Assembly: GCF_030273445.1 (NCBI RefSeq) | Contig: NZ_CP120678.1 | Coordinates: forward strand, 2,581,501-2,645,500 | Length of the DNA stretch: 64,000 bases | Origin: Selenobaculum gibii | GTDB lineage: Bacteria > Bacillota > Negativicutes > ICN-92133 | Direction: 5' to 3' | Part shown: piece by piece, positions 1 to 64,000 of the stretch | How the letters are laid out: every line of letters begins with the position of its first letter | How positions within the stretch are numbered: position 1 is the first letter of the stretch | Notes under the pieces: generated by a model | What the model was told of the DNA's origin: nothing | The model's input: the letters and a program-made list of their open reading frames with translations, nothing else | The model's database searches: none | Program-made: the position numbers and the translations under genes

Positions 1-977
1 GCATTGAAAAAATATCCAATGATCAAGATTCCCACTGCTACAATTCCAACAAATACCCCTAATAATTTAGGTTTAAGCACATTACTAAGCATAATAATAG
101 ATGGCAAAGATAATGCTGTAACTGCCATCATAAAGGCAAGTATCGTACCTGCTGGTACTCCTGCTAAATAAAGAGCTTCAGCTATCGGCAATGTTCCAAA
201 AATATCAGCATAAATCGGCACACCAATCATTGTTACAATCAACACCCCAAATGGATTATCATCGCCAAGAACCGCTAGTATCATCTCTTGTGGTACCCAA
301 TTATGAATCAATGCACCTACCCCAACCCCAACTAAGATATATTGATAAACATTCTTTACGATTAACATCGTATCCGTTTTCGCATACTCAAGGCGTTGTC
401 GTTGATTAAACTCTTCTGATTCACTATATAACTCACGAACCGGCTGCGTATATTCTCTCATTTCTTGATCAAGTTTCAACATACTAATCAAAATTCCACC
501 AATCACAGCTAAAACCAAACCAACCACTACATACGCAATCGAGAAGTTCACCCCAAAGAACGACATTAACATCAGCATTGATGCTAAATCAACGAGTGGC
601 GAAGAAATCAAAAATGAAAACGTCAGCCCCATCGGAAGTCCCGCTCTAGTAAAGCCAATAAAAATTGGTACACTTGAACAAGAACAAAATGGCGTAACTG
701 TACCTAATAAAGCTGCGATAATATTTCCTGTAATACCATCAAATTTAGACAAAATCTTCTTTGTCCGTTCTGGTGGAAAATACGATTGAATATACGTGAT
801 CATAAAAATCAGAGTAAATAGCAGCAGCATGATCTTGATTGTATCATAAATAAAGAAATGTACACTCCCCCACAACGGTTCCATAACATCAAGACCTAAG
901 TTGCTTATCATGATATTGCTAATAAAATTTGCTAGCCACTTCATGCCTAGCACTTGTTCAATAAAAAAATCAAACAT
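1..977 (-). CDS. Permease of the ArsP/YraQ (PF03773-like) family, 3' end cut by window edge
   Basis: Reading the minus strand from the ATG at 975-977 (preceded by AGGAGGT) gives an open frame of 325 codons running off the window start, so the C-terminus is missing. It is a multi-pass inner-membrane protein with the family's hallmark TPFCSCSSVPIF about a third of the way in, followed by helices separated by a charged cytoplasmic loop (DQEMREY...EEFNQRQRLEY). The family includes organoarsenical efflux permeases and uncharacterised predicted permeases. It lies 110 bases after arsC in the order arsR-arsC-permease, so export of an arsenic species is the likely role; the substrate is inference. No Acr3 or ArsB is in the window, so this may be the efflux partner of the whole ars region. 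Confidence 0.85.
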   Translation of the reverse strand, partial: MFDFFIEQVLGMKWLANFISNIMISNLGLDVMEPLWGSVHFFIYDTIKIMLLLFTLIFMITYIQSYFPPERTKKILSKFDGITGNIIAALLGTVTPFCSCSSVPIFIGFTRAGLPMGLTFSFLISSPLVDLASMLMLMSFFGVNFSIAYVVVGLVLAVIGGILISMLKLDQEMREYTQPVRELYSESEEFNQRQRLEYAKTDTMLIVKNVYQYILVGVGVGALIHNWVPQEMILAVLGDDNPFGVLIVTMIGVPIYADIFGTLPIAEALYLAGVPAGTILAFMMAVTALSLPSIIMLSNVLKPKLLGVFVGIVAVGILIIGYFFN

Positions 978-1087
978 GAAATTACCTCCTAAGTAACACA
1001 TCAAAAAAATTTGTTTTGTAAATTCAAATTAAAAGCGCGTTTTTACGCGCACCTTTATATTCACTTTTCTTGGTTTAGCAATTATTT

Positions 1088-1495
1088 TTATAACTTCTCT
1101 AATTTTATTTTTGCAACCAATTCTTCAATTTTCAATTTAATCAAGTTTCTTGTTTTTCGAAATTCCTCATCACCTTTACCCGATGGATCATCTAAGCCCC
1201 AATCTTCACGATGACTGCATTTTACCATCGGACAATTTACATTACACCCCATTGTAATCACAATATCCACTTCTGGAATATCCGTTAATAGCTTTGAACG
1301 TTGACTAATCTCCATATCAATACCTATTTCCTTCATGATGCGTACTGCATCTTGGTTAATCTGGGGTTTTGTTTCCGTACCAGCCGAAAAACTTTCCATA
1401 ACTTCTAACCCCAATACTTTTCCAAATGCCTCTGCCATCTGCGACCTACAAGAATTATGTACACAAATAAAAGCTACTTTTTTCATTTCTGACAC
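1088..1495 (-). CDS. arsC: Arsenate reductase, low-molecular-weight phosphatase type (ArsC)
   Basis: The 135-residue product begins with the P-loop CVHNSCRSQMAEA (Cys at about 11 and 16), the nucleophile loop of thioredoxin-coupled ArsC and low-MW tyrosine phosphatases. A second cysteine group, MGCNVNCPMVKC near residues 80-92, supplies the resolving cysteines, and WGLDDPSGKGDEEFRKTR is the conserved C-terminal segment. It reduces arsenate to arsenite in the cytoplasm, with disulfide relay to thioredoxin. The spacing between the redox cysteines is shorter than in the Bacillus enzyme and resembles the variant found in many anaerobes. It follows arsR by 17 bases and precedes the permease, forming a three-gene unit. 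Confidence 0.92.
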   Translation of the reverse strand: MSEMKKVAFICVHNSCRSQMAEAFGKVLGLEVMESFSAGTETKPQINQDAVRIMKEIGIDMEISQRSKLLTDIPEVDIVITMGCNVNCPMVKCSHREDWGLDDPSGKGDEEFRKTRNLIKLKIEELVAKIKLEKL

Positions 1496-1512
1496 TCCCC
1501 ATTTTATTGCGA

Positions 1513-1827
1513 TTAATCATTACACTTAACCGTATTTCCTAGCTTACTAAAGCCATATTGTGAATCAACATCCTCTAATAATTGCACTAAAAACGGATAT
1601 TTATCGTAAATATGCCCAGCGATTTGATAATACACCCATTGTCCTTTTTTTTCTGCATAAATTAAACCAAGCAATCGTAATCTATTTAACTGCTTCGATG
1701 TCGCCGACTGGGATATTTTAAGCAAATTTTCAATCTCACATGCACATTTACTGCCATTTCGCAAATAGCATAAAATTGCTAATCTATTGGCATCCGCTAA
1801 ACCTTTTAATATATCAACATATTCCAT
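1513..1827 (-). CDS. arsR: ArsR-family repressor, first copy
   Basis: This 104-residue winged-helix protein has the ArsR/SmtB layout: ADANRLAILCYLR, then CACEIENLLKISQSATSKQLNRL (recognition helix) and a wing ending in GQWVYYQI. The KCACE motif just before the recognition helix matches the Cys-x-Cys sensor of As(III)-binding ArsR proteins. It is first in the arsR-arsC-permease unit and probably represses it. A TGATATAAT extended -10 lies at 1885-1893 (minus strand) without a good -35. It differs clearly from the second arsR at 4326-4622, so the two units may respond to different ligands or thresholds. Confidence 0.88.
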   Translation of the reverse strand: MEYVDILKGLADANRLAILCYLRNGSKCACEIENLLKISQSATSKQLNRLRLLGLIYAEKKGQWVYYQIAGHIYDKYPFLVQLLEDVDSQYGFSKLGNTVKCND

Positions 1828-1904
1828 CCGTAATTCACCTACTACAATAACAGTTTCTCCACTATAATCACTATTTGTAAATTTATTATATCATATTACT
1901 AAGC

Positions 1905-1943
1905 AAAAATTAGATGTACAAAATATTGCACATCTAATTTTTT
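1905..1943 (-). terminator. Intrinsic terminator after arsA
   Basis: On the minus strand ATTAGATGTGCA and TGTACATCTAAT pair with one mismatch around a short loop and are followed by TTTTT. The hairpin lies directly behind the arsA stop codon and separates the two ars units. Confidence 0.75.
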
Positions 1944-1948
1944 CATTA

Positions 1949-3703
1949 CTACTCATGAATCAATTCTACTAATTTATCCCCTTTGATTTCTTCCCCTTTC
2001 CAAGGAATCACAATAAAATTTCCACATGCTATTTCATCTACTTTATTAATCCAAGGAATTTCACCAGTAGCCTTTGCTTTTAGAAGTGGACTTTGTGTAT
2101 TTGATTTTAACATACTAGAATTGATTGCCCACCATTTATTATGGATGCCTGCACGTTTCAAATCTGCTTGCAAACGCATTGCTTCATAAACAGGTGTAGC
2201 TTCCGGCAAAGTTACAATCACGACTGCAGTTTCCGCTTCATCACGCAATCTTGGCAAGAGATTCTTTACAGATTCCGGCATATCACCATGCGTTCTTTCG
2301 ACTTCTTTGTGATAGCTTTGCGTAGCATCTAATAGTAATAACGTATGTCCCGTTGGTGCAGTATCAATCACAATAATTTCATCATCTGCTTTTTCTACAA
2401 TGTCAGCGAAAGCACGGAATACTGCAATTTCTTGTGTACACGGTGAGCGCAAATCTTCTTCAACATAAGCGATATCATCTTCGGTCATCGTTTCTCGCGC
2501 CTTATTCAATACTTCCTCTTGATATTTTTTCAATTCCAGCTTTTCATCAATCTTGCTTACAGTAATCCCTAAACCATCTTTTATGACAAATTTTAAATGA
2601 TCAGCTGGATCCGTCGTCGTTAAATGTACCTTTTCCCCTTTACTTGCCAAACCAATCGCAATCGACGCTGCAAGTGTTGTCTTGCCTACACCACCTTTAC
2701 CCATCGTAAAAATAACGCGTTTTTTCGATGCATGCAAGTCGCCAATTAAATCTTTTACCGTTTTTAATTGAGGCGTATTTAACTTATAATCATTTACCTC
2801 TAAAGAATCTTTCGTTAGCATCATTCTAATATTTTGAATTCCCGTCAAATTATATGACCGAAGCGGAATACTATACGTTGCAAGATCTGCTATCTCAACT
2901 GGAATACTTTGCATTGCCCTTTGTTGTTTTTTGTATAAAGCATCCGCAACTTCATCATTTTCTACATCCAATTCTAGCACACCATTAATAACTAGAATTT
3001 GATTTTCTACCCCTAATTCTTTTAACTCTTTAGAGGCACGTGCTGCCTCTTGCAATGGTGCATAATCAGGGCGGGTTACTAATACAAGCGTTGTTTTATC
3101 ACTATTAGCAAGCATTTTTACTGCTTCTTTATAAATTTCTTTTCTATCTTCTAGCCCTGCTAATTGCCCCAAACAAGATGCGCCATGCGTACTTTCACTG
3201 ATAAAATTACTCCACGCCGATGGCAATTGTAACATTCTAAGCGTATGCCCCGTCGGTGCTGTATCAAAAATTATATAATCGTATTCTTTTTGCATTTTTT
3301 TATCTGTAATAAAATTAGAAAACTCATTAAATGCTGCAATTTCTACTGTACATGAACCAGATAATTGTTCCTCCATATTTTTTATTACACTATCGGGTAA
3401 CTTACCTTTATATGGTTCAATTACTGAATCACGGTATTCACGTGCAGCCTCTTCTGGATTTAAGTTTGCTACAACTAAATTTGGATTTTCACTAATTGCT
3501 GTCCCTTTACTAGATAAATCCATACCAAATACATCTTGTAAATTAGATGCTGGATCAGTGCTAACTAAAAAAACTTTTTCACCATTATCTGCTAAAGTCA
3601 TTGCTGTCGCACAAGCCGTAGATGTTTTTCCAACACCGCCTTTACCTGTGAAAAACAAATATTTAGTAAAATTTATTGCATCCACCCTAAATTGTTTATC
3701 CAT
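1949..3703 (-). CDS. arsA: Arsenite-activated ATPase ArsA (tandem two-domain form)
   Basis: The 584-residue protein carries two homologous P-loop halves: FTGKGGVGKTSTA near residue 18 and FTMGKGGVGKTTLA near residue 332, each with a DTAPTGHTLR/LL signal-transduction motif (about 147 and 448). The paired cysteines of the metalloid site are visible as SGSCTVEIAAF and RSPCTQEIAVF. ArsA takes As(III) from ArsD and drives efflux through a membrane partner. The usual partner ArsB/Acr3 is absent here. It follows arsD by 21 bases and ends at the terminator at 1905-1943. Confidence 0.95.
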   Translation of the reverse strand: MDKQFRVDAINFTKYLFFTGKGGVGKTSTACATAMTLADNGEKVFLVSTDPASNLQDVFGMDLSSKGTAISENPNLVVANLNPEEAAREYRDSVIEPYKGKLPDSVIKNMEEQLSGSCTVEIAAFNEFSNFITDKKMQKEYDYIIFDTAPTGHTLRMLQLPSAWSNFISESTHGASCLGQLAGLEDRKEIYKEAVKMLANSDKTTLVLVTRPDYAPLQEAARASKELKELGVENQILVINGVLELDVENDEVADALYKKQQRAMQSIPVEIADLATYSIPLRSYNLTGIQNIRMMLTKDSLEVNDYKLNTPQLKTVKDLIGDLHASKKRVIFTMGKGGVGKTTLAASIAIGLASKGEKVHLTTTDPADHLKFVIKDGLGITVSKIDEKLELKKYQEEVLNKARETMTEDDIAYVEEDLRSPCTQEIAVFRAFADIVEKADDEIIVIDTAPTGHTLLLLDATQSYHKEVERTHGDMPESVKNLLPRLRDEAETAVVIVTLPEATPVYEAMRLQADLKRAGIHNKWWAINSSMLKSNTQSPLLKAKATGEIPWINKVDEIACGNFIVIPWKGEEIKGDKLVELIHE

Positions 3704-3724
3704 ACAAACGCCTCCTATTTATTT

Positions 3725-4105
3725 TTAACAACAACCATTGCCACCACAGCATCCACCTAATTTTTTATGTTTCATTTTTGGCATTTTGGAAAATTCTTCT
3801 TTTGCAAGTCCAGTCCATGCCGCAAATTCATCATTCGTTGGATACGCACGGCTTTTCACAACTTCTCCATTTACAAGGGTAATAGGCAATATTTTTTCAT
3901 TATGTTCACGTAATAATTCATTGACTTTTGTATTCATGATAAAAGCTTGCGGATTACTAGATAATCCATACCGTATAATCTTTATCCCTTTCTTCTCAAT
4001 GTTGTTAATCACCGTTGCTACTCTAAGCAATTCTTTATCAATACTAGGACCACATATCCCTGTTGAACAACACATTGCAGGATCAAATATTTCAATTTTA
4101 CTCAT
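3725..4105 (-). CDS. arsD: Arsenic metallochaperone ArsD
   Basis: The 126-residue protein starts KIEIFDPAMCCSTGICGPSID; the Cys12-Cys13-Cys18 triad is the As(III) site of ArsD chaperones that hand metalloid to ArsA. The thioredoxin-like fold follows, and the C-terminus ends in CCGGNGCC, two vicinal cysteine pairs present in longer ArsD proteins. It is the first gene after the operator-promoter region at 4245-4329 and is followed closely by arsA, which supports chaperone-pump coupling. Confidence 0.95.
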   Translation of the reverse strand: MSKIEIFDPAMCCSTGICGPSIDKELLRVATVINNIEKKGIKIIRYGLSSNPQAFIMNTKVNELLREHNEKILPITLVNGEVVKSRAYPTNDEFAAWTGLAKEEFSKMPKMKHKKLGGCCGGNGCC

Positions 4106-4244
4106 AGCAAAAACTCCTTTTTATATTAGCTACACGCTAATTTATTTTCACCTTGTATATGACTATATTACAATATATTCATATACAGGATAAACTGTTC
4201 CGATTTATATTTTTTCAAATCAAATTTATTTTATACATTATTAA

Positions 4245-4329
4245 ATCAAATTATTTTGATATATTTTTCAAAAAATATAAATCGAATAAACTTATATTTT
4301 TATCATATCAACTTTTTTTGATTTGTCAA
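4245..4329 (-). promoter_or_regulatory. arsDA promoter with two ArsR-type operators
   Basis: On the minus strand TTGACA (4324-4329) and TATGAT (4302-4307) are separated by 16 bases. A dyad ATCAA-N6-TTGAT at 4307-4322 fills that spacer, and a second dyad of the same form lies at 4245-4260. A degenerate third copy (one mismatch) is at 4219-4234. The -35 overlaps the stop codon of arsR, so arsDA can be transcribed separately from the upstream genes. Repression by one of the ArsR proteins is inferred from position and symmetry. Confidence 0.75.
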
Positions 4330-4622
4330 GAATTATTTAAAAATAACTCCGAAATAAAGTCACACGCAAATATTTTTTGAAATGAATTTATACAAATACT
4401 ATAAAAGTTCCATTTTCCTTCTGGATGTATAGAGATCAAACCTGCATCTAATAACATTTTTAAGTGGTATGATAATTTACTTTGACTCATCCCTGTTTTT
4501 TCAGTCAACTCACATACGCAAACTCGTTCTTTACTTTTGATTATTCTAAGTAACTCTATCCTTAACGGCTCTGATAAAGCTTTAAAAATTAAAACTTGTT
4601 CTTCTAAACTTTTCATCGTCAA
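4326..4622 (-). CDS. arsR: ArsR-family repressor, second copy
   Basis: The 98-residue protein has the canonical ArsR core: FKALSEPLRIELLRII, then ERVCVCELTEKTGMSQSKLSYHLKML, and a wing with GKWNFYSI. CVCEL is the As(III)-binding Cys-Val-Cys loop of classic ArsR. It lies between the acetyltransferase gene and arsD on the same strand, 24 bases after the former. The likely target is the pair of dyads at 4245-4322 just downstream. It is the better candidate for controlling arsDA. Confidence 0.9.
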   Translation of the reverse strand: MTMKSLEEQVLIFKALSEPLRIELLRIIKSKERVCVCELTEKTGMSQSKLSYHLKMLLDAGLISIHPEGKWNFYSICINSFQKIFACDFISELFLNNS

Positions 4623-4645
4623 TCTCCAAAATATCTTTCTTGTTT

Positions 4646-5149
4646 TTATTTAATACCAATTACAGTACTTCTTCGTTCCATAAGAACGACATCATGCCAT
4701 TTTCCTGTACTTTTCATTTTAGCAAGTTTCTCACGTATACCAATTTTTTTAAACCCACACTTTTCATGTAGGAAAATACTTGCTTCATTTTCTTTTATAA
4801 TCGCAGAATATAGTGACCAAAATCCTTGTTTTTCTGATTCTAATACCAAATAATTCAATAGAAATGCACCCATTCCTTTTCCCCTAAAAACCTCATCAAT
4901 ATATAAGCTAACTTCACCAACACCTTGGTAGCAGCAACGTGATGATGCTGGACTAATTGCCACCCATCCTTCAACTTCACCCTGTACAATTGCTACAAAA
5001 CGACATGCTATCGTGTGTCCAGAGTTCCAGGTTTCCCACTCTGGTGCATCCGTCTGGAAAGTTGCCAAATTGCTATGTATCCCTTGTAAATAAATTTTTT
5101 TTACTCTTTCCCAATGATTTTCTGTCATTTTTTCTATTAAGTACTGCAT
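4646..5149 (-). CDS. GNAT N-acetyltransferase, phosphinothricin/ArsN type
   Basis: The 167-residue protein matches the phosphinothricin acetyltransferase branch of GNAT enzymes: an N-terminal helix with IYLQGIHSNLATFQT, GWVAISPASSR, the acetyl-CoA loop EVFRGKGMGAFLL, and the C-terminal GFKKIGIREKLAKMKSTGKWHDVVLMERR. Members of this branch found in ars operons are called ArsN and acetylate arsenical or phosphinothricin-like glutamate mimics. It opens the leftward unit and sits 24 bases before arsR, so an arsenic-detoxification role is plausible. The substrate cannot be read from the sequence. Confidence 0.8.
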   Translation of the reverse strand: MQYLIEKMTENHWERVKKIYLQGIHSNLATFQTDAPEWETWNSGHTIACRFVAIVQGEVEGWVAISPASSRCCYQGVGEVSLYIDEVFRGKGMGAFLLNYLVLESEKQGFWSLYSAIIKENEASIFLHEKCGFKKIGIREKLAKMKSTGKWHDVVLMERRSTVIGIK

Positions 5150-5291
5150 TACTACTCTCCCCTTTTTAGTAGTTTATTATGAAAATCTCAATTTTAAACT
5201 ATTTAATATTCTAGAAATATTATAGTTTTCTTTTTATTATATACTATACCCATTCTTCTTTATAGAAATATTTCCGGTCCCCATGCCAAGA

Positions 5292-5320
5292 AGGCGTTAA
5301 GACAAAAATTCTTAACGCCT
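5292..5320. repeat. 11-bp inverted repeat without T-run
   Basis: AGGCGTTAAGA and TCTTAACGCCT flank a 7-base loop. Neither side is followed by a T-run, so it is not a standard terminator. It lies in the gene-free stretch 5150-5477 at the left edge of the mobile element. Confidence 0.5.
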
Positions 5321-5361
5321 GAATCTATATCTAAATCAATTTTCCGAAATTGCATTATTAC

Positions 5362-5391
5362 TGGTGAATGCGAGGAGAATCAAACTTCTGT
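5362..5391. other. tRNA-3'-end-like sequence, possible left attachment remnant
   Basis: Read on the minus strand the segment ends TCACCA and resembles a tRNA T-arm plus acceptor strand. Ungapped alignment with the 3' end of tRNA-Gly at 11084-11113 gives 20 identities in 30. This could be a worn attachment site of the element between here and the tRNA; the match is far from a perfect att core. The rest of 5150-5477 shows no gene. Confidence 0.3.
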
Positions 5392-5477
5392 CCAATAAAA
5401 TTTAATATAATTAGTCCTGTCCCTCCTTAAAATAACCTAACATAATATTAAATAACAATGTTAGGTGGTGAATAATC

Positions 5478-5657
5478 ATGTATAATCAACAGCTATTAAT
5501 GCACGCATCTGATGCAGCTAGTCTTTTAGGCTGTAGCAGTCAAGTGATTTATCAATTGATACAACGTGGCGAATTAAAAGCATTTAAAGCAGGCAGAGCA
5601 TGAAAAATATCTTCTTCATCCGTTATTGATTATGCAAACTCCAGATTAAACAAGTAA
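5478..5657 (+). pseudogene. Excisionase-like helix-turn-helix gene interrupted by TGA
   Basis: The ATG at 5478 (SD-like TTAGGTGGTG upstream) opens a frame encoding DAASLLGCSSQVIYQLIQRG and ELKAFKAGRA, followed by TGA at 5601-5603. The same frame then continues KISSSSVIDYANSRL to TAA at 5655-5657. The intact neighbour at 5757 has RIWKIPRQSVTDYVYAQ at the same place, so the TGA stands where a TGG tryptophan is expected. It is an excisionase/MerR-like HTH paralogue disabled by one nonsense change. Confidence 0.7.
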
Positions 5658-5756
5658 AATTTGTTTTAATTATTTAAATTTGAATCTGATTGCTCAATAC
5701 TTTCTTAATGATGTATTAACATCATATTAATAAATCATTGTGGAGGTACATTAATC

Positions 5757-5951
5757 ATGTTTAATCAATATGAAGATTTAGTAACTGTAGAAGAACTTAC
5801 TGAAATGCTAAACATCGGTAAAAATTCAGCTTACAAACTCCTAGCTTCTGGCAACCTAAAAGCATTTCGCATCAATCGCATTTGGAAAATTCCAAGACAA
5901 TCTGTAACAGACTATGTTTATGCCCAAACAAAATCTCCCGCAACCAATTAG
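5757..5951 (+). CDS. Excisionase-family helix-turn-helix protein
   Basis: The 64-residue product has one HTH_17-type domain: VTVEELTEMLNIGKNSAYKLL, then SGNLKAFRINRIWKIPRQSV. A GGAGG site lies 10 bases before the ATG. It is a paralogue of the broken gene at 5478-5657 and lies next to the convergent integrase, so control of excision directionality is likely. Its stop codon lies within the terminator stem at 5937-5967. Confidence 0.8.
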   Translation: MFNQYEDLVTVEELTEMLNIGKNSAYKLLASGNLKAFRINRIWKIPRQSVTDYVYAQTKSPATN

Positions 5952-5967
5952 GGTTGCGGGATTTTTT
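5937..5967 (+). terminator. Terminator between the convergent HTH and integrase genes
   Basis: CCCGCAACC pairs with GGTTGCGGG (5952-5960) around a 6-base loop, followed by ATTTTTT. The HTH gene's stop codon falls in the loop. Confidence 0.9.
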
Positions 5968-5982
5968 GCCCTAATATTCAAC

Positions 5983-7206
5983 TTATTTACTTCTTCCTAT
6001 ATCACTGTCCCTTAACTGTGCAATTTGATTAGATAAGATAGCCGTTGCTTCTTTGCGTTTTTCATCCAAATCATGAAGATATATTGACGTTGTCCTAATA
6101 TTCGTGTGTCCCAACATTGTCTGAACTGTTGTTAATGCAGCTCCATTATTAAGCGCATACGTAGCTGCCATATGCCTTAGAGAATGTACAGTAATATGAG
6201 CAAGTCCACTTTCACCTATAATTGAATTCATCCAATTAGGCAAGCAAGTAGGAGTAACTGGAACCAGCTCTCCGTTTCTTCTCCTTACCGCCAAAAATAC
6301 GTACCCATTTGGATTCTCATAATTATGTTCCAATAAATATTTCTCTTGAGTTTCACGGTGTTTTTCTAATAATGATAGCGTGTAATCATCAATATACAAT
6401 TTACGTTCAGATTTTTCCGTCTTAGGTTTTGACACCTCATTCAAGCTACTTTTAATGTATTTTGTAGATTTATTTATATAAATTGATTTTTCTTCCCAGT
6501 CAATACAATCCCAAGTAAGAGCACTAAATTCCCCTTTTCTTGTTCCGGTAATCAATGCAATATAAAACATTGCCTTATGCTTTACTACCCGTGCTGTCTC
6601 TGGTAAAGATTCAATAATTTGAAGAAACATTTTTAACTGTTGTTCATTCCATATTGGCAACCTATGATAATTAGGTTTAGGAAGGTCACTTTTAGCGATT
6701 TGTTGGCAGGGATTTTTGTCTATGTACTTCCATTCAACCGCTTTATTTAAGATTAAATTCAGAAGTTTAAAATGCTTATGTATACTTGTCGCAGATAATT
6801 TACCCCCTTGTTTGTTGCTTCGCCTATTGATATTAGGCTGCTTTAAATTTTCTATAAAATCTAAAATCCTATCTGTTGATAGCTTTTTTAGTGGAATTCC
6901 ATAAAAAGCTGGCAACAACCTATTTTTCAATAAATCATTATGATTTGCAGCTGTGGTCAATCCTAGCTTTGCATTATGTTTTTCTTTCCATATTTCCACA
7001 AACTTTCCGAAAGTAATTTTTCCACCATCATCAATTTTAGGCTTATTTGCGACCTCTAAATAAAATTTATCTAGCTCTTTCTGTGCGGCTCTTCTAGAAG
7101 TCGCCATAATTCTTTTTGTGTGCCTTTTTTGCTTTCCATTAATGTATCCACCTGAAATTCTAAGCTCCCATTTATTATTGCCATAATCAATAATTGAACC
7201 TGCCAT
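5983..7206 (-). CDS. int: Tyrosine site-specific integrase
   Basis: This 407-residue recombinase has an N-terminal arm-binding region (GSIIDYGNNKWELRISGGY, followed by AASRRAA-type helices), a core-binding SAM-like domain at about 65-165, and a C-terminal catalytic domain. Active-site residues are visible: Arg in TGTRKGE, Lys in the beta-hairpin region, HSLRH, LGHTN, and the nucleophile Tyr in TSIYLHD. It belongs to the Tn916/phage group that inserts at tRNA or AT-rich targets. It lies with an excisionase-like gene upstream and an HTH gene convergent to it, at the left end of the element ending near tRNA-Gly. Confidence 0.95.
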   Translation of the reverse strand: MAGSIIDYGNNKWELRISGGYINGKQKRHTKRIMATSRRAAQKELDKFYLEVANKPKIDDGGKITFGKFVEIWKEKHNAKLGLTTAANHNDLLKNRLLPAFYGIPLKKLSTDRILDFIENLKQPNINRRSNKQGGKLSATSIHKHFKLLNLILNKAVEWKYIDKNPCQQIAKSDLPKPNYHRLPIWNEQQLKMFLQIIESLPETARVVKHKAMFYIALITGTRKGEFSALTWDCIDWEEKSIYINKSTKYIKSSLNEVSKPKTEKSERKLYIDDYTLSLLEKHRETQEKYLLEHNYENPNGYVFLAVRRRNGELVPVTPTCLPNWMNSIIGESGLAHITVHSLRHMAATYALNNGAALTTVQTMLGHTNIRTTSIYLHDLDEKRKEATAILSNQIAQLRDSDIGRSK

Positions 7207-7227
7207 TTTGCTCCCTCCAAAATAAAA

Positions 7228-7259
7228 AAGCGAAGCATCTGATTAAGACTGCTCCGCTT
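7228..7259 (-). terminator. Hairpin between excisionase and integrase genes
   Basis: AAGCGAAGCA and TGCTCCGCTT pair with one mismatch. T-rich tracts follow on both strands, the longer (TTTTTTATTTT) on the minus strand, so it may uncouple int from the upstream gene. Confidence 0.6.
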
Positions 7260-7274
7260 CTTTTATCTATTTTT

Positions 7275-7502
7275 TTAATTCATTGTCACTTTTACCCATG
7301 ATGGTGTACTAAAATTTTTTTCAGCCCACTTCTCTAATTCTTTTAAGGAATAAACATACGCCTTTCCCATTTTTACTGCTGGTAAATATCCTTCCCGCGT
7401 CATTTTTAATACACGCGAATATTTTAGTTTATCTTCGAAAAATACCTCTACAACTTCTCTTGCCGTGAGAAATCTATCTTTAACTATCTGGTCTTTGCTC
7501 AT
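7275..7502 (-). CDS. Excisionase-like helix-turn-helix protein
   Basis: The 75-residue protein has a single HTH domain, FLTAREVVEVFFEDKLKYSRVLKM, followed by GYLPAVKMGKAYVYSLKELEKW, the layout of small Xis/HTH_17 proteins. It is transcribed toward int with a hairpin in between. It is not closely similar to the two left-end HTH proteins and may be the true excisionase. It starts at an ATG preceded by GGAGGTGT. Confidence 0.75.
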   Translation of the reverse strand: MSKDQIVKDRFLTAREVVEVFFEDKLKYSRVLKMTREGYLPAVKMGKAYVYSLKELEKWAEKNFSTPSWVKVTMN

Positions 7503-7553
7503 TGCTACACCTCCTGTTTTACTGGTATGTATAGACTCTTTTAATTTTTTACA

Positions 7554-8039
7554 TCAACAATACTTCATTCGTATTGGCTTTAAATGAGCCAATTCTAAAG
7601 ATTCATTTATTTTGCATTTTATTTCATAAATGTAACTCCTGTTTACATTAACCCTTGATCCCTCTATATAGTCAATATTATTTGCGATATAGTGCACATG
7701 TAATATATCTGTATCTGTATGAACAGCCATTAAAACCTGATAATTTCCTCTAAATGTTGCAATCATATCGCATACATCTATTGCTACATCCATAAAATCA
7801 ACTTCGGTAACTTCATCTGTTTCTTCTACACTTAAAATAAAGTGGTTATATGCTTTACCATTGCTCTGATTAAAAACTTTCTTTACTAACATCATTTCTT
7901 TATACGTATTAAAACAACTTACATTTGTTCCATAAATTAAATTTTCACTAGTTGCACAAAAATTTTCGATGTAATTAACTTTTCTGTGTAAAGATAGATA
8001 GTCGTTCTCTTTTTGATTTATTACTTTAAAAATTGCCAT
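7554..8039 (-). CDS. Minimal relaxase (MobA/VirD2-type nuclease domain only)
   Basis: Starting at the internal ATG at 8039 the product has 161 residues. It shows the relaxase motifs: an early YGTNVSC segment, YNHFILSVE (first His), and HTDTDILHVHYIANNID (the metal-binding HxxxDxxHxH region). Relaxases normally continue for hundreds of residues beyond this domain; here the frame ends right after it. The open frame extends 17 codons further upstream, but that stretch overlaps mobC and has no ribosome site. The 14-base overlap with mobC suggests translational coupling. It would nick an oriT of the element in trans or cis. Confidence 0.8.
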   Translation of the reverse strand: MAIFKVINQKENDYLSLHRKVNYIENFCATSENLIYGTNVSCFNTYKEMMLVKKVFNQSNGKAYNHFILSVEETDEVTEVDFMDVAIDVCDMIATFRGNYQVLMAVHTDTDILHVHYIANNIDYIEGSRVNVNRSYIYEIKCKINESLELAHLKPIRMKYC

Positions 8040-8436
8040 TTTTATCAACGATCCTTTCAATTGCACAATTAGCTCTGTCTTGATTGGCAACTAAATCCGC
8101 GCGCATTAAATCAATTACTGTTTGTGCATTCATTAAAACCCGTTTAACTTGTTCACTATCCATACCGTCCTTATAAAATTGCTGTTCTAAACCTACCATT
8201 TGACGTTCCAGATAATCAAGCTTTGATTGCACTCTATGATAATACTGATTCATTGTATTATGTAAAGAAGCTATATCTTTGCATATCGTTTTTCCATCTT
8301 CATAAACTACTACCTCATTACGTGTTATCAAACTACGTACAATTGCACTTACCGTCATTCCACTATCTTTCACCTTTTTGTCTAGTTCCATTTGTTCCCG
8401 TTCTGATACTCTTACCTGAATTGTTTTTTCTCTCAT
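8026..8436 (-). CDS. mobC: MobC-like relaxosome protein
   Basis: The 136-residue protein begins with a ribbon-helix-helix domain (KTIQVRVSEREQMELDKKVKDSG then VSAIVRSLI), followed by a coiled-coil region and a helical tail, as in MobC accessory proteins that open DNA at oriT. The frame can be read from a GTG nine bases earlier, but GAGGTG directly before AATCAA makes the ATG at 8436 the better start. The oriT is expected upstream, where a hairpin lies at 8458-8486. Confidence 0.8.
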   Translation of the reverse strand: MREKTIQVRVSEREQMELDKKVKDSGMTVSAIVRSLITRNEVVVYEDGKTICKDIASLHNTMNQYYHRVQSKLDYLERQMVGLEQQFYKDGMDSEQVKRVLMNAQTVIDLMRADLVANQDRANCAIERIVDKNGNF

Positions 8437-8457
8437 TTGATTCACCTCAAAATAAAA

Positions 8458-8486
8458 AATGATAAACCTTTTATTGGTTTATCATT
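8458..8486. repeat. 11-bp perfect inverted repeat upstream of mobC (oriT hairpin or attenuator)
   Basis: AATGATAAACC and GGTTTATCATT flank a 7-base loop, 22 bases before the mobC start. On the minus strand a TTTTTATTTT tract follows, so it could be an attenuator. It is also placed where an oriT hairpin is expected. Confidence 0.5.
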
Positions 8487-8892
8487 GTGTTAGCATTGTA
8501 TTAATTTTGTACTACAGCTTCTATCTTGGATATATATTTTCCCCCACATCCTAGAAATACTTTTGCTTCAAGTCTCTTAGTATATAATACTTCTGCATAT
8601 TCCCTATATATATTACTTATATTTATTATATTGTTATAAATATTTTTATTTTAAATAATTATAATAACCTTTTTTTTGATTATTTTTCCTATGTCCAACA
8701 ACTATATAATAGTTTTAATGGCGTATAACTTAGCGTAAACAATAGCGTAATATTTTTAATTCATGCTTTTTTATAATATAGAGCTGTTCTTTAACCATGG
8801 ATAATCATTAATATATTTTTAAAATTAGGCTATCCGTTAAAGGACACGTTATAAATTTAGCGAAATTATAGCTTTAATAATATTTATGGAAA
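8487..8892. promoter_or_regulatory. AT-rich spacer with three GCGTA repeats at 12-bp period
   Basis: This 400-base stretch between the divergent mobC and 710-codon genes holds no gene. GCGTA begins at 8721, 8733 and 8745, exactly 12 bases apart, and the second and third copies share TAGCGTAA. An AGCGAAA relative lies near 8859. They could be protein-binding iterons for the downstream gene product. Several TATAAT-like -10 boxes are present, none with a clear -35. Confidence 0.5.
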
Positions 8893-11025
8893 GTGGGTAT
8901 CAAGTTGAATATGAATCAATCTATTAATATCAAATTAAATCCAGATATTTTTGAGCAAGATATTAAGCGAATATCAGAGGAAGAAACTCAAATAAATATC
9001 AAATTTAGCAATCCGTCCCGCTTAATTAACCAATTAGATAAAATTTTTAAGAATGAACAAGAAAAAGTAAGAAAAGAGGATTCCATTCAGAAACACCTGA
9101 ATACTTTTAGTAATTATGTATTAAAGATATGTAACGTTTCACAAAATAACATAAATAGTGCATTGGGACATTTTAACATTTACAGCTCCCCTTCAAGTAT
9201 TTTGACTGACAAAAAATCAAATAATAAAAATTCAACTGAATCTTTATCGACTGAACCAAATCCTTTAACCTCTTCTAATCCATCAACGGATAGTTGTAAT
9301 CCTAATTCAATTTCTCAAGATAATATGATTTATAAATATAATACGTCTTTGCAAAAAGGATTATCTGAAATTAAAAATAATATTAAAAATTTAATTGATA
9401 AGAATACTTATCGTATACAACCCCCTATATGCCTTTGCTGGCAAAAACAATATGCAAACTGTCTTGAATGCATTTTACATAAATTTGAATTAGACTTTGT
9501 TATCCTTGATAAAACAATTATTTATTTCACTTCACAAAATGGCTCTTTACTCGTTTCTGGTAAAGATTTTAATAAATTATGCAAACACATTTCTAACTAC
9601 TTTAACTCATCTCCTGACGACCTTAAATCATTATTACAACTACACTTCGCGCATCAAAATAATATTATTCCTGAAAAAAAGTACAAGGCTTCTATCCTCT
9701 ATGGTTGCACTATAAATATGATTCACTATCAACTTGTCGATAGATTAATTAATCTTTATTACTCTACTCAAGTCATTAACAGTACTTCCAATGCACAAGA
9801 ACGACAAAAAGAATATAAAAAATATTACCTTAAGCTTTTATATAAACATTTTTCTATTCCTGAAACAAACCTAACCTTAATTTCCAATATTTTTCAAATG
9901 AAATATCAACGTATACTAAAAGAATATCAAAATTCAACAAATCCCTTTTCAAAACTAATATTATTATTTTTTAATATCAGTAAAGGAAATACTAACATCA
10001 TTGATAAAATCGCAATTATGTTAACCAAAATATATTTAGGTAAAAGTTACTTAAACGAGATAAACAACACATCGTCTAATTTTACAATTATCTTCTCTAA
10101 AAATATTTCCTTTATAAATAACTTTTTAAAAGATATTTTTTTATATCCACTTTCTACTATATCAAACGCACCTTTTATACAAAAAGAATTAGAACCTCTA
10201 GCATTTTCTTCAGACAAACGTAAACCATTTTGTCATCTAACAGAATACCCAGCTTCATACTTAAGCAATAAAGTTAATATCGGAGAACTTCTTAAAGATA
10301 AGCTTATGGGAAACATTGTTAATATTGATGCAAGTTCCACTGAAGCAGAGGTTCAAACATTTAGTAATCTTATTAATTCTAAAACTATAAAATATCAAGA
10401 TGAGCATTTCTCTACTATTAATTATCAAAGTCCTGCACATTATATTAGAATATGTCAAGATTTATCATCTGTCGGCTTTAATACAGCTACAACAAGCCTT
10501 CAATACGATACTATTGATTGTACAGGGAATTTAGAAAACGCAGTTTATGAAAAATTAGATTCATATGAATTATTTTTTCTAGTTACTGGTTTTTTAAACT
10601 ATGGACTTGATCTACTTTATAATGAAACCATTCCACAAAAGAAAATAATTAATCATAAAGAAGAAATTGATAAATTTATTAGTGAATACTGTGAAGAAGA
10701 TTCTTCGGATAATAATACTTTTACAGAAATATTTTATCAAAAATATACTAAATGGTTTAATATGAAAATTCCATTGGAGCAAGAAATATCCAAAACCGAT
10801 TTTATCAAATATATTAAAGCCAAATATAATGATCGCTATAAGAAAATTGAAGGTAAACATAATGGTCAACGAAAAAGTGCTAATGGAATAAAGAATTTAC
10901 TCTTACATGAAGATAAAGTCGATGAATTTATCAAAAACTATCACGCAGAACCTTTTTCAAAAGAAAATTTTATTGAATATTTTCAAATTATACTAAACTC
11001 ATATTTCCCTATAAGGTGCAAATAA
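8893..11025 (+). CDS. Unrecognised 710-residue protein of the mobile element
   Basis: No family is recognised. The start is uncertain: GTG 8893 is the longest frame, while TTG 8905 or ATG 8911 fit the AAGTGGG ribosome-site-like stretch better. The protein is rich in Asn, Lys, Ile and Ser, with a low-complexity Ser/Asn/Thr linker near residues 110-145. A cysteine cluster ICLCWQKQYANCLEC follows at about 180 (C-x-C-x7-C-x2-C), which may bind a metal. The C-terminal 100 residues (FTEIFYQKYTKWFNMK, ISKTDFIKYIKAKYNDR) resemble in outline the helical winged domains at the C-termini of P4/D5-type primases, but no Walker motifs are present. Its base composition is more AT-rich than the flanking chromosome. 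It fills the tRNA-proximal half of the element, as cargo or a replication or defence protein; function unknown. Confidence 0.8.
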   Translation: MGIKLNMNQSINIKLNPDIFEQDIKRISEEETQINIKFSNPSRLINQLDKIFKNEQEKVRKEDSIQKHLNTFSNYVLKICNVSQNNINSALGHFNIYSSPSSILTDKKSNNKNSTESLSTEPNPLTSSNPSTDSCNPNSISQDNMIYKYNTSLQKGLSEIKNNIKNLIDKNTYRIQPPICLCWQKQYANCLECILHKFELDFVILDKTIIYFTSQNGSLLVSGKDFNKLCKHISNYFNSSPDDLKSLLQLHFAHQNNIIPEKKYKASILYGCTINMIHYQLVDRLINLYYSTQVINSTSNAQERQKEYKKYYLKLLYKHFSIPETNLTLISNIFQMKYQRILKEYQNSTNPFSKLILLFFNISKGNTNIIDKIAIMLTKIYLGKSYLNEINNTSSNFTIIFSKNISFINNFLKDIFLYPLSTISNAPFIQKELEPLAFSSDKRKPFCHLTEYPASYLSNKVNIGELLKDKLMGNIVNIDASSTEAEVQTFSNLINSKTIKYQDEHFSTINYQSPAHYIRICQDLSSVGFNTATTSLQYDTIDCTGNLENAVYEKLDSYELFFLVTGFLNYGLDLLYNETIPQKKIINHKEEIDKFISEYCEEDSSDNNTFTEIFYQKYTKWFNMKIPLEQEISKTDFIKYIKAKYNDRYKKIEGKHNGQRKSANGIKNLLLHEDKVDEFIKNYHAEPFSKENFIEYFQIILNSYFPIRCK

Positions 11026-11044
11026 GGTGCAGACACATAAAAAT

Positions 11045-11072
11045 AGCCCTCACGACAACTGCCGTGAGGGCT
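11045..11072. terminator. Bidirectional terminator between the 710-codon gene and tRNA-Gly
   Basis: AGCCCTCACG pairs with CGTGAGGGCT around an 8-base loop. ATTTTTAT follows on the minus strand, serving the tRNA. The T content on the plus side is weaker. Confidence 0.8.
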
Positions 11073-11083
11073 TATATTCTCTA

Positions 11084-11157
11084 TGGAGCGGGCGAAGGGA
11101 ATCGAACCCTCGTATTCAGCTTGGGAAGCTGATGTTCTACCATTGAACTACGCCCGC
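11084..11157 (-). tRNA. tRNA-Gly (anticodon CCC)
   Basis: 74 bases including an encoded CCA. Acceptor GCGGGCG pairs with CGCCCGC, the T-arm has GGGTTCGAATCCC, and the anticodon loop is TTCCCAA (CCC, reading GGG). Its 3' end faces the mobile element, the usual arrangement for integration into a tRNA 3' end. Confidence 0.93.
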
Positions 11158-11266
11158 CTATTTAACACTTATTAAGTTTACCACTTTTCTTTAGAAAATT
11201 CAATTAAATCTTATTGTTTTTGCAATATTTAAGATGTTACCAAGCTTGTTTAAATATTTCTTAGCT

Positions 11267-12493
11267 TCACGCCGTTTTTACAACTGTATTAGCTGATTTT
11301 GCAGCTATATGTTTTCCTTTATATTTTAATATCAATGCAATAAAGGCATTTACGAAAAAACAAACAACGAAAAAATATAAAATTGTGCTATAGCCATTTG
11401 TCGTTTCACGAAACAAAGAAACTAATGATGGACCGACTACCCCTGCAATTCCCCATGCAGTAAGAATGCGCCCATGAATTGCACTCAGCTGCTTAGTTCC
11501 AAAAATATCACTAAGATATGCTGGCATGCAGGAAAAACCTCCTCCATAGCAGCTGATAATCAAGAGAATCAAACCTTGAAAAACAAGTGCATCTGTAGTT
11601 AGAGCCAGCCTCCAAAAGGCTATCATTTGAATAAAAAAGAATAAAACATAGGTGAACCCTCTTCCAATATAATCAGAAACAGTAGACCAAACAATACGCC
11701 CAAGTCCATTCACTAATCCAATCACACCAACAATAGCAGCAGCCTCAGCGGCCGACATTTGTACAACCTCTTGCGCCATTGGAGATGCTACCGCTAAAAG
11801 GCCAATACCACAAGTAATATTCACAAAAAAAATCCACCAAAGTGCGCTAAATTGCCATGTTTTTAATGCTTCATTTGCCATAAATCCATGGACATTGCAA
11901 TGAATTTTATTTTTTATTACGATCTCATTCTCAACAGGCGGTTTTAAATATAATGCTGAAGCGCCCATAACTAGCATATAAACAAAGCCTAAAATTAAAA
12001 AATTATAAACCAAGCCATACGTTGCCGTTAAATGCTGCATGACTGGCCCTGCAATTAAGCTGGCAAATCCAAATCCCATAATTGCAAGCCCGGTGGCAAA
12101 TCCACGGTTATTCGGAAAATATTTTACAAGTGTCGATACTGGTGTGATATATCCCACACCCAAACCTATCCCGCCAATTACACCATAGAATAAATACAAA
12201 AGCATCAATGATTGTTGATAAAAGGCAAAGGCAGTACCAAACATCCCTAATCCAAAAAAGCACATTGAAACAAGACCACTTTTTTTCGGTCCATATTTTT
12301 CTACGAAATCACCTAAAAATCCAGCCGAAAGCCCCAAAAATAAAATAGCTAAAGAAAATGCCCATGTCGTTTCTTTTAAAGAAAATCCCATCTCCTGCAT
12401 AATCGGACGCGTAAGAACGCTCCATGCATAAACACTTCCAATGCAGATGTGGATACCAATAGCGGCTAAAGCAATTAACCAACGATTTCTCAT
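11267..12493 (-). CDS. MFS transporter of the oxalate/formate antiporter (OFA) family
   Basis: The 408-residue protein has twelve predicted membrane helices and OFA signatures: NRWLIALAAIGIHICIGSVYAW at the start, GFLGDFVEKYGPKKSG in loop 2-3, and GRIVWSTVSDYIGR in the second half. The frame opens ten codons earlier, but family members begin at the M-R-N-R used here and AAGGAAGG lies 12-13 bases before it. OFA proteins exchange small carboxylates such as oxalate and formate, though many have unknown substrates. It is preceded by a ZTP-type riboswitch with a terminator (12553-12655), which ties expression to purine/one-carbon status and hints at formate or a related substrate. Confidence 0.88.
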   Translation of the reverse strand: MRNRWLIALAAIGIHICIGSVYAWSVLTRPIMQEMGFSLKETTWAFSLAILFLGLSAGFLGDFVEKYGPKKSGLVSMCFFGLGMFGTAFAFYQQSLMLLYLFYGVIGGIGLGVGYITPVSTLVKYFPNNRGFATGLAIMGFGFASLIAGPVMQHLTATYGLVYNFLILGFVYMLVMGASALYLKPPVENEIVIKNKIHCNVHGFMANEALKTWQFSALWWIFFVNITCGIGLLAVASPMAQEVVQMSAAEAAAIVGVIGLVNGLGRIVWSTVSDYIGRGFTYVLFFFIQMIAFWRLALTTDALVFQGLILLIISCYGGGFSCMPAYLSDIFGTKQLSAIHGRILTAWGIAGVVGPSLVSLFRETTNGYSTILYFFVVCFFVNAFIALILKYKGKHIAAKSANTVVKTA

Positions 12494-12552
12494 AAAATCA
12501 ACCATCCTTCCTTTAATTAACACTAAAGATTTTAGAGAAATCTACCCAAACG

Positions 12553-12655
12553 ACAAAAAACCGCCTGAGCATCATTCTCTTTGCCCAGACGGTCGGCTTT
12601 CATTGCTATGCAGTTCACGTGGTCACTTCCACTATATCCGTCAGTTCTGCACGGC
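12553..12655 (-). ncRNA. ZMP/ZTP (pfl) riboswitch with intrinsic terminator
   Basis: The minus-strand RNA has the pfl architecture: P1 GUGCAG/CUGCAU (12647-12652 with 12608-12613), ACUGACGG, the hairpin GUGG-AAGUGA-CCAC, then GCCGACCGUCUGGGCA. CCGU can pair with ACGG to make the pseudoknot. The same CCGUCUGGGC also pairs with GCUCAGGCGG (12561-12570) followed by UUUUUU, so ligand-stabilised pseudoknot and terminator are mutually exclusive, as in known transcriptional ON switches. The only gene downstream is the OFA transporter, starting 60 bases later. Confidence 0.85.
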
Positions 12656-12660
12656 ATATT

Positions 12661-12922
12661 CATTTATATAGGAATTATAACAAGCATAAATTATACTGTC
12701 AATAAAAATAAATTTAATTAAAACTATATAATAAACCAACTGAAAATGCACAAACTAAAATTAATAAACTTTTAAGCTGTTACTAGTAGTTTTAACAAAA
12801 CAATATTTTGTATACAGCAGTATTTCATTAAAAATATTTTGTATACATTTTGTAATCCCATTTACTAATTTTAAAAGGAATATATAATATAACTATAGTA
12901 TATACGAAAGGTTGTGTCCTCT
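12661..12922. promoter_or_regulatory. Intergenic region with paired TGTATACA operators
   Basis: AATATTTTGTATACA occurs twice, at 12802-12816 and 12833-12847, 31 bases apart (about three helical turns), each centred on the palindrome TGTATACA typical of GntR/FadR-type sites. It lies between the OFA leader (leftward) and the small Cys-rich gene (rightward). No other gene is seen. Confidence 0.5.
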
Positions 12923-13063
12923 ATGAAACAAGAAAAAGTTTCCTCTTGCCAGTATTGTTTTGAAGGTAAATGTTATGCCAATGCAGCTGTATCCCCCGAA
13001 GAATACGATTGCTATCAACCACAATGTCGCGATTGTAAATCTCAAACAAAAAAAGAAGCTTAA
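12923..13063 (+). CDS. Small cysteine-rich protein, 46 residues
   Basis: ATG at 12923, with AAAGG about 12 bases upstream. The product contains SSCQYCFEGKCY, then YDCYQPQCRDC, six or seven cysteines in CxxC-type pairs, and a lysine-rich end (SQTKKEA). This pattern suggests a small zinc- or iron-binding protein. No family name can be given. It has its own terminator at 13093-13126 and sits behind paired TGTATACA sites. Confidence 0.7.
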   Translation: MKQEKVSSCQYCFEGKCYANAAVSPEEYDCYQPQCRDCKSQTKKEA

Positions 13064-13092
13064 TTTCCGATAAGCTTTATACGTAAAATATT

Positions 13093-13126
13093 AAAGAACG
13101 CAATTTTTATTGCGTTCTTTTTATTT
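13093..13126. terminator. Terminator after the Cys-rich gene
   Basis: AAAGAACGCAAT pairs with ATTGCGTTCTTT and is followed by TTATTT on the plus strand. It also ends at the stop of the convergent DUF2164 gene. Confidence 0.88.
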
Positions 13127-13362
13127 CAACGTTTCTTTTTATATTCAAGTAAAAATAAATCTTCAATCTTATCTGTCATCAAGGCATGACAATCTGCAAG
13201 CGCTTGTTCATAAACGAACTCACCTATTTCTTCTAACATAAAATCAAGGTAAAATTGTGCTTTAAAATCACTTAATCTCGTCCCTGTTTCTTCTAAAAAA
13301 AATTCTCTAATCCTTTCCAAAGCTTCCTTATTTCTCTGTTTATCTAATTTAAAATCGGCCAT
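13126..13362 (-). CDS. DUF2164-like protein
   Basis: The 78-residue protein is all-helical and charged, with EALERIREFFLEETGTRLSDF and QFYLDFMLEEIGEFVYEQALAD, matching the DUF2164 pattern in which a helical N-terminus is followed by a short lid (I/V-Y-x-Q-A/G). Function is unknown for the family. It is transcribed away from the tRNA cluster's 3' end and convergent with the Cys-rich gene. The ATG at 13362 follows AAAGGATTGATAAT. Confidence 0.65.
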   Translation of the reverse strand: MADFKLDKQRNKEALERIREFFLEETGTRLSDFKAQFYLDFMLEEIGEFVYEQALADCHALMTDKIEDLFLLEYKKKR

Positions 13363-13396
13363 ATTATCAATCCTTTTATTTAGATAGCCCTATTGG

Positions 13397-13432
13397 ATAA
13401 AAAAATAAACTCTATTCTAAATCGAATAGAGT
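13397..13432 (-). terminator. Terminator of the tRNA operon
   Basis: ACTCTATTC and GAATAGAGT form a 9-bp stem, and the minus strand continues TTATTTTTTT. It lies just past the last tRNA-Val. Confidence 0.88.
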
Positions 13433-13443
13433 ATATAAGCTTA

Positions 13444-13519
13444 TGGTGGGCGATAACAGGATCGAACTGCTGACATCCTGCTTGTAAGGCAGGCGCTCTC
13501 CCAGCTGAGCTAATCGCCC
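13444..13519 (-). tRNA. tRNA-Val (TAC), distal copy
   Basis: 76 bases with encoded CCA; stem CCTGC/GCAGG closes the loop CTTACAA. Last gene of the eight-tRNA unit and identical to the copy at 13871-13946. Confidence 0.95.
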
Positions 13520-13528
13520 ATGGAAAAA

Positions 13529-13603
13529 TGGTGACCCGTACGAGATTCGAACTCGTGAAGCCGCCGTGAAAGGGCGGTGTCTTAACCGCTTGACCAACGG
13601 GCC
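13529..13603 (-). tRNA. tRNA-Glu (TTC), distal copy
   Basis: 75 bases with encoded CCA; loop CTTTCAC between CCGCC and GGCGG. Identical to 13956-14030. Confidence 0.95.
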
Positions 13604-13607
13604 ACAA

Positions 13608-13683
13608 TGGTGATCCACCCGCGACTCGAACGCGGGACACCCTGATTAAAAGTCAGGTGCTCTACCGACTGAGCTAGTGGATC
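13608..13683 (-). tRNA. tRNA-Lys (TTT), distal copy
   Basis: 76 bases with encoded CCA; acceptor GATCCAC/GTGGATC, loop CTTTTAA. Identical to 14035-14110. Confidence 0.95.
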
Positions 13684-13695
13684 AAAAAATTTAAA

Positions 13696-13771
<76 letters not shown>

Positions 13772-13775
13772 AAAA

Positions 13776-13852
13776 TGGCGACCCGAAGGGGACTTGAACC
13801 CCTGACCTCCGCCGTGACAGGGCGGCATTCTAACCAACTAAACTACCGGGCC
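13776..13852 (-). tRNA. tRNA-Asp (GTC)
   Basis: 77 bases with encoded CCA; loop CTGTCAC between CCGCC and GGCGG. Confidence 0.95.
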
Positions 13853-13870
13853 AAAAAACAAAAAGGTGAG

Positions 13871-13946
13871 TGGTGGGCGATAACAGGATCGAACTGCTGA
13901 CATCCTGCTTGTAAGGCAGGCGCTCTCCCAGCTGAGCTAATCGCCC
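13871..13946 (-). tRNA. tRNA-Val (TAC), proximal copy
   Basis: Same structure and sequence as 13444-13519. Confidence 0.95.
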
Positions 13947-13955
13947 ATATGAAAT

Positions 13956-14030
13956 TGGTGACCCGTACGAGATTCGAACTCGTGAAGCCGCCGTGAAAGG
14001 GCGGTGTCTTAACCGCTTGACCAACGGGCC
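13956..14030 (-). tRNA. tRNA-Glu (TTC), proximal copy
   Basis: Same structure and sequence as 13529-13603. Confidence 0.95.
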
Positions 14031-14034
14031 ACAA

Positions 14035-14110
14035 TGGTGATCCACCCGCGACTCGAACGCGGGACACCCTGATTAAAAGTCAGGTGCTCTACCGACTGAG
14101 CTAGTGGATC
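14035..14110 (-). tRNA. tRNA-Lys (TTT), proximal copy, first gene of the unit
   Basis: Same structure and sequence as 13608-13683. It is the first tRNA after the promoter at 14130-14158. Confidence 0.95.
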
Positions 14111-14129
14111 GTATTACTCACAAGACAAT

Positions 14130-14158
14130 ATTATAATGCAGATAAATATGCTTGTCAA
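14130..14158 (-). promoter_or_regulatory. Consensus sigma-70/A promoter of the tRNA operon
   Basis: Minus strand: TTGACA (14153-14158), 17-base spacer, TATAAT (14130-14135), a perfect consensus 20 bases before tRNA-Lys. Confidence 0.95.
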
Positions 14159-14164
14159 CATTTT

Positions 14165-14204
14165 TTTTGAAAATAAGGAATGGATAAGATTACCTTCCCA
14201 TTCC
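14165..14204 (-). terminator. Terminator after purA
   Basis: GGAATGG and CCATTCC pair around a 14-base loop, followed on the minus strand by TTATTTTC. Confidence 0.6.
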
Positions 14205-14240
14205 CTATTTCATACACATTTAGATCTATCTGAACTAAAC

Positions 14241-16857
<2,617 letters not shown>

Positions 16858-16942
16858 TCCTCAATATCCTCCTCAATATATCACTGACATTTCTATGCCA
16901 CGTGAATGCAAAATGTATCAACAAATAGTATTGCCCAAACAC

Positions 16943-16989
16943 AAAAAAACAACGCAAATAGGCATAAAATTTACGCCTGCATTTGTGTC
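16943..16989 (-). terminator. Hairpin with T-run in the purB leader
   Basis: On the minus strand ACACAAATGCAGGC and GCCTATTTGCGT pair imperfectly, then TTGTTTTTTT follows. It could end dnaB transcription or attenuate purB. No purine-riboswitch core was seen. Confidence 0.5.
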
Positions 16990-17075
16990 TCTAAATTTAT
17001 TCTCTTCTTATCCTTGATTATCATAGCATTTATTTGCAAGTAGTGTCAAATACTTATTAGTCTGTAATGACAAAA

Positions 17076-17128
17076 GCCCTATTTCTAGAACAAATATCCA
17101 CATTCATTGGATTTTCTTTGAAATAGGG
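17076..17128 (-). terminator. Probable terminator after dnaB
   Basis: CCCTATTTC and GAAATAGGG pair across a 30-base loop that contains further short pairing; GCTTTTG follows on the minus strand. It lies 17 bases beyond the dnaB stop. Confidence 0.55.
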
Positions 17129-17144
17129 TCCCTTTAGCCTAGAT

Positions 17145-18476
17145 TTAATTTTGCAAACGAGACAAATCACAGAATTTTGTAAAGTGTTTATGGAAGAATA
17201 ATTGCACCGTATCTACAGGCCCATTACGATGTTTCGCTATGATAATATCAGTAATATTTTTATTTTCCGTATCAGGATCATAGTAATCTTCGCGATATAA
17301 AAATGCCACAATATCCGCATCTTGCTCTAGAGATCCTGATTCACGCAAGTCACTGAGCATCGGTTTTTTTACTTGTCGGGATTCAACGCTACGACTAAGC
17401 TGTGAAAGCGCAATCACTGGAACATTAAGCTCACGCGCCAACGCTTTAAGAGAACGTGAAATTTCGGAAATTTCTTGTTGTCTGTTATCCGAACCTTTAC
17501 TGCCACTGCCCTGCATCAATTGTAAATAGTCAATGATAATCAACTGTAAATCATGCTCAATTTTTAATCTTCGAGCTTTCGAACGCATCTCCATAACAGT
17601 AATTCCTGGCGTATCATCAATAAAAATTGGTGAAGATGCCAATTTATCTGCCGCACCAATCAGTTTCGTCCAATCGCGGTCTTCTAAATCCCCAACTCTA
17701 AGCCGTTGTGAATCAATCGGCGCTTCAGAACAAATCATACGTTGAACAAGCTGCTCTTTCGACATTTCAAGCGAGAAAAAAGCAACAGCCTTCTTCTCCC
17801 TGATCCCAACATGCGAAGCAATATTTAATGTAAATGCCGTTTTCCCCATACTCGGACGTGCCGCAATTAAGATTAAATCAGAAGGTTGAAGCCCTGATGT
17901 TAATTTGTCTAAATCTTTAAAGCCCGTAGAAAGACCTGTGATTCCCCCTTTAGAATCATACAGTTGCTCAATCTTACTAAAGGTATCTAAGACAATTTTT
18001 TTGATTGGCGTAAAATCCCCATTAATTTTTCTTTCCGATACTTCAAGGATTTTTTTCTCCGCTTTATCGAGAATATCGGCGACCTCTTCACTATCCTCAT
18101 AACCCATCCCCGCAATTTCAGTTGCCGAATTAATTAGTTGCCGAAGCAGTGCTTTTTCCTCAACAATCTTTCCATGATAGGTTACATTTGCCGCCGTCGG
18201 TACGCTATTGGCAAGTGAGGTAACATAGGCTATGCCTCCAACCTTTTCCAGCTGGTCATTTTTTCGCAAAAGTTCGATTACTGTAACTAAATCAACAGCT
18301 TCATTTTTATTAAATAACTCAAGCATTACATCAAAAATAATTCGATGTGCTTCGCGATAAAAGTCTGCCCCTTTTACAAATTCAGCAACTTTTGAAATTG
18401 CTTCTTTTTCAATCAACATTGCGCCTAAGACGGCCTGCTCCGCTTCAATATTTTGTGGTGGAACGCGTTCAATCAT
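17145..18476 (-). CDS. dnaB: Replicative DNA helicase DnaB
   Basis: The 443-residue ring helicase has the N-terminal primase-interacting domain (PPQNIEAEQAVLGAML), a linker, and the RecA-type C-domain with Walker A AARPSMGKTAF near 210, FFSLEMSKEQLVQR, IIIDYLQLM (Walker B) and SQLSRSVESR plus LRESGSLEQDAD. Length is normal and no intein is present. It follows the Lon-type protease gene after a long hairpin. The order rplI-(lon)-dnaB-purB-purA is a Firmicutes arrangement. Confidence 0.97.
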   Translation of the reverse strand: MIERVPPQNIEAEQAVLGAMLIEKEAISKVAEFVKGADFYREAHRIIFDVMLELFNKNEAVDLVTVIELLRKNDQLEKVGGIAYVTSLANSVPTAANVTYHGKIVEEKALLRQLINSATEIAGMGYEDSEEVADILDKAEKKILEVSERKINGDFTPIKKIVLDTFSKIEQLYDSKGGITGLSTGFKDLDKLTSGLQPSDLILIAARPSMGKTAFTLNIASHVGIREKKAVAFFSLEMSKEQLVQRMICSEAPIDSQRLRVGDLEDRDWTKLIGAADKLASSPIFIDDTPGITVMEMRSKARRLKIEHDLQLIIIDYLQLMQGSGSKGSDNRQQEISEISRSLKALARELNVPVIALSQLSRSVESRQVKKPMLSDLRESGSLEQDADIVAFLYREDYYDPDTENKNITDIIIAKHRNGPVDTVQLFFHKHFTKFCDLSRLQN

Positions 18477-18502
18477 CCAAAATCCCCCTTTCTACACCCA
18501 AT

Positions 18503-18555
18503 GGCAAGAAAATGATATGCAAGAAAATCAATCCATGATTTTCTGCATATCATTT
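18503..18555 (-). terminator. Long hairpin between the Lon-type protease gene and dnaB
   Basis: AAATGATATGC pairs with GCATATCATTT, and the stem continues with GAAAATCA/TGATTTTC after a one-base bulge. TTTTCTT follows on the minus strand. Confidence 0.8.
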
Positions 18556-18557
18556 CA

Positions 18558-20489
18558 CTATTTTTCAAAAAGTATATTTAATGCTTCCTCAGCAGTTTCA
18601 ACACCGTGAATCTCAAGACCAAGATGTCCTTTAGGAATGTCTTTTTCATTTTCTTTTGGGATAACAAGCGTAGTAATTCCCGCCTGCTTTGCACCATAAG
18701 CTTTTTCAAAAACTCCGCCTACGGGGCGAACTCTGCCCTGAATAGATATTTCACCTGTAACAGCCACCTCTTGGCGAATTGGTTTTTCTTCCAAAGCTGA
18801 AATCAATGCCGCTAAAATTGCCGTTCCAGCAGAAGGGCCGTCAATATTACCTCCGCCAATAACATTAACATGCACGTCATAATCGCTTAAATCTCTTCCC
18901 GTAGTCTTTCGTACTACCGCAGCTGCGTTAAAAACAGAATCTTTTGCCATACTTCCAGCAGTCTGATTAAAACGAATTGTGCCTTTTCCTTTTTCATGCG
19001 CCGGAAAAGCTACAGCTTCAATCTCAATCACTGAACCTAGAAATCCAGATACACCTAATCCAAATACCTTTCCTACTTCAGCTTGTTTTGAGGATTTATT
19101 GTTTACAAATGGTGATAGGCGGCTTACTTGAACCACTTTATAAATATCGTCCTTTATAATCGTCACATTGCTCATTGCAGTATGATTGCCCCGCTGAAGT
19201 GCAAGACTATATGCATCTGCCAAGATGTTAATCGCTTTACGACCTTCAATCGTATATTCACTAATCAAAGCAGCTATTTCCGGGGAAATATTTACTTCTA
19301 ACTTTTCAGCAGCATTGAGCACAATTTTTTGAATATGCTGTGGTGTTAGCGGCTCAAAGTAAATTTCAGCACATCTTGAACGAAGCGCCGGATTTATATA
19401 TCCAGCTTCGCGCGTAGTTGCACCAATCAAAACAAAGTCCGCCGGTGCACCCTCCTCAAACAATTTTCTGATATACTTCGGCACATTTTCATCACTTGGA
19501 TCATAATAAGCCGAATCAAAATATGCCCTTTTATCTTCAAGCACTTTTAATAATTTGTTTTGCAGCATTGCATCCATTTCGCCAATTTCATCAATGAATA
19601 GGATACCACCATGGGCCTCAGTAACTAATCCCGGTTTTGGTTCAGGAACACCCGTTTCAGCCAAATCACGTTTTGCCCCCTGATAAATCGGGTCATGGAC
19701 TGAACCCATAAGCGGATTTGTCATATCCCGAGGATCCCAGCGAAGTGTTGTGCCATCTGTTTCAACAAACGGTGCCTCCTTCTCGAAAGGCGTAAACTTC
19801 GTTTGAATAGCTTCCTCTAATACTAATCTCGCAGCTGTCGTCTTCCCTACACCAGGTGGACCATACAAAATGAGATGCTGTGGATATGGTGAACTAAGTT
19901 TTGCCCGAAGTGATTCTATCGCCCGCTCTTGTCCAACAACTTCAGCTAAGCTACTCGGACGAAGTAACTCCATTACTGATTTTGTCAGTTTTCTTTCATC
20001 CATTGCTTCTAAATCTGCATAACGCTTTAACGTCTGGGCATTTTCTACTGATGCATTTTCCTCTTTAAGGACTTGCATCTTAATTTCTTTTACATACTCT
20101 TGATGACGTTCGTCCATCTTGTCGGAAATCTTTTTCTCAATCTTTTCCTCGACCGTCCGTCGCGCCATAATATCTGCAATTTCTTCTTCTAATCCCTCAA
20201 GGATTTTTGGAATCTCCTCATCCTCCGGTAATTTATCTAAAGTCGGATTCTCATATACTAGTTTTTCTAAAGCGAGAATCCGCTCTTTTATATCGTCTGA
20301 ACGCATTTGTTCTAATGCGTCAAGCTTACCGGCTCTAAGCACTAGCTTATCCGAACCCAAAATAGCTGCAAGCAATCCATAAATTGCTGCTACTTGCCTA
20401 CTTAATTGATCATCCTCTTTGATTGCTTTAATCTCTTCTTCTTTCGGCGGATTCATTTTGCCAATAAGTTTATCAAAAAACTCTTTCAT
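18558..20489 (-). CDS. ATP-dependent protease of the Lon family (LonB/LonC type)
   Basis: This 643-residue protein lacks the N-terminal Lon substrate domain and begins with a helical, coiled-coil-like region of about 170 residues. An AAA+ module follows: Walker A LYGPPGVGKTTAAR near 210, Walker B GGILFIDEIGEMD, and an arginine-finger region NPALRSRCAEIYFEPL. The C-terminal protease domain has DGPSAGTAILAAL (catalytic Ser) and VRPVGGVFEKAYGAKQAG (catalytic Lys). The family is frequent in spore-forming Firmicutes and has been linked to sporulation; the role here is inferred. It is packed between rplI (13 bases) and dnaB. Confidence 0.9.
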   Translation of the reverse strand: MKEFFDKLIGKMNPPKEEEIKAIKEDDQLSRQVAAIYGLLAAILGSDKLVLRAGKLDALEQMRSDDIKERILALEKLVYENPTLDKLPEDEEIPKILEGLEEEIADIMARRTVEEKIEKKISDKMDERHQEYVKEIKMQVLKEENASVENAQTLKRYADLEAMDERKLTKSVMELLRPSSLAEVVGQERAIESLRAKLSSPYPQHLILYGPPGVGKTTAARLVLEEAIQTKFTPFEKEAPFVETDGTTLRWDPRDMTNPLMGSVHDPIYQGAKRDLAETGVPEPKPGLVTEAHGGILFIDEIGEMDAMLQNKLLKVLEDKRAYFDSAYYDPSDENVPKYIRKLFEEGAPADFVLIGATTREAGYINPALRSRCAEIYFEPLTPQHIQKIVLNAAEKLEVNISPEIAALISEYTIEGRKAINILADAYSLALQRGNHTAMSNVTIIKDDIYKVVQVSRLSPFVNNKSSKQAEVGKVFGLGVSGFLGSVIEIEAVAFPAHEKGKGTIRFNQTAGSMAKDSVFNAAAVVRKTTGRDLSDYDVHVNVIGGGNIDGPSAGTAILAALISALEEKPIRQEVAVTGEISIQGRVRPVGGVFEKAYGAKQAGITTLVIPKENEKDIPKGHLGLEIHGVETAEEALNILFEK

Positions 20490-20502
20490 TAATTGCCTCT
20501 TT

Positions 20503-20949
20503 CTAGCCTGCGATGATATGAACCTTAATCTTACTTGTAATCTCCGGATGAACCTTGATTACAGCTTCATAGTCGCCCAATCCCTTAATCGTATCTTTCA
20601 CTTCAATTTTTCTCTTATCAATATCAATATTATGATTTTTCTTTAATGCATCTGCAATATCTTTACCAGTCACAGACCCAAATAATTTTCCACCTTCACC
20701 AATTTTTACTGGAATGGAAACTTCAATTTTACTTAATTGTGCTGCCATTAACTTTGCTTCATCAGTCGCTTGCTGTTGCTTGCGTTCTTCCGAACGTTTT
20801 TGTTGATTTACCGCATTTAAGTTTGTTACAGTCGCTTCAATTGCATATTTTTTTGGCAATAGAAAGTTTCTTCCATATCCTTCTGAGACTTCAATAACGT
20901 CACCTTTTTTGCCAACTTTTTTTACGTCTTGTTGTAAAATTACTTTCAT
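20503..20949 (-). CDS. rplI: 50S ribosomal protein L9
   Basis: The 148-residue protein has the L9 N-domain MKVILQQDVKKVGKKGDVIEV followed by GYGRNFLLPKKYAIEAT, the long connecting helix, and the C-domain ending FGSVTGKDIADAL and VHPEITSKIKVHI. Its start overlaps the gdpP stop by four bases (ATGA), so translation is coupled. Confidence 0.97.
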   Translation of the reverse strand: MKVILQQDVKKVGKKGDVIEVSEGYGRNFLLPKKYAIEATVTNLNAVNQQKRSEERKQQQATDEAKLMAAQLSKIEVSIPVKIGEGGKLFGSVTGKDIADALKKNHNIDIDKRKIEVKDTIKGLGDYEAVIKVHPEITSKIKVHIIAG

Positions 20950-22934
20950 TTGTGTTCACTCTCCTCAATATATTTACTGCTGATTTCTACGACTTTCGCC
21001 TTTAAGTCTTCTAACTCAGCATCTTTTACCTGTGCTCCAGCTACGTTTTGATGACCGCCACCGCCGATTTGTTCCATAATCACTTGGACATTGAATTCTC
21101 CAGTCGAACGAGCACTCACCCCAACACCGCCGCCTTCAAGCGGAAATAAAACAATGCTCATGCGCACATCCTCAATCCTAAGCATTGCATCAGCAACCTG
21201 TGCTGATGTAATCTGTGCATTTTGTGTAGACGGGCAAATAGTAACAATTAAGCCCCCCTTATACATTTGTGCATTCCCAATTGCATTCGCATGAGCGATA
21301 ACACTTTCATAATCACTTCTAAATAAATGTCGAACTACTGATGGATCTGCACCGCATCGTCTTAAATGTGCTGCCGCATCAAAGGTACGAACGCCCGCCT
21401 GCACTGTAAAGTTTTTCGTATCAACCACAATCCCGGAATAAAGCGCCGTTGCATCCATACGCGTTAATTCTAAATCGTCACTAAAATACATCAATAATTC
21501 TGTCACCAATTCGCTCGTTGACGACGATGATGGCTCAATATAAATAAGCAACGGACTATTAATAAAGCTTTCTGAACGACGATGATGGTCAATCACAATA
21601 ATATTCTCTATGCGATCCAATAACGCTGGTGCTGCTGTCATTTGTGGAATATGTGTATCGACAACAATGAGCAGCGGATTCGCCGCCATTAAAGCAACTG
21701 CCTCTCCTGCATGAATAAATAAATCATCATATTCTTCATACTCTTTTAAGATATCCGTAAACTTTTGCACGCCTGTCGTAATATCACTAAGGACAACATA
21801 TGTCTTTTTACCTAAATATTTCGACATCCGCGCTACCCCTAGCGCTGCTCCAAAACTATCAAAATCCTCGTTATGATGTCCCATAACGAGAACTAAATCA
21901 GCACTGCCAATAATTTCATTCATCGCGTGCGATACTACACGCGCTTTTACACGTGTATGTTTTTCCACAGCTTTTGCTTTACCACCAAAGAAATGCATTT
22001 TCCCTTCGAGGTTCACCGCGATTTGGTCACCACCACGTCCCAATGCTAAGTCTAGTCCAGCCTGTGCCAAATCGCCTAACTCCGCTAAATTAACTTCATT
22101 TTCTTCCTCAACTGCAATCCCCATGCTAAGTGTTACAGGGAATTTATTTGCACCATGAATCGCACGCACTTTATCTAAAATATCACATTTCTCATCAATC
22201 ATTTTATTTAAAGCGCGACGATCAAGAACAGCTACATACATGTCCTGTGCAATCCGCTTGATAAAACCACCAATACTAACAATCCATTCATCCAGCAATT
22301 GATTCAATTCTACAAGAATTTCCGTTCGTTCAGCTTCATTCAGCCCTTGTAAAACTTCATCATGATTATCAATTTGTACGTAGGCAATTACCTTTTTGCC
22401 CATTTCGTACTTATGCTTCATGTTTGCTTCAGCTGTAATATCATTTACATACAGCACCATTAACCCATGACTATCCTCAAAGCTAATAATTGGACGATGT
22501 TTTACCTCATAAGTTTTTTTGCCCTCTGAAAAGAAAAATTGTCCTTCCATATCCCAAAACTTATTGATATCAAGGTTTTCCCAATAATTTTTTACATCTA
22601 TGCCGATTTCCGGTTTTTCCCCGAGCCATCGGGCAAACTCATCATTTACCCATTGCAAACGACCTTGATAATTCAATACCATAATCGCTAATGGCAGATT
22701 ATCTATCGCATAATTCGATAACTCATTGATATTTTTTACTACATTATTGTAGTAATCCTCTAATGCTCTTTCCCTATCCTGACAGCGTTCTCGTCCATAA
22801 ACAAATAGTAACGCCAATAGTATGAATCCAAAAGCGCCTACATAAATATTATATAACATCAATACCAGCGAAAATGCAAAAATTACAAATAAATGGATTC
22901 GAATATCTACCCAAGTAGATGATCTCCGAGGCAT
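20946..22934 (-). CDS. gdpP: c-di-AMP phosphodiesterase GdpP (YybT)
   Basis: The 662-residue membrane protein has two N-terminal helices (IHLFVIFAFSLVLMLYNIYV, FILLALLFVYG), a degenerate PAS domain (NLPLAIMVLNYQGRLQWVNDEF), a degenerate GGDEF-like domain (ALNKMIDEK...), then DHH (ADLVLVMGHHNEDFDSFGAALG; VIDHHRRSESF) and DHHA1 (EQIGGGGHQNVAGAQV) domains. It hydrolyses the second messenger c-di-AMP. The frame opens three codons earlier, but AGGAGGTGG placed 6-8 bases before the ATG at 22934 fixes the start. The order yybS-gdpP-rplI matches that of Bacillus. Confidence 0.95.
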   Translation of the reverse strand: MPRRSSTWVDIRIHLFVIFAFSLVLMLYNIYVGAFGFILLALLFVYGRERCQDRERALEDYYNNVVKNINELSNYAIDNLPLAIMVLNYQGRLQWVNDEFARWLGEKPEIGIDVKNYWENLDINKFWDMEGQFFFSEGKKTYEVKHRPIISFEDSHGLMVLYVNDITAEANMKHKYEMGKKVIAYVQIDNHDEVLQGLNEAERTEILVELNQLLDEWIVSIGGFIKRIAQDMYVAVLDRRALNKMIDEKCDILDKVRAIHGANKFPVTLSMGIAVEEENEVNLAELGDLAQAGLDLALGRGGDQIAVNLEGKMHFFGGKAKAVEKHTRVKARVVSHAMNEIIGSADLVLVMGHHNEDFDSFGAALGVARMSKYLGKKTYVVLSDITTGVQKFTDILKEYEEYDDLFIHAGEAVALMAANPLLIVVDTHIPQMTAAPALLDRIENIIVIDHHRRSESFINSPLLIYIEPSSSSTSELVTELLMYFSDDLELTRMDATALYSGIVVDTKNFTVQAGVRTFDAAAHLRRCGADPSVVRHLFRSDYESVIAHANAIGNAQMYKGGLIVTICPSTQNAQITSAQVADAMLRIEDVRMSIVLFPLEGGGVGVSARSTGEFNVQVIMEQIGGGGHQNVAGAQVKDAELEDLKAKVVEISSKYIEESEHK

Positions 22935-22987
22935 CAACTCCACCTCCTATACCAACATTCATTTATCCAATAACTAATTCTCATTCT

Positions 22988-23941
22988 TTATGAATCACGT
23001 TTTTGAAAACGCGTCCGATAATCAAATAATATATCAAATAACCCTACAATTGACAACATTTGTGCAAAGATTCCATTAAGTAGGATTAATATTAGTATAA
23101 AACCCCTTAAAGCTTTTGACAAATTATATTTACAAGTTGCGTAGCAGAGTAGGGAAATTCCTTGCAGCAAAGTTAATATCGTCATTAAAAGCCATAAATT
23201 CATAGAAACCTGATTTAACAATGTCAGTTCATACTTAGTACTCCAATACATCCCAATCAGTGCAATCGCATAGAAATAAACCACCCACTTTGGAAAGCGC
23301 CAATCCTTAAACGGCAACAGTCGTGGTGTGTCTTGAATATTAAGCCGTCTAAGAAGCATCCCCGTCGCTGCGAAATTAAGATACCCTTCAATAAAGCTAA
23401 ATGCAACAATTGCGCCAGGCATAAGAACTTTTGTCAAAGCCATAATATCTTGCATCATCTTTTCCATTTCAGCCAATTGCTGCTCATTCATCCCGGAACT
23501 GCGATAAAATTCAACTGCATCGCGAAATACTTCATCAACACCGTTTCCAAAAGGATTAATATCCATAAAATAAAACATGGATGCTATCATAATTACTTTA
23601 GCTACTACGGAAGCAATACTTGCTGATAAAATTGCTTTTACTGGGCTAAATTTATGTCTAAATGCATAGACTAAAGCCATTCCAACCAAAACAAATCCTG
23701 GAAGAAGAAACAATGAGTAAATCGGCGACATCAATAAAGCGACTAATATACTTACAACAACTGCTGTAAGCAAACTAATTCTAGTGCCATGCCTGATTCC
23801 TAAAATAATGATAGGCAGTGGACAAAGTATTTTTGCAACAATACCAAGAATCGGCAACATTGATGCTAATGCCATAAGCACAGATACCCCTGCCAGAATT
23901 CCGCCTTCTACCATAGGCGTCAATTTAAATCTATTTTGCAT
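22988..23941 (-). CDS. YybS-like DUF2232 membrane protein
   Basis: The 317-residue protein consists of about eight membrane helices, beginning TPMVEGGILAGVSVLMALAS and GIVAKILCPLPIIILGIRHG, the conserved start of DUF2232 proteins. The middle loop holds EEFYRSSGMNEQQLAEMEKMM-type helices. Family function is unknown, possibly a transporter-like S component. It sits directly upstream of gdpP (53 bases) and directly after the MazG-like gene, a conserved neighbourhood. Confidence 0.88.
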   Translation of the reverse strand: MQNRFKLTPMVEGGILAGVSVLMALASMLPILGIVAKILCPLPIIILGIRHGTRISLLTAVVVSILVALLMSPIYSLFLLPGFVLVGMALVYAFRHKFSPVKAILSASIASVVAKVIMIASMFYFMDINPFGNGVDEVFRDAVEFYRSSGMNEQQLAEMEKMMQDIMALTKVLMPGAIVAFSFIEGYLNFAATGMLLRRLNIQDTPRLLPFKDWRFPKWVVYFYAIALIGMYWSTKYELTLLNQVSMNLWLLMTILTLLQGISLLCYATCKYNLSKALRGFILILILLNGIFAQMLSIVGLFDILFDYRTRFQKRDS

Positions 23942-23945
23942 TCCT

Positions 23946-24248
23946 TCACCTCTTCAAATGTCTTTCCAGCTTCGAAAAATCACCAAAACGCTCTTCAATC
24001 GCTGCATTTTTTCTACAGCAATCCTGTACTTTCTCTTTAACAGCCTCGTCTAATTCTAGAAAATTTATACCTAAACGTCTCCCCAGCACATAGCCCATGA
24101 CAATTAAAGATGCCAGGGAATCCTTAATTGCTGTTTCACGATGATTTGCCATCGCTTTATATAATGAACCAACCGTAATCAATAATTCACTTTTCAGCTC
24201 TTCAATTAACCGCATAACTCTAACAATATCTGATTCTTGGGAAAACAA
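23946..24248 (-). CDS. MazG-like protein
   Basis: The 100-residue all-helical protein (IVRVMRLIEELKSELLITVG, KDSLASLIVMGYVLGRRLGI, DEAVKEKVQDC) matches the small MazG-like family encoded before yybS in Firmicutes. The acidic metal-binding residues of true MazG pyrophosphohydrolases are only partly present, so enzymatic activity is uncertain. It heads the leftward operon and ends four bases before the next start. Confidence 0.75.
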   Translation of the reverse strand: MFSQESDIVRVMRLIEELKSELLITVGSLYKAMANHRETAIKDSLASLIVMGYVLGRRLGINFLELDEAVKEKVQDCCRKNAAIEERFGDFSKLERHLKR

Positions 24249-24348
24249 GCCAAGCCCCCCTTTGGAAACCTATCTGTGTAATATTCTAACCAAAATGGTC
24301 ATCTTCCTGCTTCTGTATGACTTTTACCAAAATAATCATCATGATTTA

Positions 24349-24377
24349 TTATCAGACTTCATATTTTTTGTTATAAT
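24349..24377 (+). promoter_or_regulatory. Promoter of the flavin reductase-like gene
   Basis: TTATCA (24349-24354), 17-base spacer, TATAAT (24372-24377), 36 bases before the ATG. Confidence 0.65.
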
Positions 24378-24413
24378 AAAAAGAAAAAATTTTACGTATA
24401 AAGGGGTATCCAT

Positions 24414-24920
24414 ATGACATTTAAAGAAATTCAAGCGGAAGACTTCGTTTATAGTACATTTAAAACAATTGGGAAAGACTGGCTTTTAGTAACAGCCGAA
24501 AAAGATGGTAAAGCAAATACGATGACAGCATCCTGGGGTGGTCTTGGTGTAATGTGGGGAAAAAATGTTGCCTACGTTGTCATTCGCCCACAACGCTATA
24601 CAAAAGAATTTATTGACGGCGCAGATACGCTATCCCTTACCGTTTTCGATGAAAATTATCGTAAAATGCTCAGCTACTGTGGCAGCGTATCAGGAAGAGA
24701 TGAAGATAAAATCGCAAAATCCGGGTTAACTGTCGCGCATGAAAACAACACTCCATATTTTAATGAAGCAAAAATAGCTTTACTCTGCAAAAAACTTTAT
24801 GCACAAGAATTTAAACCAGAATGTTTTATCGATCAAGAAAGTAAAGAAAAATGGTACCCTGGTGCTGATTATCATACAATGTACATTGTTGAAATCGAAA
24901 AAATCTTAGTACAAGAATAA
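24414..24920 (+). CDS. Flavin reductase-like FMN-binding protein
   Basis: The 168-residue protein has the split-barrel flavin reductase fold: FKTIGKDWLLVTAEKDGKANTMTASWGGLGVMWGK, then VVIRPQRYTKEFIDG, SLTVFDENYRKMLSYCGSVSGRDEDKI and a tail YHTMYIVEIEKI. Relatives bind FMN and may reduce flavins or act on small thiol or quinone substrates. It is a single-gene unit with AAGGGG before the ATG and a strong terminator at 25018-25064. A dispersed repeat begins at its stop codon. Confidence 0.88.
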   Translation: MTFKEIQAEDFVYSTFKTIGKDWLLVTAEKDGKANTMTASWGGLGVMWGKNVAYVVIRPQRYTKEFIDGADTLSLTVFDENYRKMLSYCGSVSGRDEDKIAKSGLTVAHENNTPYFNEAKIALLCKKLYAQEFKPECFIDQESKEKWYPGADYHTMYIVEIEKILVQE

Positions 24921-25012
24921 AGTAGACTTAATTCACGCGGAGTTTTTACTCCATCTGAATTCTCGTCACACTTATCCGTGGACTTAGCACAGATTAGTCA
25001 TTGGATAGTTTT
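24918..25012. repeat. Dispersed intergenic repeat, copy A (shortened)
   Basis: Begins TAAAGTAGACT and carries GGAGTTTTTACTCC-ATCTGAAT and AGCACAGATTAG, matching copy B at 38210-38338. Relative to B it lacks about 40 bases that form one arm of the second hairpin, so it looks like a decayed copy. Confidence 0.7.
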
Positions 25013-25017
25013 TTTAT

Positions 25018-25064
25018 AAGGTGGGGTGGTTACAAGGGGCAACCACCTCACCTTATTTTTCTTT
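25018..25064 (+). terminator. Strong terminator after the flavin reductase-like gene
   Basis: AAGGTGGGGTGGTT pairs with AACCACCTCACCTT (one G-U) around a 9-base loop, followed by ATTTTTCTTTT. Confidence 0.9.
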
Positions 25065-25233
25065 TGGACTCCACAGTGGATAATCATTGCGTAACAGATA
25101 ACGATTATACAAAATTACAATGCCAACTAACAATAAAATCCCCGGGATCAACAAAGTTATCCACAAAAACCTGTGTTTAAGTTGTGGATAACTTTGTTTT
25201 TTACCTCGCCTATTATTATTTTAACAAATTCAT
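25053..25233 (-). pseudogene. Small single-helix membrane protein, frame broken by one base
   Basis: On the minus strand an ATG (25231-25233) after AGAAGGAACAAG starts M-N-L-L, and its frame stops at once. Removing one A from the AAAA run near 25222 joins it to a frame encoding NNNRRGKKQSYPQLKHRF, a hydrophobic helix ITLLIPGILLLVGIVILY, and NRYLLRNDYPLWSPKEK with stop at 25053-25055. The joined product would have about 59 residues with a basic N-terminus and one membrane helix. A sequencing error, a true pseudogene or frameshifting are all possible. The inverted DnaA-box repeat lies inside it. Confidence 0.45.
25152..25196. repeat. Inverted repeat containing two perfect DnaA boxes
   Basis: CAAAGTTATCCACAA (25152-25166) and TTGTGGATAACTTTG (25182-25196) are perfect complements. 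Each contains the DnaA consensus TTATCCACA. A third near-match, AGTGGATAA, is at 25075-25083. TTTTTT follows on the plus side. The rest of 25197-25380 shows no gene. Confidence 0.7.
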
Positions 25234-25380
25234 CTTGTTCCTTCTATTTTACATACAGTTTTTCTTTATCTTGTACATCAAATTTATCACGCTATCTTCC
25301 TCCTATGATCCTTAGTTTTCTGTCAAAATACAAAATACAGTATTCCTCTGAACATTATCCTTCTGTAACGGACATTTTTA

Positions 25381-25409
25381 TTGACTAAATATTCATCTTG
25401 TCATAAAAT
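25381..25409 (+). promoter_or_regulatory. Promoter of the OPT transporter gene
   Basis: TTGACT (25381-25386), 17-base spacer, TAAAAT (25404-25409), 46 bases before the ATG. Confidence 0.65.
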
Positions 25410-25454
25410 ACCCTATGTACCAATAGATATAATTTAAAAAGGGAGATTGACAAC

Positions 25455-27491
25455 ATGAAACAACCTGATTTTATGAGTCATGATCTACATTTGCCAGAAT
25501 TGACCCTCCGTGGTATGCTACTCGGTTTGCTTATTACGGTTATATTCACGGCTTCTAATGTTTATCTTGGCTTAAAGGTGGGTCTCACATTCTCATCCTC
25601 AATTCCAGCCGCTGTAATTTCAATGGCTATTTTAAGAATGTATAAGGACTCAAACGTATTAGAAAATAACTTAGTACAAACGCAAGCATCCGCTGCGGGA
25701 ACGCTTTCAGCGATTATTTTTATTCTTCCAGGCCTTTTAATGCTCGGATACTGGCAAGGATTCCCGTTCATTCAAACGCTTTTCATATGCGCTTGTGGTG
25801 GATGTCTAGGAGTATTATTTACGATCCCTTTACGCAGAGCCATGGTCGTAAACTCCGAATTACCATACCCAGAAGGTTTAGCTGCGGCTGAAATCCTAAA
25901 AGTAGGCAGCAATAGCGAAAGTTCGGCCACAAATAAAGGCGGACTTAAAGACATCCTTTCTGGTGGTATAGTCGCTGCAATTATTGCATTATGTTCCAAT
26001 GGATTCCGGGTTCTTTCCGCTGAAGTAAGCTATTGGCTTTCTTTCGGTGCAGCAACAACACAAATTCCTTTAGGCTTTTCTTCTGCACTACTTGGTGCTG
26101 GTTATCTAATCGGAATTGCAAGCGGTATTGCAATTCTATCTGGCTTAGTACTTGCATGGCTTGTATTTGTTCCTTATCTTACTTCTACATTGCCAATACC
26201 TGACGGGCAAAGTGTTTCCTCCTTCGCTTCCTATGTTTGGGCAAAGAAAGTTCGTTTTATCGGCGCTGGTACAATTGGTATCGCCGCAATCTGGACATTA
26301 CTTACTTTCACAAAACCAATTATCGATGCGATTAAATTATCTATTAAAGCAATGAAAGAAAATCAAGGCTCCTCTGATACTCATCGTATGGATACAGATA
26401 TGTCCCCAAAATCTATTGCTATCGTATTCATTGTTATATTAATCGGATTATTAATGACTTTCTATTCTTTTATCGCCGATGCTAATTTGTCGACAGAGCT
26501 TACGCTCACTTATGTCATTGTAGGCGTTATTATTGCAATCGGCATGGGATTTTTTGTCGCTGCAACTTGCGGTTATATGGCTGGATTAATTGGAACTTCT
26601 GCCAGCCCGATTTCTGGTATTGGAATCTTAGGTATTATTGTTTCCTCTCTTGTCGTTCTTGGAATCGGAACTTCAGCAAGCTTATTTGATACAGTTGCAG
26701 GTACAAAATTTGCTACAGCGTTAGCAATTTTTATTACAAGCGTTATCGTAGCAATCGCTGCTATTTCCAATGACAACTTACAAGATTTAAAAACTGGCTA
26801 TCTTGTTGGTGCAACACCTTGGAAACAACAGGTTGCACTTCTTATCGGTAGCGTTGCCGGTGCGTTTGCAATCGCACCAGTATTAAATCTTCTTTATGAA
26901 GCCTATGGTTTTGCCGGTGCAATGCCACGTGTAGGAATGGATGAGGCACAAGCATTATCTGCTCCACAGGCAACCTTAATGACAACGATTGCCCAAGGTA
27001 TTTTTAGCCATAACTTAGAATGGGATTACATCCTATTTGGCGCATTGGTTGGTATCGTAGCGATTATCATTAACTATATTTTAAAGAAAACAACAGCAAC
27101 ACTTTCCCTTCCTCCACTTGCTATAGGGATGGGTATTTATTTACCTCCAACACTTGAAATGCCTCTTGTTCTTGGATCAGTTCTCGGCTATTTCATGCAC
27201 CGTTATTTACGCAAACGCGCTGAGCACCGCAGTCCAAATAACATAGAAGAAGATGTGGAAAACTGTAACCGTCACGGCGTGCTTTTCGCCTCTGGATTAA
27301 TTGTAGGCGAAAGCTTAATGGGCGTTATTATTGCCGTTATTATTGTATTCTCCGTAACCTCCGGTGGTGGAGATGCACCACTTGCATTAGTTGGTAACGA
27401 TTTTGGAAAAACTGCTGATATACTTGGACTACTTGCATTTATTGCAGTAATCATAATGTTTATCAAGCGTATTGTTTCAGAAAATAAGTAA
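25455..27491 (+). CDS. OPT-family oligopeptide transporter
   Basis: The 678-residue inner-membrane protein has about fourteen to sixteen helices and OPT signatures: ELTLRGMLLGLLITVIFTASNVYLGLK at the N-terminus, VVNSELPYPEGLAAAEILK in the middle of the first half, ISGIGILGI, and a C-terminal IVGESLMGVI. The bacterial branch takes up oligopeptides or metal-chelates with proton symport. AAAGGGAG lies 8-10 bases before the ATG. It is a monocistronic gene with terminator at 27501-27535. Confidence 0.93.
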   Translation: MKQPDFMSHDLHLPELTLRGMLLGLLITVIFTASNVYLGLKVGLTFSSSIPAAVISMAILRMYKDSNVLENNLVQTQASAAGTLSAIIFILPGLLMLGYWQGFPFIQTLFICACGGCLGVLFTIPLRRAMVVNSELPYPEGLAAAEILKVGSNSESSATNKGGLKDILSGGIVAAIIALCSNGFRVLSAEVSYWLSFGAATTQIPLGFSSALLGAGYLIGIASGIAILSGLVLAWLVFVPYLTSTLPIPDGQSVSSFASYVWAKKVRFIGAGTIGIAAIWTLLTFTKPIIDAIKLSIKAMKENQGSSDTHRMDTDMSPKSIAIVFIVILIGLLMTFYSFIADANLSTELTLTYVIVGVIIAIGMGFFVAATCGYMAGLIGTSASPISGIGILGIIVSSLVVLGIGTSASLFDTVAGTKFATALAIFITSVIVAIAAISNDNLQDLKTGYLVGATPWKQQVALLIGSVAGAFAIAPVLNLLYEAYGFAGAMPRVGMDEAQALSAPQATLMTTIAQGIFSHNLEWDYILFGALVGIVAIIINYILKKTTATLSLPPLAIGMGIYLPPTLEMPLVLGSVLGYFMHRYLRKRAEHRSPNNIEEDVENCNRHGVLFASGLIVGESLMGVIIAVIIVFSVTSGGGDAPLALVGNDFGKTADILGLLAFIAVIIMFIKRIVSENK

Positions 27492-27500
27492 AGTACGACA

Positions 27501-27535
27501 AAGAGGCTGCATGGAAATTATCCATGCAGCCTCTT
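27501..27535 (+). terminator. Terminator after the OPT transporter gene
   Basis: AAGAGGCTGCATGGA pairs perfectly with TCCATGCAGCCTCTT, followed by TTATTTAT. Confidence 0.93.
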
Positions 27536-27571
27536 TTATTTATCTTTTCTCACAAAGGATATATAGACATA

Positions 27572-27600
27572 AAAAAGAGAGCCTACGAGAGCTCTCTTTA
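27572..27600 (-). terminator. Terminator after rpsR
   Basis: AAAGAGAGC and GCTCTCTTT pair around an 8-base loop, with TTTTTT on the minus strand, just beyond the rpsR stop. Confidence 0.88.
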
Positions 27601-27606
27601 AAAATC

Positions 27607-27837
27607 TTATTCAGCAGTAAATGGCAATAATGCAATGTTACGTGCACGTTTAATTGCTACAGTTACTTGACGTTGATGTTTTGCACAGTTACCAGAAATA
27701 CGACGAGGTAAAATTTTACCACGTTCTGTAACATAACGGCGTAATTTTGGAACATCTTTATAATCGATAGCTTCTACTTTATCGACACAGAAACTACAAA
27801 CTTTCTTTTTAGGTTTTCTTCCTCTTTCGCGTCTCAC
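27607..27837 (-). CDS. rpsR: 30S ribosomal protein S18
   Basis: The 76-residue protein has the S18 pattern: [32 protein letters not shown], then [29 protein letters not shown]. The CxxC and later Cys form the zinc-binding C+ type. Last gene of rpsF-ssb-rpsR, 15 bases after ssb. Confidence 0.97.
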
Positions 27838-27852
27838 CGAACATACCTCCTT

Positions 27853-28260
27853 TTAAAATGGTATCTCTTCGTCAGGGAAGACTTCACTACCAAAGGAATT
27901 AGCACCGCCCGTTGCAGATGCTCCATAGCCATCTTCTGTTCTAGCCTGCTTACTGCCTAAAAACTCGATGTTTTGAGCAATAACTTCCGTAACGTAACGT
28001 TTTTGACCTGTTTTGTCTTCATAGTTACGAATTTGAATACGACCTTCAACCAGAATTTGACTACCTTTGATAAGATTATTGCCACAAATTTCGGCTAACT
28101 TTTCCCATGCAACGATAGGAATAAAATCAGCTGTATTGTTTTGCCCGCCACCGCCAAAGCGATTTACCGCAAGAGCAAATGAAGCCGTAGCTTTCCCACT
28201 TTGTGTATATCTCACTTCAGGATCACGTGCAAGACGTCCAACTAATATAACCTTATTCAT
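27853..28260 (-). CDS. ssb: Single-stranded DNA-binding protein
   Basis: The 135-residue protein has the OB-fold MNKVILVGRLARDPEVRYT, FALAVNRF, DFIPIVAWEKLAEIC, KGSQILVEGRIQIRNYEDKTGQKRYVTEVIA, a short Gly/Ser linker, and the acidic tip DEEIPF that recruits replication partners. It lies between rpsF and rpsR as in most bacteria. Confidence 0.97.
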   Translation of the reverse strand: MNKVILVGRLARDPEVRYTQSGKATASFALAVNRFGGGGQNNTADFIPIVAWEKLAEICGNNLIKGSQILVEGRIQIRNYEDKTGQKRYVTEVIAQNIEFLGSKQARTEDGYGASATGGANSFGSEVFPDEEIPF

Positions 28261-28284
28261 GGTTTTCTCTCCCCCTGGTATATA

Positions 28285-28569
28285 TTATTCTTCTTCTTTA
28301 ACAATCATATGTTTCAAGATTTCATCAGTAATCTTCATTACACGGTCAACCTCAGCAACAACTGCAGGCTCTGCTGTAATGTAGAATAAGCAATAGTAAC
28401 CGTCTGCTGTATCTTTAATTTCATACGCTAGACGTTTTTTGCCCCAACGATCAATCTTGTCAACTGTACCACCATTAGTAGCAATTATGTTCTCGAATTT
28501 TTCGATAACAGCATTCGTTGCTTCTTCTTCAAGTGGTTTAACAATGAATATGACTTCGTACTTTCTCAC
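28285..28569 (-). CDS. rpsF: 30S ribosomal protein S6
   Basis: The 94-residue protein begins [12 protein letters not shown] and contains [32 protein letters not shown], the S6 core, with a short acidic tail. It is the first gene of rpsF-ssb-rpsR and is probably autoregulated with S18 through the leader structure at 28587-28624. Confidence 0.97.
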
Positions 28570-28586
28570 GAAATCACCTCCCTCTC

Positions 28587-28624
28587 TGGACTAATGGCTC
28601 CTAAAACGGAGCAGGGAAGGTCCA
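28587..28624 (-). ncRNA. Probable S6:S18 leader element of rpsF
   Basis: On the minus strand GGAC/GTCC closes a stem that contains an inner hairpin GCTCC-GTTTTA-GGAGC. A CCG lies at the base of that loop, as in the known S6:S18-binding leader. It is 18 bases upstream of the rpsF start region. Assignment rests on position and shape. Confidence 0.55.
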
Positions 28625-28665
28625 AAAATAAGTATTTTGAAACCTAACTGTCTTACGACTCATGT

Positions 28666-28695
28666 ATTATATCACTTTCGATATACCTTTTGCAA
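28666..28695 (-). promoter_or_regulatory. Promoter of rpsF-ssb-rpsR
   Basis: Minus strand: TTGCAA (28690-28695), 18-base spacer, TATAAT (28666-28671) with an extended TGA before the -10. Confidence 0.75.
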
Positions 28696-28724
28696 GGGAA
28701 TTTGGACAACTTATAAAACTTTTT

Positions 28725-30089
28725 CTATTGATTTTGCTTACCGCGTGCTAGAGATGCACCCACACCTAACGTACAAAGTATAGTAAAAATAACGAATGCA
28801 ATTTTTGTTCCATACAATAATTCTTCTAAATATCTACTATCTTGCACATCAAGTGTATAAATGGAAAATACTGCTGTTACGATTGCAATGCTCATTGCCT
28901 GCCCTACCAATCTCATACATGATAATGCGGATGCCGCTACTCCATAGTATTGCGGTGAAACAGCCCCCATGATTGCATTATTATTTGGGGAAGAAAATAA
29001 CGCAAAACCTATCCCAATTATGACAAATACAATACAAAGTATCCAATAAGGTGTATCCATCCCTAAAAAAATAAAAATTCCCAATCCAATCGCATTTAAT
29101 CCCATACCGATAGATGCAACAATGCGTGGGTCAATTCGATCTGAAAGCGAGCCTGCCATCGGAGAAAACATCGCCATAAGTACTGGCTGAATCAATAAAA
29201 TTAAACCAGCATGATAAGAATCCAATCCACGAATTACTTGTAAATATAAAGATAATACAAACCCTATCGCAAATGTCGCACTGTAATTTATCATCGCTGC
29301 CAAATTAGACATAGCAAAAATAGTATTGCCTTTAAATAAGTTTACATCGAAGATTGGCTCTGCACACCGCATTTGATAACGTATAAATAAAAATAAGAAA
29401 ATAATCCCCACAATTAAATAATAGATTGCTGCCGGGTTGCTAAACAATGCTGAAAAACCATACAAAACTGCCGGGCTGGCAATCACATAGTAAAGGCTGC
29501 CTTTTTTATCAAAATAAGCATCTTTTTCCCCATACCATTCCATCTTTACATATTTAATTGCTGGCAAACTTATCACAAGCAGAATAAATGTTGTAACGTG
29601 AAAAATCATATGCCAACCAAAATAATGGGTGATGAACCCCCCCAACATAGGGCCAAGCGATAAGCCAATATAAGTCGATGCCGCAGATAAACCAATCACT
29701 TTGCCTCGTTCATTTTTTTCATGTACTGAAATAATCATCGCCATTCCCGTACTAAATAGCATTGACGATGCTAACCCCTGCCCAATACGAAATAAAATCA
29801 AACTTTCCACCGACCAAGAAAAACTGCATAAGCAGGTGAAAATCGCCATGAAAAAAACACCTAATGTATATATGCGTTTACGTCCTTTAATATCAGCAAT
29901 TCTTCCAATAGGAAGCAAAATAGATACCGATGCAAGTATATAAGAGGACACTACCCAACTAAGCGAAGCGGGATTTACCCCAAATGTATCCCCCATTGCT
30001 GGTACCGCAAGATTGATTGCGCTTCCCATAAACGGCACGACGAACGAAGTCGCTAATACCGCCATTAACACTAATTTTTTTTCTGCCAT
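28725..30089 (-). CDS. MFS drug-efflux type transporter (DHA2 family)
   Basis: The 454-residue protein has about fourteen helices and DHA2 motifs: FVVPFMGSAINLAVPAMGDTF (motif D1-like), LPIGRIADIKGRKRIYTLG (motif A), RIGQGLASSMLFSTGMA (motif B) and GPMLGGFITHYFGWHMIF (motif C). Exporters of this group expel toxic compounds; the substrate is unknown. The start at 30089 follows GGAGTGG by about six bases, and the frame opens three codons earlier. No local regulator gene is present. Confidence 0.88.
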   Translation of the reverse strand: MAEKKLVLMAVLATSFVVPFMGSAINLAVPAMGDTFGVNPASLSWVVSSYILASVSILLPIGRIADIKGRKRIYTLGVFFMAIFTCLCSFSWSVESLILFRIGQGLASSMLFSTGMAMIISVHEKNERGKVIGLSAASTYIGLSLGPMLGGFITHYFGWHMIFHVTTFILLVISLPAIKYVKMEWYGEKDAYFDKKGSLYYVIASPAVLYGFSALFSNPAAIYYLIVGIIFLFLFIRYQMRCAEPIFDVNLFKGNTIFAMSNLAAMINYSATFAIGFVLSLYLQVIRGLDSYHAGLILLIQPVLMAMFSPMAGSLSDRIDPRIVASIGMGLNAIGLGIFIFLGMDTPYWILCIVFVIIGIGFALFSSPNNNAIMGAVSPQYYGVAASALSCMRLVGQAMSIAIVTAVFSIYTLDVQDSRYLEELLYGTKIAFVIFTILCTLGVGASLARGKQNQ

Positions 30090-30098
30090 CCATACCAC

Positions 30099-30477
30099 TC
30101 CTGTCCACAGGAAAGATTATGTATTTCTCTTGAATTCTTTTAATATACCATATTTACTTCATCTACAACAGCTATATTTCTTTAAAATCATCCCATACAA
30201 AAAATTCATCCAATAACTAATCTATTTACCCAGAAAAATAAGAGCTTCACACAAGACCAAAGATCTTTCTTCACGGCGTTATAACCTTCTATCTTATATC
30301 ATTAAGCACATCCTAGAACAACTAAAGTCAACCTAATATCCATGTGGATTAAATAATCTATCTAAATCAAGTTTTCCTTTATAATTCGACAAATAAATCA
30401 GATAGTAGTAAAATATTGATTATTACTGCGTTGTATACAGTATTCATCCTAAAATTATAAAGAGAAAGAGGGCTTTC
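30099..30477. other. Gene-free spacer between divergent transporter genes
   Basis: No gene or terminator seen in 30099-30477. A TGTATACA palindrome lies at 30432-30439, 46 bases before the YjiH-type gene, matching the motif at 12809 and 12840. Confidence 0.5.
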
Positions 30478-31833
30478 ATGAAAAGTTTAACTACCTTAAG
30501 AAATCCAGACAATTTAAAAGCACTGATAAAATTTATTTTATTCTCTGGATTTGGTCTATTTATGTTTATGTTCCCTATGCCTGGACAAGAATCCTTTGCT
30601 ACGCCAATTAGTTTAATTACAGATTTAACTGATCAATATTTACAAAAAACTACCCCCTATCTTTTACTGCTCATTATAACGATTGCAGTACTTGGGATTT
30701 TTATCGCTAAGTTGTTTCGTCCAACAATCTTAACAGAAAAGCTTTGGTTAAAAGACCTTTTCTTCGTCGATAATTGGATTATGATTACAAAAATAATTGC
30801 TCTTATTGTTACCCTATGTGTAATGTTTGATATTGGTCCGGAAATTATTCGCAGTGAAGATAATGGCGCGACTATGGTCGGACTTGCAAAAACTTTAATT
30901 GCAATTGCAATTACGCTGAGTTTTATTCTCCCTTTTTTGACGGATTGCGGAATTATGGAGTTTGTTGGCGTTTTACTAAAACCTTTGATTCGCCCTTTGT
31001 TTCATGTTCCTGGTAGAGCTTCAGTTGACTTGATTGCCTCTTGGCTTGCTTCTTCGAATACAGCTGTTTTAATTACTGCAAACCAGTATAATAGCAACTA
31101 CTATACAAAACGTGAAGCTGCAACGATTATGACAAACTTTTCTCTCGTATCCATCCCCTTTTGTCTAGTTGTAGCACAAACACTTAACCTTGCACATATT
31201 TTCCCGCTTCTTTATTTAACGATTACAGGTATCGGTATTTTCCTAGCAATCATTGGCGTACGCTTATACCCACTAAAAAATATTGCTGATACGTATTGTC
31301 ACGGAGCTGGTGAAAAGTTAAACGAAGAAGTCCCTGAAGATACGAAATTATTTCATTGGGCACTGTCTGCTGCAATTGATCGGGCAAAAAACTTTCGTTT
31401 AAGTAAAGCCTTTTGTGATGGACTAAAAATGACAATTGGAATTGTTCTCGATATCATTCCAATCGTCGTCGCTTGGGGCACTATTGGGTCTTTATTAGTA
31501 AACTGTACACCAATTTTCTATTGGCTCTCTTATCCAATGGGATTATACCTTCAACTGCTCGGCGTATCTGAGGCATTTACCATTGCACCTGCCACATTAG
31601 TAGGATTTATTGATATGTTTATTCCCGCTCTTATTATGCCGAGTGATCTAAGTGAGCAAGGGAAATTTATCGTTGGTGTATTATCACTTGTTCAAATCAT
31701 CTATATGACAGAAGTAGGCAGTATTATCGTAAAAAGTAATGTCGGGTTGGGAATAAAACATTTATTTATTATTTTTTTGCAGAGAACAATCATTGCTATA
31801 CCTATCGTCGTATTGATATCCAAATTAATATAA
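30478..31833 (+). CDS. YjiH-type nucleoside-recognition/gate domain membrane protein
   Basis: The 451-residue protein has about ten membrane helices. After two N-terminal helices (LIKFILFSGFGLFMFMFPMPGQES) comes a nucleoside-recognition/gate domain with FVGVLLKPLIRPLFHVPGRASVD and SNTAVLITANQYNSNYYTKREAA, then a second gate-like half ending IVKSNVGLGIKHLFIIFLQRT. These traits define YjiH-like proteins, of unknown substrate. AAAGAGGGC lies upstream of the ATG. A single-gene unit ended by 31838-31889 and preceded by a TGTATACA site. Confidence 0.85.
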   Translation: MKSLTTLRNPDNLKALIKFILFSGFGLFMFMFPMPGQESFATPISLITDLTDQYLQKTTPYLLLLIITIAVLGIFIAKLFRPTILTEKLWLKDLFFVDNWIMITKIIALIVTLCVMFDIGPEIIRSEDNGATMVGLAKTLIAIAITLSFILPFLTDCGIMEFVGVLLKPLIRPLFHVPGRASVDLIASWLASSNTAVLITANQYNSNYYTKREAATIMTNFSLVSIPFCLVVAQTLNLAHIFPLLYLTITGIGIFLAIIGVRLYPLKNIADTYCHGAGEKLNEEVPEDTKLFHWALSAAIDRAKNFRLSKAFCDGLKMTIGIVLDIIPIVVAWGTIGSLLVNCTPIFYWLSYPMGLYLQLLGVSEAFTIAPATLVGFIDMFIPALIMPSDLSEQGKFIVGVLSLVQIIYMTEVGSIIVKSNVGLGIKHLFIIFLQRTIIAIPIVVLISKLI

Positions 31834-31837
31834 ACAA

Positions 31838-31889
31838 AAAAAGACTACATGAATGCAAATGACTTATCATTTTTCTCATGTAGTCTTTT
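31838..31889 (+). terminator. Terminator after the YjiH-type gene
   Basis: AAAAGACTACATGA pairs with TCATGTAGTCTTTT across a 20-base loop, followed by CTATT; the opposite strand has TTTTTTTG, so it may serve both directions. Confidence 0.75.
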
Positions 31890-31916
31890 CTATTGGAAAT
31901 TCCTCTAATAGCAGCA

Positions 31917-32240
31917 CTACTGTAGCAATGCCAAAACACCATTTCTGTCTTGATTGCGCTGTGCCATCATCAGTATATTTACTTAGTTTAATACGTTTGT
32001 CTGATTTAAGTCCACTATTTCCTTCGCAAAATCAGTATCTTGTATTACTAATTGAGCTGACAAAGTATTCTCTTTTGTTGTCGTGTAGTTATTCACACTA
32101 TATTGCAGTGCTTGCTGTTTTGCACCGATTTTTGCTTGTTGGTAAATCGCATTTTTCATAGCACTATCAACAATGTCTAAATCAGATTTTATCCCTTCCC
32201 GCGTGCTTAAATTAATAAGTACTTCGCCATGTTGACCGGT
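31917..32240 (-). pseudogene. Flagellin C-terminal fragment with nonsense codon
   Basis: The minus-strand frame from about 32240 reads LINLSTREGIKSDLDIVDSA, then QQAKIGAKQQALQYSVNNY and LSAQLVIQDTDFAKEIVDLN, ending TNVLN at TAA 31983-31985. In the same frame it continues VNILMMAQRNQDRNGVLALL to TAG 31917-31919. This is the flagellin C-terminal D0/D1 pattern (compare ..IRDTDMAKEM..NNIL.QA...ML.QAN....VL.LL), with a stop where Gln is expected. The N-terminal two-thirds are absent. It starts directly behind the NRAMP gene and has no start signal of its own. No other flagellar genes are in the window. Confidence 0.75.
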
Positions 32241-32241
32241 T

Positions 32242-33513
32242 TTAGAATAGTAATTCCTTAAGAAGAAGAATATTAAGGATTGCGACAATAACCCCTATAC
32301 TGCACAACACAATTTTAGTCCACGTGCTATTTACATACTTGCCCATCACCTTATAAGAAGAAGTCAAATAAACCTGTATACCAATCGTCCATGGTAATTG
32401 AACGCTCAATGCCATTTGCGAATAAATTAATCCTTCAAATGGATTATCAATCAGAAAAATCACCAATACAGACAAAATATAAGTGAGAAAAACTCCAGTA
32501 TAAGAATGCTGGTCTTTGATATTATAAGGTTCCTTAAACATTCCGGCAAAAATGCTGCCACCCGCTATTCCAGCTGTCGTTGTAGAAGCAATCCCCGCGA
32601 GAAATAACGCAATAGCGAATAAAATCGCCGCACCATCTCCCAGTAGAGGTTTTAGCATGTCCTGAGCTTGCTGCAATTCATCAACTGAAACTTGATGGCT
32701 GAAAAACACCGCAGCGGCAATGAGAATCATCGCACTATTAATTGCCCAGCCAATTCCCATCGACAATAAAGTATCAACGAATTCATATTTTAACTGTTTT
32801 TTTATTACTGTCTCATCTTCTAAATTCCACTGACGACTCTGTATAATTTCCGAATGAAGAAATAAATTATGCGGCATAACAACCGCCCCTAATACACTCA
32901 TGATAATAAGCATCGCACCATCAGGAATCGACGGTACTACCCAACCTACAGCGGCTTGTCCCCAATCAATTTGAACAAAACTGAGTTCAATCAAAAAAGA
33001 TAATCCAATTAACGATACAAATCCAATAATTAATTTTTCCAATTTTTGATATGCATTAGACCAAAGCAGCCAGCTACAAAAAACAGCAGTTAATACTGCA
33101 CCAATTTTAATTGGGATCCCGAATAACATCGCTAATGCAATCGCGCCGCCGAGCACTTCGGCCAATGATGTTGCTATTGCCGCTATAACCGCCGATAGCA
33201 AAACTGGACGTGCCAGCCATGCTGGCAAATAAATCGAAGCGGCTTCCGATAAACATAACCCAGTAACAATCCCCAGATGCGCAACATTATGCTGCAGTAT
33301 AATTAACATAATTGTCGATAATGTCACCATCCACAACAATTGATAACCATAATCAGCACCCGCAGCCATATTAGATGCCCAGTTTCCAGGGTCAATAAAT
33401 CCTACCGTAATTAAAATACCAGGACCGATATAGCGCAAAAATTCTCGCGCTTTCTGACTTTGTTCATGAGTCATAGAAAAGCAAGAAAAAAATTTATGAA
33501 AGATAATAATCAA
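32242..33513 (-). CDS. NRAMP-family divalent metal transporter
   Basis: The 423-residue protein has eleven membrane helices and the NRAMP hallmark residues: VGFIDPGNWASNMAAG (the DPGN metal site in helix 1) and VVMPHNLFLHSEII (the MPH motif of helix 6). It imports Mn2+ or Fe2+ with protons; the Met in helix 6 favours transition metals. The start is unclear: TTG 33513 abuts AAAGGAG, while ATG 33474 (MTHEQ) has no ribosome site. A 14-bp palindrome at 33561-33574 may bind a metal regulator. Confidence 0.9.
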   Translation of the reverse strand: MIIIFHKFFSCFSMTHEQSQKAREFLRYIGPGILITVGFIDPGNWASNMAAGADYGYQLLWMVTLSTIMLIILQHNVAHLGIVTGLCLSEAASIYLPAWLARPVLLSAVIAAIATSLAEVLGGAIALAMLFGIPIKIGAVLTAVFCSWLLWSNAYQKLEKLIIGFVSLIGLSFLIELSFVQIDWGQAAVGWVVPSIPDGAMLIIMSVLGAVVMPHNLFLHSEIIQSRQWNLEDETVIKKQLKYEFVDTLLSMGIGWAINSAMILIAAAVFFSHQVSVDELQQAQDMLKPLLGDGAAILFAIALFLAGIASTTTAGIAGGSIFAGMFKEPYNIKDQHSYTGVFLTYILSVLVIFLIDNPFEGLIYSQMALSVQLPWTIGIQVYLTSSYKVMGKYVNSTWTKIVLCSIGVIVAILNILLLKELLF

Positions 33514-33824
33514 CTCCTTTTATTCTATTTTAAAATTTAACACAAATCGCCATACTTTATCTAAAAATTTTTAGCTAGATGATTACTAATTTTATTTTAA
33601 CTGATTATTATAATTATACCACGATAAAAGAATATCCTATGACGATTTCTTCAAAATTTCACTTTACTACTTTTAAGCTTTACTTGAAAACCTATCCATC
33701 ACGCAAAGCTTTTATTTTACACCTTGTTAGATGGATATTTTTATTTATTTTGTATATAACTCTTCCCGATATCCCAAAAACAAACCCACCCAGCCTAAAT
33801 ATTATTTAAGCTGGGCGGGTTATT
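33514..33824. promoter_or_regulatory. NRAMP upstream region with 14-bp palindrome
   Basis: CTAAAAATTTTTAG at 33561-33574 is a perfect palindrome about 50 bases before the transporter start. A rightward frame from ATG 33640 (56 codons, ISSKFHFTTFKLYLKTYPSR then a hydrophobic stretch) is open to 33809 but has no good ribosome site and runs into the terminator, so it is not annotated as a gene. Confidence 0.4.
33783..33821. terminator. Terminator after ychF
   Basis: AACCCACCCAGC-TAAAT pairs with ATTTA-GCTGGGCGGGTT with few mismatches; the minus strand continues TGTTTTTGG and the plus strand TATTTTAT. Confidence 0.85.
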
Positions 33825-34931
33825 TTATACGTTAAAGCGGAAATATGTTACATCTCCATCTTTCATGATATATTCTTTTCCTTCAAGCCTCACTTGCCCT
33901 TTTTCCCGTGCTGCATTTTGACTTCCTGCCGCAATGAGGTCATCATAAGAAACAATCTCGGCACGGATGAAGCCACGTTCAATATCACTATGAATTTTAC
34001 CCCCAGCAGCCGGCGCTTTTGTTCCGTTCGTAATTGTCCAAGCATGAACTTCCTGTACACCTGCTGTTAAAAAAGTAATTAATCCAAGCAATTTAAAGGA
34101 CGCTTTAATTAATTTATCCAAGCCAGATTCAGTTAACCCAAGCTCTGCTAAGAAATCTTTTGCATCCGTTTCATCTAGTTCAGCAATTTCAGATTCCACC
34201 TTTGCCGATACTACAATTACTTCCGCTTTTTCATGCGCTGCATATTCTTTTACTTTTTGCACATATTGATTTTCAACATCCGCCGTTGCAACTTCATCTT
34301 CCGCAACATTTGCTACAAATAAAGTTGGTTTTAATGTAAGCAAATTTAAATCACGAACGAGTAAAAGCTCATCTTCTGTCATTTCCACACGACGTGCCGG
34401 CAATGCTTCTCCTAGCACTTCCTTTACGCGGTTTAATAAATCTAATTCTTCACGCGCTTTTTTATCGCCGCTTTTCGCTAACTTCTGTAAACGCTCCATA
34501 CGCTTTTCTACAGATTCTAAATCGGCTAGGCATAATTCGGTATTGATAATTTCAATATCACGAATTGGATCAATCCCGCCCTCTACGTGTGTAATATTTT
34601 CATCTTTAAAACAACGAACCACTTGTGCCACTGCATCTACTTGGCGAATGTGCGACAGGAATTTATTTCCTAAGCCTTCTCCTTGTGCAGCACCTTTTAC
34701 TAGACCTGCAATATCAACGAAACGAATAGATGCCGGTACAATTTTTCTCGCTTGATTCATATCACTTAACACTTGTAGACGAGGATCCGGTACATCGACA
34801 ACGCCCACATTCGGCTCAATCGTACAGAACGGATAATTTGCCGCTTCTGCGCCTGCTTTTGTAATTGCATTAAATAATGTACTTTTACCAACGTTCGGCA
34901 ATCCAACAATGCCGACTTCTAAGTTACTCAT
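33825..34931 (-). CDS. ychF: Redox-regulated ATPase/GTPase YchF
   Basis: The 368-residue Obg-family protein has G1 VGIVGLPNVGKSTLFNAIT, switch region YPFCTIEPNVGVV, G3 FVDIAGLVKGAAQGEGLGNKFL, and NxxE in place of NKxD (ANVAEDE), which explains its ATP preference. The C-terminal TGS domain (TFLTAGVQEVHAWTI through EGKEYIMKDGDVTYFRF) is intact. It lies near DUF951 as in Bacillus. Confidence 0.96.
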   Translation of the reverse strand: MSNLEVGIVGLPNVGKSTLFNAITKAGAEAANYPFCTIEPNVGVVDVPDPRLQVLSDMNQARKIVPASIRFVDIAGLVKGAAQGEGLGNKFLSHIRQVDAVAQVVRCFKDENITHVEGGIDPIRDIEIINTELCLADLESVEKRMERLQKLAKSGDKKAREELDLLNRVKEVLGEALPARRVEMTEDELLLVRDLNLLTLKPTLFVANVAEDEVATADVENQYVQKVKEYAAHEKAEVIVVSAKVESEIAELDETDAKDFLAELGLTESGLDKLIKASFKLLGLITFLTAGVQEVHAWTITNGTKAPAAGGKIHSDIERGFIRAEIVSYDDLIAAGSQNAAREKGQVRLEGKEYIMKDGDVTYFRFNV

Positions 34932-35036
34932 AAATCTTTATTCCACCTTACTTTATCTATTTCCCATTTTTGTTATTTCCAAAAAAACAAATCATTTCTA
35001 TTGTAGATTATCCACCAATGAAAAGCAATACCTCGA

Positions 35037-35753
35037 TTAACCAATCCTCTTGATCATCCAGCCAGGCAATACTTTTAGTAAATAGGCAATAAACCGCCAT
35101 CTCGAACTCACATAAACTTGCTTTTCTTTATTTTTTATTGCCCTGTAAATCTGCTTTGCCGCAGCTTGTGGAGAAATTCGCCAAAATTCACTCGCCTGTC
35201 CCATATTGGTATCGACAAATCCAGGCTGTATATTCGTTATGATGATTTTCGCCTGACGACGAAAAACAATTGCCCGAAGTGATTCAAGATAATTTATAAT
35301 AAATGCTTTTGATGCCGAATAAGCTGGTGCTCCCCCCAGCCCTCGTATCCCTGCAATAGAAGAAACGCCTGCCAAATGACCTTTGCCTTGCGACAAAAAA
35401 TACTGCATAGCTACATTGCACATCGTCGTAAATCCCATAACATTCGTTTTTAACGTATTTAACTCAAGGTCTAAGTCAAGGCTCCAATTTACCTTGCCTA
35501 CACCCGCATTGAGAATAATAATATCCACCTCTTGCATTTCCCCGATTAACTCTTCTAGCCCTTTACTGGCTAACTCTGTATTACGAATATCCATTGCCTT
35601 TACATAAACCTTCGTTGGCAATTCATTTTTTAGCTCGTCTAAGATTTCTTCTCTACGTCCTGTAATTCCGACTTCAAATCCTTGATTCGCATAAACCTCT
35701 GCTAACGCTTTGCCAATGCCGGAAGTCGCTCCGATAATAATCACCTTTGCCAA
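35037..35753 (-). CDS. Short-chain dehydrogenase/reductase
   Basis: The 238-residue SDR has the cofactor loop IIGATSGIGKALAEVYANQG with GRREE after it, suggesting NADP(H), then NAGVG, SSIAGIRG and the catalytic YSASKAFI. Substrate unknown. The C-terminal hydrophobic stretch with arginines (SRWRFIAYLLKVLPGWMIKRIG) suggests membrane association. It lies 24 bases after the DUF951 gene and before ychF. Confidence 0.92.
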   Translation of the reverse strand: MAKVIIIGATSGIGKALAEVYANQGFEVGITGRREEILDELKNELPTKVYVKAMDIRNTELASKGLEELIGEMQEVDIIILNAGVGKVNWSLDLDLELNTLKTNVMGFTTMCNVAMQYFLSQGKGHLAGVSSIAGIRGLGGAPAYSASKAFIINYLESLRAIVFRRQAKIIITNIQPGFVDTNMGQASEFWRISPQAAAKQIYRAIKNKEKQVYVSSRWRFIAYLLKVLPGWMIKRIG

Positions 35754-35777
35754 AACGCAAGCCTCCTTTAACTAAAA

Positions 35778-35978
35778 CTACGATTCGCTTTTTTTACTTA
35801 CGATATTTTTCACTGCCTTTTCAAACTTTATTCGCGGAATCATCACCCATCGTCCACAACCTTGACACTTGATTCCAAAGTCCATACCCGTGCGGGTAAT
35901 TTCCCACAAATCACTACCACATGGATGTGTTTTTTTCATCTTTACGATATCGCCCATTTCATATTTCACTCTTTCCAT
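35778..35978 (-). CDS. DUF951 protein
   Basis: The 66-residue protein reads YEMGDIVKMKKTHPCGSDLWEITRTGMDFGIKCQGCGRWVMI, the DUF951 pattern with PCG and CxxCG likely zinc ligands. The start at 35978 is fixed by AAGGAGG seven bases earlier; 17 upstream in-frame codons are non-coding. In Bacillus its homologue neighbours ychF. Confidence 0.92.
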   Translation of the reverse strand: MERVKYEMGDIVKMKKTHPCGSDLWEITRTGMDFGIKCQGCGRWVMIPRIKFEKAVKNIVSKKSES

Positions 35979-36067
35979 TTTGTCCTCCTTAAAGTTTATA
36001 AATAAAGTCACGTTTATATAGAAGATCACATACTATACTGTAGCAATTACAGTTGGGGTGATTTTAT

Positions 36068-36529
36068 ATGGCAACGCCTATTCTCGATGTCATTATTGCC
36101 GACGTAAATGCGCTTGTACCAAATTTAGCGTCTCTAGCGAGTACATATAGACTGCTCGTTGGCTCAGCCGAAGAAATTGGCCGTATTCCTGGCGTACCAA
36201 TTGAAGTATACGAACGCGCCATTATTCGCTTTGACCAAGCTGGTACACTGATTGACATCATTCAAGCATTATTATGTTGCAAGATTAAATTCTTGGCTGA
36301 ATTCCTCAGCACGACATGTGCACCAATTGATGTCTTTAGCTTAGCGCAAAACCCTATTGAAGACAACACTATTGAACAAATTGTTGAAGTCGAAGTATTA
36401 CGTCGTGTTTTAAAATGCTTCTGTAAGGAAAATTCTTGTTTCGACACTACGGAACCTTTAAATCCAGATTGCGCATTTGCATGTCCAAATCCTATTGAAA
36501 ATCCATCCGACTTAACAGATGTCGAATAA
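36068..36529 (+). CDS. Unrecognised 153-residue protein, Cys-rich C-terminus
   Basis: No family recognised. The first 100 residues are helical and mildly hydrophobic (LDVIIADVNALVPNLASLAS, VYERAIIRFDQAGTLIDIIQ, LLCCKIKFLAEFLSTTC). The C-terminal part carries LKCFCKENSCF and PDCAFACPN, six cysteines over about 30 residues, and ends acidic. GGGGTG lies about 8 bases before the ATG, and an ACTGTA-N5-TACAGT repeat lies at 36037-36053. It is a single-gene unit with a strong terminator and is convergent with the epimerase-like gene. Cell-surface or spore location would be guesswork. Confidence 0.7.
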   Translation: MATPILDVIIADVNALVPNLASLASTYRLLVGSAEEIGRIPGVPIEVYERAIIRFDQAGTLIDIIQALLCCKIKFLAEFLSTTCAPIDVFSLAQNPIEDNTIEQIVEVEVLRRVLKCFCKENSCFDTTEPLNPDCAFACPNPIENPSDLTDVE

Positions 36530-36531
36530 CA

Positions 36532-36590
36532 AAAAGTACTGCAAATGAGCAACAGCTAAAATGCCTGTTGCTCATTTGCAGTTATTTTCT
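36532..36590. terminator. Strong bidirectional terminator
   Basis: ACTGCAAATGAGCAACAG (36538-36555) pairs perfectly over 18 bases with CTGTTGCTCATTTGCAGT (36565-36582). T-rich tracts follow on both strands; the right arm touches the stop codon of the leftward gene. Confidence 0.93.
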
Positions 36591-37997
36591 TTCTTGGAGA
36601 ATTCCTGCATCATATAAGGATTGAATACATGCAAATGTTATTTCCGGCTTAATTTCTTGATCAATAAGTAACGTTGCTATCTCACGACTTGTATACATCG
36701 CTTCATCAATCAACTCACCAACCAATTGATATACTGGCTGATTTAATTCAATATCATCTAAAAATGTCCATTTATATTTTGCCATACTTTCTAAACAAAA
36801 ACCGCTTTTTTGCTTAGAATAACGATAATAAGGCTTAAAAGTAATAATTTTCGTCCGATCAACTTCTACTGGCATATAGATTTTAATCATTTGCCGGATT
36901 TTTTCTTCAAAATCTACAGCATCGCTAAATTCAGTTTCAGCTAAAACAATATTTCCTTCTGGATGTTGATAGTCTATATTACAAGGAGTCGTTAATCGTA
37001 TTCTCTTTTCTGGCATATTAACGACAAATCCAGAACACTCAATCGCAGATTTCACCATCAATGAATCCATTTTTACATATTCAGCTTTTTTCGTCTGATC
37101 ATCATAGATTACAATATCCTTTAATTTTTTTGCTTGAGGAAAATCTAAGACTAAATCAACATATAATAACTCCTCTGGACTAAAAGCATCCATTAAGCGA
37201 TGAAAATCTGCTAAACTGTGTACAAAAAATTGATGCATCGTCGGCAACATCGCTGCATTTTTCAGAAATAGTTTTGTTTGTTCAACGTCTTGCAATGCTA
37301 AAGAAGTCGCAACTTGTGGAATATATTGATAAATCTTCTGATAGATATCTGCAAACGCTTTATACTCTATATTATCCAAAGGATCAGTTGCAAAATAACA
37401 ATGATTTACCGTTTTCCCGAATAAATTATATGTACTATGTAAAATACTTTGCCATAGAGCAATATTTTCTTGATTTAGTTGAAAAATACGCGTTAGAGGC
37501 TTATTTTCTGAACGAAAACGAAAAGAATCGGTCACCGTTCGTCCTGTCGTCAATTCAAAAGCAATTGGGTGATGAATAATTGAACGGCTTCGATTCCCAA
37601 ATTCACCTTTGCAGCGATTTATTTGCCGATTTCGCCACGCTTCAAATGCCTTATTTTTTACCCTACCTAATTCATTTTGCACAATCATACGCAAATTGCG
37701 ACGTTCGATTAAATAAGCTCTATACCTCCGCATTATCATTGGCAAGCTCATATCATCCAACAAATAAAACTCCGGAGTAAATAGATATTGCAATTCATCC
37801 GCATTAAACGGTACACGATATTGATTTAGTAAAGCCTGTGGTTTTTCACCGTATGTATTACGAAATTTTTCATCTGCCAAATACCGCTCTAAAAACCTTT
37901 TAACATATGCAACCTGGTGGATATGCACAGCATCGTGAAGCCTAGCCGATATCAATTCGGCGATCGCATTTGATTTTACCTTTCCCTTTCTATCCAT
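36582..37997 (-). CDS. Radical-SAM RiPP epimerase (PoyD-like) homologue lacking the cluster cysteines
   Basis: The 471-residue protein follows the layout of the radical-SAM RiPP amino-acid epimerase family: an N-terminal FLERYLADEKFRNTYGEKPQ segment, HHPIAFELTTG before the cluster site, CYFATDPLDNIEYKAFADIY, ATSLALQDVEQTKLFL, MDAFSPEELLYVDLVLD, ECSGFVVNMPEKRIRLTTPC and a C-terminal PqqD-like winged region (INQPVYQLVGELIDEA-type). Where family members have CxxxCxxC this protein has R153-T-V-T-D157-S-F-R160, the same spacing with all three cysteines gone. It cannot hold the usual [4Fe-4S] cluster and is likely a pseudoenzyme, perhaps a scaffold or peptide binder. Family assignment is from motif memory. 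No intact radical-SAM maturase or precursor peptide was recognised beside it. Confidence 0.7.
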   Translation of the reverse strand: MDRKGKVKSNAIAELISARLHDAVHIHQVAYVKRFLERYLADEKFRNTYGEKPQALLNQYRVPFNADELQYLFTPEFYLLDDMSLPMIMRRYRAYLIERRNLRMIVQNELGRVKNKAFEAWRNRQINRCKGEFGNRSRSIIHHPIAFELTTGRTVTDSFRFRSENKPLTRIFQLNQENIALWQSILHSTYNLFGKTVNHCYFATDPLDNIEYKAFADIYQKIYQYIPQVATSLALQDVEQTKLFLKNAAMLPTMHQFFVHSLADFHRLMDAFSPEELLYVDLVLDFPQAKKLKDIVIYDDQTKKAEYVKMDSLMVKSAIECSGFVVNMPEKRIRLTTPCNIDYQHPEGNIVLAETEFSDAVDFEEKIRQMIKIYMPVEVDRTKIITFKPYYRYSKQKSGFCLESMAKYKWTFLDDIELNQPVYQLVGELIDEAMYTSREIATLLIDQEIKPEITFACIQSLYDAGILQERK

Positions 37998-38381
37998 AAG
38001 TTAAATTTCACCTCCATTTACAAAATCCTAAATTTCACTTAATCTATAAGCAGATATATAATCACGATTTACAAATTGCGTCATTTCAGCTAAAAAAACA
38101 GAAATGATGCTCTCCCGCGTGCATCAAATAAACAATAGTTTAGCCGAATAATCTTGCTGTACTTTTCTCTTTTATCTTGACAAAATCCTGCATAATAAAT
38201 GAGATAATTATAAAGTAGACTGATTCAGATGGAGTTTTTACTTCATCTGAATCCTAACCGCCCTTATACAGAGGCTAATCTGCTCGCTTGTCCCCCTGTG
38301 GAGTTGGAGTCCTAGCACAGATTAGCCTTCGGATAAACTCTTCAAATGTATCTATAAAAACAAAGAGGGTGAGGATGAATA
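37998..38381. other. Gene-free spacer upstream of the nitrilase gene
   Basis: Holds the repeat described separately and TTGACA at 38178-38183 with a GATAAT 20 bases further, a weak rightward promoter. No gene seen. Confidence 0.45.
38210..38338. repeat. Dispersed intergenic repeat, copy B (full, two hairpins)
   Basis: Hairpin 1: GATTCAGATG and CATCTGAATC around GAGTTTTTACTT. Hairpin 2: GGCTAATCTG and CAGATTAGCC across about 36 bases. Copy A is at 24918-25012. Here it lies in the probable 5' untranslated region of the nitrilase gene. Confidence 0.7.
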
Positions 38382-39164
38382 ATGAAAGTATCGCTCCTAC
38401 AAATGCAAATAAAGCTCGGTGATTTCACCTCAAATCAGGCCACTATACATCGCTTAATAGAAAAGAGTATGGAAAATAAGCCTGATATCATCGCATTACC
38501 GGAAATGTGGAATGTAGGTTTTTTCCCCCGTCCTTTAAATGAATATGCTGACCCAAACGGAGAGAAATGTCAATCTTTTTTAAGCAATTTAGCCAAACAA
38601 TATAATGTAAATATCGTCGGTGGATCAATTGCTAGAATTACTGACAAGCAATTGTACAATACGAATTATACCTTTGACCGTTCTGGTAACTTAGTGGCTT
38701 CTTATGATAAAATCCATCTTTTTTCTCCCGCAAAGGAAGATAAACTTTTTACCGCTGGAAATAAATACGTTGTCTTTGAACTAGATGGTATAAGATGCGC
38801 CGTTATCATTTGTTACGATCTTCGCTTTTGTGAATTAGTCCGCTCACTTACAGTGCAAAATGTAGATTTACTTTTCATTCCCGCAGCTTGGCCTATCGAG
38901 CGAAAAATGCATTGGGAAATTTTAAGTCAAGCGCGCGCTATTGAAAATCAATGCTTTGTTGCTGCAATTAACGGCTCAGGAAGATTTCATAAATTTCATC
39001 TCTGCGGCAATTCTATGCTCATTAATCCGTGGGGAAAAATCCTTGAAAAAGCAACGGAGGCAGAGTCAATAATTGTCGCCGAGTTAAATTTGCAATTATT
39101 ACAAGAAATCCGTTCTAGCATTAATGTTTTTCATGACCGTCGTCCTGACCTTTATTTTAAATAA
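38382..39164 (+). CDS. Nitrilase-family C-N hydrolase (omega-amidase-like)
   Basis: The 260-residue enzyme has the Glu-Lys-Cys catalytic triad: ALPEMWNVGFF (Glu), YDKIHLFSP (Lys) and VIICYDLRFCELVR (Cys), with NCxVAA-like NQCFVAAINGSG after it. Most relatives of this length are omega-amidases or carbamoylputrescine-type amidases acting on small cytoplasmic amides. GAGGGTGAGGATG lies just before the ATG. fosX follows 37 bases later on the same strand. Confidence 0.9.
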   Translation: MKVSLLQMQIKLGDFTSNQATIHRLIEKSMENKPDIIALPEMWNVGFFPRPLNEYADPNGEKCQSFLSNLAKQYNVNIVGGSIARITDKQLYNTNYTFDRSGNLVASYDKIHLFSPAKEDKLFTAGNKYVVFELDGIRCAVIICYDLRFCELVRSLTVQNVDLLFIPAAWPIERKMHWEILSQARAIENQCFVAAINGSGRFHKFHLCGNSMLINPWGKILEKATEAESIIVAELNLQLLQEIRSSINVFHDRRPDLYFK

Positions 39165-39201
39165 AAATGCATTCCCATATTTTATATAGAAGGTGATTTA
39201 A

Positions 39202-39618
39202 ATGATTACAGGCATTAGTCATATTACTTTTATCGTAAAAAATCTCGACCGGACTGCTAATCTTTTTAAAAAAGTTTTTGATGCAAAAGAAATCTATACC
39301 AGCGAAGAAAAAAAACATTCGCTATATAAAGAAAAATTTTTTCTTATCGGGAATCAATGGATTGCAATTATGGAAAGTGAGGCGATTGTTCACCGGACCT
39401 ATCACCATATTGCTTTCAAAATAGAGGAACAAGACATAGATATCTACCTCAAAAAAATTAAAAATCTTAACTTGGAGTTAAAACCGCCTAGACAACGTAT
39501 TTCAGGCGAAGGATATTCAATTTATTTTTATGATTATGACAATAATCTGTTTGAACTGCATACAGGAACATTGTCCCAAAGGTTAACATCATATGAACAG
39601 GCAGATAATGAAGTATAA
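39202..39618 (+). CDS. fosX: Fosfomycin hydrolase FosX
   Basis: The 138-residue VOC-fold metalloenzyme closely follows FosX: GISHITFIVKNLDRT (His7 metal ligand), EEIYTS-like EIYTSEEKKHSL, KEKFFLIGNQWIAIME, RTYHHIAFKI (second His), and SGEGYSIYFYDYDNNLFELH (Glu ligand plus the FosX-type water-activating Glu). It opens the epoxide of fosfomycin with water and Mn2+. It is transcribed with the nitrilase gene and ends in a terminator that overlaps its stop codon. Confidence 0.93.
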   Translation: MITGISHITFIVKNLDRTANLFKKVFDAKEIYTSEEKKHSLYKEKFFLIGNQWIAIMESEAIVHRTYHHIAFKIEEQDIDIYLKKIKNLNLELKPPRQRISGEGYSIYFYDYDNNLFELHTGTLSQRLTSYEQADNEV

Positions 39619-39636
39619 CTTCATTATCTGCCTGTT
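39596..39636 (+). terminator. Terminator overlapping the fosX stop
   Basis: AACAGGCAGATAATGAAGT pairs with ACTTCATTATCTGCCTGTT around a 3-base loop. The left arm encodes the last residues of FosX. Confidence 0.88.
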
Positions 39637-39697
39637 TACTCTATGTAATAATCCGCCCTAGACTCTCATCTTTCAGTGAGAGCTGAGATCAGGGTAG

Positions 39698-40098
39698 TCA
39701 AAATAACTGCGAATAGTAGTTAGATGGATCTAAAGCTCTGCCTGAAACAAAGCTTACAAGTTCTCCAAAGTTTTGATAAAAATAGGTAACTGCTAAACCG
39801 ATATAACCGCCACCAATAATACCTACCGCTCTAGGTAATTCTTTTAAAGCAAACATTGTATTACTAAAATAAACAAATTTGCTTTCTTTTATCTTTGACC
39901 AATCTGCAGACTTCGTTGGGTATCCCCACTTCCCTTCTTTTGTTATTACTAAATACGCTTTTTTAAGCTTAGCCAACACTTTTCTAATGCGTACAAGATG
40001 TGTGCAGACATTCTCAGCAAACGATTCACTGGATTGACTCGTTTGCTTATGATTTAAAAAACCAATGCATGAACAGCAACTGTAAATTCACTCGTCAT
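39698..40098 (-). pseudogene. Composite remnant: Rrf2-type regulator fused to an oxidoreductase fragment
   Basis: The minus-strand ATG at 40096-40098 starts MTSEFTVAVHALVF and hits a stop. Adding one T to the run TTTTTT near 40060 restores LNHKQTSQSSESFAENVC and IRKVLAKLKKAYLVITKEGK, the wHTH of Rrf2-family (YwnA-like) repressors. The frame then runs into LKELPRAVGIIGGGYIGLAV, the NAD-binding motif of class-I pyridine nucleotide-disulfide oxidoreductases, and ends after GRALDPSNYYSQLF. Neither protein is complete, so this is a deletion fusion of two decayed genes. Confidence 0.65.
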
Positions 40099-40122
40099 CT
40101 TCTTCAATTATTTCCCATTCTT

Positions 40123-40554
40123 TTATTTTTCTTGGTATGCATCAGACTCCGTTTCATATTGCCATGTATCGATGCCCCCAAAATCATATACATGCTTATA
40201 CCCCATAGCAATTAGTTTTTCCGATGCTTCTCGACTACGATTTCCACTACGGCAATAAACTAAAACTGTATCCGATTTTTTTATCCCTTCAATTTCTTTA
40301 TTTGTAATTGTTTCATTTGAAATAAGGATCGCGCCTGGAATATGCTTTATCTTATATTCTGCAGGGGTCCGCACATCCAAAATTATCACACTTCTATTTT
40401 CATCTATGATTTTTTTTGCTTCATCACCTGAAATTCGCACACAAGTCCCTCCCTCTTCATTATTTACGTTATTTTGCGTATTTGCATTAGCACAGCCTGC
40501 CAATATAAGCGCTAAGAATACAATCATTGAAATTAATAACAATATTTTATTCAT
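40123..40554 (-). CDS. Rhodanese-like lipoprotein
   Basis: The product (143 residues from ATG 40554) starts with a lipoprotein signal LLLISMIVFLALILAGC, so it is anchored on the outer face of the inner membrane. One rhodanese domain follows: ISGDEAKKIIDENRSVIILDVRTPAEYKIKHIPGA and the active-site loop VYCRSGNRS, with a catalytic Cys. AAAGGAGA precedes three ATG codons in a row, and the third has the best spacing. It probably transfers sulfane sulfur or senses it in the periplasm. Confidence 0.88.
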   Translation of the reverse strand: MNKILLLISMIVFLALILAGCANANTQNNVNNEEGGTCVRISGDEAKKIIDENRSVIILDVRTPAEYKIKHIPGAILISNETITNKEIEGIKKSDTVLVYCRSGNRSREASEKLIAMGYKHVYDFGGIDTWQYETESDAYQEK

Positions 40555-40639
40555 CATCATTCTCCTTTATTTTCATACCGTAATTATATTTATTACAGTA
40601 TGAAGTATCAAGAAAAAATTTGCTACAAAACCAAATTTT

Positions 40640-40669
40640 TTGACAGTCTTTTTCTACCTGTAGTATGAT
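40640..40669 (+). promoter_or_regulatory. Promoter of purC
   Basis: TTGACA (40640-40645), 18-base spacer, TATGAT (40664-40669), 41 bases before the ATG. Confidence 0.8.
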
Positions 40670-40710
40670 GTAATTAGGTAACAAAATTACATAACATCTA
40701 GGAGGCAAAA

Positions 40711-41394
40711 ATGGACTTAGTTTATACAGGGAAAACAAAAAACGTTTACAAACTCGAAGATGGTAACTACTTATTAAAATTTAAAGACGACGTAACTGGT
40801 ACAGATGGTGTATTTGATCCAGGTGCAAATACTGTAGGTTTATCTATCGAAGGCGCTGGTCGTGCAGGTTTAAGTTTAACAAAGTACTTTTTTGAAATTA
40901 TAAATGCCAAAGGGATTCCAACACATTACCTCTCTGCGGATATTGAAAATGCAACGATGACAGTAAAACCAGCAACCGTCTTTGGTCAAGGATTAGAAGT
41001 TATCTGCCGTTATCGCGCAGTCGGTAGTTTTTTACGCCGTTATGGAAAGTACGCTCAAGATGGACAAGAATTAGATGCTTTTGTTGAAGTTACATTAAAA
41101 GACGACGATCGCGAAGATCCACCAATTACTAAAGATGCATTAGCTATGCTTAACATCTTAAGCGAATCCGAATATGAAATATTAAAAGATTTAACAAAGA
41201 AAATTGGCAATATTGTAAAAGAAACGCTTGCCGAAAAAGGCATCGAACTTTATGATATCAAATTTGAATTCGGGCGTGTTGGCGCAGACAATCATATCGC
41301 TTTAATTGATGAAATTTCCGGCGGGAATATGCGTGCATTTAAGAATGGCGAATATATCGAACCATTAGTATTAGAAAAATTAATCTTAGCTTAA
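40711..41394 (+). CDS. purC: SAICAR synthetase
   Basis: The 227-residue enzyme condenses CAIR with aspartate in purine synthesis. Motifs: [14 protein letters not shown] (ATP loop), [40 protein letters not shown], and [15 protein letters not shown]. It is alone here rather than in a pur operon. AGGAGGC lies 7-8 bases before the ATG, and a strong terminator follows. Confidence 0.96.
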
Positions 41395-41404
41395 TATATC
41401 CGGC

Positions 41405-41455
41405 AAAAAAAGAGCTATTCATTGAAAATCACTTTCAATGAATAGCTCTTTTTCC
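41405..41455. terminator. Bidirectional terminator between purC and the CDF gene
   Basis: AAAGAGCTATTCATTGAAA pairs perfectly with TTTCAATGAATAGCTCTTT around 5 bases, with T-rich flanks on both strands. Confidence 0.93.
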
Positions 41456-41457
41456 AT

Positions 41458-42357
41458 TTACTTTAACGATCTATTTGGCACATCTCCATAAGGTTCCGCA
41501 TGAATAGTCACATCACACATCGTACCTAGAGATTGTTTAATTTTATTCTCCAATTGATCACAGATCTCATGTACCTCATGCAAGGGCATCTCGCGGTCAA
41601 GCAGAATATGCACATCTAAAATTCTATATGCACCTGACCTACGCGTTCTCAATTGATGAAATCCTCGAATCTCAGGCTGGGCTTGAAAAATATCAGATAA
41701 TATCCTCTCATCCTCTGACGGCAGGCTCATATCAGTAAGTTCCTTTGCACTTGCAACCGTCATGTCATAACCAGCTTTAAAAATAATCGTTGCCACAATA
41801 ATTGCGATAACAGGGTCAATCCATAACCAGCCCGTAACTTTTATCGCTACTAATCCAAAAAGAACTCCAATCGAAGTCCAAATATCCGCTTGCAAATGCA
41901 ATCCATCTGCTTCTAAAGCTTGAGAATGTGTAAGTCTCGCTACATGCATCAATCGTTTAGAAACAAAATAGTTTACAACAATCGAGATTCCCATAATGAT
42001 AATCCCATATTCGAGATATTCTGGCTCTGTTAAATGTTTCATTTTCTGTGCAGCCTCATAAACAATCCAAATTGCTGCAAAAACAATTAACAGCGCTTCT
42101 ATTGCACTGGATAAATTTTCATATTTACCATGCCCATATGCATGCTCCTTATCTGGTGGCTCAACCGCCTTTTTGACCGCATAAAATGCTATGATAGCTG
42201 CAACTAAATCAATCCCCGAATGTGCTGCTTCTGAGATAAGGCTGACTGCACCAGTATATAAACCTACAATTAATTTCAAAATGACAAGCGTTGTATTTGA
42301 AATAATAGACAACCATGCCGTACGTCTTTTCAATGCATTGCTGCTTTCCTCTGTCAT
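41458..42357 (-). CDS. Cation diffusion facilitator (Zn/Fe/Mn efflux)
   Basis: The 299-residue protein has six membrane helices and a cytoplasmic C-domain. Metal-site residues are visible: SEAAHSGIDLVAAI (HxxxD, helix 2), and EADGLHLQADIWTS (HxxxD, helix 5); KEHAYGHGKYENLS matches the conserved GHGKxE loop. The C-domain has RTRRSGAYRILDVHILLD and TIHAEPYGD. It exports divalent metal from the cytoplasm. It follows the chemoreceptor gene's terminator. Confidence 0.9.
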   Translation of the reverse strand: MTEESSNALKRRTAWLSIISNTTLVILKLIVGLYTGAVSLISEAAHSGIDLVAAIIAFYAVKKAVEPPDKEHAYGHGKYENLSSAIEALLIVFAAIWIVYEAAQKMKHLTEPEYLEYGIIIMGISIVVNYFVSKRLMHVARLTHSQALEADGLHLQADIWTSIGVLFGLVAIKVTGWLWIDPVIAIIVATIIFKAGYDMTVASAKELTDMSLPSEDERILSDIFQAQPEIRGFHQLRTRRSGAYRILDVHILLDREMPLHEVHEICDQLENKIKQSLGTMCDVTIHAEPYGDVPNRSLK

Positions 42358-42440
42358 CGATAAACTCGCCTCCCAAATCCCTCTTCATGTATATAATGAA
42401 CCCGTCAACGTAAAAGTGTCAAAACTTCGCTATACCAAAA

Positions 42441-42471
42441 AACCTGTGGAACTATAAAAGCCCCACAGGTT
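42441..42471 (-). terminator. Terminator after the chemoreceptor gene
   Basis: AACCTGTGG pairs with CCACAGGTT around 13 bases, with TTTTTT on the minus strand (counting two stem bases). Confidence 0.75.
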
Positions 42472-42567
42472 ATTATTCCTGCTGCATAATGCCCAGTATA
42501 CAATGTATACCTGATTATTTTTATATTAACATATGTATTTCAAATTATCTAGTCTATTAGGCGGAAA

Positions 42568-44049
42568 TCATTCGAAAATTCTAGTTCCTTCTGCTGTAAG
42601 TTTCGTAATTTTTTCATCTATACGCTGTAAAAGTCCAAGCATAGATTGAGACAAGGTATCTGCCCGTGCATACAACGATTTCGCCTCATTAAGATTTTTT
42701 TCTTTAATTGCATCAATTAGTCGATCACCGAGAGAGTGGAATTGATCGTGTATTTCATCAATCTGCTTCCATTCGTCCGCCAATATTGGGATCTCAATTT
42801 CAATCGCATGATAAAAATGCCCAAATGCACATTTATGTGAATCCGTTTGTATTGGTGCCAGTTTCATTTCATCAACCATCGTTTTCACTTTAGCTAACCA
42901 TCCAATATGTGCTTGCCGCGCTTTTTTAATAACCTCTTGCAATTCTTGATTTGTAATCGCATGACGACCTTCGCGTAATCCTTTAAACAGGTTTTCTGTT
43001 ATCCCAGATAATTGAGCATCAATCTGTCTAATATTTTCTGCATAATCCGCACTTTCCACTGCATCATTATGGAACAAACGCGTCATTTCGCTAAAGCGTT
43101 CCGCATCCACACTTGAAGTTTCCATTGCTTTATTGATTTCGTCTGCTGCTGAGCGTATTCCTTGCATAGATTCATTGACATCCCTTACACTGACGATTAC
43201 ACCATTTAGCATATCAATATTCTCGCCAACAGTTTCTGATACCATATCAATCTTGTCACTCATATGATTTGTTGATTCTAGCGTTCTGTCCATGCTTATT
43301 TTACCGGCACGTGCTGCCATATGAATATTTTCCACAAAGCTTCTCATTCCATCCAAATTGTGTTTCGTATCATCAGACAATTTACGAATTTCTTCCGCAA
43401 CTACAGAGAAACCTTTTCCTTGTTCACCTACACGAGCCGCTTCAATCGCCGCATTCAAAGCCAATAAATTTGTTTGGTTGGCAATCTCCTGGACGCTGTC
43501 AACAATCTTACCTACCTCAGCACTCAAATTAACTAACTGCTCAATTTTTTCATTCATCATTCCCGTATCTTTGACTACAGCCTCTTTTAAATCGCCCACT
43601 TCCACCAATAAATTTTTACTGTTATTATTCTTATCTGCCAATACTTTGGATCCGTCAGCTACCTTATCTAATGTAGTAGCAGTTGAATCAATGGTTTCAT
43701 TTACCTGATTCATCGTCGCTGTAGTCTCTTCAACAATTGCAAGATTATTTTCGCTCAGAGAAGCTAGTTCCTCAGCAAACTCCATCAATTGTTTCGACAT
43801 AAAACTCATTTCCACATCAAAACTGCTTGTCAAGCTTGCAATATTTAGTATTTCCTTTGCCGCATCTGCCATTCTTTTTTCATTGGCTACCAATCGATCA
43901 AATTGTGCAATCACCTTATTATGCATTGTATGATTCGTTGTCGGACTTTTGACTGATTCACCTTTAATCGATCGATCAACGTAATCCAAAATACAGCCCA
44001 TTTCCTGACAAGACGATGTCTGTTGTTTCTTAAAAAACATAAAATCCAT
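42568..44049 (-). CDS. Soluble methyl-accepting chemotaxis protein with C-terminal CZB domain
   Basis: The 493-residue protein has no membrane segment. A helical N-terminus is followed by an MCP signalling hairpin with [44 protein letters not shown]-type tip (about 185-230), then a C-terminal chemoreceptor zinc-binding domain: [19 protein letters not shown] and [11 protein letters not shown] supply the His/Cys zinc ligands. CZB domains sense zinc or oxidants such as HOCl. Near the start are SSCQEMGC cysteines that could also be redox-active. No che genes are adjacent. Confidence 0.9.
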
Positions 44050-44129
44050 CCCTTCTATTAAAAATTAAGCTATCTATTTATATTTAATATCATTTATCCT
44101 ATTATTTATCTCATTATATATTGATTCAT

Positions 44130-44149
44130 GATAAATATCTATATTTATC
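44130..44149. promoter_or_regulatory. Operator-like dyad upstream of the chemoreceptor gene
   Basis: GATAAATAT-CT-ATATTTATC, 9-bp arms, 80 bases before the gene start in an AT-rich promoter region. Confidence 0.4.
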
Positions 44150-44184
44150 AACCATCATTAACAAATATATTTGACAAAATCATA

Positions 44185-45855
44185 TCAGATTTTAATTTTT
44201 TCTTCATCAATAAACTGATATAACCGATAGCCACCACTTAAATTATAGACTTCAAAACCGTGTTGCATCAATATCCTCGCTGCAAGATAACCTCGAAGCC
44301 CAATTGCACATGCCACATATACCGGCTTTGAACTATCTAATAGGGGCAAGGATTCGCGCAATTCATCGAGCGGAATATTTATAAAACCAGAAATATTCCC
44401 ATTATTATATTCTTCAATAGTTCGAACATCTAATAAGGTAACATCTTTACGTTTTTGCAAATCCGCAATATCATGCCAATGAAAAATATGCATTTTATCC
44501 GTCAAAATATTTTCAATCACAAATCCAGCCACATTTACAGCATCTTTCGCTGAACCAAACGGTGGTGCATAGCATAACTCTAATCTTGTTAAATCATAAG
44601 CCGTCATTTGCGCACGAATTGCCGTTGCAAAAATATCACAACGTTTATCTACACCACCATAACCCACAATCTGAACCCCTAAGATTTTCCCCGTACTTTT
44701 TTCATAAATAGTCTTAAGCGACATATCCATTGCATTTGGATAATACCTTGCATGATTTTCTGAATGTGTAAATGATTTTTCGTAATTTAGCTGTAATCTT
44801 TTGGCTGTTTTTTCATTAATACCTGTAGTTGCAACAGTTAAATCAAAAACTTTTAGAATCGAGGATCCTTGTGTTCCCTGATAAGAACGATCGAATCCAC
44901 AAATTACATCGGCAACAATCCTCCCCTGTTTATTCGCCGGCCCTGCAAGTGGAACGAATGTTGGCTGTTTTGTAACAAAATCAATAACTTCTATCGCATC
45001 TCCAATTGCAAAAATATCAGGAATAGATGTCTGCATTTTTCCATTGACAACAATTGCACCACGCTCATTTAATTCAATCCCTGCTTTTCTCGCAATATCA
45101 CTCTCAGGTCGAACCCCAATTGCCATAATCACCATATCGGTTTTTATCACACCATTCTTTAAATCAACAACAACATGATTCTCCGCTTCATGAATCGCCT
45201 GTAAAGCGTTTCCTAAATAAAGTTTTATTCCCTTACTGCGCAAATGAGCATGAACTTCACACGCCATATCATAATCAAGCGGTGCCAGAACCTGATTTCC
45301 CGCTTCAATTAATGCAACTTGGACACCTGCTTTATGAAGGTTTTCAACCATTTCTAGCCCAATAAATCCTCCACCTATCACAACTGCATGCGCTGGTTTT
45401 TTTTGCTCAATATACGTTTTCATCTTCAAGGTATCAGGTATATTCCGTAACGTAAAAATCTTTTTTGAATCAAGCCCCGCTATCTTAGGCTTTATCGGTT
45501 CTGCTCCCATAGATAAAACCAATTGATCATAACTTTCTTGATAGACTTCATCTGTTTGGAGATTGCGAACAGTAATCATTTTATCTTCTTGATGAATTTC
45601 TATTACTTCATGGTAATTTCGAACATCTATATTAAATCTATTTCTAAAGCGCTGTGGCGTTTGCACCAAAAGCGATGACCTGTTTTTTATTTCCCCGCCA
45701 ATATAATACGGCAGTCCACAATTTGCAAACGAAATATGCTCGCCTCGCTCGAATAAAATAATCTCGGCCTGCTCATTTAAACGACGTAATCGTGCAGCAG
45801 TTGAAGCTCCTCCAGCCACCCCACCAATAATCAATACTTTCTGCTTTTTATTCAT
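44185..45855 (-). CDS. CoA-disulfide reductase with C-terminal rhodanese domain
   Basis: The 556-residue flavoprotein starts KVLIIGGVAGGASTAARLRR (FAD), has the active-site FANCGLPYYIGGE with the single redox Cys near 43, a second dinucleotide loop AVVIGGGFIGLEMVENL, and IFAIGDAIEV. From about 455 a rhodanese domain follows (KRKDVTLLDVRTIEEYNNG, YVACAIGLRGYLAARIL with the active Cys). Such CoADR-Rhd fusions reduce CoA disulfides, persulfides or polysulfide. The start at 45855 follows GGGAGTGC; seven upstream codons are discarded. Sulfur-transfer links it to the rhodanese lipoprotein 4 kb away. Confidence 0.9.
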   Translation of the reverse strand: MNKKQKVLIIGGVAGGASTAARLRRLNEQAEIILFERGEHISFANCGLPYYIGGEIKNRSSLLVQTPQRFRNRFNIDVRNYHEVIEIHQEDKMITVRNLQTDEVYQESYDQLVLSMGAEPIKPKIAGLDSKKIFTLRNIPDTLKMKTYIEQKKPAHAVVIGGGFIGLEMVENLHKAGVQVALIEAGNQVLAPLDYDMACEVHAHLRSKGIKLYLGNALQAIHEAENHVVVDLKNGVIKTDMVIMAIGVRPESDIARKAGIELNERGAIVVNGKMQTSIPDIFAIGDAIEVIDFVTKQPTFVPLAGPANKQGRIVADVICGFDRSYQGTQGSSILKVFDLTVATTGINEKTAKRLQLNYEKSFTHSENHARYYPNAMDMSLKTIYEKSTGKILGVQIVGYGGVDKRCDIFATAIRAQMTAYDLTRLELCYAPPFGSAKDAVNVAGFVIENILTDKMHIFHWHDIADLQKRKDVTLLDVRTIEEYNNGNISGFINIPLDELRESLPLLDSSKPVYVACAIGLRGYLAARILMQHGFEVYNLSGGYRLYQFIDEEKIKI

Positions 45856-45984
45856 AATAAGCACTCCCTTTATCACAAAGTTAAGAAGATTTTCTCACTT
45901 ATCCTTTAAAAATTTATCCCTAAATTACGCTTATTATATATTAAAACACTTTTTTTATCGGTGATAAAGTCACACTTATTAAGT

Positions 45985-46308
45985 TTATTTTTTACGGCAG
46001 CCCTTATTGCAAAAATCTCCTTCACATAATTGATAATCACCGCCTTGAATAATTAGTCGCCTACCATTCACCAATGTATCTGCCAACTTTTTTCTAGCCG
46101 CGCTATAAATTCCTTGAATTGTAGTTCTTGCTACATTCATCCTTTGTGCACAATCTTCTTGGCTTAATCCTTCTAAGTCAATGAGACGTACCGCCTCATA
46201 CTCATCTACGGTCATAACAATATCCATATTCGATGCACTATTTAAAGGTCCAAAACAATCGTTTTGTGGCATCCTACAAACCCGTCTCCATTTACGCGGT
46301 CTTGGCAT
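45985..46308 (-). CDS. DUF134-family DNA-binding protein, first copy
   Basis: The 107-residue protein has the DUF134 form: [50 protein letters not shown] (sigma-70 region 4-like HTH), [11 protein letters not shown], and a Cys tail [10 protein letters not shown]. Cysteines at both ends suggest metal or FeS sensing. The family often neighbours Mrp ATPases and DUF5320 proteins, as here. A near-perfect 54-bp palindrome ends 12 bases before its start. Confidence 0.9.
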
Positions 46309-46320
46309 TAAGATTCCCCC

Positions 46321-46374
46321 TAGTATAATAAAAGTAAAACCAGAGCGTCCTCTGGTTTTATTTTTATTATACTA
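46321..46374. repeat. 54-bp near-perfect palindrome before the first DUF134 gene
   Basis: Two 25-base arms (46321-46345 and 46350-46374) with one mismatch flank CGTC. The inner core AAAACCAGAG/CTCTGGTTTT with following T's works as a terminator for the DUF5320-like gene, whose stop codon it overlaps. Confidence 0.85.
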
Positions 46375-46530
46375 TTTTTCTTGATGATTAGTAGAGATAT
46401 TAGACATATTTTCTTTCCTACTAAAGCCATGGCAATAGCCTTGTCTAAATTTATCTTTTCCTTGTCCATTGTTCTGCCCTTTTAAACAACAGCCTCTTCC
46501 ATTTGGACCTGTACCATCTCTTCTTGGCAT
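46372..46530 (-). CDS. DUF5320-like small Gly/Arg/Cys protein
   Basis: The 52-residue product starts MPRRDGTGPNGRGCC, the DUF5320 signature, then GQNNGQGKDKFRQGYCHGFS. It was too short for routine calling. ATG 46530 is chosen because AAGGAG lies nine bases upstream; another ATG nine bases earlier abuts that site. DUF5320 proteins accompany FeMo-cofactor-like NifX/DUF134/Mrp genes; their role is unknown. Its promoter region has paired GACATATGTC sites. Confidence 0.8.
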   Translation of the reverse strand: MPRRDGTGPNGRGCCLKGQNNGQGKDKFRQGYCHGFSRKENMSNISTNHQEK

Positions 46531-46547
46531 ATCATTCATCTCCTTAA

Positions 46548-46607
46548 GTTATTGACATATGTCGCTTTCATTTATATAATAACACATTATAGACATATGT
46601 CAATAAC
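46548..46607 (-). promoter_or_regulatory. Promoter with paired GACATATGTC operators
   Basis: GTTATTGACATATGTC (46548-46563) and GACATATGTCAATAAC (46592-46607) form a perfect 16-bp inverted repeat; each arm holds the palindrome GACATATGTC. On the minus strand the distal arm contains TTGACA as a -35, with TATTAT 16 bases downstream. A dimeric regulator binding both sites is likely. Confidence 0.75.
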
Positions 46608-46617
46608 TACTTAAGGC

Positions 46618-47439
46618 CTATTTCTTCTCCGTCTGATTTATTATATTTTTTAACACTTCATTTAATCCAGCATTTACAGGGCTATCTTCGGCAAGACTTT
46701 GCCCCGAATCACCACTTACAACAACATTGGGGTCAATTGGCAAACTGCCTAAAAATTCTATATCAAAGTCTGCTGCCGTTTTCTTCCCACCTTCCGATTG
46801 AAAAATATTATGCAGCGTATGACACGTTGGACAAACAAATCCGCTCATATTTTCTACTAAACCCAAAATAGGTAATTTTACGCGTCTACAAAAGTTAATG
46901 GATTTTCTTACATCTGCCAAAGAAATCTCTTGTGGAGTTGTCACGAGCAGTGCCTTACATTCATCCACCGTTTGTGCAACAGTAAGCGGTTCATCCCCTG
47001 TTCCTGGTGGCGTATCAATAATTAAGTAATCCAGTTCTCCCCATTCAGTATCCGATAAAAATTGTCTTACTACTCCAATTTTAGCGGGGCCACGCCATAT
47101 AATTGGATCATCTGGTTGATTTAATAAACATTGCATAGACAATACTTTTAAATTTTCCGAGTAAGGATAAGGCACCATTCTATCTTCATTAAATTCAATT
47201 ACAGCATCTCTTATCCCTAAAATACCTGCAATACTAGGTCCATGAATATCAACATCAAGCAAGCCAACTTTATAACCCATTTTGCTTAGTCCAATTGCAA
47301 TATTCGCTGAAACCGTACTTTTCCCGACACCGCCTTTACCACTCATCACAGCAATTTTATGCTTTATATTTTTCATCAAATCTTGAATTTTCTTACTTTG
47401 CTCTTCATATTGTTTATTTTGCCCCATTCCACATGCCAT
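46618..47439 (-). CDS. Mrp/NBP35-family P-loop ATPase (FeS carrier)
   Basis: The 273-residue protein has the deviant Walker A KIAVMSGKGGVGKSTVSANIA, GLLDVDIHGPSI, WRGPAKIGVVRQFL, DYLIIDTPPGTGDEPLT and the ENMSGFVCPTCH motif whose CxxC bridges an FeS cluster in the dimer. It carries clusters to apoproteins. The start 47439 (MACGMG) follows AGGAG by nine bases; another in-frame ATG abuts the site. It ends 10 bases before the operator region of the DUF5320-like gene. Confidence 0.93.
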   Translation of the reverse strand: MACGMGQNKQYEEQSKKIQDLMKNIKHKIAVMSGKGGVGKSTVSANIAIGLSKMGYKVGLLDVDIHGPSIAGILGIRDAVIEFNEDRMVPYPYSENLKVLSMQCLLNQPDDPIIWRGPAKIGVVRQFLSDTEWGELDYLIIDTPPGTGDEPLTVAQTVDECKALLVTTPQEISLADVRKSINFCRRVKLPILGLVENMSGFVCPTCHTLHNIFQSEGGKKTAADFDIEFLGSLPIDPNVVVSGDSGQSLAEDSPVNAGLNEVLKNIINQTEKK

Positions 47440-47512
47440 AAAATTCATCTCCTAAATATATTCGTTTCTTATTTGCAATTAGCAATAAGAATCACTAGCT
47501 CCACTATCGTCA

Positions 47513-48463
47513 TTATGAAAAGAACTGTACTTTCAATGAAGTACGTCCACATTTACATACTGAGTTTTCCATAACCGCTTTTTTCCCTGTTCTATATCGT
47601 AGAATAGGCATAGCTTCATGACTTAATGTCGTAACGACAAGCTCCCCACTTTCACCGTACGGCAATGCCATCCCATCTTGATTTATCACCTCAACATAAA
47701 AATAATCATCATGAATATGTATCCCCTCTTGATAAACACATTCATTGCCAATAAACAAGCCTAGCTTTTCCGCTACATTATACAAACGATATACAGGGAT
47801 ATTAAACTGCTTTTCTAAATCGCTTTTTTCTTGATCATTACAATGGGAAGCATTGCATAAAATACTCTGCAAAAAACACTTTTGACGATTTTCATTTAAA
47901 TATGCACCAAATTTTTTACTTCTTTCACTCGATGTGTAAAGCGTTGTGACCCCGAAATCACGCAGCACAGCCATCATATTAACCAAATCTTTATCATGAT
48001 TTATCAATACTGTAATCCCAATACGTTCAGCTGCCTGATGCATAAGATTCAGTTCATCCAATCCAATGCCGTGAGAATCTATCAAGAGCGTGGAACACAT
48101 GGTGATATCACAGGCTACTAAGCTGCGACAAATCATTTCAATTCTTCGCATTCTATCATTGAGCGTAAAACCTGCAGCAATTTTTTCTTCTAGCGAATAG
48201 TCAAAAAAGGCAACACCGCTCACAGGCATTGTAAGCAGACCAAAAGGATAACAATGCTTGATATCTTCATCTGTCGTAAACGGCATTTTTTCTAAATTGT
48301 CAAAAACAGCTTTAGCTTCCACATCGATTTTTAGCTTATCCATTTTTTCACGATAAAACTCACTCTTTTCATACACTCGTTGAAAAAGGGTTCGCAATTT
48401 TTCTTCTTGCAAACGTTTTTTCTGTTCTTGATTCATTGCTTCAGTTGCAATATCTAATATCAA
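47513..48463 (-). CDS. PaaK-like (phenylacetate-CoA ligase family) protein, truncated and degenerate
   Basis: The 316-residue protein aligns in outline with phenylacetate-CoA ligases: RVYEKSEFYREKMDK at the start, DLEKMPFTTDEDIKHCYPFGLL, GVTTLYTSS, then PYGESGELVVTTLSHEAMPILRYRTG and CKCGRTS. The ATP loop expected near 85 (SSGTTG) is replaced by PVSGVAFFDYS, and the C-terminal AMP-forming subdomain is absent (family members run to about 430). It is probably not an active ligase. It lies between the second DUF134 gene and mrp on the same strand. Confidence 0.75.
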   Translation of the reverse strand: MILDIATEAMNQEQKKRLQEEKLRTLFQRVYEKSEFYREKMDKLKIDVEAKAVFDNLEKMPFTTDEDIKHCYPFGLLTMPVSGVAFFDYSLEEKIAAGFTLNDRMRRIEMICRSLVACDITMCSTLLIDSHGIGLDELNLMHQAAERIGITVLINHDKDLVNMMAVLRDFGVTTLYTSSERSKKFGAYLNENRQKCFLQSILCNASHCNDQEKSDLEKQFNIPVYRLYNVAEKLGLFIGNECVYQEGIHIHDDYFYVEVINQDGMALPYGESGELVVTTLSHEAMPILRYRTGKKAVMENSVCKCGRTSLKVQFFS

Positions 48464-48506
48464 ATCTATCGCTCCTATTTTATTTATATTATTATGTAAA
48501 ATTCAG

Positions 48507-48920
48507 CTATTCGCAAATTACTTCGCCCTCGCAATGTGGACACTTTTTCATGTGCTGGCAAACCTCTTTTTTTATCACTATCTCCCAAGTATATCCACAC
48601 TTATTACAATATAGTCGCTTTCCCATCTCAGCTATTTGGAAATTCCCGCCCTCAATCCGAATCGCCGCCCCCTGCCATAATGCTAAGGCAATAATCTGGC
48701 GTGCTTTATTCAAAATTCTATTAAAGGTAGGTCTTGATACATTCATTTTTTCCGCAGCCGTCGCTTGATCTAGTAATTCTATATCAATCAAGCGAATCGA
48801 TTCCATTTGCTCAATCGTCAACGACAATTCTTTTATCTCATTTAGCGGAATACCAGCTGGTTTATAGTAGATAACCTTCGGAATCTTTTCTACCATTCGC
48901 TCCTTTTGCGGTCTTGCCAC
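48507..48920 (-). CDS. DUF134-family DNA-binding protein with zinc ribbon, second copy
   Basis: The 137-residue protein starts from GTG 48920 six bases after GGGAGGG. The DUF134 core (LTIEQMESIRLIDIELLDQATAAEKMNVSRPTFNRIL) is followed by GGNFQIAEMGKRLYCNKCGYTWE and CPHCEGEVIC, a zinc ribbon absent from the first copy. A perfect 56-bp palindrome ends 12 bases before the start. It heads the DUF134-PaaK-like-mrp run. Confidence 0.88.
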   Translation of the reverse strand: MARPQKERMVEKIPKVIYYKPAGIPLNEIKELSLTIEQMESIRLIDIELLDQATAAEKMNVSRPTFNRILNKARQIIALALWQGAAIRIEGGNFQIAEMGKRLYCNKCGYTWEIVIKKEVCQHMKKCPHCEGEVICE

Positions 48921-48932
48921 ATAAGCCCTCCC

Positions 48933-48988
48933 TTATAGATGTAATATTAGTTATGAAATATATTTCATAACTAATATTACATCTATAA
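48933..48988. repeat. 56-bp perfect palindrome before the second DUF134 gene
   Basis: 28-base arms (48933-48960 and 48961-48988) are exact complements with no spacer; the centre is TTATGAAATA-TATTTCATAA. No T-run follows and the upstream gene has its own terminator, so it is more likely an operator or mRNA leader structure than a terminator. Confidence 0.92.
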
Positions 48989-49012
48989 ATTATTTTTGGC
49001 AAGAAAAATAAA

Positions 49013-49054
49013 AAGCATGATTGCTTCCCTATATTTATAGAAGCAATCATGCTT
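49013..49054 (-). terminator. Terminator after the CBS-ACT gene
   Basis: AAGCATGATTGCTTC pairs with GAAGCAATCATGCTT; TTTTATTTTTC follows on the minus strand. Confidence 0.92.
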
Positions 49055-49067
49055 AACTCTATCACGA

Positions 49068-49715
49068 TTAAGAAATTTTTGCGAGATGAATAAGCTCATA
49101 GCCCTTTTCTGCAAGCTTTGCTTTAATCTCATCTACATTATCAATATCAGCACGTACAACCAATTCAAATTTTCCTTTTTTCCCAGTCTGTGTACTTACT
49201 AAACTCGTAATGTTAATCCCCATATTGGCAAATACCGCTGAAACGTTTTGTACAACACCAACTTTATCATCACCTTGAATCGTTAGTCTTGTGTTTGCCT
49301 TTGTAAGCCCCATAATATCAACAACTGCTTTGAATACATCGGTTTCTGTAATAATGCCAACAATAGCACCCGTACTGCTAATTACCGGCATTCCACCAAT
49401 TTTATTATTACACATCATAAGAGCTGCTTCTTCAATTGGCGCATTTGCTTGAATCGTATATACCTTTTTACTCATGATTTCTTTCACTTTAATCTTCGCC
49501 AACAACGAGTTTACCTCATATTTTGACAAAGTAGTCGCTGGGGATGGTGCGACCTGCATAATATCGCGATCACTAATAAAACCAACAACATTGCCGTCTT
49601 TGACCACAGGCAAGCGGCGAAAACGATTCTTATTCATAATCAATGCAGCTTCATCCACCATAAGATCAGGAGAAACCGTAACAGGGTTTTTTGTCATAAT
49701 ATCGCTTACAAACAC
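49068..49715 (-). CDS. CBS-domain pair with C-terminal ACT domain (AcuB-like)
   Basis: The 215-residue protein has two CBS motifs ([62 protein letters not shown]) and an ACT domain ([32 protein letters not shown]). The CBS pair probably binds an adenine nucleotide and the ACT domain an amino acid. It lies next to the branched-chain amino acid transporter on the same strand, 100 bases beyond livF, which suggests a link to amino-acid sensing. Confidence 0.88.
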
Positions 49716-49815
49716 AATAAAACACTCCTCTCACTCGCACATTCTTATACTTTAATTATATACCTGAAACCTTTTTTTGCCTAATAAATTTTAGTAAAAA
49801 TAAGCTTTGATTCCA

Positions 49816-50520
49816 TTAACCCCCAAGGTATGCTTTGCGTACGTCTTCACTTGCCGCCAATTCTTTTGCATCACCAGATAACGTAATTCTGCCCGTTTCT
49901 AAAACATAAGCTTTATTGGCGATAGAAAGTGCCATATTTGCATTCTGCTCAACGAGAAGTACTGTCGTTCCTGTACGGTTAATTTCTTGTACGATTGTAA
50001 AAATTTCTTTTACGAGTAAAGGTGCAAGCCCCATAGATGGCTCATCTAAAAGGAGCAAACGAGGGCGGCTCATTAACGCTCTACCCATAGCAAGCATTTG
50101 TTGTTCACCGCCACTCAATGTACCAGCCAATTGTGATTTACGTTCTAAAAGACGTGGAAAACGTTCAAATACAGAATTCATATCTTCTGCAATACCTGAC
50201 TTATCACTTCTGATATATGCACCTAATTCTAGGTTCTCCATTACTGTCATGTTCGCAAATACACGACGACCTTCTGGAACTTGAGATATCCCCGTTTTTA
50301 CGATAGCTTGCGCTGGTATCCCTGCAATATCTTTACCTTCAAAAGTAATCTTGCCTGTTTTCGGTTTTAATAATCCTGAAATCGTACGAAGTGTTGTACT
50401 CTTTCCTGCACCATTCGCCCCGATTAAAGTGACAATCTCACCTTCATTTACTTCAATGCTGATATCTTTAATCGCATGAATCGCGCCATAAAATACATTA
50501 ATATTTTCTATCTTTAGCAT
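49816..50520 (-). CDS. livF: Branched-chain amino acid ABC transporter ATPase LivF
   Basis: The 234-residue ATPase has Walker A LIGANGAGKSTTLRTI, signature TLSGGEQQMLAMGRALM, Walker B LLLLDEPSMGLAPLLV and the switch His region LLVEQNANMALSIA, all typical of LivF. Last gene of livHMGF; its start overlaps the livG stop. Confidence 0.95.
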   Translation of the reverse strand: MLKIENINVFYGAIHAIKDISIEVNEGEIVTLIGANGAGKSTTLRTISGLLKPKTGKITFEGKDIAGIPAQAIVKTGISQVPEGRRVFANMTVMENLELGAYIRSDKSGIAEDMNSVFERFPRLLERKSQLAGTLSGGEQQMLAMGRALMSRPRLLLLDEPSMGLAPLLVKEIFTIVQEINRTGTTVLLVEQNANMALSIANKAYVLETGRITLSGDAKELAASEDVRKAYLGG

Positions 50521-51290
50521 TAGGACACAACCTCCTCACCAAGGTAAGCCTCAATAACCTTAGGGTTATTTTTAATTTCGTCAGGAGTGCCATGTGCGAT
50601 AATGCTACCATATTCAAGCACATAAATACGTTCACATACACCCATAACAAGACTCATATCATGTTCAATCAATAAAATAGTTAAACCAAATTCATCTCGA
50701 ATCCAATGAATCATTTCCATTAATTGCTGTGTTTCCTGTGGGTTCATCCCAGCGGCAGGCTCGTCTAAAAGTAACAATTTAGGTTTAGCTGCAAGAGCTC
50801 TAGCAATTTCTAAACGGCGTTGTTCACCATATGGCAAGTTTTTTGCAATTTCATCCTTTTTATGTTCCAATTTAAAGATTTTTAAAAATTCAATTGCTTT
50901 TTCTTCAATTTCTTGTTCTTCTTTAAAGTATCTACCTACGCGAAATACAGCTTCCGCCACCGAATATTTTACATGAGAATGATAAGCAATTTTTACATTA
51001 TCAAGTACGCTTAATTCCGAGAACAAGCGAATATTCTGAAAGGTACGAGCTATCCCTTTTTGCGTGATTTGGAATGGTTTAAGACCAATAACACTCTCGC
51101 CATCAAATTCAATTACACCTGTCGTCGGTTGATATACACCAGTCAAAAGGTTAAATGCCGTCGTTTTACCCGCGCCATTTGGGCCAATTAGACCTATCAA
51201 TTCACCTTTTTCAATATGCATTTCAAAGTTAGATACAGCTTTTAGACCGCCAAATACTTTAGACAGTTTTTCTGCTTTTAATAAGTTCAT
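50520..51290 (-). CDS. livG: Branched-chain amino acid ABC transporter ATPase LivG
   Basis: The 256-residue ATPase has LIGPNGAGKTTAFNLLTGVY, the LivG-specific GIARTFQNIRLF, LPYGEQRRLEIARALA, LLLLDEPAAGMNPQET and LLIEHDMSLVMGVCERI. It overlaps livM and livF by one base at either end. Confidence 0.95.
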   Translation of the reverse strand: MNLLKAEKLSKVFGGLKAVSNFEMHIEKGELIGLIGPNGAGKTTAFNLLTGVYQPTTGVIEFDGESVIGLKPFQITQKGIARTFQNIRLFSELSVLDNVKIAYHSHVKYSVAEAVFRVGRYFKEEQEIEEKAIEFLKIFKLEHKKDEIAKNLPYGEQRRLEIARALAAKPKLLLLDEPAAGMNPQETQQLMEMIHWIRDEFGLTILLIEHDMSLVMGVCERIYVLEYGSIIAHGTPDEIKNNPKVIEAYLGEEVVS

Positions 51291-52243
51291 TACTTATTTC
51301 CTCCTTTGAAACGTTTAAATATTCCTATGTTTGTTAATTCTACATTGCCGAATAATCCTTGAGGACGATAAATCATTAAGAGAATTAACACTAATGAATA
51401 CACAATCATACGCCATTCTGGCCAACTTGCAAGTGCCGCAGAAACGAAAGTTAAAATAACCGCACCAGCAACAGAACCTGTAATAGAACCAAGCCCCCCC
51501 ATAACTACCATTGTTAAATAGTTAAAGGACATCATGAATGTAAATGATGCAGGATGGGCAATATAAAAGTAATGCGCAAATAATGCTCCAGCAACTCCCG
51601 CAAAAGCAGCGCCAATCGTAAATGCCAATACTTTATACTTCGTCGTATCAATTCCCATAGCTTCCGCTGCTATTTCATTTTCACGAATAGAAATACATGC
51701 TCTACCATGTGAGGAATTGACTAAATTCTTAATAAAAAACAACGTAAATAAACAAACGAAGAACGCCCAAGCGAAGTTGGTATAGCGTGGGATTCCCATG
51801 AATCCAGATGCACCGCCAACATAAGGAATGTTTAGAATCGTAATACGGATAATTTCACCTAATCCAAGCGTAGCAATCGCTAAGTAGTCACCATTTAAGC
51901 GAAGCGTTGGCAACCCGATGAGTAAACCAAGTAATCCCGATGCCAGTGCACCAACAACAATTGCTAAAAGAAATGGCAATTGAAATTTCACCGTAATAAT
52001 CGCACTTACATAAGCACCAACTGCCATAAAACCCGCATGTCCAAGTGAAAACTGCCCTGTATATCCATTAATAAGATTAAGGCTAGCCGCCATAATAATA
52101 TTAATTGCAATTAATATTAAGTTAAGCTCCCAAAACGAACCAATAAAATTTGCTTGAAGTAAACCTTCGACAATCGCGTAAACAAGTACGCAAAGACCAA
52201 TAATTTTCAAATCTTTCTTTGTTACTGCCTTCATCTGTGCCAC
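51290..52243 (-). CDS. livM: Branched-chain amino acid ABC permease LivM
   Basis: The 317-residue permease has about ten helices and the LivM signatures NLINGYTGQFSLGHAGFMAVGAY, LPTLRLNGDYLAIATLGLGEIIR and GRACISIRENEIAAEAMGID, the coupling loop to the ATPases. It follows livH with no gap. Confidence 0.95.
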   Translation of the reverse strand: MAQMKAVTKKDLKIIGLCVLVYAIVEGLLQANFIGSFWELNLILIAINIIMAASLNLINGYTGQFSLGHAGFMAVGAYVSAIITVKFQLPFLLAIVVGALASGLLGLLIGLPTLRLNGDYLAIATLGLGEIIRITILNIPYVGGASGFMGIPRYTNFAWAFFVCLFTLFFIKNLVNSSHGRACISIRENEIAAEAMGIDTTKYKVLAFTIGAAFAGVAGALFAHYFYIAHPASFTFMMSFNYLTMVVMGGLGSITGSVAGAVILTFVSAALASWPEWRMIVYSLVLILLMIYRPQGLFGNVELTNIGIFKRFKGGNK

Positions 52244-53140
52244 CTACACTTTCTCACGCGTGTTTTTGCCAAATAATCCTGAAGGCTTAAATAACAGGAT
52301 AATAATTAAGATGGCAAACGCCGCTGCATCACGAAATGTGGAAGAAATAAACCCACTTACTAAGGCTTCAATAACACCAAGTATTACACCGCCTGCCATA
52401 GCTCCTGGTATAATTCCGATACCGCCAAGAACTGCCGCAACAAAGGCTTTAAGACCAGGCATGATGCCCATTAATGGATCGATAGAGTTATAATATACGC
52501 CTACTAAAACACCAGCGGCAGCAGCTAACGCTGAGCCAATACCAAATGTAGCAGAAATAATTCTGTCAACATCGATACCCATTAAACGAGCCGCATCAGT
52601 ATCAAACGATACTGCACGCATAGCTTTACCAATTTTCGTTTTTTGAACTACATAAGTCAATACAACCATTAAAATAACAGAAACAAGCATGATCACTAAT
52701 TGCTGGCTGTTGATAACGAACGGGCCAAAGTGATATGTAACTGCCTCAAATACTGCTGGGAAAGTACGTGGCTGTGGGGTAAATAATAACATACTACCAT
52801 ATTCTAATAGTAGTGATACACCAATGGCAGTAATTAAAACTGCAATTTTTGGCGCATGACGAAGTGGACGATACGCCAATCTTTCAATAATCATACCAAT
52901 AATGCCCGAGACGACCATTGCAACTAAAAGCGCTGGGATGAATGGCAGCTTAAACATTGCCGTAGCAAAAAAACCTGCATATGCACCGATCATATAAATA
53001 TCACCATGGGCAAAGTTAATTAATTTGATAATTCCATAAACCATCGTATAGCCAAGCGCAATTAAAGCATAAATACTCCCTAGGGAAATACCATTAATTA
53101 ACTGTTGAATCAATTGTTCCATAAAGGATGACATTTCCAT
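52244..53140 (-). CDS. livH: Branched-chain amino acid ABC permease LivH
   Basis: The 298-residue permease has the LivH pattern GISLGSIYALIALGYTMVYGIIKLINFAHGDIYMIGAY and MRAVSFDTDAARLMGIDVDRII. GGAGG lies 7-8 bases before the ATG. It is the first gene after the 215-base leader with a consensus promoter and an internal terminator (53216-53389), so livHMGF can be regulated separately from the binding proteins upstream. Confidence 0.95.
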   Translation of the reverse strand: MEMSSFMEQLIQQLINGISLGSIYALIALGYTMVYGIIKLINFAHGDIYMIGAYAGFFATAMFKLPFIPALLVAMVVSGIIGMIIERLAYRPLRHAPKIAVLITAIGVSLLLEYGSMLLFTPQPRTFPAVFEAVTYHFGPFVINSQQLVIMLVSVILMVVLTYVVQKTKIGKAMRAVSFDTDAARLMGIDVDRIISATFGIGSALAAAAGVLVGVYYNSIDPLMGIMPGLKAFVAAVLGGIGIIPGAMAGGVILGVIEALVSGFISSTFRDAAAFAILIIILLFKPSGLFGKNTREKV

Positions 53141-53215
53141 ACAATTTCCTCCATTTTAAAAATCCTCACGCGAAAAACTGTGATTTAGACTTAATGAAAA
53201 CACCATAAAATCAAG

Positions 53216-53389
53216 AAAAGACCTTTAGCCACCGACATATCGGCTAAAAGGTCTCTAGATACCTTTTTCTACTGCTTTCATCTAGGTAAACTCCAGCTTG
53301 AGTCTTTGAAATATTTACATTATGACTTTTAATCTGACAAGTTTTTCTTTGCTGTTATCTATTATAGTAGCACAATTATAACGTGTCAA
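53216..53389 (-). ncRNA. Structured leader RNA upstream of livHMGF, with terminator
   Basis: A perfect promoter (TTGACA 53384-53389, 17-base spacer, TATAAT 53361-53366) would start an RNA near 53354. Within 140 bases it reaches GACCTTTTAGCC/GGCTAAAGGTC (53220-53253) followed by TTTTCTT, an intrinsic terminator. Before it lie CTAGAT and ATCTAG, and TACC and GGTA, in an order that allows alternative or pseudoknotted pairing. A short frame MKAVEKGI with an upstream GGAG lies at 53287-53261. It may be a riboswitch, an attenuator or a short sRNA; no known class was recognised. The rest of 53141-53560 holds no gene. Confidence 0.6.
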
Positions 53390-53510
53390 TAACACATTTT
53401 TGAATATTTTCTTTCTCTAAGATACAAATGTAATTTTTATCTTACATCTCATTTTTATATTTTTATGAAAGTACTCTAGTCAAGGACATTTTTATGTATT
53501 TTGTACATAT

Positions 53511-53554
53511 AAAAAATACACAGCAATGTACTCTGTATCATCGCTGTGTATTTT
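53511..53554 (-). terminator. Terminator after the first-listed binding-protein gene
   Basis: AAAATACACAGC pairs with GCTGTGTATTTT; TTTTATATG follows on the minus strand. Confidence 0.88.
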
Positions 53555-53560
53555 ATTCTC

Positions 53561-54736
53561 TTAAGGATTTACTTTTTCTTTAAATGTTTGTTTTCCATCT
53601 TTAAATTCAATAACTACAGCACTCTTTACTGCATCATGCGTTTCATTTAATGTAATTATTCCAGAAACCGCTTGATATTCTTTTGTTTTTGCCAATTCAT
53701 CTTTAATTTTTACGGTATCTTCACTACCAACACGTTTAATCGCTTCAATAATCATCATCGTTGCATCATAAGATAATGCAGCAAAGGAATCTGGAACTTG
53801 TCCATATTCAGCTTTATAAGAATCAACAAAAGTTCTAATTGCTGGGCTGTTATCCTCTGGAGAGTAATGACTTGCAAAGTATGTATTATTTAGCGCCCCA
53901 TTTCCTGCAATTTCAGGTAACTTTGCACTATCCCAGCCATCACCACCAAGAACGGCACAATTAATACCAAGTTCACGCGCTTGTTTAATAATCATCCCAA
54001 CTTCCTGATAATATCCAGGTACAAATAAAATATCCGGATTTGCAGCTTTAATTTTTGTTAAAGTTGCCTTAAAGTCTGTATCTTTTGCGAGATATGCTTC
54101 TTTAGAAACAATTTTACCGCCATTTTTTATAAAAGTTTCTTCGAAAAATTGTCCTAACCCTTTTGCATAATCACTAGAGTTATCAATATATAATGCAGCG
54201 TTTTTACCATTTAGAGATTTAGCCGCAAAATTTGCCATTACAGAACCTTGGAACGGATCAATAAACGCCGCTCTAAATAAATAGTCACGAGTCTTACCCG
54301 TTTCAGGATCCACTGTTACTTTTGGATTGGATGCAGTAGGGCTGATTGCCAATACTTTACCGTCCATATTTACTTGTGCACCTGCAATTACACTAGAAGA
54401 TGCAATTGGAGCAATTACAGCCAATACTCTATCTTGTGTAATTAATTTTTGCATTGCATTTGCTGCCTCTGCCGCTTCTGATTTATTATCCGCTACAACT
54501 AAACTAATTTGTTTGCCAAGCACGCCACCTTTTGCATTGACTTCTTTAATTGCCAATTTGGCGCCATTTGTTGCCGACTGACCAAACGTAGCATTCGTTC
54601 CTGTCATTTCTAAGTTCGCACCAATCTTAATTGTATCGCTGTTTGATGCCCCACCGCCACAACCTGCAACTGCCAAAGCAAGTACACTTGCTGTTAAAGC
54701 TGCACAAACTGCTTTTTTCACTTTTCCAAAAAACAT
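53561..54736 (-). CDS. Branched-chain amino acid ABC substrate-binding lipoprotein, copy 1
   Basis: The 391-residue LivJ/LivK-type protein has a lipoprotein signal (ALTASVLALAVAGCGGG), then IKIGANLEMTGTNATFGQSATNGAKLAIKEVNAKGGVLGK, and periplasmic-binding type I fold repeats to YDATMMIIEAIKRVGS. It delivers Leu/Ile/Val or related amino acids to LivHM. It has its own promoter (54813-54841) and a terminator at 53511-53554, so it is not in one transcript with livH. It is a paralogue of 55020-56201. Confidence 0.93.
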   Translation of the reverse strand: MFFGKVKKAVCAALTASVLALAVAGCGGGASNSDTIKIGANLEMTGTNATFGQSATNGAKLAIKEVNAKGGVLGKQISLVVADNKSEAAEAANAMQKLITQDRVLAVIAPIASSSVIAGAQVNMDGKVLAISPTASNPKVTVDPETGKTRDYLFRAAFIDPFQGSVMANFAAKSLNGKNAALYIDNSSDYAKGLGQFFEETFIKNGGKIVSKEAYLAKDTDFKATLTKIKAANPDILFVPGYYQEVGMIIKQARELGINCAVLGGDGWDSAKLPEIAGNGALNNTYFASHYSPEDNSPAIRTFVDSYKAEYGQVPDSFAALSYDATMMIIEAIKRVGSEDTVKIKDELAKTKEYQAVSGIITLNETHDAVKSAVVIEFKDGKQTFKEKVNP

Positions 54737-54812
54737 GAAACTCCTCCTCTTTGTCGCCTACAAAATACGCCTAGCCTGTACAAATGTATCGTGTGGCGTT
54801 TCAATTGTTTTA

Positions 54813-54841
54813 ATTGTAGAAGTCTAAAGATAAATTGTCAA
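54813..54841 (-). promoter_or_regulatory. Promoter of binding-protein copy 1
   Basis: Minus strand: TTGACA (54836-54841), 17-base spacer, TACAAT (54813-54818). Confidence 0.85.
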
Positions 54842-54973
54842 TACTTCTATTAACGCACAAACGCACCATTTGTCCCCTTGCAGTGGACGTTTCATAATCT
54901 AATTTACGAAATTCCTAGAAAACAGTCCACTCTGTAAACTTAAAAAAATTATTAATTTACTTTTTATAGAGAA

Positions 54974-55004
54974 AAAAAGTGGCAGAAAAATTCTGCCACT
55001 TTGC
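54974..55004 (-). terminator. Terminator after binding-protein copy 2
   Basis: AAAGTGGCAGAA pairs with TTCTGCCACTTT around 3-4 bases, with TTTTTTT on the minus strand. Confidence 0.92.
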
Positions 55005-55019
55005 ATTTAATCCAATCAA

Positions 55020-56201
55020 TTATTTGTTTGGATTAATCTTTTCTTTAAATACTTTTTCACCATTTTTCATTTCAAGAACAACCGCACTCTTTATTGGATC
55101 ATGCGTTGCACTCATTGTAATAATCCCTGTACCAACCTGTAAATCTTTTGTTTCTTCTAAAGCTACACGAATTTTTTCCGGATCATCGCTGCCGGCACGT
55201 TTAATTGCATCAATTAACATCATGCCGCCATCGTAGCCAAGAGCGGCGAATACGCTTGGTTCTTGACCATATTCAGCTTTATATGCTTCAATAAAGCTTT
55301 TTACGCTTGCATCATTATCCTGCACGGAGTAATGAGAGCTGAAATATGTATTGTTTAGTGGGTCAGCACCAGCAATTTCAGTAAGTTTGGAATCATCCCA
55401 ACCATCTGTACCAATTAATGGAATGTTAATACCAAGTTCACGTGCTTGCTTAACGATCTTGCCAACTTCTTCATAATAAGCTGGGATAAAAATAACATCA
55501 GGATTTCCTGCTTTTAATTTCGTTAATGTAGATTTAAAGTCTTGATCTTTTTGTAAGAAAGCTTCTTGTGCTACAACTTTGCCACCTTGCGCTTCGAAAA
55601 TCTTTGTAAATACTTCCGCCAAACTCTTAGAATAGTCAGAACTTGCATCTACATAGATTGCCGCCGTTTTTGCATTTAATGTTTTCGTCGCGAAGTTCGC
55701 CATTACTTCCCCTTGTAACGGATCAATAAAGCAACTGCGGAAAGCATAAGGTTTTACTTTCCCATTTTCAACTGTAATTTTAGGATTTGTCCCCATTGGT
55801 GCAATTAATGGAATTTTATTATCTTCCGCAATTTGCAAAGTCGCCAATACATTTGAAGTTGTAGCTGGCCCAACAACTACTTTTACTTTATCATTAGAAA
55901 TCAATTTTGTTGTTGCATTTGCTGCTTCAGAAGCTTCTGATTTATTATCCGCAACTACAAGATTAATTTGTTTACCAAGTACACCACCCTTTTCATTGGC
56001 TTGCTTAATTGCTAGCTTAAGCCCATTAAGACCTTGCGAACCATAGTTAGCAACTCCACCTGTCAATTCAAAGTTTGCTCCAATTTTAATTTCACTGCTA
56101 TTGGATGCTTGATTACCACCACATCCAGTAAATATTGCGCCCATCATCGTTACACCTAAAGCTAAACTTGTGAGTGCCATGAGCTTTTTTCCCAATTTCA
56201 T
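55020..56201 (-). CDS. Branched-chain amino acid ABC substrate-binding lipoprotein, copy 2
   Basis: The 393-residue protein has a lipobox (MMGAIFTGCGGN) and closely follows copy 1: IKIGANFELTGGVANYGSQG, LAIKQANEKGGVLGKQINLVVADNKSEASEAAN, VMANFATKTLNAKTAAIYVD. The two genes look like a tandem duplication with diverged ligand pockets (TGTNATFG versus TGGVANYG at the ligand loop). It has its own promoter at 56272-56301 and terminator. Confidence 0.93.
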   Translation of the reverse strand: MKLGKKLMALTSLALGVTMMGAIFTGCGGNQASNSSEIKIGANFELTGGVANYGSQGLNGLKLAIKQANEKGGVLGKQINLVVADNKSEASEAANATTKLISNDKVKVVVGPATTSNVLATLQIAEDNKIPLIAPMGTNPKITVENGKVKPYAFRSCFIDPLQGEVMANFATKTLNAKTAAIYVDASSDYSKSLAEVFTKIFEAQGGKVVAQEAFLQKDQDFKSTLTKLKAGNPDVIFIPAYYEEVGKIVKQARELGINIPLIGTDGWDDSKLTEIAGADPLNNTYFSSHYSVQDNDASVKSFIEAYKAEYGQEPSVFAALGYDGGMMLIDAIKRAGSDDPEKIRVALEETKDLQVGTGIITMSATHDPIKSAVVLEMKNGEKVFKEKINPNK

Positions 56202-56231
56202 TATAAATCCCTCCCATTATAAATCCCTAGT

Positions 56232-56301
56232 ATACAGACTCTTACGTTCCGGTCTGTATGACCATGTGACTATTATAGTTTACACGATTTACAATAGTCA
56301 A
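56232..56301 (-). promoter_or_regulatory. Promoter and leader hairpin of binding-protein copy 2
   Basis: Minus strand: TTGACT (56296-56301), 18-base spacer, TATAAT (56272-56277). The leader then holds ATACAGAC/GTCTGTAT (56232-56259), a hairpin without T-run just before the ribosome site. Confidence 0.75.
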
Positions 56302-56359
56302 GTATTATTTTTATATTTTTGTATATTGTAAATGTACATTTGTTTTTATTTAGTGCAAG

Positions 56360-56391
56360 AAAAAAGGCCTACGAATATTATTCCGTAGACC
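56360..56391 (-). terminator. Terminator after gdhA
   Basis: GGTCTACG and CGTAGGCC pair (one G-U) around 10 bases, with TTTTTTCTTG on the minus strand. Confidence 0.85.
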
Positions 56392-56428
56392 CTTAGCTTT
56401 ATTAAAAATGTAACTTAGTTATCTAAAA

Positions 56429-57784
<1,356 letters not shown>

Positions 57785-57989
57785 TTAAAGATTCAATACC
57801 CTACATTTATATATTATTACTTTCCACAGTAAAAATTGTCAATATATACATCGATTGTGCATTGTATACATGATTTTTGCCTTTATTTTGCATATTTATG
57901 CTAGAAAATTATTTTAAATTTTTAGTATTAGAAATACGTTTAAATTTGTTCACATATTGAATGTAAAAACTTAGAAGGAGGTGAGGCAA

Positions 57990-58214
57990 ATGGCAGTAAA
58001 TAAAGGTAATGGAGCAACAAAGTTAATTCTCAAAGTTCAAACTGGAACAAATAAACTCGGTAATCTCGTTTATACGTCAAGAACTTTCAGTAAATTCAAT
58101 CCATCAATCGCTGATAACGATTTATTCTTAATCGGTGAAGCGATGGCAAGTTTACAAAAGTATCCGCTTACATCTATCAATCGCCAAGACAGTTTTGCAT
58201 TAGCTTCGGAATAA
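57990..58214 (+). CDS. DUF1659 protein
   Basis: The 74-residue protein matches DUF1659: LILKVQTGTNKLGNLVYTSRTFSKFNPSIADNDLFLIGEAMASLQKYPLTSINRQD. GGAGGTG lies 6-7 bases before the ATG at 57990; the GTG three codons earlier overlaps that site. The function is unknown. It forms a pair with the DUF2922 gene, a common Firmicutes arrangement. Confidence 0.88.
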   Translation: MAVNKGNGATKLILKVQTGTNKLGNLVYTSRTFSKFNPSIADNDLFLIGEAMASLQKYPLTSINRQDSFALASE

Positions 58215-58253
58215 GCATGGCATTAAATGAAATATAGAAAGGAGGAATGATCT

Positions 58254-58466
58254 ATGGCAAAAACATTAGAGATGGTTTTCAAAACTGAAGCTGATAAAGA
58301 GCTGAGCATCAGTTTAGCCGAACCTAGGGACAACTTAACACGTAGTGAAGTTGAAAGCGTAATGAATCAATTGATTGCGAAAAACGCAATTGCTTCTACG
58401 AATGGAAAGCTAGCTGCAGTCGCTGATGTAAAGATCCGTACAACAGATAAAACATCTTTGTTATAG
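58254..58466 (+). CDS. DUF2922 protein
   Basis: The 70-residue protein matches DUF2922: KTLEMVFKTEADKELSISLAEPRDNLTRSEVESVMNQLIAKNAI then VADVKIRTTDKTSL. AAAGGAGG precedes the ATG. It lies 39 bases after the DUF1659 gene and the pair ends at a strong terminator. Function unknown. Confidence 0.88.
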   Translation: MAKTLEMVFKTEADKELSISLAEPRDNLTRSEVESVMNQLIAKNAIASTNGKLAAVADVKIRTTDKTSLL

Positions 58467-58476
58467 TAGCCAAAAT

Positions 58477-58517
58477 AAGCCGATAAAAATCAATGATTTT
58501 TATCGGCTTATTTTTTA
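58477..58517. terminator. Bidirectional terminator
   Basis: AAGCCGATAAAAATCA pairs with TGATTTTTATCGGCTT around one or two bases; ATTTTTTAT follows on the plus side and ATTTTGG on the minus side. Confidence 0.92.
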
Positions 58518-59042
58518 TTTCTGGGCTAAAAAATTCATCCGTTTCTTTATTTTTAAAGCAAACTCATGCGCTTCCAGTAAATTGGTTGCATCGGGATGAA
58601 CAGCAGCCTTCTGCCAGCGTTTCTGCGATTCGATGCTCGGTGCATGTGGATGATTGGCTGGTAATTTTGCTAAGCGGTCTAATAAGTTAGGATCAATCTT
58701 TCCCTGACTGGAAAAAGCCCCAACGATTTTGCAATTTGAGCCAAGGTATCGCGCAGCATTTGCTAAAGAAATCATCGCATGTTCTCCCATTGCCTCTGCC
58801 CCTAATGTTTGAAATAATACAATGGATTTCCCTTGTAGTTTAGCCAAAAATTCTCGTGCTTTTTTATTTGGCATTCCATATTCAACGCTATAGCCAAGAA
58901 AAATTACATCATAAATTTTCCACTCAATTTCATCATCAATACTCTTTAAATCCCCTAAATCGGCAATTGCAGAGTACATACTTTCTGCAATCTGCTTTGT
59001 ATTTCCCGTTTTACTAGAGTAAACAATCAAATATTTGTTCAT
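58515..59042 (-). CDS. Flavodoxin-family protein
   Basis: The 175-residue protein has the FMN loop YLIVYSSKTGNTKQIAESMY, DVIFLGYSVEYGMPNKKAREFL and VLFQTLGAEAMGEHA. A C-terminal extension of about 50 residues (PNLLDRLAKLPANHPHAPSIES onward) is typical of flavodoxins that serve a dedicated partner. It is the last gene of the cobalamin-riboswitch operon, 14 bases after the HutW-like gene, and is the likely electron donor for it. Flavodoxin partners are known for anaerobic heme-opening radical-SAM enzymes. Confidence 0.85.
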   Translation of the reverse strand: MNKYLIVYSSKTGNTKQIAESMYSAIADLGDLKSIDDEIEWKIYDVIFLGYSVEYGMPNKKAREFLAKLQGKSIVLFQTLGAEAMGEHAMISLANAARYLGSNCKIVGAFSSQGKIDPNLLDRLAKLPANHPHAPSIESQKRWQKAAVHPDATNLLEAHEFALKIKKRMNFLAQK

Positions 59043-59056
59043 CTCACGACTCCACC

Positions 59057-60478
59057 TTATCGCAAATTCATCATTTCTGACATCATTGACATCTGCTTAT
59101 TTTGGTTGTTTTCCGCTCCATAAATTGCATATTGCAAACCACATAAAATAGATCTTGCGATCCATCTCATCCAATATTTTCCGTGGGTTGTCAACATGAT
59201 ATCATTATTTTTACTTATACAGAGTCCTTGATTTTCCCATAATTTCATATAAGGTAAAAGTCCAGGCTTTAGTTCAATCGCATAACTTTTCTCTAGACCA
59301 TCTAGATCTAAATAGCCACAGTCTAATTGTCCGCTTATCTTTGCAAATAGCGAAGAAAAGTGATCGCGTTGAAATACCATCGCAAAAGGCTTTTCCTGCT
59401 TCTCTACCTTTTTCTTGTATGCATTTAAATCGCGTACTTGAATATATTCCAACTCTCCAATACTGCCTCCGGCTCCAGCACCAAAAGCAAAAATATCACT
59501 GCCATTTTTGGCAAGTTTATTATAAAGGCTCTTATCTTTTTCGCCGCATGTAAAATGGCAACAACTCAGCTGCTGCCAAGCATTTTCCTTCAAATAGCCT
59601 ACTCCTCGTTCATATAATTCCATTCGCTCATCTGCCGCTGGGCACGGTGGATATGCTCCAGTTTTAAGCTTTTCTTCCAGTATGGAATGAGGAAAACGTT
59701 GCAATTTATATAAATCTACCCCTGTAACATTGCATTGCAGTAAGAATTCCAAATCCTTTTGCCAATCTTCCATAGTTTGTCCCGGCAATCCATAGATAAG
59801 ATCAACGATGACATTTACCCCTGTTTGGGCAAGCGATTTTAGCTTTTCTACAATAACTTTTTGTTCAGCCGACCGTCCTAATTTACGTCGTAAATCCGTA
59901 GAAAACGTTTGAACGCCAAAGCTAAAACGATTTACACCATACTTTAAACAAATCGCTAATTTAGCCTCATTAAAGTCAGTGATATTACTCTCAAATGTAA
60001 ATTCACAGCCAGATTCCAGTAAAAAAACTTTTCTTATTTTACTTAATAACCGTTCTAACTGATCTTCATTTAATGCACTAGGGCTACCTCCACCGATAAA
60101 AACTGCTGAAATCATCTGACTTTGATAGTACTCAAAATCTTCTATTATTGATAACTCTTGACATAGCAAATCAACATATTCCTCTTGCATTACTAAATCA
60201 CTTGGATAGCCACAAAAATTACAGTAACTACAGCGTTGCTTACAAAATGGGATATGTATATATACCGCGCTTTTATTTTTTTTTGCTACCATCGTCGCCT
60301 GTTCACGAAAGCGAATTTGCTGTTTAGGCGGCATAATTGGTAGCAGATGACGCGGCGAGTATTGAAGTGTGCAATCATTAAATAACTCACTCATCTTTCG
60401 TGTTGCTTTTAGCCCGAATAATTCTTTATGATTTTCCAGTTGCATAAACTCAGCTAATCCATTCGTCAAATTCATCAT
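59057..60478 (-). CDS. HutW/ChuW-like radical-SAM protein (HemN superfamily)
   Basis: The 473-residue protein (ATG 60478 after GGGGGAAAGAG; an alternative ATG is at 60502) has the radical-SAM motif HIPFCKQRCSYCNFCGY, GGGSPSALNEDQLERLL, FESNITDF, GVNRFSFGVQTFSTDLRRKLGR and DLIYGLPGQTMEDWQ, the HemN layout. The N-terminal SPRHLLPIMPP segment and the C-terminal half place it with HutW/ChuW, anaerobic heme-degrading enzymes, rather than coproporphyrinogen dehydrogenase. Here it is controlled by a cobalamin riboswitch with a TonB receptor and binding protein, so a corrinoid or another tetrapyrrole may be the substrate; that is inference. Confidence 0.82.
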   Translation of the reverse strand: MMNLTNGLAEFMQLENHKELFGLKATRKMSELFNDCTLQYSPRHLLPIMPPKQQIRFREQATMVAKKNKSAVYIHIPFCKQRCSYCNFCGYPSDLVMQEEYVDLLCQELSIIEDFEYYQSQMISAVFIGGGSPSALNEDQLERLLSKIRKVFLLESGCEFTFESNITDFNEAKLAICLKYGVNRFSFGVQTFSTDLRRKLGRSAEQKVIVEKLKSLAQTGVNVIVDLIYGLPGQTMEDWQKDLEFLLQCNVTGVDLYKLQRFPHSILEEKLKTGAYPPCPAADERMELYERGVGYLKENAWQQLSCCHFTCGEKDKSLYNKLAKNGSDIFAFGAGAGGSIGELEYIQVRDLNAYKKKVEKQEKPFAMVFQRDHFSSLFAKISGQLDCGYLDLDGLEKSYAIELKPGLLPYMKLWENQGLCISKNNDIMLTTHGKYWMRWIARSILCGLQYAIYGAENNQNKQMSMMSEMMNLR

Positions 60479-60507
60479 GATATCTCTTTCCCCCAAATCC
60501 ATCTTTC

Positions 60508-61488
60508 TTATCGCGATTCATTTTTCGGATATAATTGTTCTACCATATAGCGGACTGCTTCTGGATATCGCAACCCGGGATTGAGTAAAAATAAGTCCTC
60601 TGGTAAAAAGAAAACTTGTTTATTTTTTACTGCCCGCAACTCTAACCATGCCGGATTATTTTCCATTTCTGACTTAATCCGTTCAAGTGCGCCTCCGTTA
60701 GCTCCCATTGAAGTAATAAATAATACTTCAGGATCTTTTTCTACGAGTGCTTCCATGCTATATACAATTTTATCTGGGGATGCCATACCATTCATCTTTG
60801 CGATTGGCATATCCCCAGACTTAATTGCCAAATCTAAATGAAGTAATGCAGCCACACTTCCGGCGATGCTATCCTCCGTTTCTACGGAAATATCATTCAT
60901 TGTCGTATGTAAAATCACTGTTTTCTTGCTAACTAATGGAACATTTGCTATAGCATCTTGGACACCGTTATCTAATTTTTTTGCCAAGTCTTGCCCCAAA
61001 TCTGCATGACCGGAAACCAGCCCTAATAATTCACAATTTCGTTTTACGTCTTGATAAGTTTTCAGATTAAGTACAATCACCGGAATATGGTTTGCCTCCA
61101 ATATTGGTAGCAAATTCTCATGCATTCCTTTATAAGCAATGACTAAATCAGGCTGTAAGCTCACTACAGCTTCACTGTTAATTCGATAAACAAAACCAAC
61201 TTCTGCACTATCTTTATATCGCTTGGGAATCTGAGCTATCTGTGAGGTTGCCCGTCCGATAACTTTCCCCTGTACCTGATCCAAAATTTCTAGAAAGGAT
61301 GGTGATAACACCACAATTCGTTCCGGTGTATTTGCCAATAACACTTCGCGATGATTATCATCGATGATTGTCAAGTTCTGGCTATGATTTTCCCCTAAAG
61401 TCAAAGATTCTTTATTCCCACATCCAGAAAACAATACACTAGCCGCAATAAATAAAATTGCACTAACCACTATTAATCCTTTATTCAT
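60508..61488 (-). CDS. Periplasmic binding lipoprotein, BtuF/FepB-like (helical backbone type)
   Basis: The 326-residue lipoprotein starts at ATG 61488 (MNKGLIVVSAILF with lipobox LFSGC); the longer upstream frame overlaps the receptor gene and is rejected. The fold is that of corrinoid/heme/siderophore binders: RIVVLSPSFLEILDQV, QPDLVIAYKGMHENLLPIL, a long linker helix, and SMEALVEKDPEVLFITSM. Downstream ABC permease and ATPase genes are not in the window. Riboswitch control favours corrinoid; the HutW-like neighbour would favour heme. Confidence 0.85.
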   Translation of the reverse strand: MNKGLIVVSAILFIAASVLFSGCGNKESLTLGENHSQNLTIIDDNHREVLLANTPERIVVLSPSFLEILDQVQGKVIGRATSQIAQIPKRYKDSAEVGFVYRINSEAVVSLQPDLVIAYKGMHENLLPILEANHIPVIVLNLKTYQDVKRNCELLGLVSGHADLGQDLAKKLDNGVQDAIANVPLVSKKTVILHTTMNDISVETEDSIAGSVAALLHLDLAIKSGDMPIAKMNGMASPDKIVYSMEALVEKDPEVLFITSMGANGGALERIKSEMENNPAWLELRAVKNKQVFFLPEDLFLLNPGLRYPEAVRYMVEQLYPKNESR

Positions 61489-61516
61489 ACAACACTCACT
61501 TTCAGTCCTAACCAAA

Positions 61517-63613
61517 CTAGAATTTGCAGTCGATTCCAACACGATACATTCTTCCATATACATCTTTATTATAATCATGATAATTGCCGAGATTATCTAT
61601 GCCTAAGTATAGCCTTGCCCTCGCATCTAAATCTTTTTGTGCTAAGAAATTAACTACTGTAAATGTGCTATTTTCCATTTCTTTATCCCCCGTTGTAATA
61701 TTGCCATCTTTGCTCGCCCAATAATCAATATTACTTACTACATCCAAGTTAAACTGCCAGTTCGTATCCTTCGGATGATAAAACAATCCTAAATTAAGCT
61801 GATGTCTAGGACGATCTTCTAGTCTTTGACTGCTTCCTTGATCTTTTGCATCTAAATAAACATAGCCAAAGTTCAAATCTACTTCATCATTCAATTGATG
61901 CTGGATTGAAGCTTCTATTCCTTGCATTCTCGCTTCGGGAATGTTTTTATACGTCATTAATTTGTCTTTTGTCGGTATTATACTGGAAACTAAGTTTCCA
62001 GCACTATCCACATATTTACCAGTCCAAGTAGATGTAATTAATTCTTTAACATCATTTCTAAATAAACCAAAATGTCCTGTTGTCTTATCATTCCAATCTT
62101 TTTCTAATGCTAATTCATAGTTCCATGATTTTTCCGGCTTAATATTAGGATTTCCCTGGAAATACTGACCTGGCCCGCCCATCGCGCTGCCTGCAAACAT
62201 TTCCCAAGCATGATAAAGTTCATTAATCGTCGGTGTCTTATAACCTTGTCCCACAACAACCTTTAACCTAGTATCATCAGCAATGTGATAAGTAGATGCT
62301 AAATTTCCTGTCCAAGCAGAGTCAAATAAATTACTATGATCAAATCGTATGGATGGTATAACTAGCCATTGGTCATTTGGACGAATTTCATCCTGAAAAT
62401 ACAAGGAAACATAGTCAATAGATGCTTCATCACTCGATTTTTTACTATTTAGATCGGTTTTTATTCTCGTTCCTTCCGATTTATCTTGTCTCCATTCAAA
62501 ACCAACTGTAGCCAGATGCTTATCGCCCAGTTGCCAACTGTCTTTCCCTTCAAGGACATTAATTGTACGATTCACCCAATCGAAACTATTTAATGTATAA
62601 GGGATAGTAACAATATTATTGCGTCGTGTCTGTTTATAAATAAAATATTCCTTTTCATATTTCGACTGATATGCTCGAACCGACCAATTTTGTTTATCAT
62701 CTTCACCTTCATAGTTCAGCGATAAATTCGTACGTTTATTTTCATTTTTATTAATTTTATCTGATTTTGGCATCATTGGATGATAGGATTGCCCCGCTTC
62801 TGAACGCTGTGTGTCTTCGTTCAGTCGTCCGAAATCAAAACTTAAGCGATTCCCATTTTCAGCCGTATAGGTCATGCCAAAATCAATATTTTGCTCTTTG
62901 CCAAAATAATTATTACTTGTTCCTTCATTATCTACATAGAATGGTTTACTATCATTATAACTTCCCGATATCTTCCAACTCATATTTCCTTTCTCATTAA
63001 TATCTTGATAAAAAATACTAGTTGTTGGACCTGCACTGTCACCATGTTCATAAAGTGAATAATCATAATTAATTGAACCTTGCTTTTTCATTGGCTGTCG
63101 CATGATAATATTGACAACGCCGCCAATTGCATCGCTTCCGTACAACGATCCGGCAGAACCGCGAATAATTTCAACACGTTCCACATTATCCATATTGATT
63201 CGATCTATTTCATGCGCATTGGCTGAGTTATACGAAAGTTCTCCGCTCATCCGTTTGCCATCAACCATAATTAAAACATGTCTTGATTCTGAGCCACGAA
63301 TTCTCACTTGTGATCTTCCCTGAAAATCCTTCCACAAGGTCACCCCTAGCGCATTTTGCAAAACATCCCGTAACGTTCTAGATTGTCGCTTTTCAATATC
63401 TTGACGTATGATTACTTGTACTGTGGTAGGAACTTCTTTTACTGTCTGATCAGTCCTTGTCGCAGTTACAACAACACCATCTAGATAAAATTCATCCAAT
63501 ACTTCTTCATTTGCCCAAGCAATCTCTGTACCGATTGATAATTGCGTGCCCAATATCATTCCACAAACAATCGCCATCCCGATTGCTTTCTTTTTTTGGC
63601 TATAATGTTTCAT
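61517..63613 (-). CDS. TonB-dependent outer-membrane receptor
   Basis: The 698-residue protein has a signal peptide (ending AWA-NEEVL), a TonB-box region FYLDGVVVTATRTDQTVKEVP, the plug domain (RGSESRHVLIMVDGKRMSG, NVERVEIIRGSAGSLYGSDAIGGVVNI), and a 22-strand barrel ending in RVGIDCKF with a terminal Phe. It imports a large ligand across the outer membrane with TonB energy. The size and cobalamin-riboswitch control point to a BtuB-type corrinoid receptor, though heme or another tetrapyrrole is not excluded. AGGAGG lies about 11 bases before the ATG. Confidence 0.92.
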   Translation of the reverse strand: MKHYSQKKKAIGMAIVCGMILGTQLSIGTEIAWANEEVLDEFYLDGVVVTATRTDQTVKEVPTTVQVIIRQDIEKRQSRTLRDVLQNALGVTLWKDFQGRSQVRIRGSESRHVLIMVDGKRMSGELSYNSANAHEIDRINMDNVERVEIIRGSAGSLYGSDAIGGVVNIIMRQPMKKQGSINYDYSLYEHGDSAGPTTSIFYQDINEKGNMSWKISGSYNDSKPFYVDNEGTSNNYFGKEQNIDFGMTYTAENGNRLSFDFGRLNEDTQRSEAGQSYHPMMPKSDKINKNENKRTNLSLNYEGEDDKQNWSVRAYQSKYEKEYFIYKQTRRNNIVTIPYTLNSFDWVNRTINVLEGKDSWQLGDKHLATVGFEWRQDKSEGTRIKTDLNSKKSSDEASIDYVSLYFQDEIRPNDQWLVIPSIRFDHSNLFDSAWTGNLASTYHIADDTRLKVVVGQGYKTPTINELYHAWEMFAGSAMGGPGQYFQGNPNIKPEKSWNYELALEKDWNDKTTGHFGLFRNDVKELITSTWTGKYVDSAGNLVSSIIPTKDKLMTYKNIPEARMQGIEASIQHQLNDEVDLNFGYVYLDAKDQGSSQRLEDRPRHQLNLGLFYHPKDTNWQFNLDVVSNIDYWASKDGNITTGDKEMENSTFTVVNFLAQKDLDARARLYLGIDNLGNYHDYNKDVYGRMYRVGIDCKF

Positions 63614-63667
63614 CCCCGATTTATCCTCCTAAAAATTTCTTAACTACACAATCCATCTTACTAAAAA

Positions 63668-63695
63668 AAATCTGCCTCTTCGAAAAGGCAGATTT
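63668..63695 (-). terminator. Terminator in the receptor leader, proximal
   Basis: AAATCTGCCT pairs with AGGCAGATTT around TTTTCGAA, followed on the minus strand by TTTTTTTAG. It lies between the riboswitch and the receptor gene. Confidence 0.88.
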
Positions 63696-63722
63696 CAATT
63701 ATCAGCAAATAAAAACATAAAA

Positions 63723-63741
63723 ACCCAGCACGAAGCTGGGT
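63723..63741 (-). terminator. Terminator in the receptor leader, distal
   Basis: ACCCAGC pairs with GCTGGGT around 5 bases, followed on the minus strand by TTTTATGTTTTTA. Two terminators thus follow one aptamer. Confidence 0.82.
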
Positions 63742-63844
63742 AAAATAGCAATATAAATGCTGTTATTTTATCCCCTCCCTATCACTCGTAGGTTGTATGG
63801 ACTGAATGGATGGTCACATTGACTTTGAATTGTTCTATCCAACA

Positions 63845-64000
63845 GTTAACGCAGCATCTAATCTCCATATTCGGTGATTGATAAACAGGCAGTTCTCCTG
63901 GCTTTAAATCATCGCTCATCCAAACCTTCCCAAAGTTTTCACCCCAGTGGCATATCTTGGACTAACTCCTTATTACAGTGGCGGGACCGCGCCGGCATTG
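63845..64000 (-). ncRNA. Cobalamin (AdoCbl-type) riboswitch, 5' part beyond the window
   Basis: The minus strand reads AATGCCGGCGCGGTCCCGCC, ACTGTAAT, GAGT, TATGCCACTGG, GGGAAGGT, GGATGA and then the B12 box AGCCAGGAGAACTGCCTG (63886-63903), all core elements of the cobalamin aptamer in order. P1 and part of the 5' side lie outside the window. The downstream operon is receptor, binding protein, HutW-like enzyme and flavodoxin. Confidence 0.95.

What the first reader, a model, noticed from the sequence alone, without database searches (positions are those of the whole stretch)
58515..64000. Cobalamin-riboswitch operon pairing corrinoid-type uptake with a HutW-like radical-SAM enzyme and flavodoxin
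A clear cobalamin riboswitch heads TonB receptor, binding lipoprotein, a HemN-superfamily protein of HutW/ChuW type, and a flavodoxin, with gaps of 14-30 bases. HutW/ChuW enzymes are known for anaerobic heme ring opening and use reduced flavoprotein. Placing that pair under B12 control suggests an unrecognised anaerobic route acting on corrinoids (remodelling, decyanation or breakdown), or a heme pathway that responds to B12. It could equally be that this HutW homologue itself needs cobalamin.
Basis: partly seen in the sequence, partly recalled or inferred. Interest (0 to 1): 0.85.

Follow-up and report, generated by a model that had tools for sequence, protein, structure and literature searches.

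The report
B12-controlled twin of heme-breaking operon
This bacterium carries two copies of a gene pair that anaerobes use to break open heme for iron; the copy here belongs to a separate, changed lineage, sits behind a vitamin B12 switch next to corrinoid-type uptake genes, and probably handles a B12-like molecule or its cobalt, an activity we found no description of.

Summary
A full cobalamin riboswitch (RF00174, 107.6 bits; 130 of 182 nt lie in the window) precedes TonB receptor, lipoprotein SBP, HutW-like radical-SAM protein and HmuF/FldH-like flavodoxin.

The same genome has a second, canonical HutW (496 bits against 408 here) in an exbBD-tonB-SBP-ABC-flavodoxin-HutW-receptor operon without a riboswitch. 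The window HutW belongs to a separate clade found in 5 of 381 Negativicutes genomes (100/100 support); their flavodoxins form the matching clade. Catalytic motifs are kept, but residues invariant in 41 canonical HutWs are lost (R166, Q260, R316 in four of five, R318). All four window-type receptors found lie under a cobalamin riboswitch, one beside cbiK. The SBP groups with corrinoid-operon SBPs and lacks the heme-SBP His. A second genome from another order has the same B12-controlled operon. None of 82 canonical HutW loci has a nearby cobalamin riboswitch.

Best reading: a B12-repressed corrinoid/cobalt-tetrapyrrole uptake operon with a recruited, diverged heme ring-opening pair. Substrate and chemistry are inferred. 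The main caveat is that three of the five clade members lack the riboswitch, and one (G180) sits beside a heme-type receptor.

The parts
63871..64000 (-). Cobalamin riboswitch aptamer (RF00174); continues about 52 nt beyond the window edge
   Evidence: 75.8 bits truncated, 107.6 bits in full
63723..63741 (-). Intrinsic terminator-like hairpin with T run between aptamer and receptor start
   Evidence: L057 9242-9224
63667..63696 (-). Second intrinsic terminator-like hairpin (13 pairs, T run)
   Evidence: L057 9197-9168
61517..63613 (-). TonB-dependent receptor, B12-riboswitch-linked type
   Evidence: only 4 of 381 genomes have this type; all four are under RF00174
60508..61578 (-). Substrate-binding lipoprotein (Peripla_BP_2); likely start about 61488 (MNKGLIVVSAILFIAASVLFSGC)
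   Evidence: groups with the SBP of the cbiK-cbiL-btuCD operon; heme-SBP His replaced by Met291
59057..60502 (-). HutW/ChuW-like radical SAM protein of a diverged clade (CX3CX2C at C87, C91, C94)
58515..59042 (-). HmuF/FldH-like flavodoxin with helical-cap region; aligned His of the HPHAP motif
58472..58514 (.). Long palindrome with T run at the operon's 3' end, a likely (bidirectional) terminator

Best explanation
This is a B12-repressed uptake-and-processing operon for a corrinoid or other cobalt tetrapyrrole. When cobalamin is scarce the leader reads through its terminators. The TonB receptor and SBP then bring the molecule in, probably through a BtuCD permease encoded elsewhere. In the cytoplasm the FMN flavodoxin binds and reduces the tetrapyrrole and passes it to a radical-SAM enzyme derived from the heme ring-opener HutW. 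The SAM radical chemistry makes the cargo usable, most likely by opening or altering the ring so that cobalt can be recovered, less likely by reductive removal of an upper ligand. Shown: operon, riboswitch, clade, relatives and residue changes. Inferred: OFF switching, cargo, permease partner and reaction.
For: Riboswitch with two leader terminators. A second, canonical HutW-flavodoxin pair lies in a heme-type operon of the same genome without a riboswitch. The same B12-controlled operon occurs in G053, another order. Window-type receptors occur in 4 of 381 genomes, each under a cobalamin riboswitch, one followed by cbiK. The SBP is 45% identical to the SBP of the cbiK-cbiL-btuCD operon and about 29% to the own heme-operon SBP, and groups apart from heme-operon SBPs. 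The conserved heme-SBP His, aligned with IsdE's PHG His, is Met in all four corrinoid-type SBPs. HutW and flavodoxin form matching 5-member clades. Canonical-invariant R166, Q260 and R318 (all five members) and R316 (four of five) are replaced. None of 82 canonical HutW loci has the riboswitch nearby. In G146 the pair sits with ChlI/ChlD, nitrogenase-like and C-N hydrolase genes whose kinds recur in the B12-riboswitch region of the window genome, with CbiZ and CobN.
Against: Three of the five clade members (G146, G180, G130) have no cobalamin riboswitch on the HutW contig, and the G180 pair sits beside a heme-type receptor (about 50% to another heme-operon receptor). G053, G146, G180 and G130 have no second HutW, so theirs might do the heme job. 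The window HutW still passes the heme-degradation HMM (408 against 400), and the flavodoxin keeps the putative heme-ligand His. Destroying corrinoids for cobalt under B12 shortage is odd economy. Curated receptor and SBP HMMs do not discriminate.
Confidence: 0.52

Rival explanations
1. It is a heme uptake and anaerobic heme degradation operon (HmuTRWF-like) that has come under cobalamin-riboswitch control; the substrate is still heme and the product iron.
For: TIGR04107 passed; nearest solved relative of the flavodoxin is FldH, which binds heme (PMC10404700); the receptor's nearest non-B12 relatives are heme-operon receptors; clade member G180 sits with a heme-type receptor; G053 has no other HutW.
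Against: The window genome already has a canonical heme operon (L058); all four window-type receptors are under cobalamin riboswitches, including ones without HutW; SBP affinity and loss of the heme-ligand His; loss of residues invariant in canonical HutWs.
Confidence: 0.25
2. It is corrinoid salvage without ring opening: flavodoxin and HutW-like protein reduce the imported Co(III) corrinoid and remove its upper ligand (decyanation or dealkylation) before adenosylation.
For: Regulatory logic (expressed when B12 is scarce) fits assimilation; the FMN-over-tetrapyrrole geometry of FldH (PMC10404700) suits metal reduction; CbiZ in the same genome indicates corrinoid remodelling.
Against: The radical-SAM CX3CX2C and GGGxP motifs are intact, which simple reduction would not need; no direct evidence.
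Confidence: 0.17
3. The HutW homologue is itself a cobalamin-dependent enzyme, hence its B12 control.
For: Only the riboswitch.
Against: No B12-binding domain; characterised relatives are class C enzymes that use two SAM molecules (PMC10035031); repression by B12 would switch the enzyme off when its cofactor is present.
Confidence: 0.02

Closest known systems
HmuW-HmuF of Fusobacterium nucleatum hmuTRUVWF (PMC10404700)
   Same: Receptor, SBP, class C radical-SAM protein and capped flavodoxin in one operon; flavodoxin cap region and aligned His present
   Different: Cobalamin riboswitch; no ABC permease in the operon; HutW and flavodoxin of a separate clade with changed conserved residues; corrinoid-type SBP
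ChuW / HutW of E. [quoted passage not shown]
   Same: Radical-SAM family TIGR04107, CX3CX2C motif, HemN-like fold family
   Different: About 30% identity to proteobacterial HutWs; loss of residues invariant in canonical Negativicutes HutWs; paired with a flavodoxin of the FldH kind; B12 control
BtuB/BtuF B12 uptake under cobalamin riboswitch
   Same: Receptor plus binding lipoprotein under RF00174
   Different: Followed by a heme-ring-opener homologue and flavodoxin; receptor and SBP are far below the BtuB and BtuF equivalog cut-offs
HmuS/BtuS CobN-like de-chelatases (PMC12583661, PMC6460266)
   Same: A chelatase or tetrapyrrole enzyme turned to metal harvesting next to TonB uptake
   Different: Unrelated enzyme; CobN-like genes lie elsewhere in this genome, in a region rich in B12-riboswitch operons

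Membership tests
Cobalamin riboswitch RF00174 | Score above the gathering threshold over the whole model | tested here: met
   107.6 bits, model 1-189; conserved B12 box AGCCAGGAGAACTGCC
Cobalamin riboswitch RF00174 | Ligand-dependent control of expression | not testable with these tools
   Two leader terminators suggest an OFF switch; no experiment
HutW/ChuW (TIGR04107 equivalog, anaerobic heme degradation) | HMM score of at least 400 | tested here: met
   408.1, barely over; own canonical copy 495.8; clade mates at 372.6 and 391.3 fall below
HutW/ChuW (TIGR04107 equivalog, anaerobic heme degradation) | CX3CX2C cluster motif | tested here: met
   C87, C91, C94 invariant
HutW/ChuW (TIGR04107 equivalog, anaerobic heme degradation) | Residues invariant in canonical members (R166, Q260, R316, R318, KRxxHxGxxG) | tested here: not met
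   Replaced in the window protein (N173, K266, K322, K324)
HutW/ChuW (TIGR04107 equivalog, anaerobic heme degradation) | Phylogenetic position among canonical heme-operon HutWs | tested here: not met
   Separate clade 100/100
HutW/ChuW (TIGR04107 equivalog, anaerobic heme degradation) | Opens heme to a linear tetrapyrrole | not testable with these tools
   No assay
HmuF/FldH flavodoxin | Flavodoxin fold with cap insertion and axial His | tested here: met
   By sequence only: phmmer to 8g64 through the cap region; His aligned 16 residues before the HP motif
BtuF (NF002894) or IsdE (TIGR03659) SBP | HMM cut-off | tested here: not met
   38.4 of 234; 110.7 of 298.65
BtuB (TIGR01779) receptor | HMM cut-off | tested here: not met
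   182 of 599.7; TonB-hemin 236.3 of 316.85 also not met

The most novel reading that the evidence does not exclude
The clade is an anaerobic radical-SAM enzyme family that opens or rearranges the corrin ring (or another cobalt tetrapyrrole) to release cobalt, a corrin counterpart of anaerobic heme ring opening, controlled by cobalamin.
Probability: 0.28. Interest if true: 0.88.

Novelty: new variant of a known kind. Interest (0 to 1): 0.62.

Why it matters
No enzyme for anaerobic opening of the corrin ring turned up in the open papers searched. Here a heme ring-opener and its dedicated flavodoxin have a diverged twin behind a B12 switch, in the same genome as the canonical pair, which makes a clean side-by-side test of substrate possible. 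It also warns that automatic annotation (TIGR04107) would name this protein as heme degrading.

Tried and rejected
Genome-contig scan with the single protein gave only a Bacilli MAG hit (35%) without uptake genes and a weak Thermodesulfatator hit. Plasmid search gave only canonical HutWs. Viral contigs gave one distant hit. Search of 399 genomes of the wider phylum found no further clade member. Curated receptor and SBP HMMs were tried as a heme/B12 discriminator and fail: own heme-operon proteins also miss the cut-offs. MFE folding of the whole leader is not informative (z -1.58). A first riboswitch alignment had mixed strands (A1) and was replaced by A2. The outgroup HemW distorted the first HutW tree, so the tree was rebuilt without it.

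Full report
Observation. The window's last 5.5 kb on the minus strand hold a receptor, a substrate-binding lipoprotein (SBP), a HutW-like radical-SAM protein and a flavodoxin. RF00174 matches 63871-64000, cut by the window edge, and is complete in the genome with 107.6 bits. The genome has 14 RF00174 hits. Upstream lies a TTGACA-17-TATGAT promoter, and two intrinsic terminators lie between aptamer and start codon, which is the layout of a transcriptional OFF switch. That it is OFF is inferred.

Two HutW copies. The genome encodes a second HutW at G000:C1:517557-518810 (495.8 bits). Its surroundings (L058) are exbB, exbD, tonB, SBP, permease, ATPase, ABC pair, flavodoxin, HutW and receptor, like the hmu operons described with HmuW/HmuF (PMC10404700). 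It has no riboswitch. The heme role of that copy rests on homology.

Clade. In 381 Negativicutes genomes only five have a HutW close to the window's (750-803 bits; next 432). They form one side of a branch with 100/100 support against 41 canonical HutWs. The branches are long, so the order inside the clade is unsure. Their flavodoxins form the matching clade (100/96), so the pair is inherited together. The cluster cysteines, GGGxP and other family residues are kept. Several residues invariant in the 41 canonical proteins are replaced in the window protein: R166 to N173, Q260 to K266, R316 to K322, R318 to K324. R316 is kept in one clade member, G053. R166 lies two residues after the Glu that aligns with HemN E145, and R316/R318 lie just before LYN, which aligns with HemN's LHRNFQG. 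That these are active-site regions of HemN is from memory. Loss of arginines would fit a substrate without free propionates, as in amidated corrinoids; this is inference, and the window protein has lysines at two of the places.

Receptor and SBP. Window-type receptors occur in four genomes of three families (G000, G053, G204, G032; 45-50% identity), and every one is directly downstream of a cobalamin riboswitch. In G032 the next gene is cbiK, then a second riboswitch, cobN and btuCD. The SBP is 45% identical to the SBP of the window genome's cbiK-cbiL-btuCD operon and about 29% to the own heme-operon SBP. SBPs of the heme operons form a separate group (100/99); the corrinoid group itself has moderate support (86/46). 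The His shared by 25 of 30 heme-type SBPs, aligned with IsdE's PHG His, is Met in all four corrinoid-type SBPs. Met can also bind heme iron, so this is not decisive.

Recurrence and survey. G053, of another order, has riboswitch, receptor, SBP, flavodoxin and HutW in one operon. Of 87 HutW loci scanned, with up to about 13 kb upstream, only the window and G053 have the riboswitch; none of 82 canonical loci has it. Some loci are cut by contig ends. In five loci my ORF caller did not recover HutW; there its place is from the protein search. The other three clade members have no riboswitch on the HutW contig.

Wider setting. The window genome has cbiC, J, H, G, F, T, E and D under a riboswitch and a region at 1.60-1.65 Mb with several riboswitches, CbiZ, CobN, ChlI, two nitrogenase-like proteins and a C-N hydrolase. 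In G146 the clade's HutW-flavodoxin pair lies in a cluster of the same gene kinds. This is guilt by association.

Against. G180's pair sits with a heme-type receptor, and four of the five clade genomes have no other HutW. The HMM still calls the protein heme degrading. Breaking corrinoids for cobalt when B12 is short is hard to justify unless the corrinoids are unusable kinds. I therefore hold the module-level claim (corrinoid/cobalt tetrapyrrole acquisition) at about even odds or slightly better, and the ring-opening step at about 0.28.

Novelty. No paper held links HutW or anaerobilin to cobalamin riboswitches (open-access papers only). I rate it a new variant of a known kind.

Noticed in passing
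G000:C1:1596000-1648000 (L060-L062): Region with several cobalamin riboswitches and CbiZ, CobN (two or more copies), ChlI, a nitrogenase-like pair, C-N hydrolase, SBPs and TonB receptors; a similar set lies in G146 (L130, L070). Possibly an undescribed corrinoid or cobalt tetrapyrrole pathway.
   Followed up: partly
G000:C1:1832372-1838902 (L065 373-6903): Riboswitch operon with a CbiK that carries an apparent signal peptide (periplasmic cobaltochelatase), OAD beta subunit, CbiL-like, SBP and BtuCD.
   Followed up: partly
G000:C1:1648000-1657746 (L063 1-9747): Cobalamin riboswitch upstream of what look like methylmalonyl-CoA mutase subunits (named by eye), a B12-dependent enzyme, followed by exbBD-tonB and a receptor; a riboswitch before this enzyme in Veillonella is mentioned in PMC7160235.
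   Followed up: no
window 13444-14110: A 240-nt block of three tRNA genes is duplicated (98% identical, spacing 427).
   Followed up: partly
window 53561-56201: Two tandem branched-chain amino-acid-type binding proteins, 57% identical.
   Followed up: partly
window 12576-12658: ZMP/ZTP riboswitch (59.7 bits).
   Followed up: no
C-terminus of window HutW (residues about 469-481; window 59060-59100): Short Met-rich tail with K469 and M477 invariant in the five-member clade and mostly absent from canonical HutWs.
   Followed up: no
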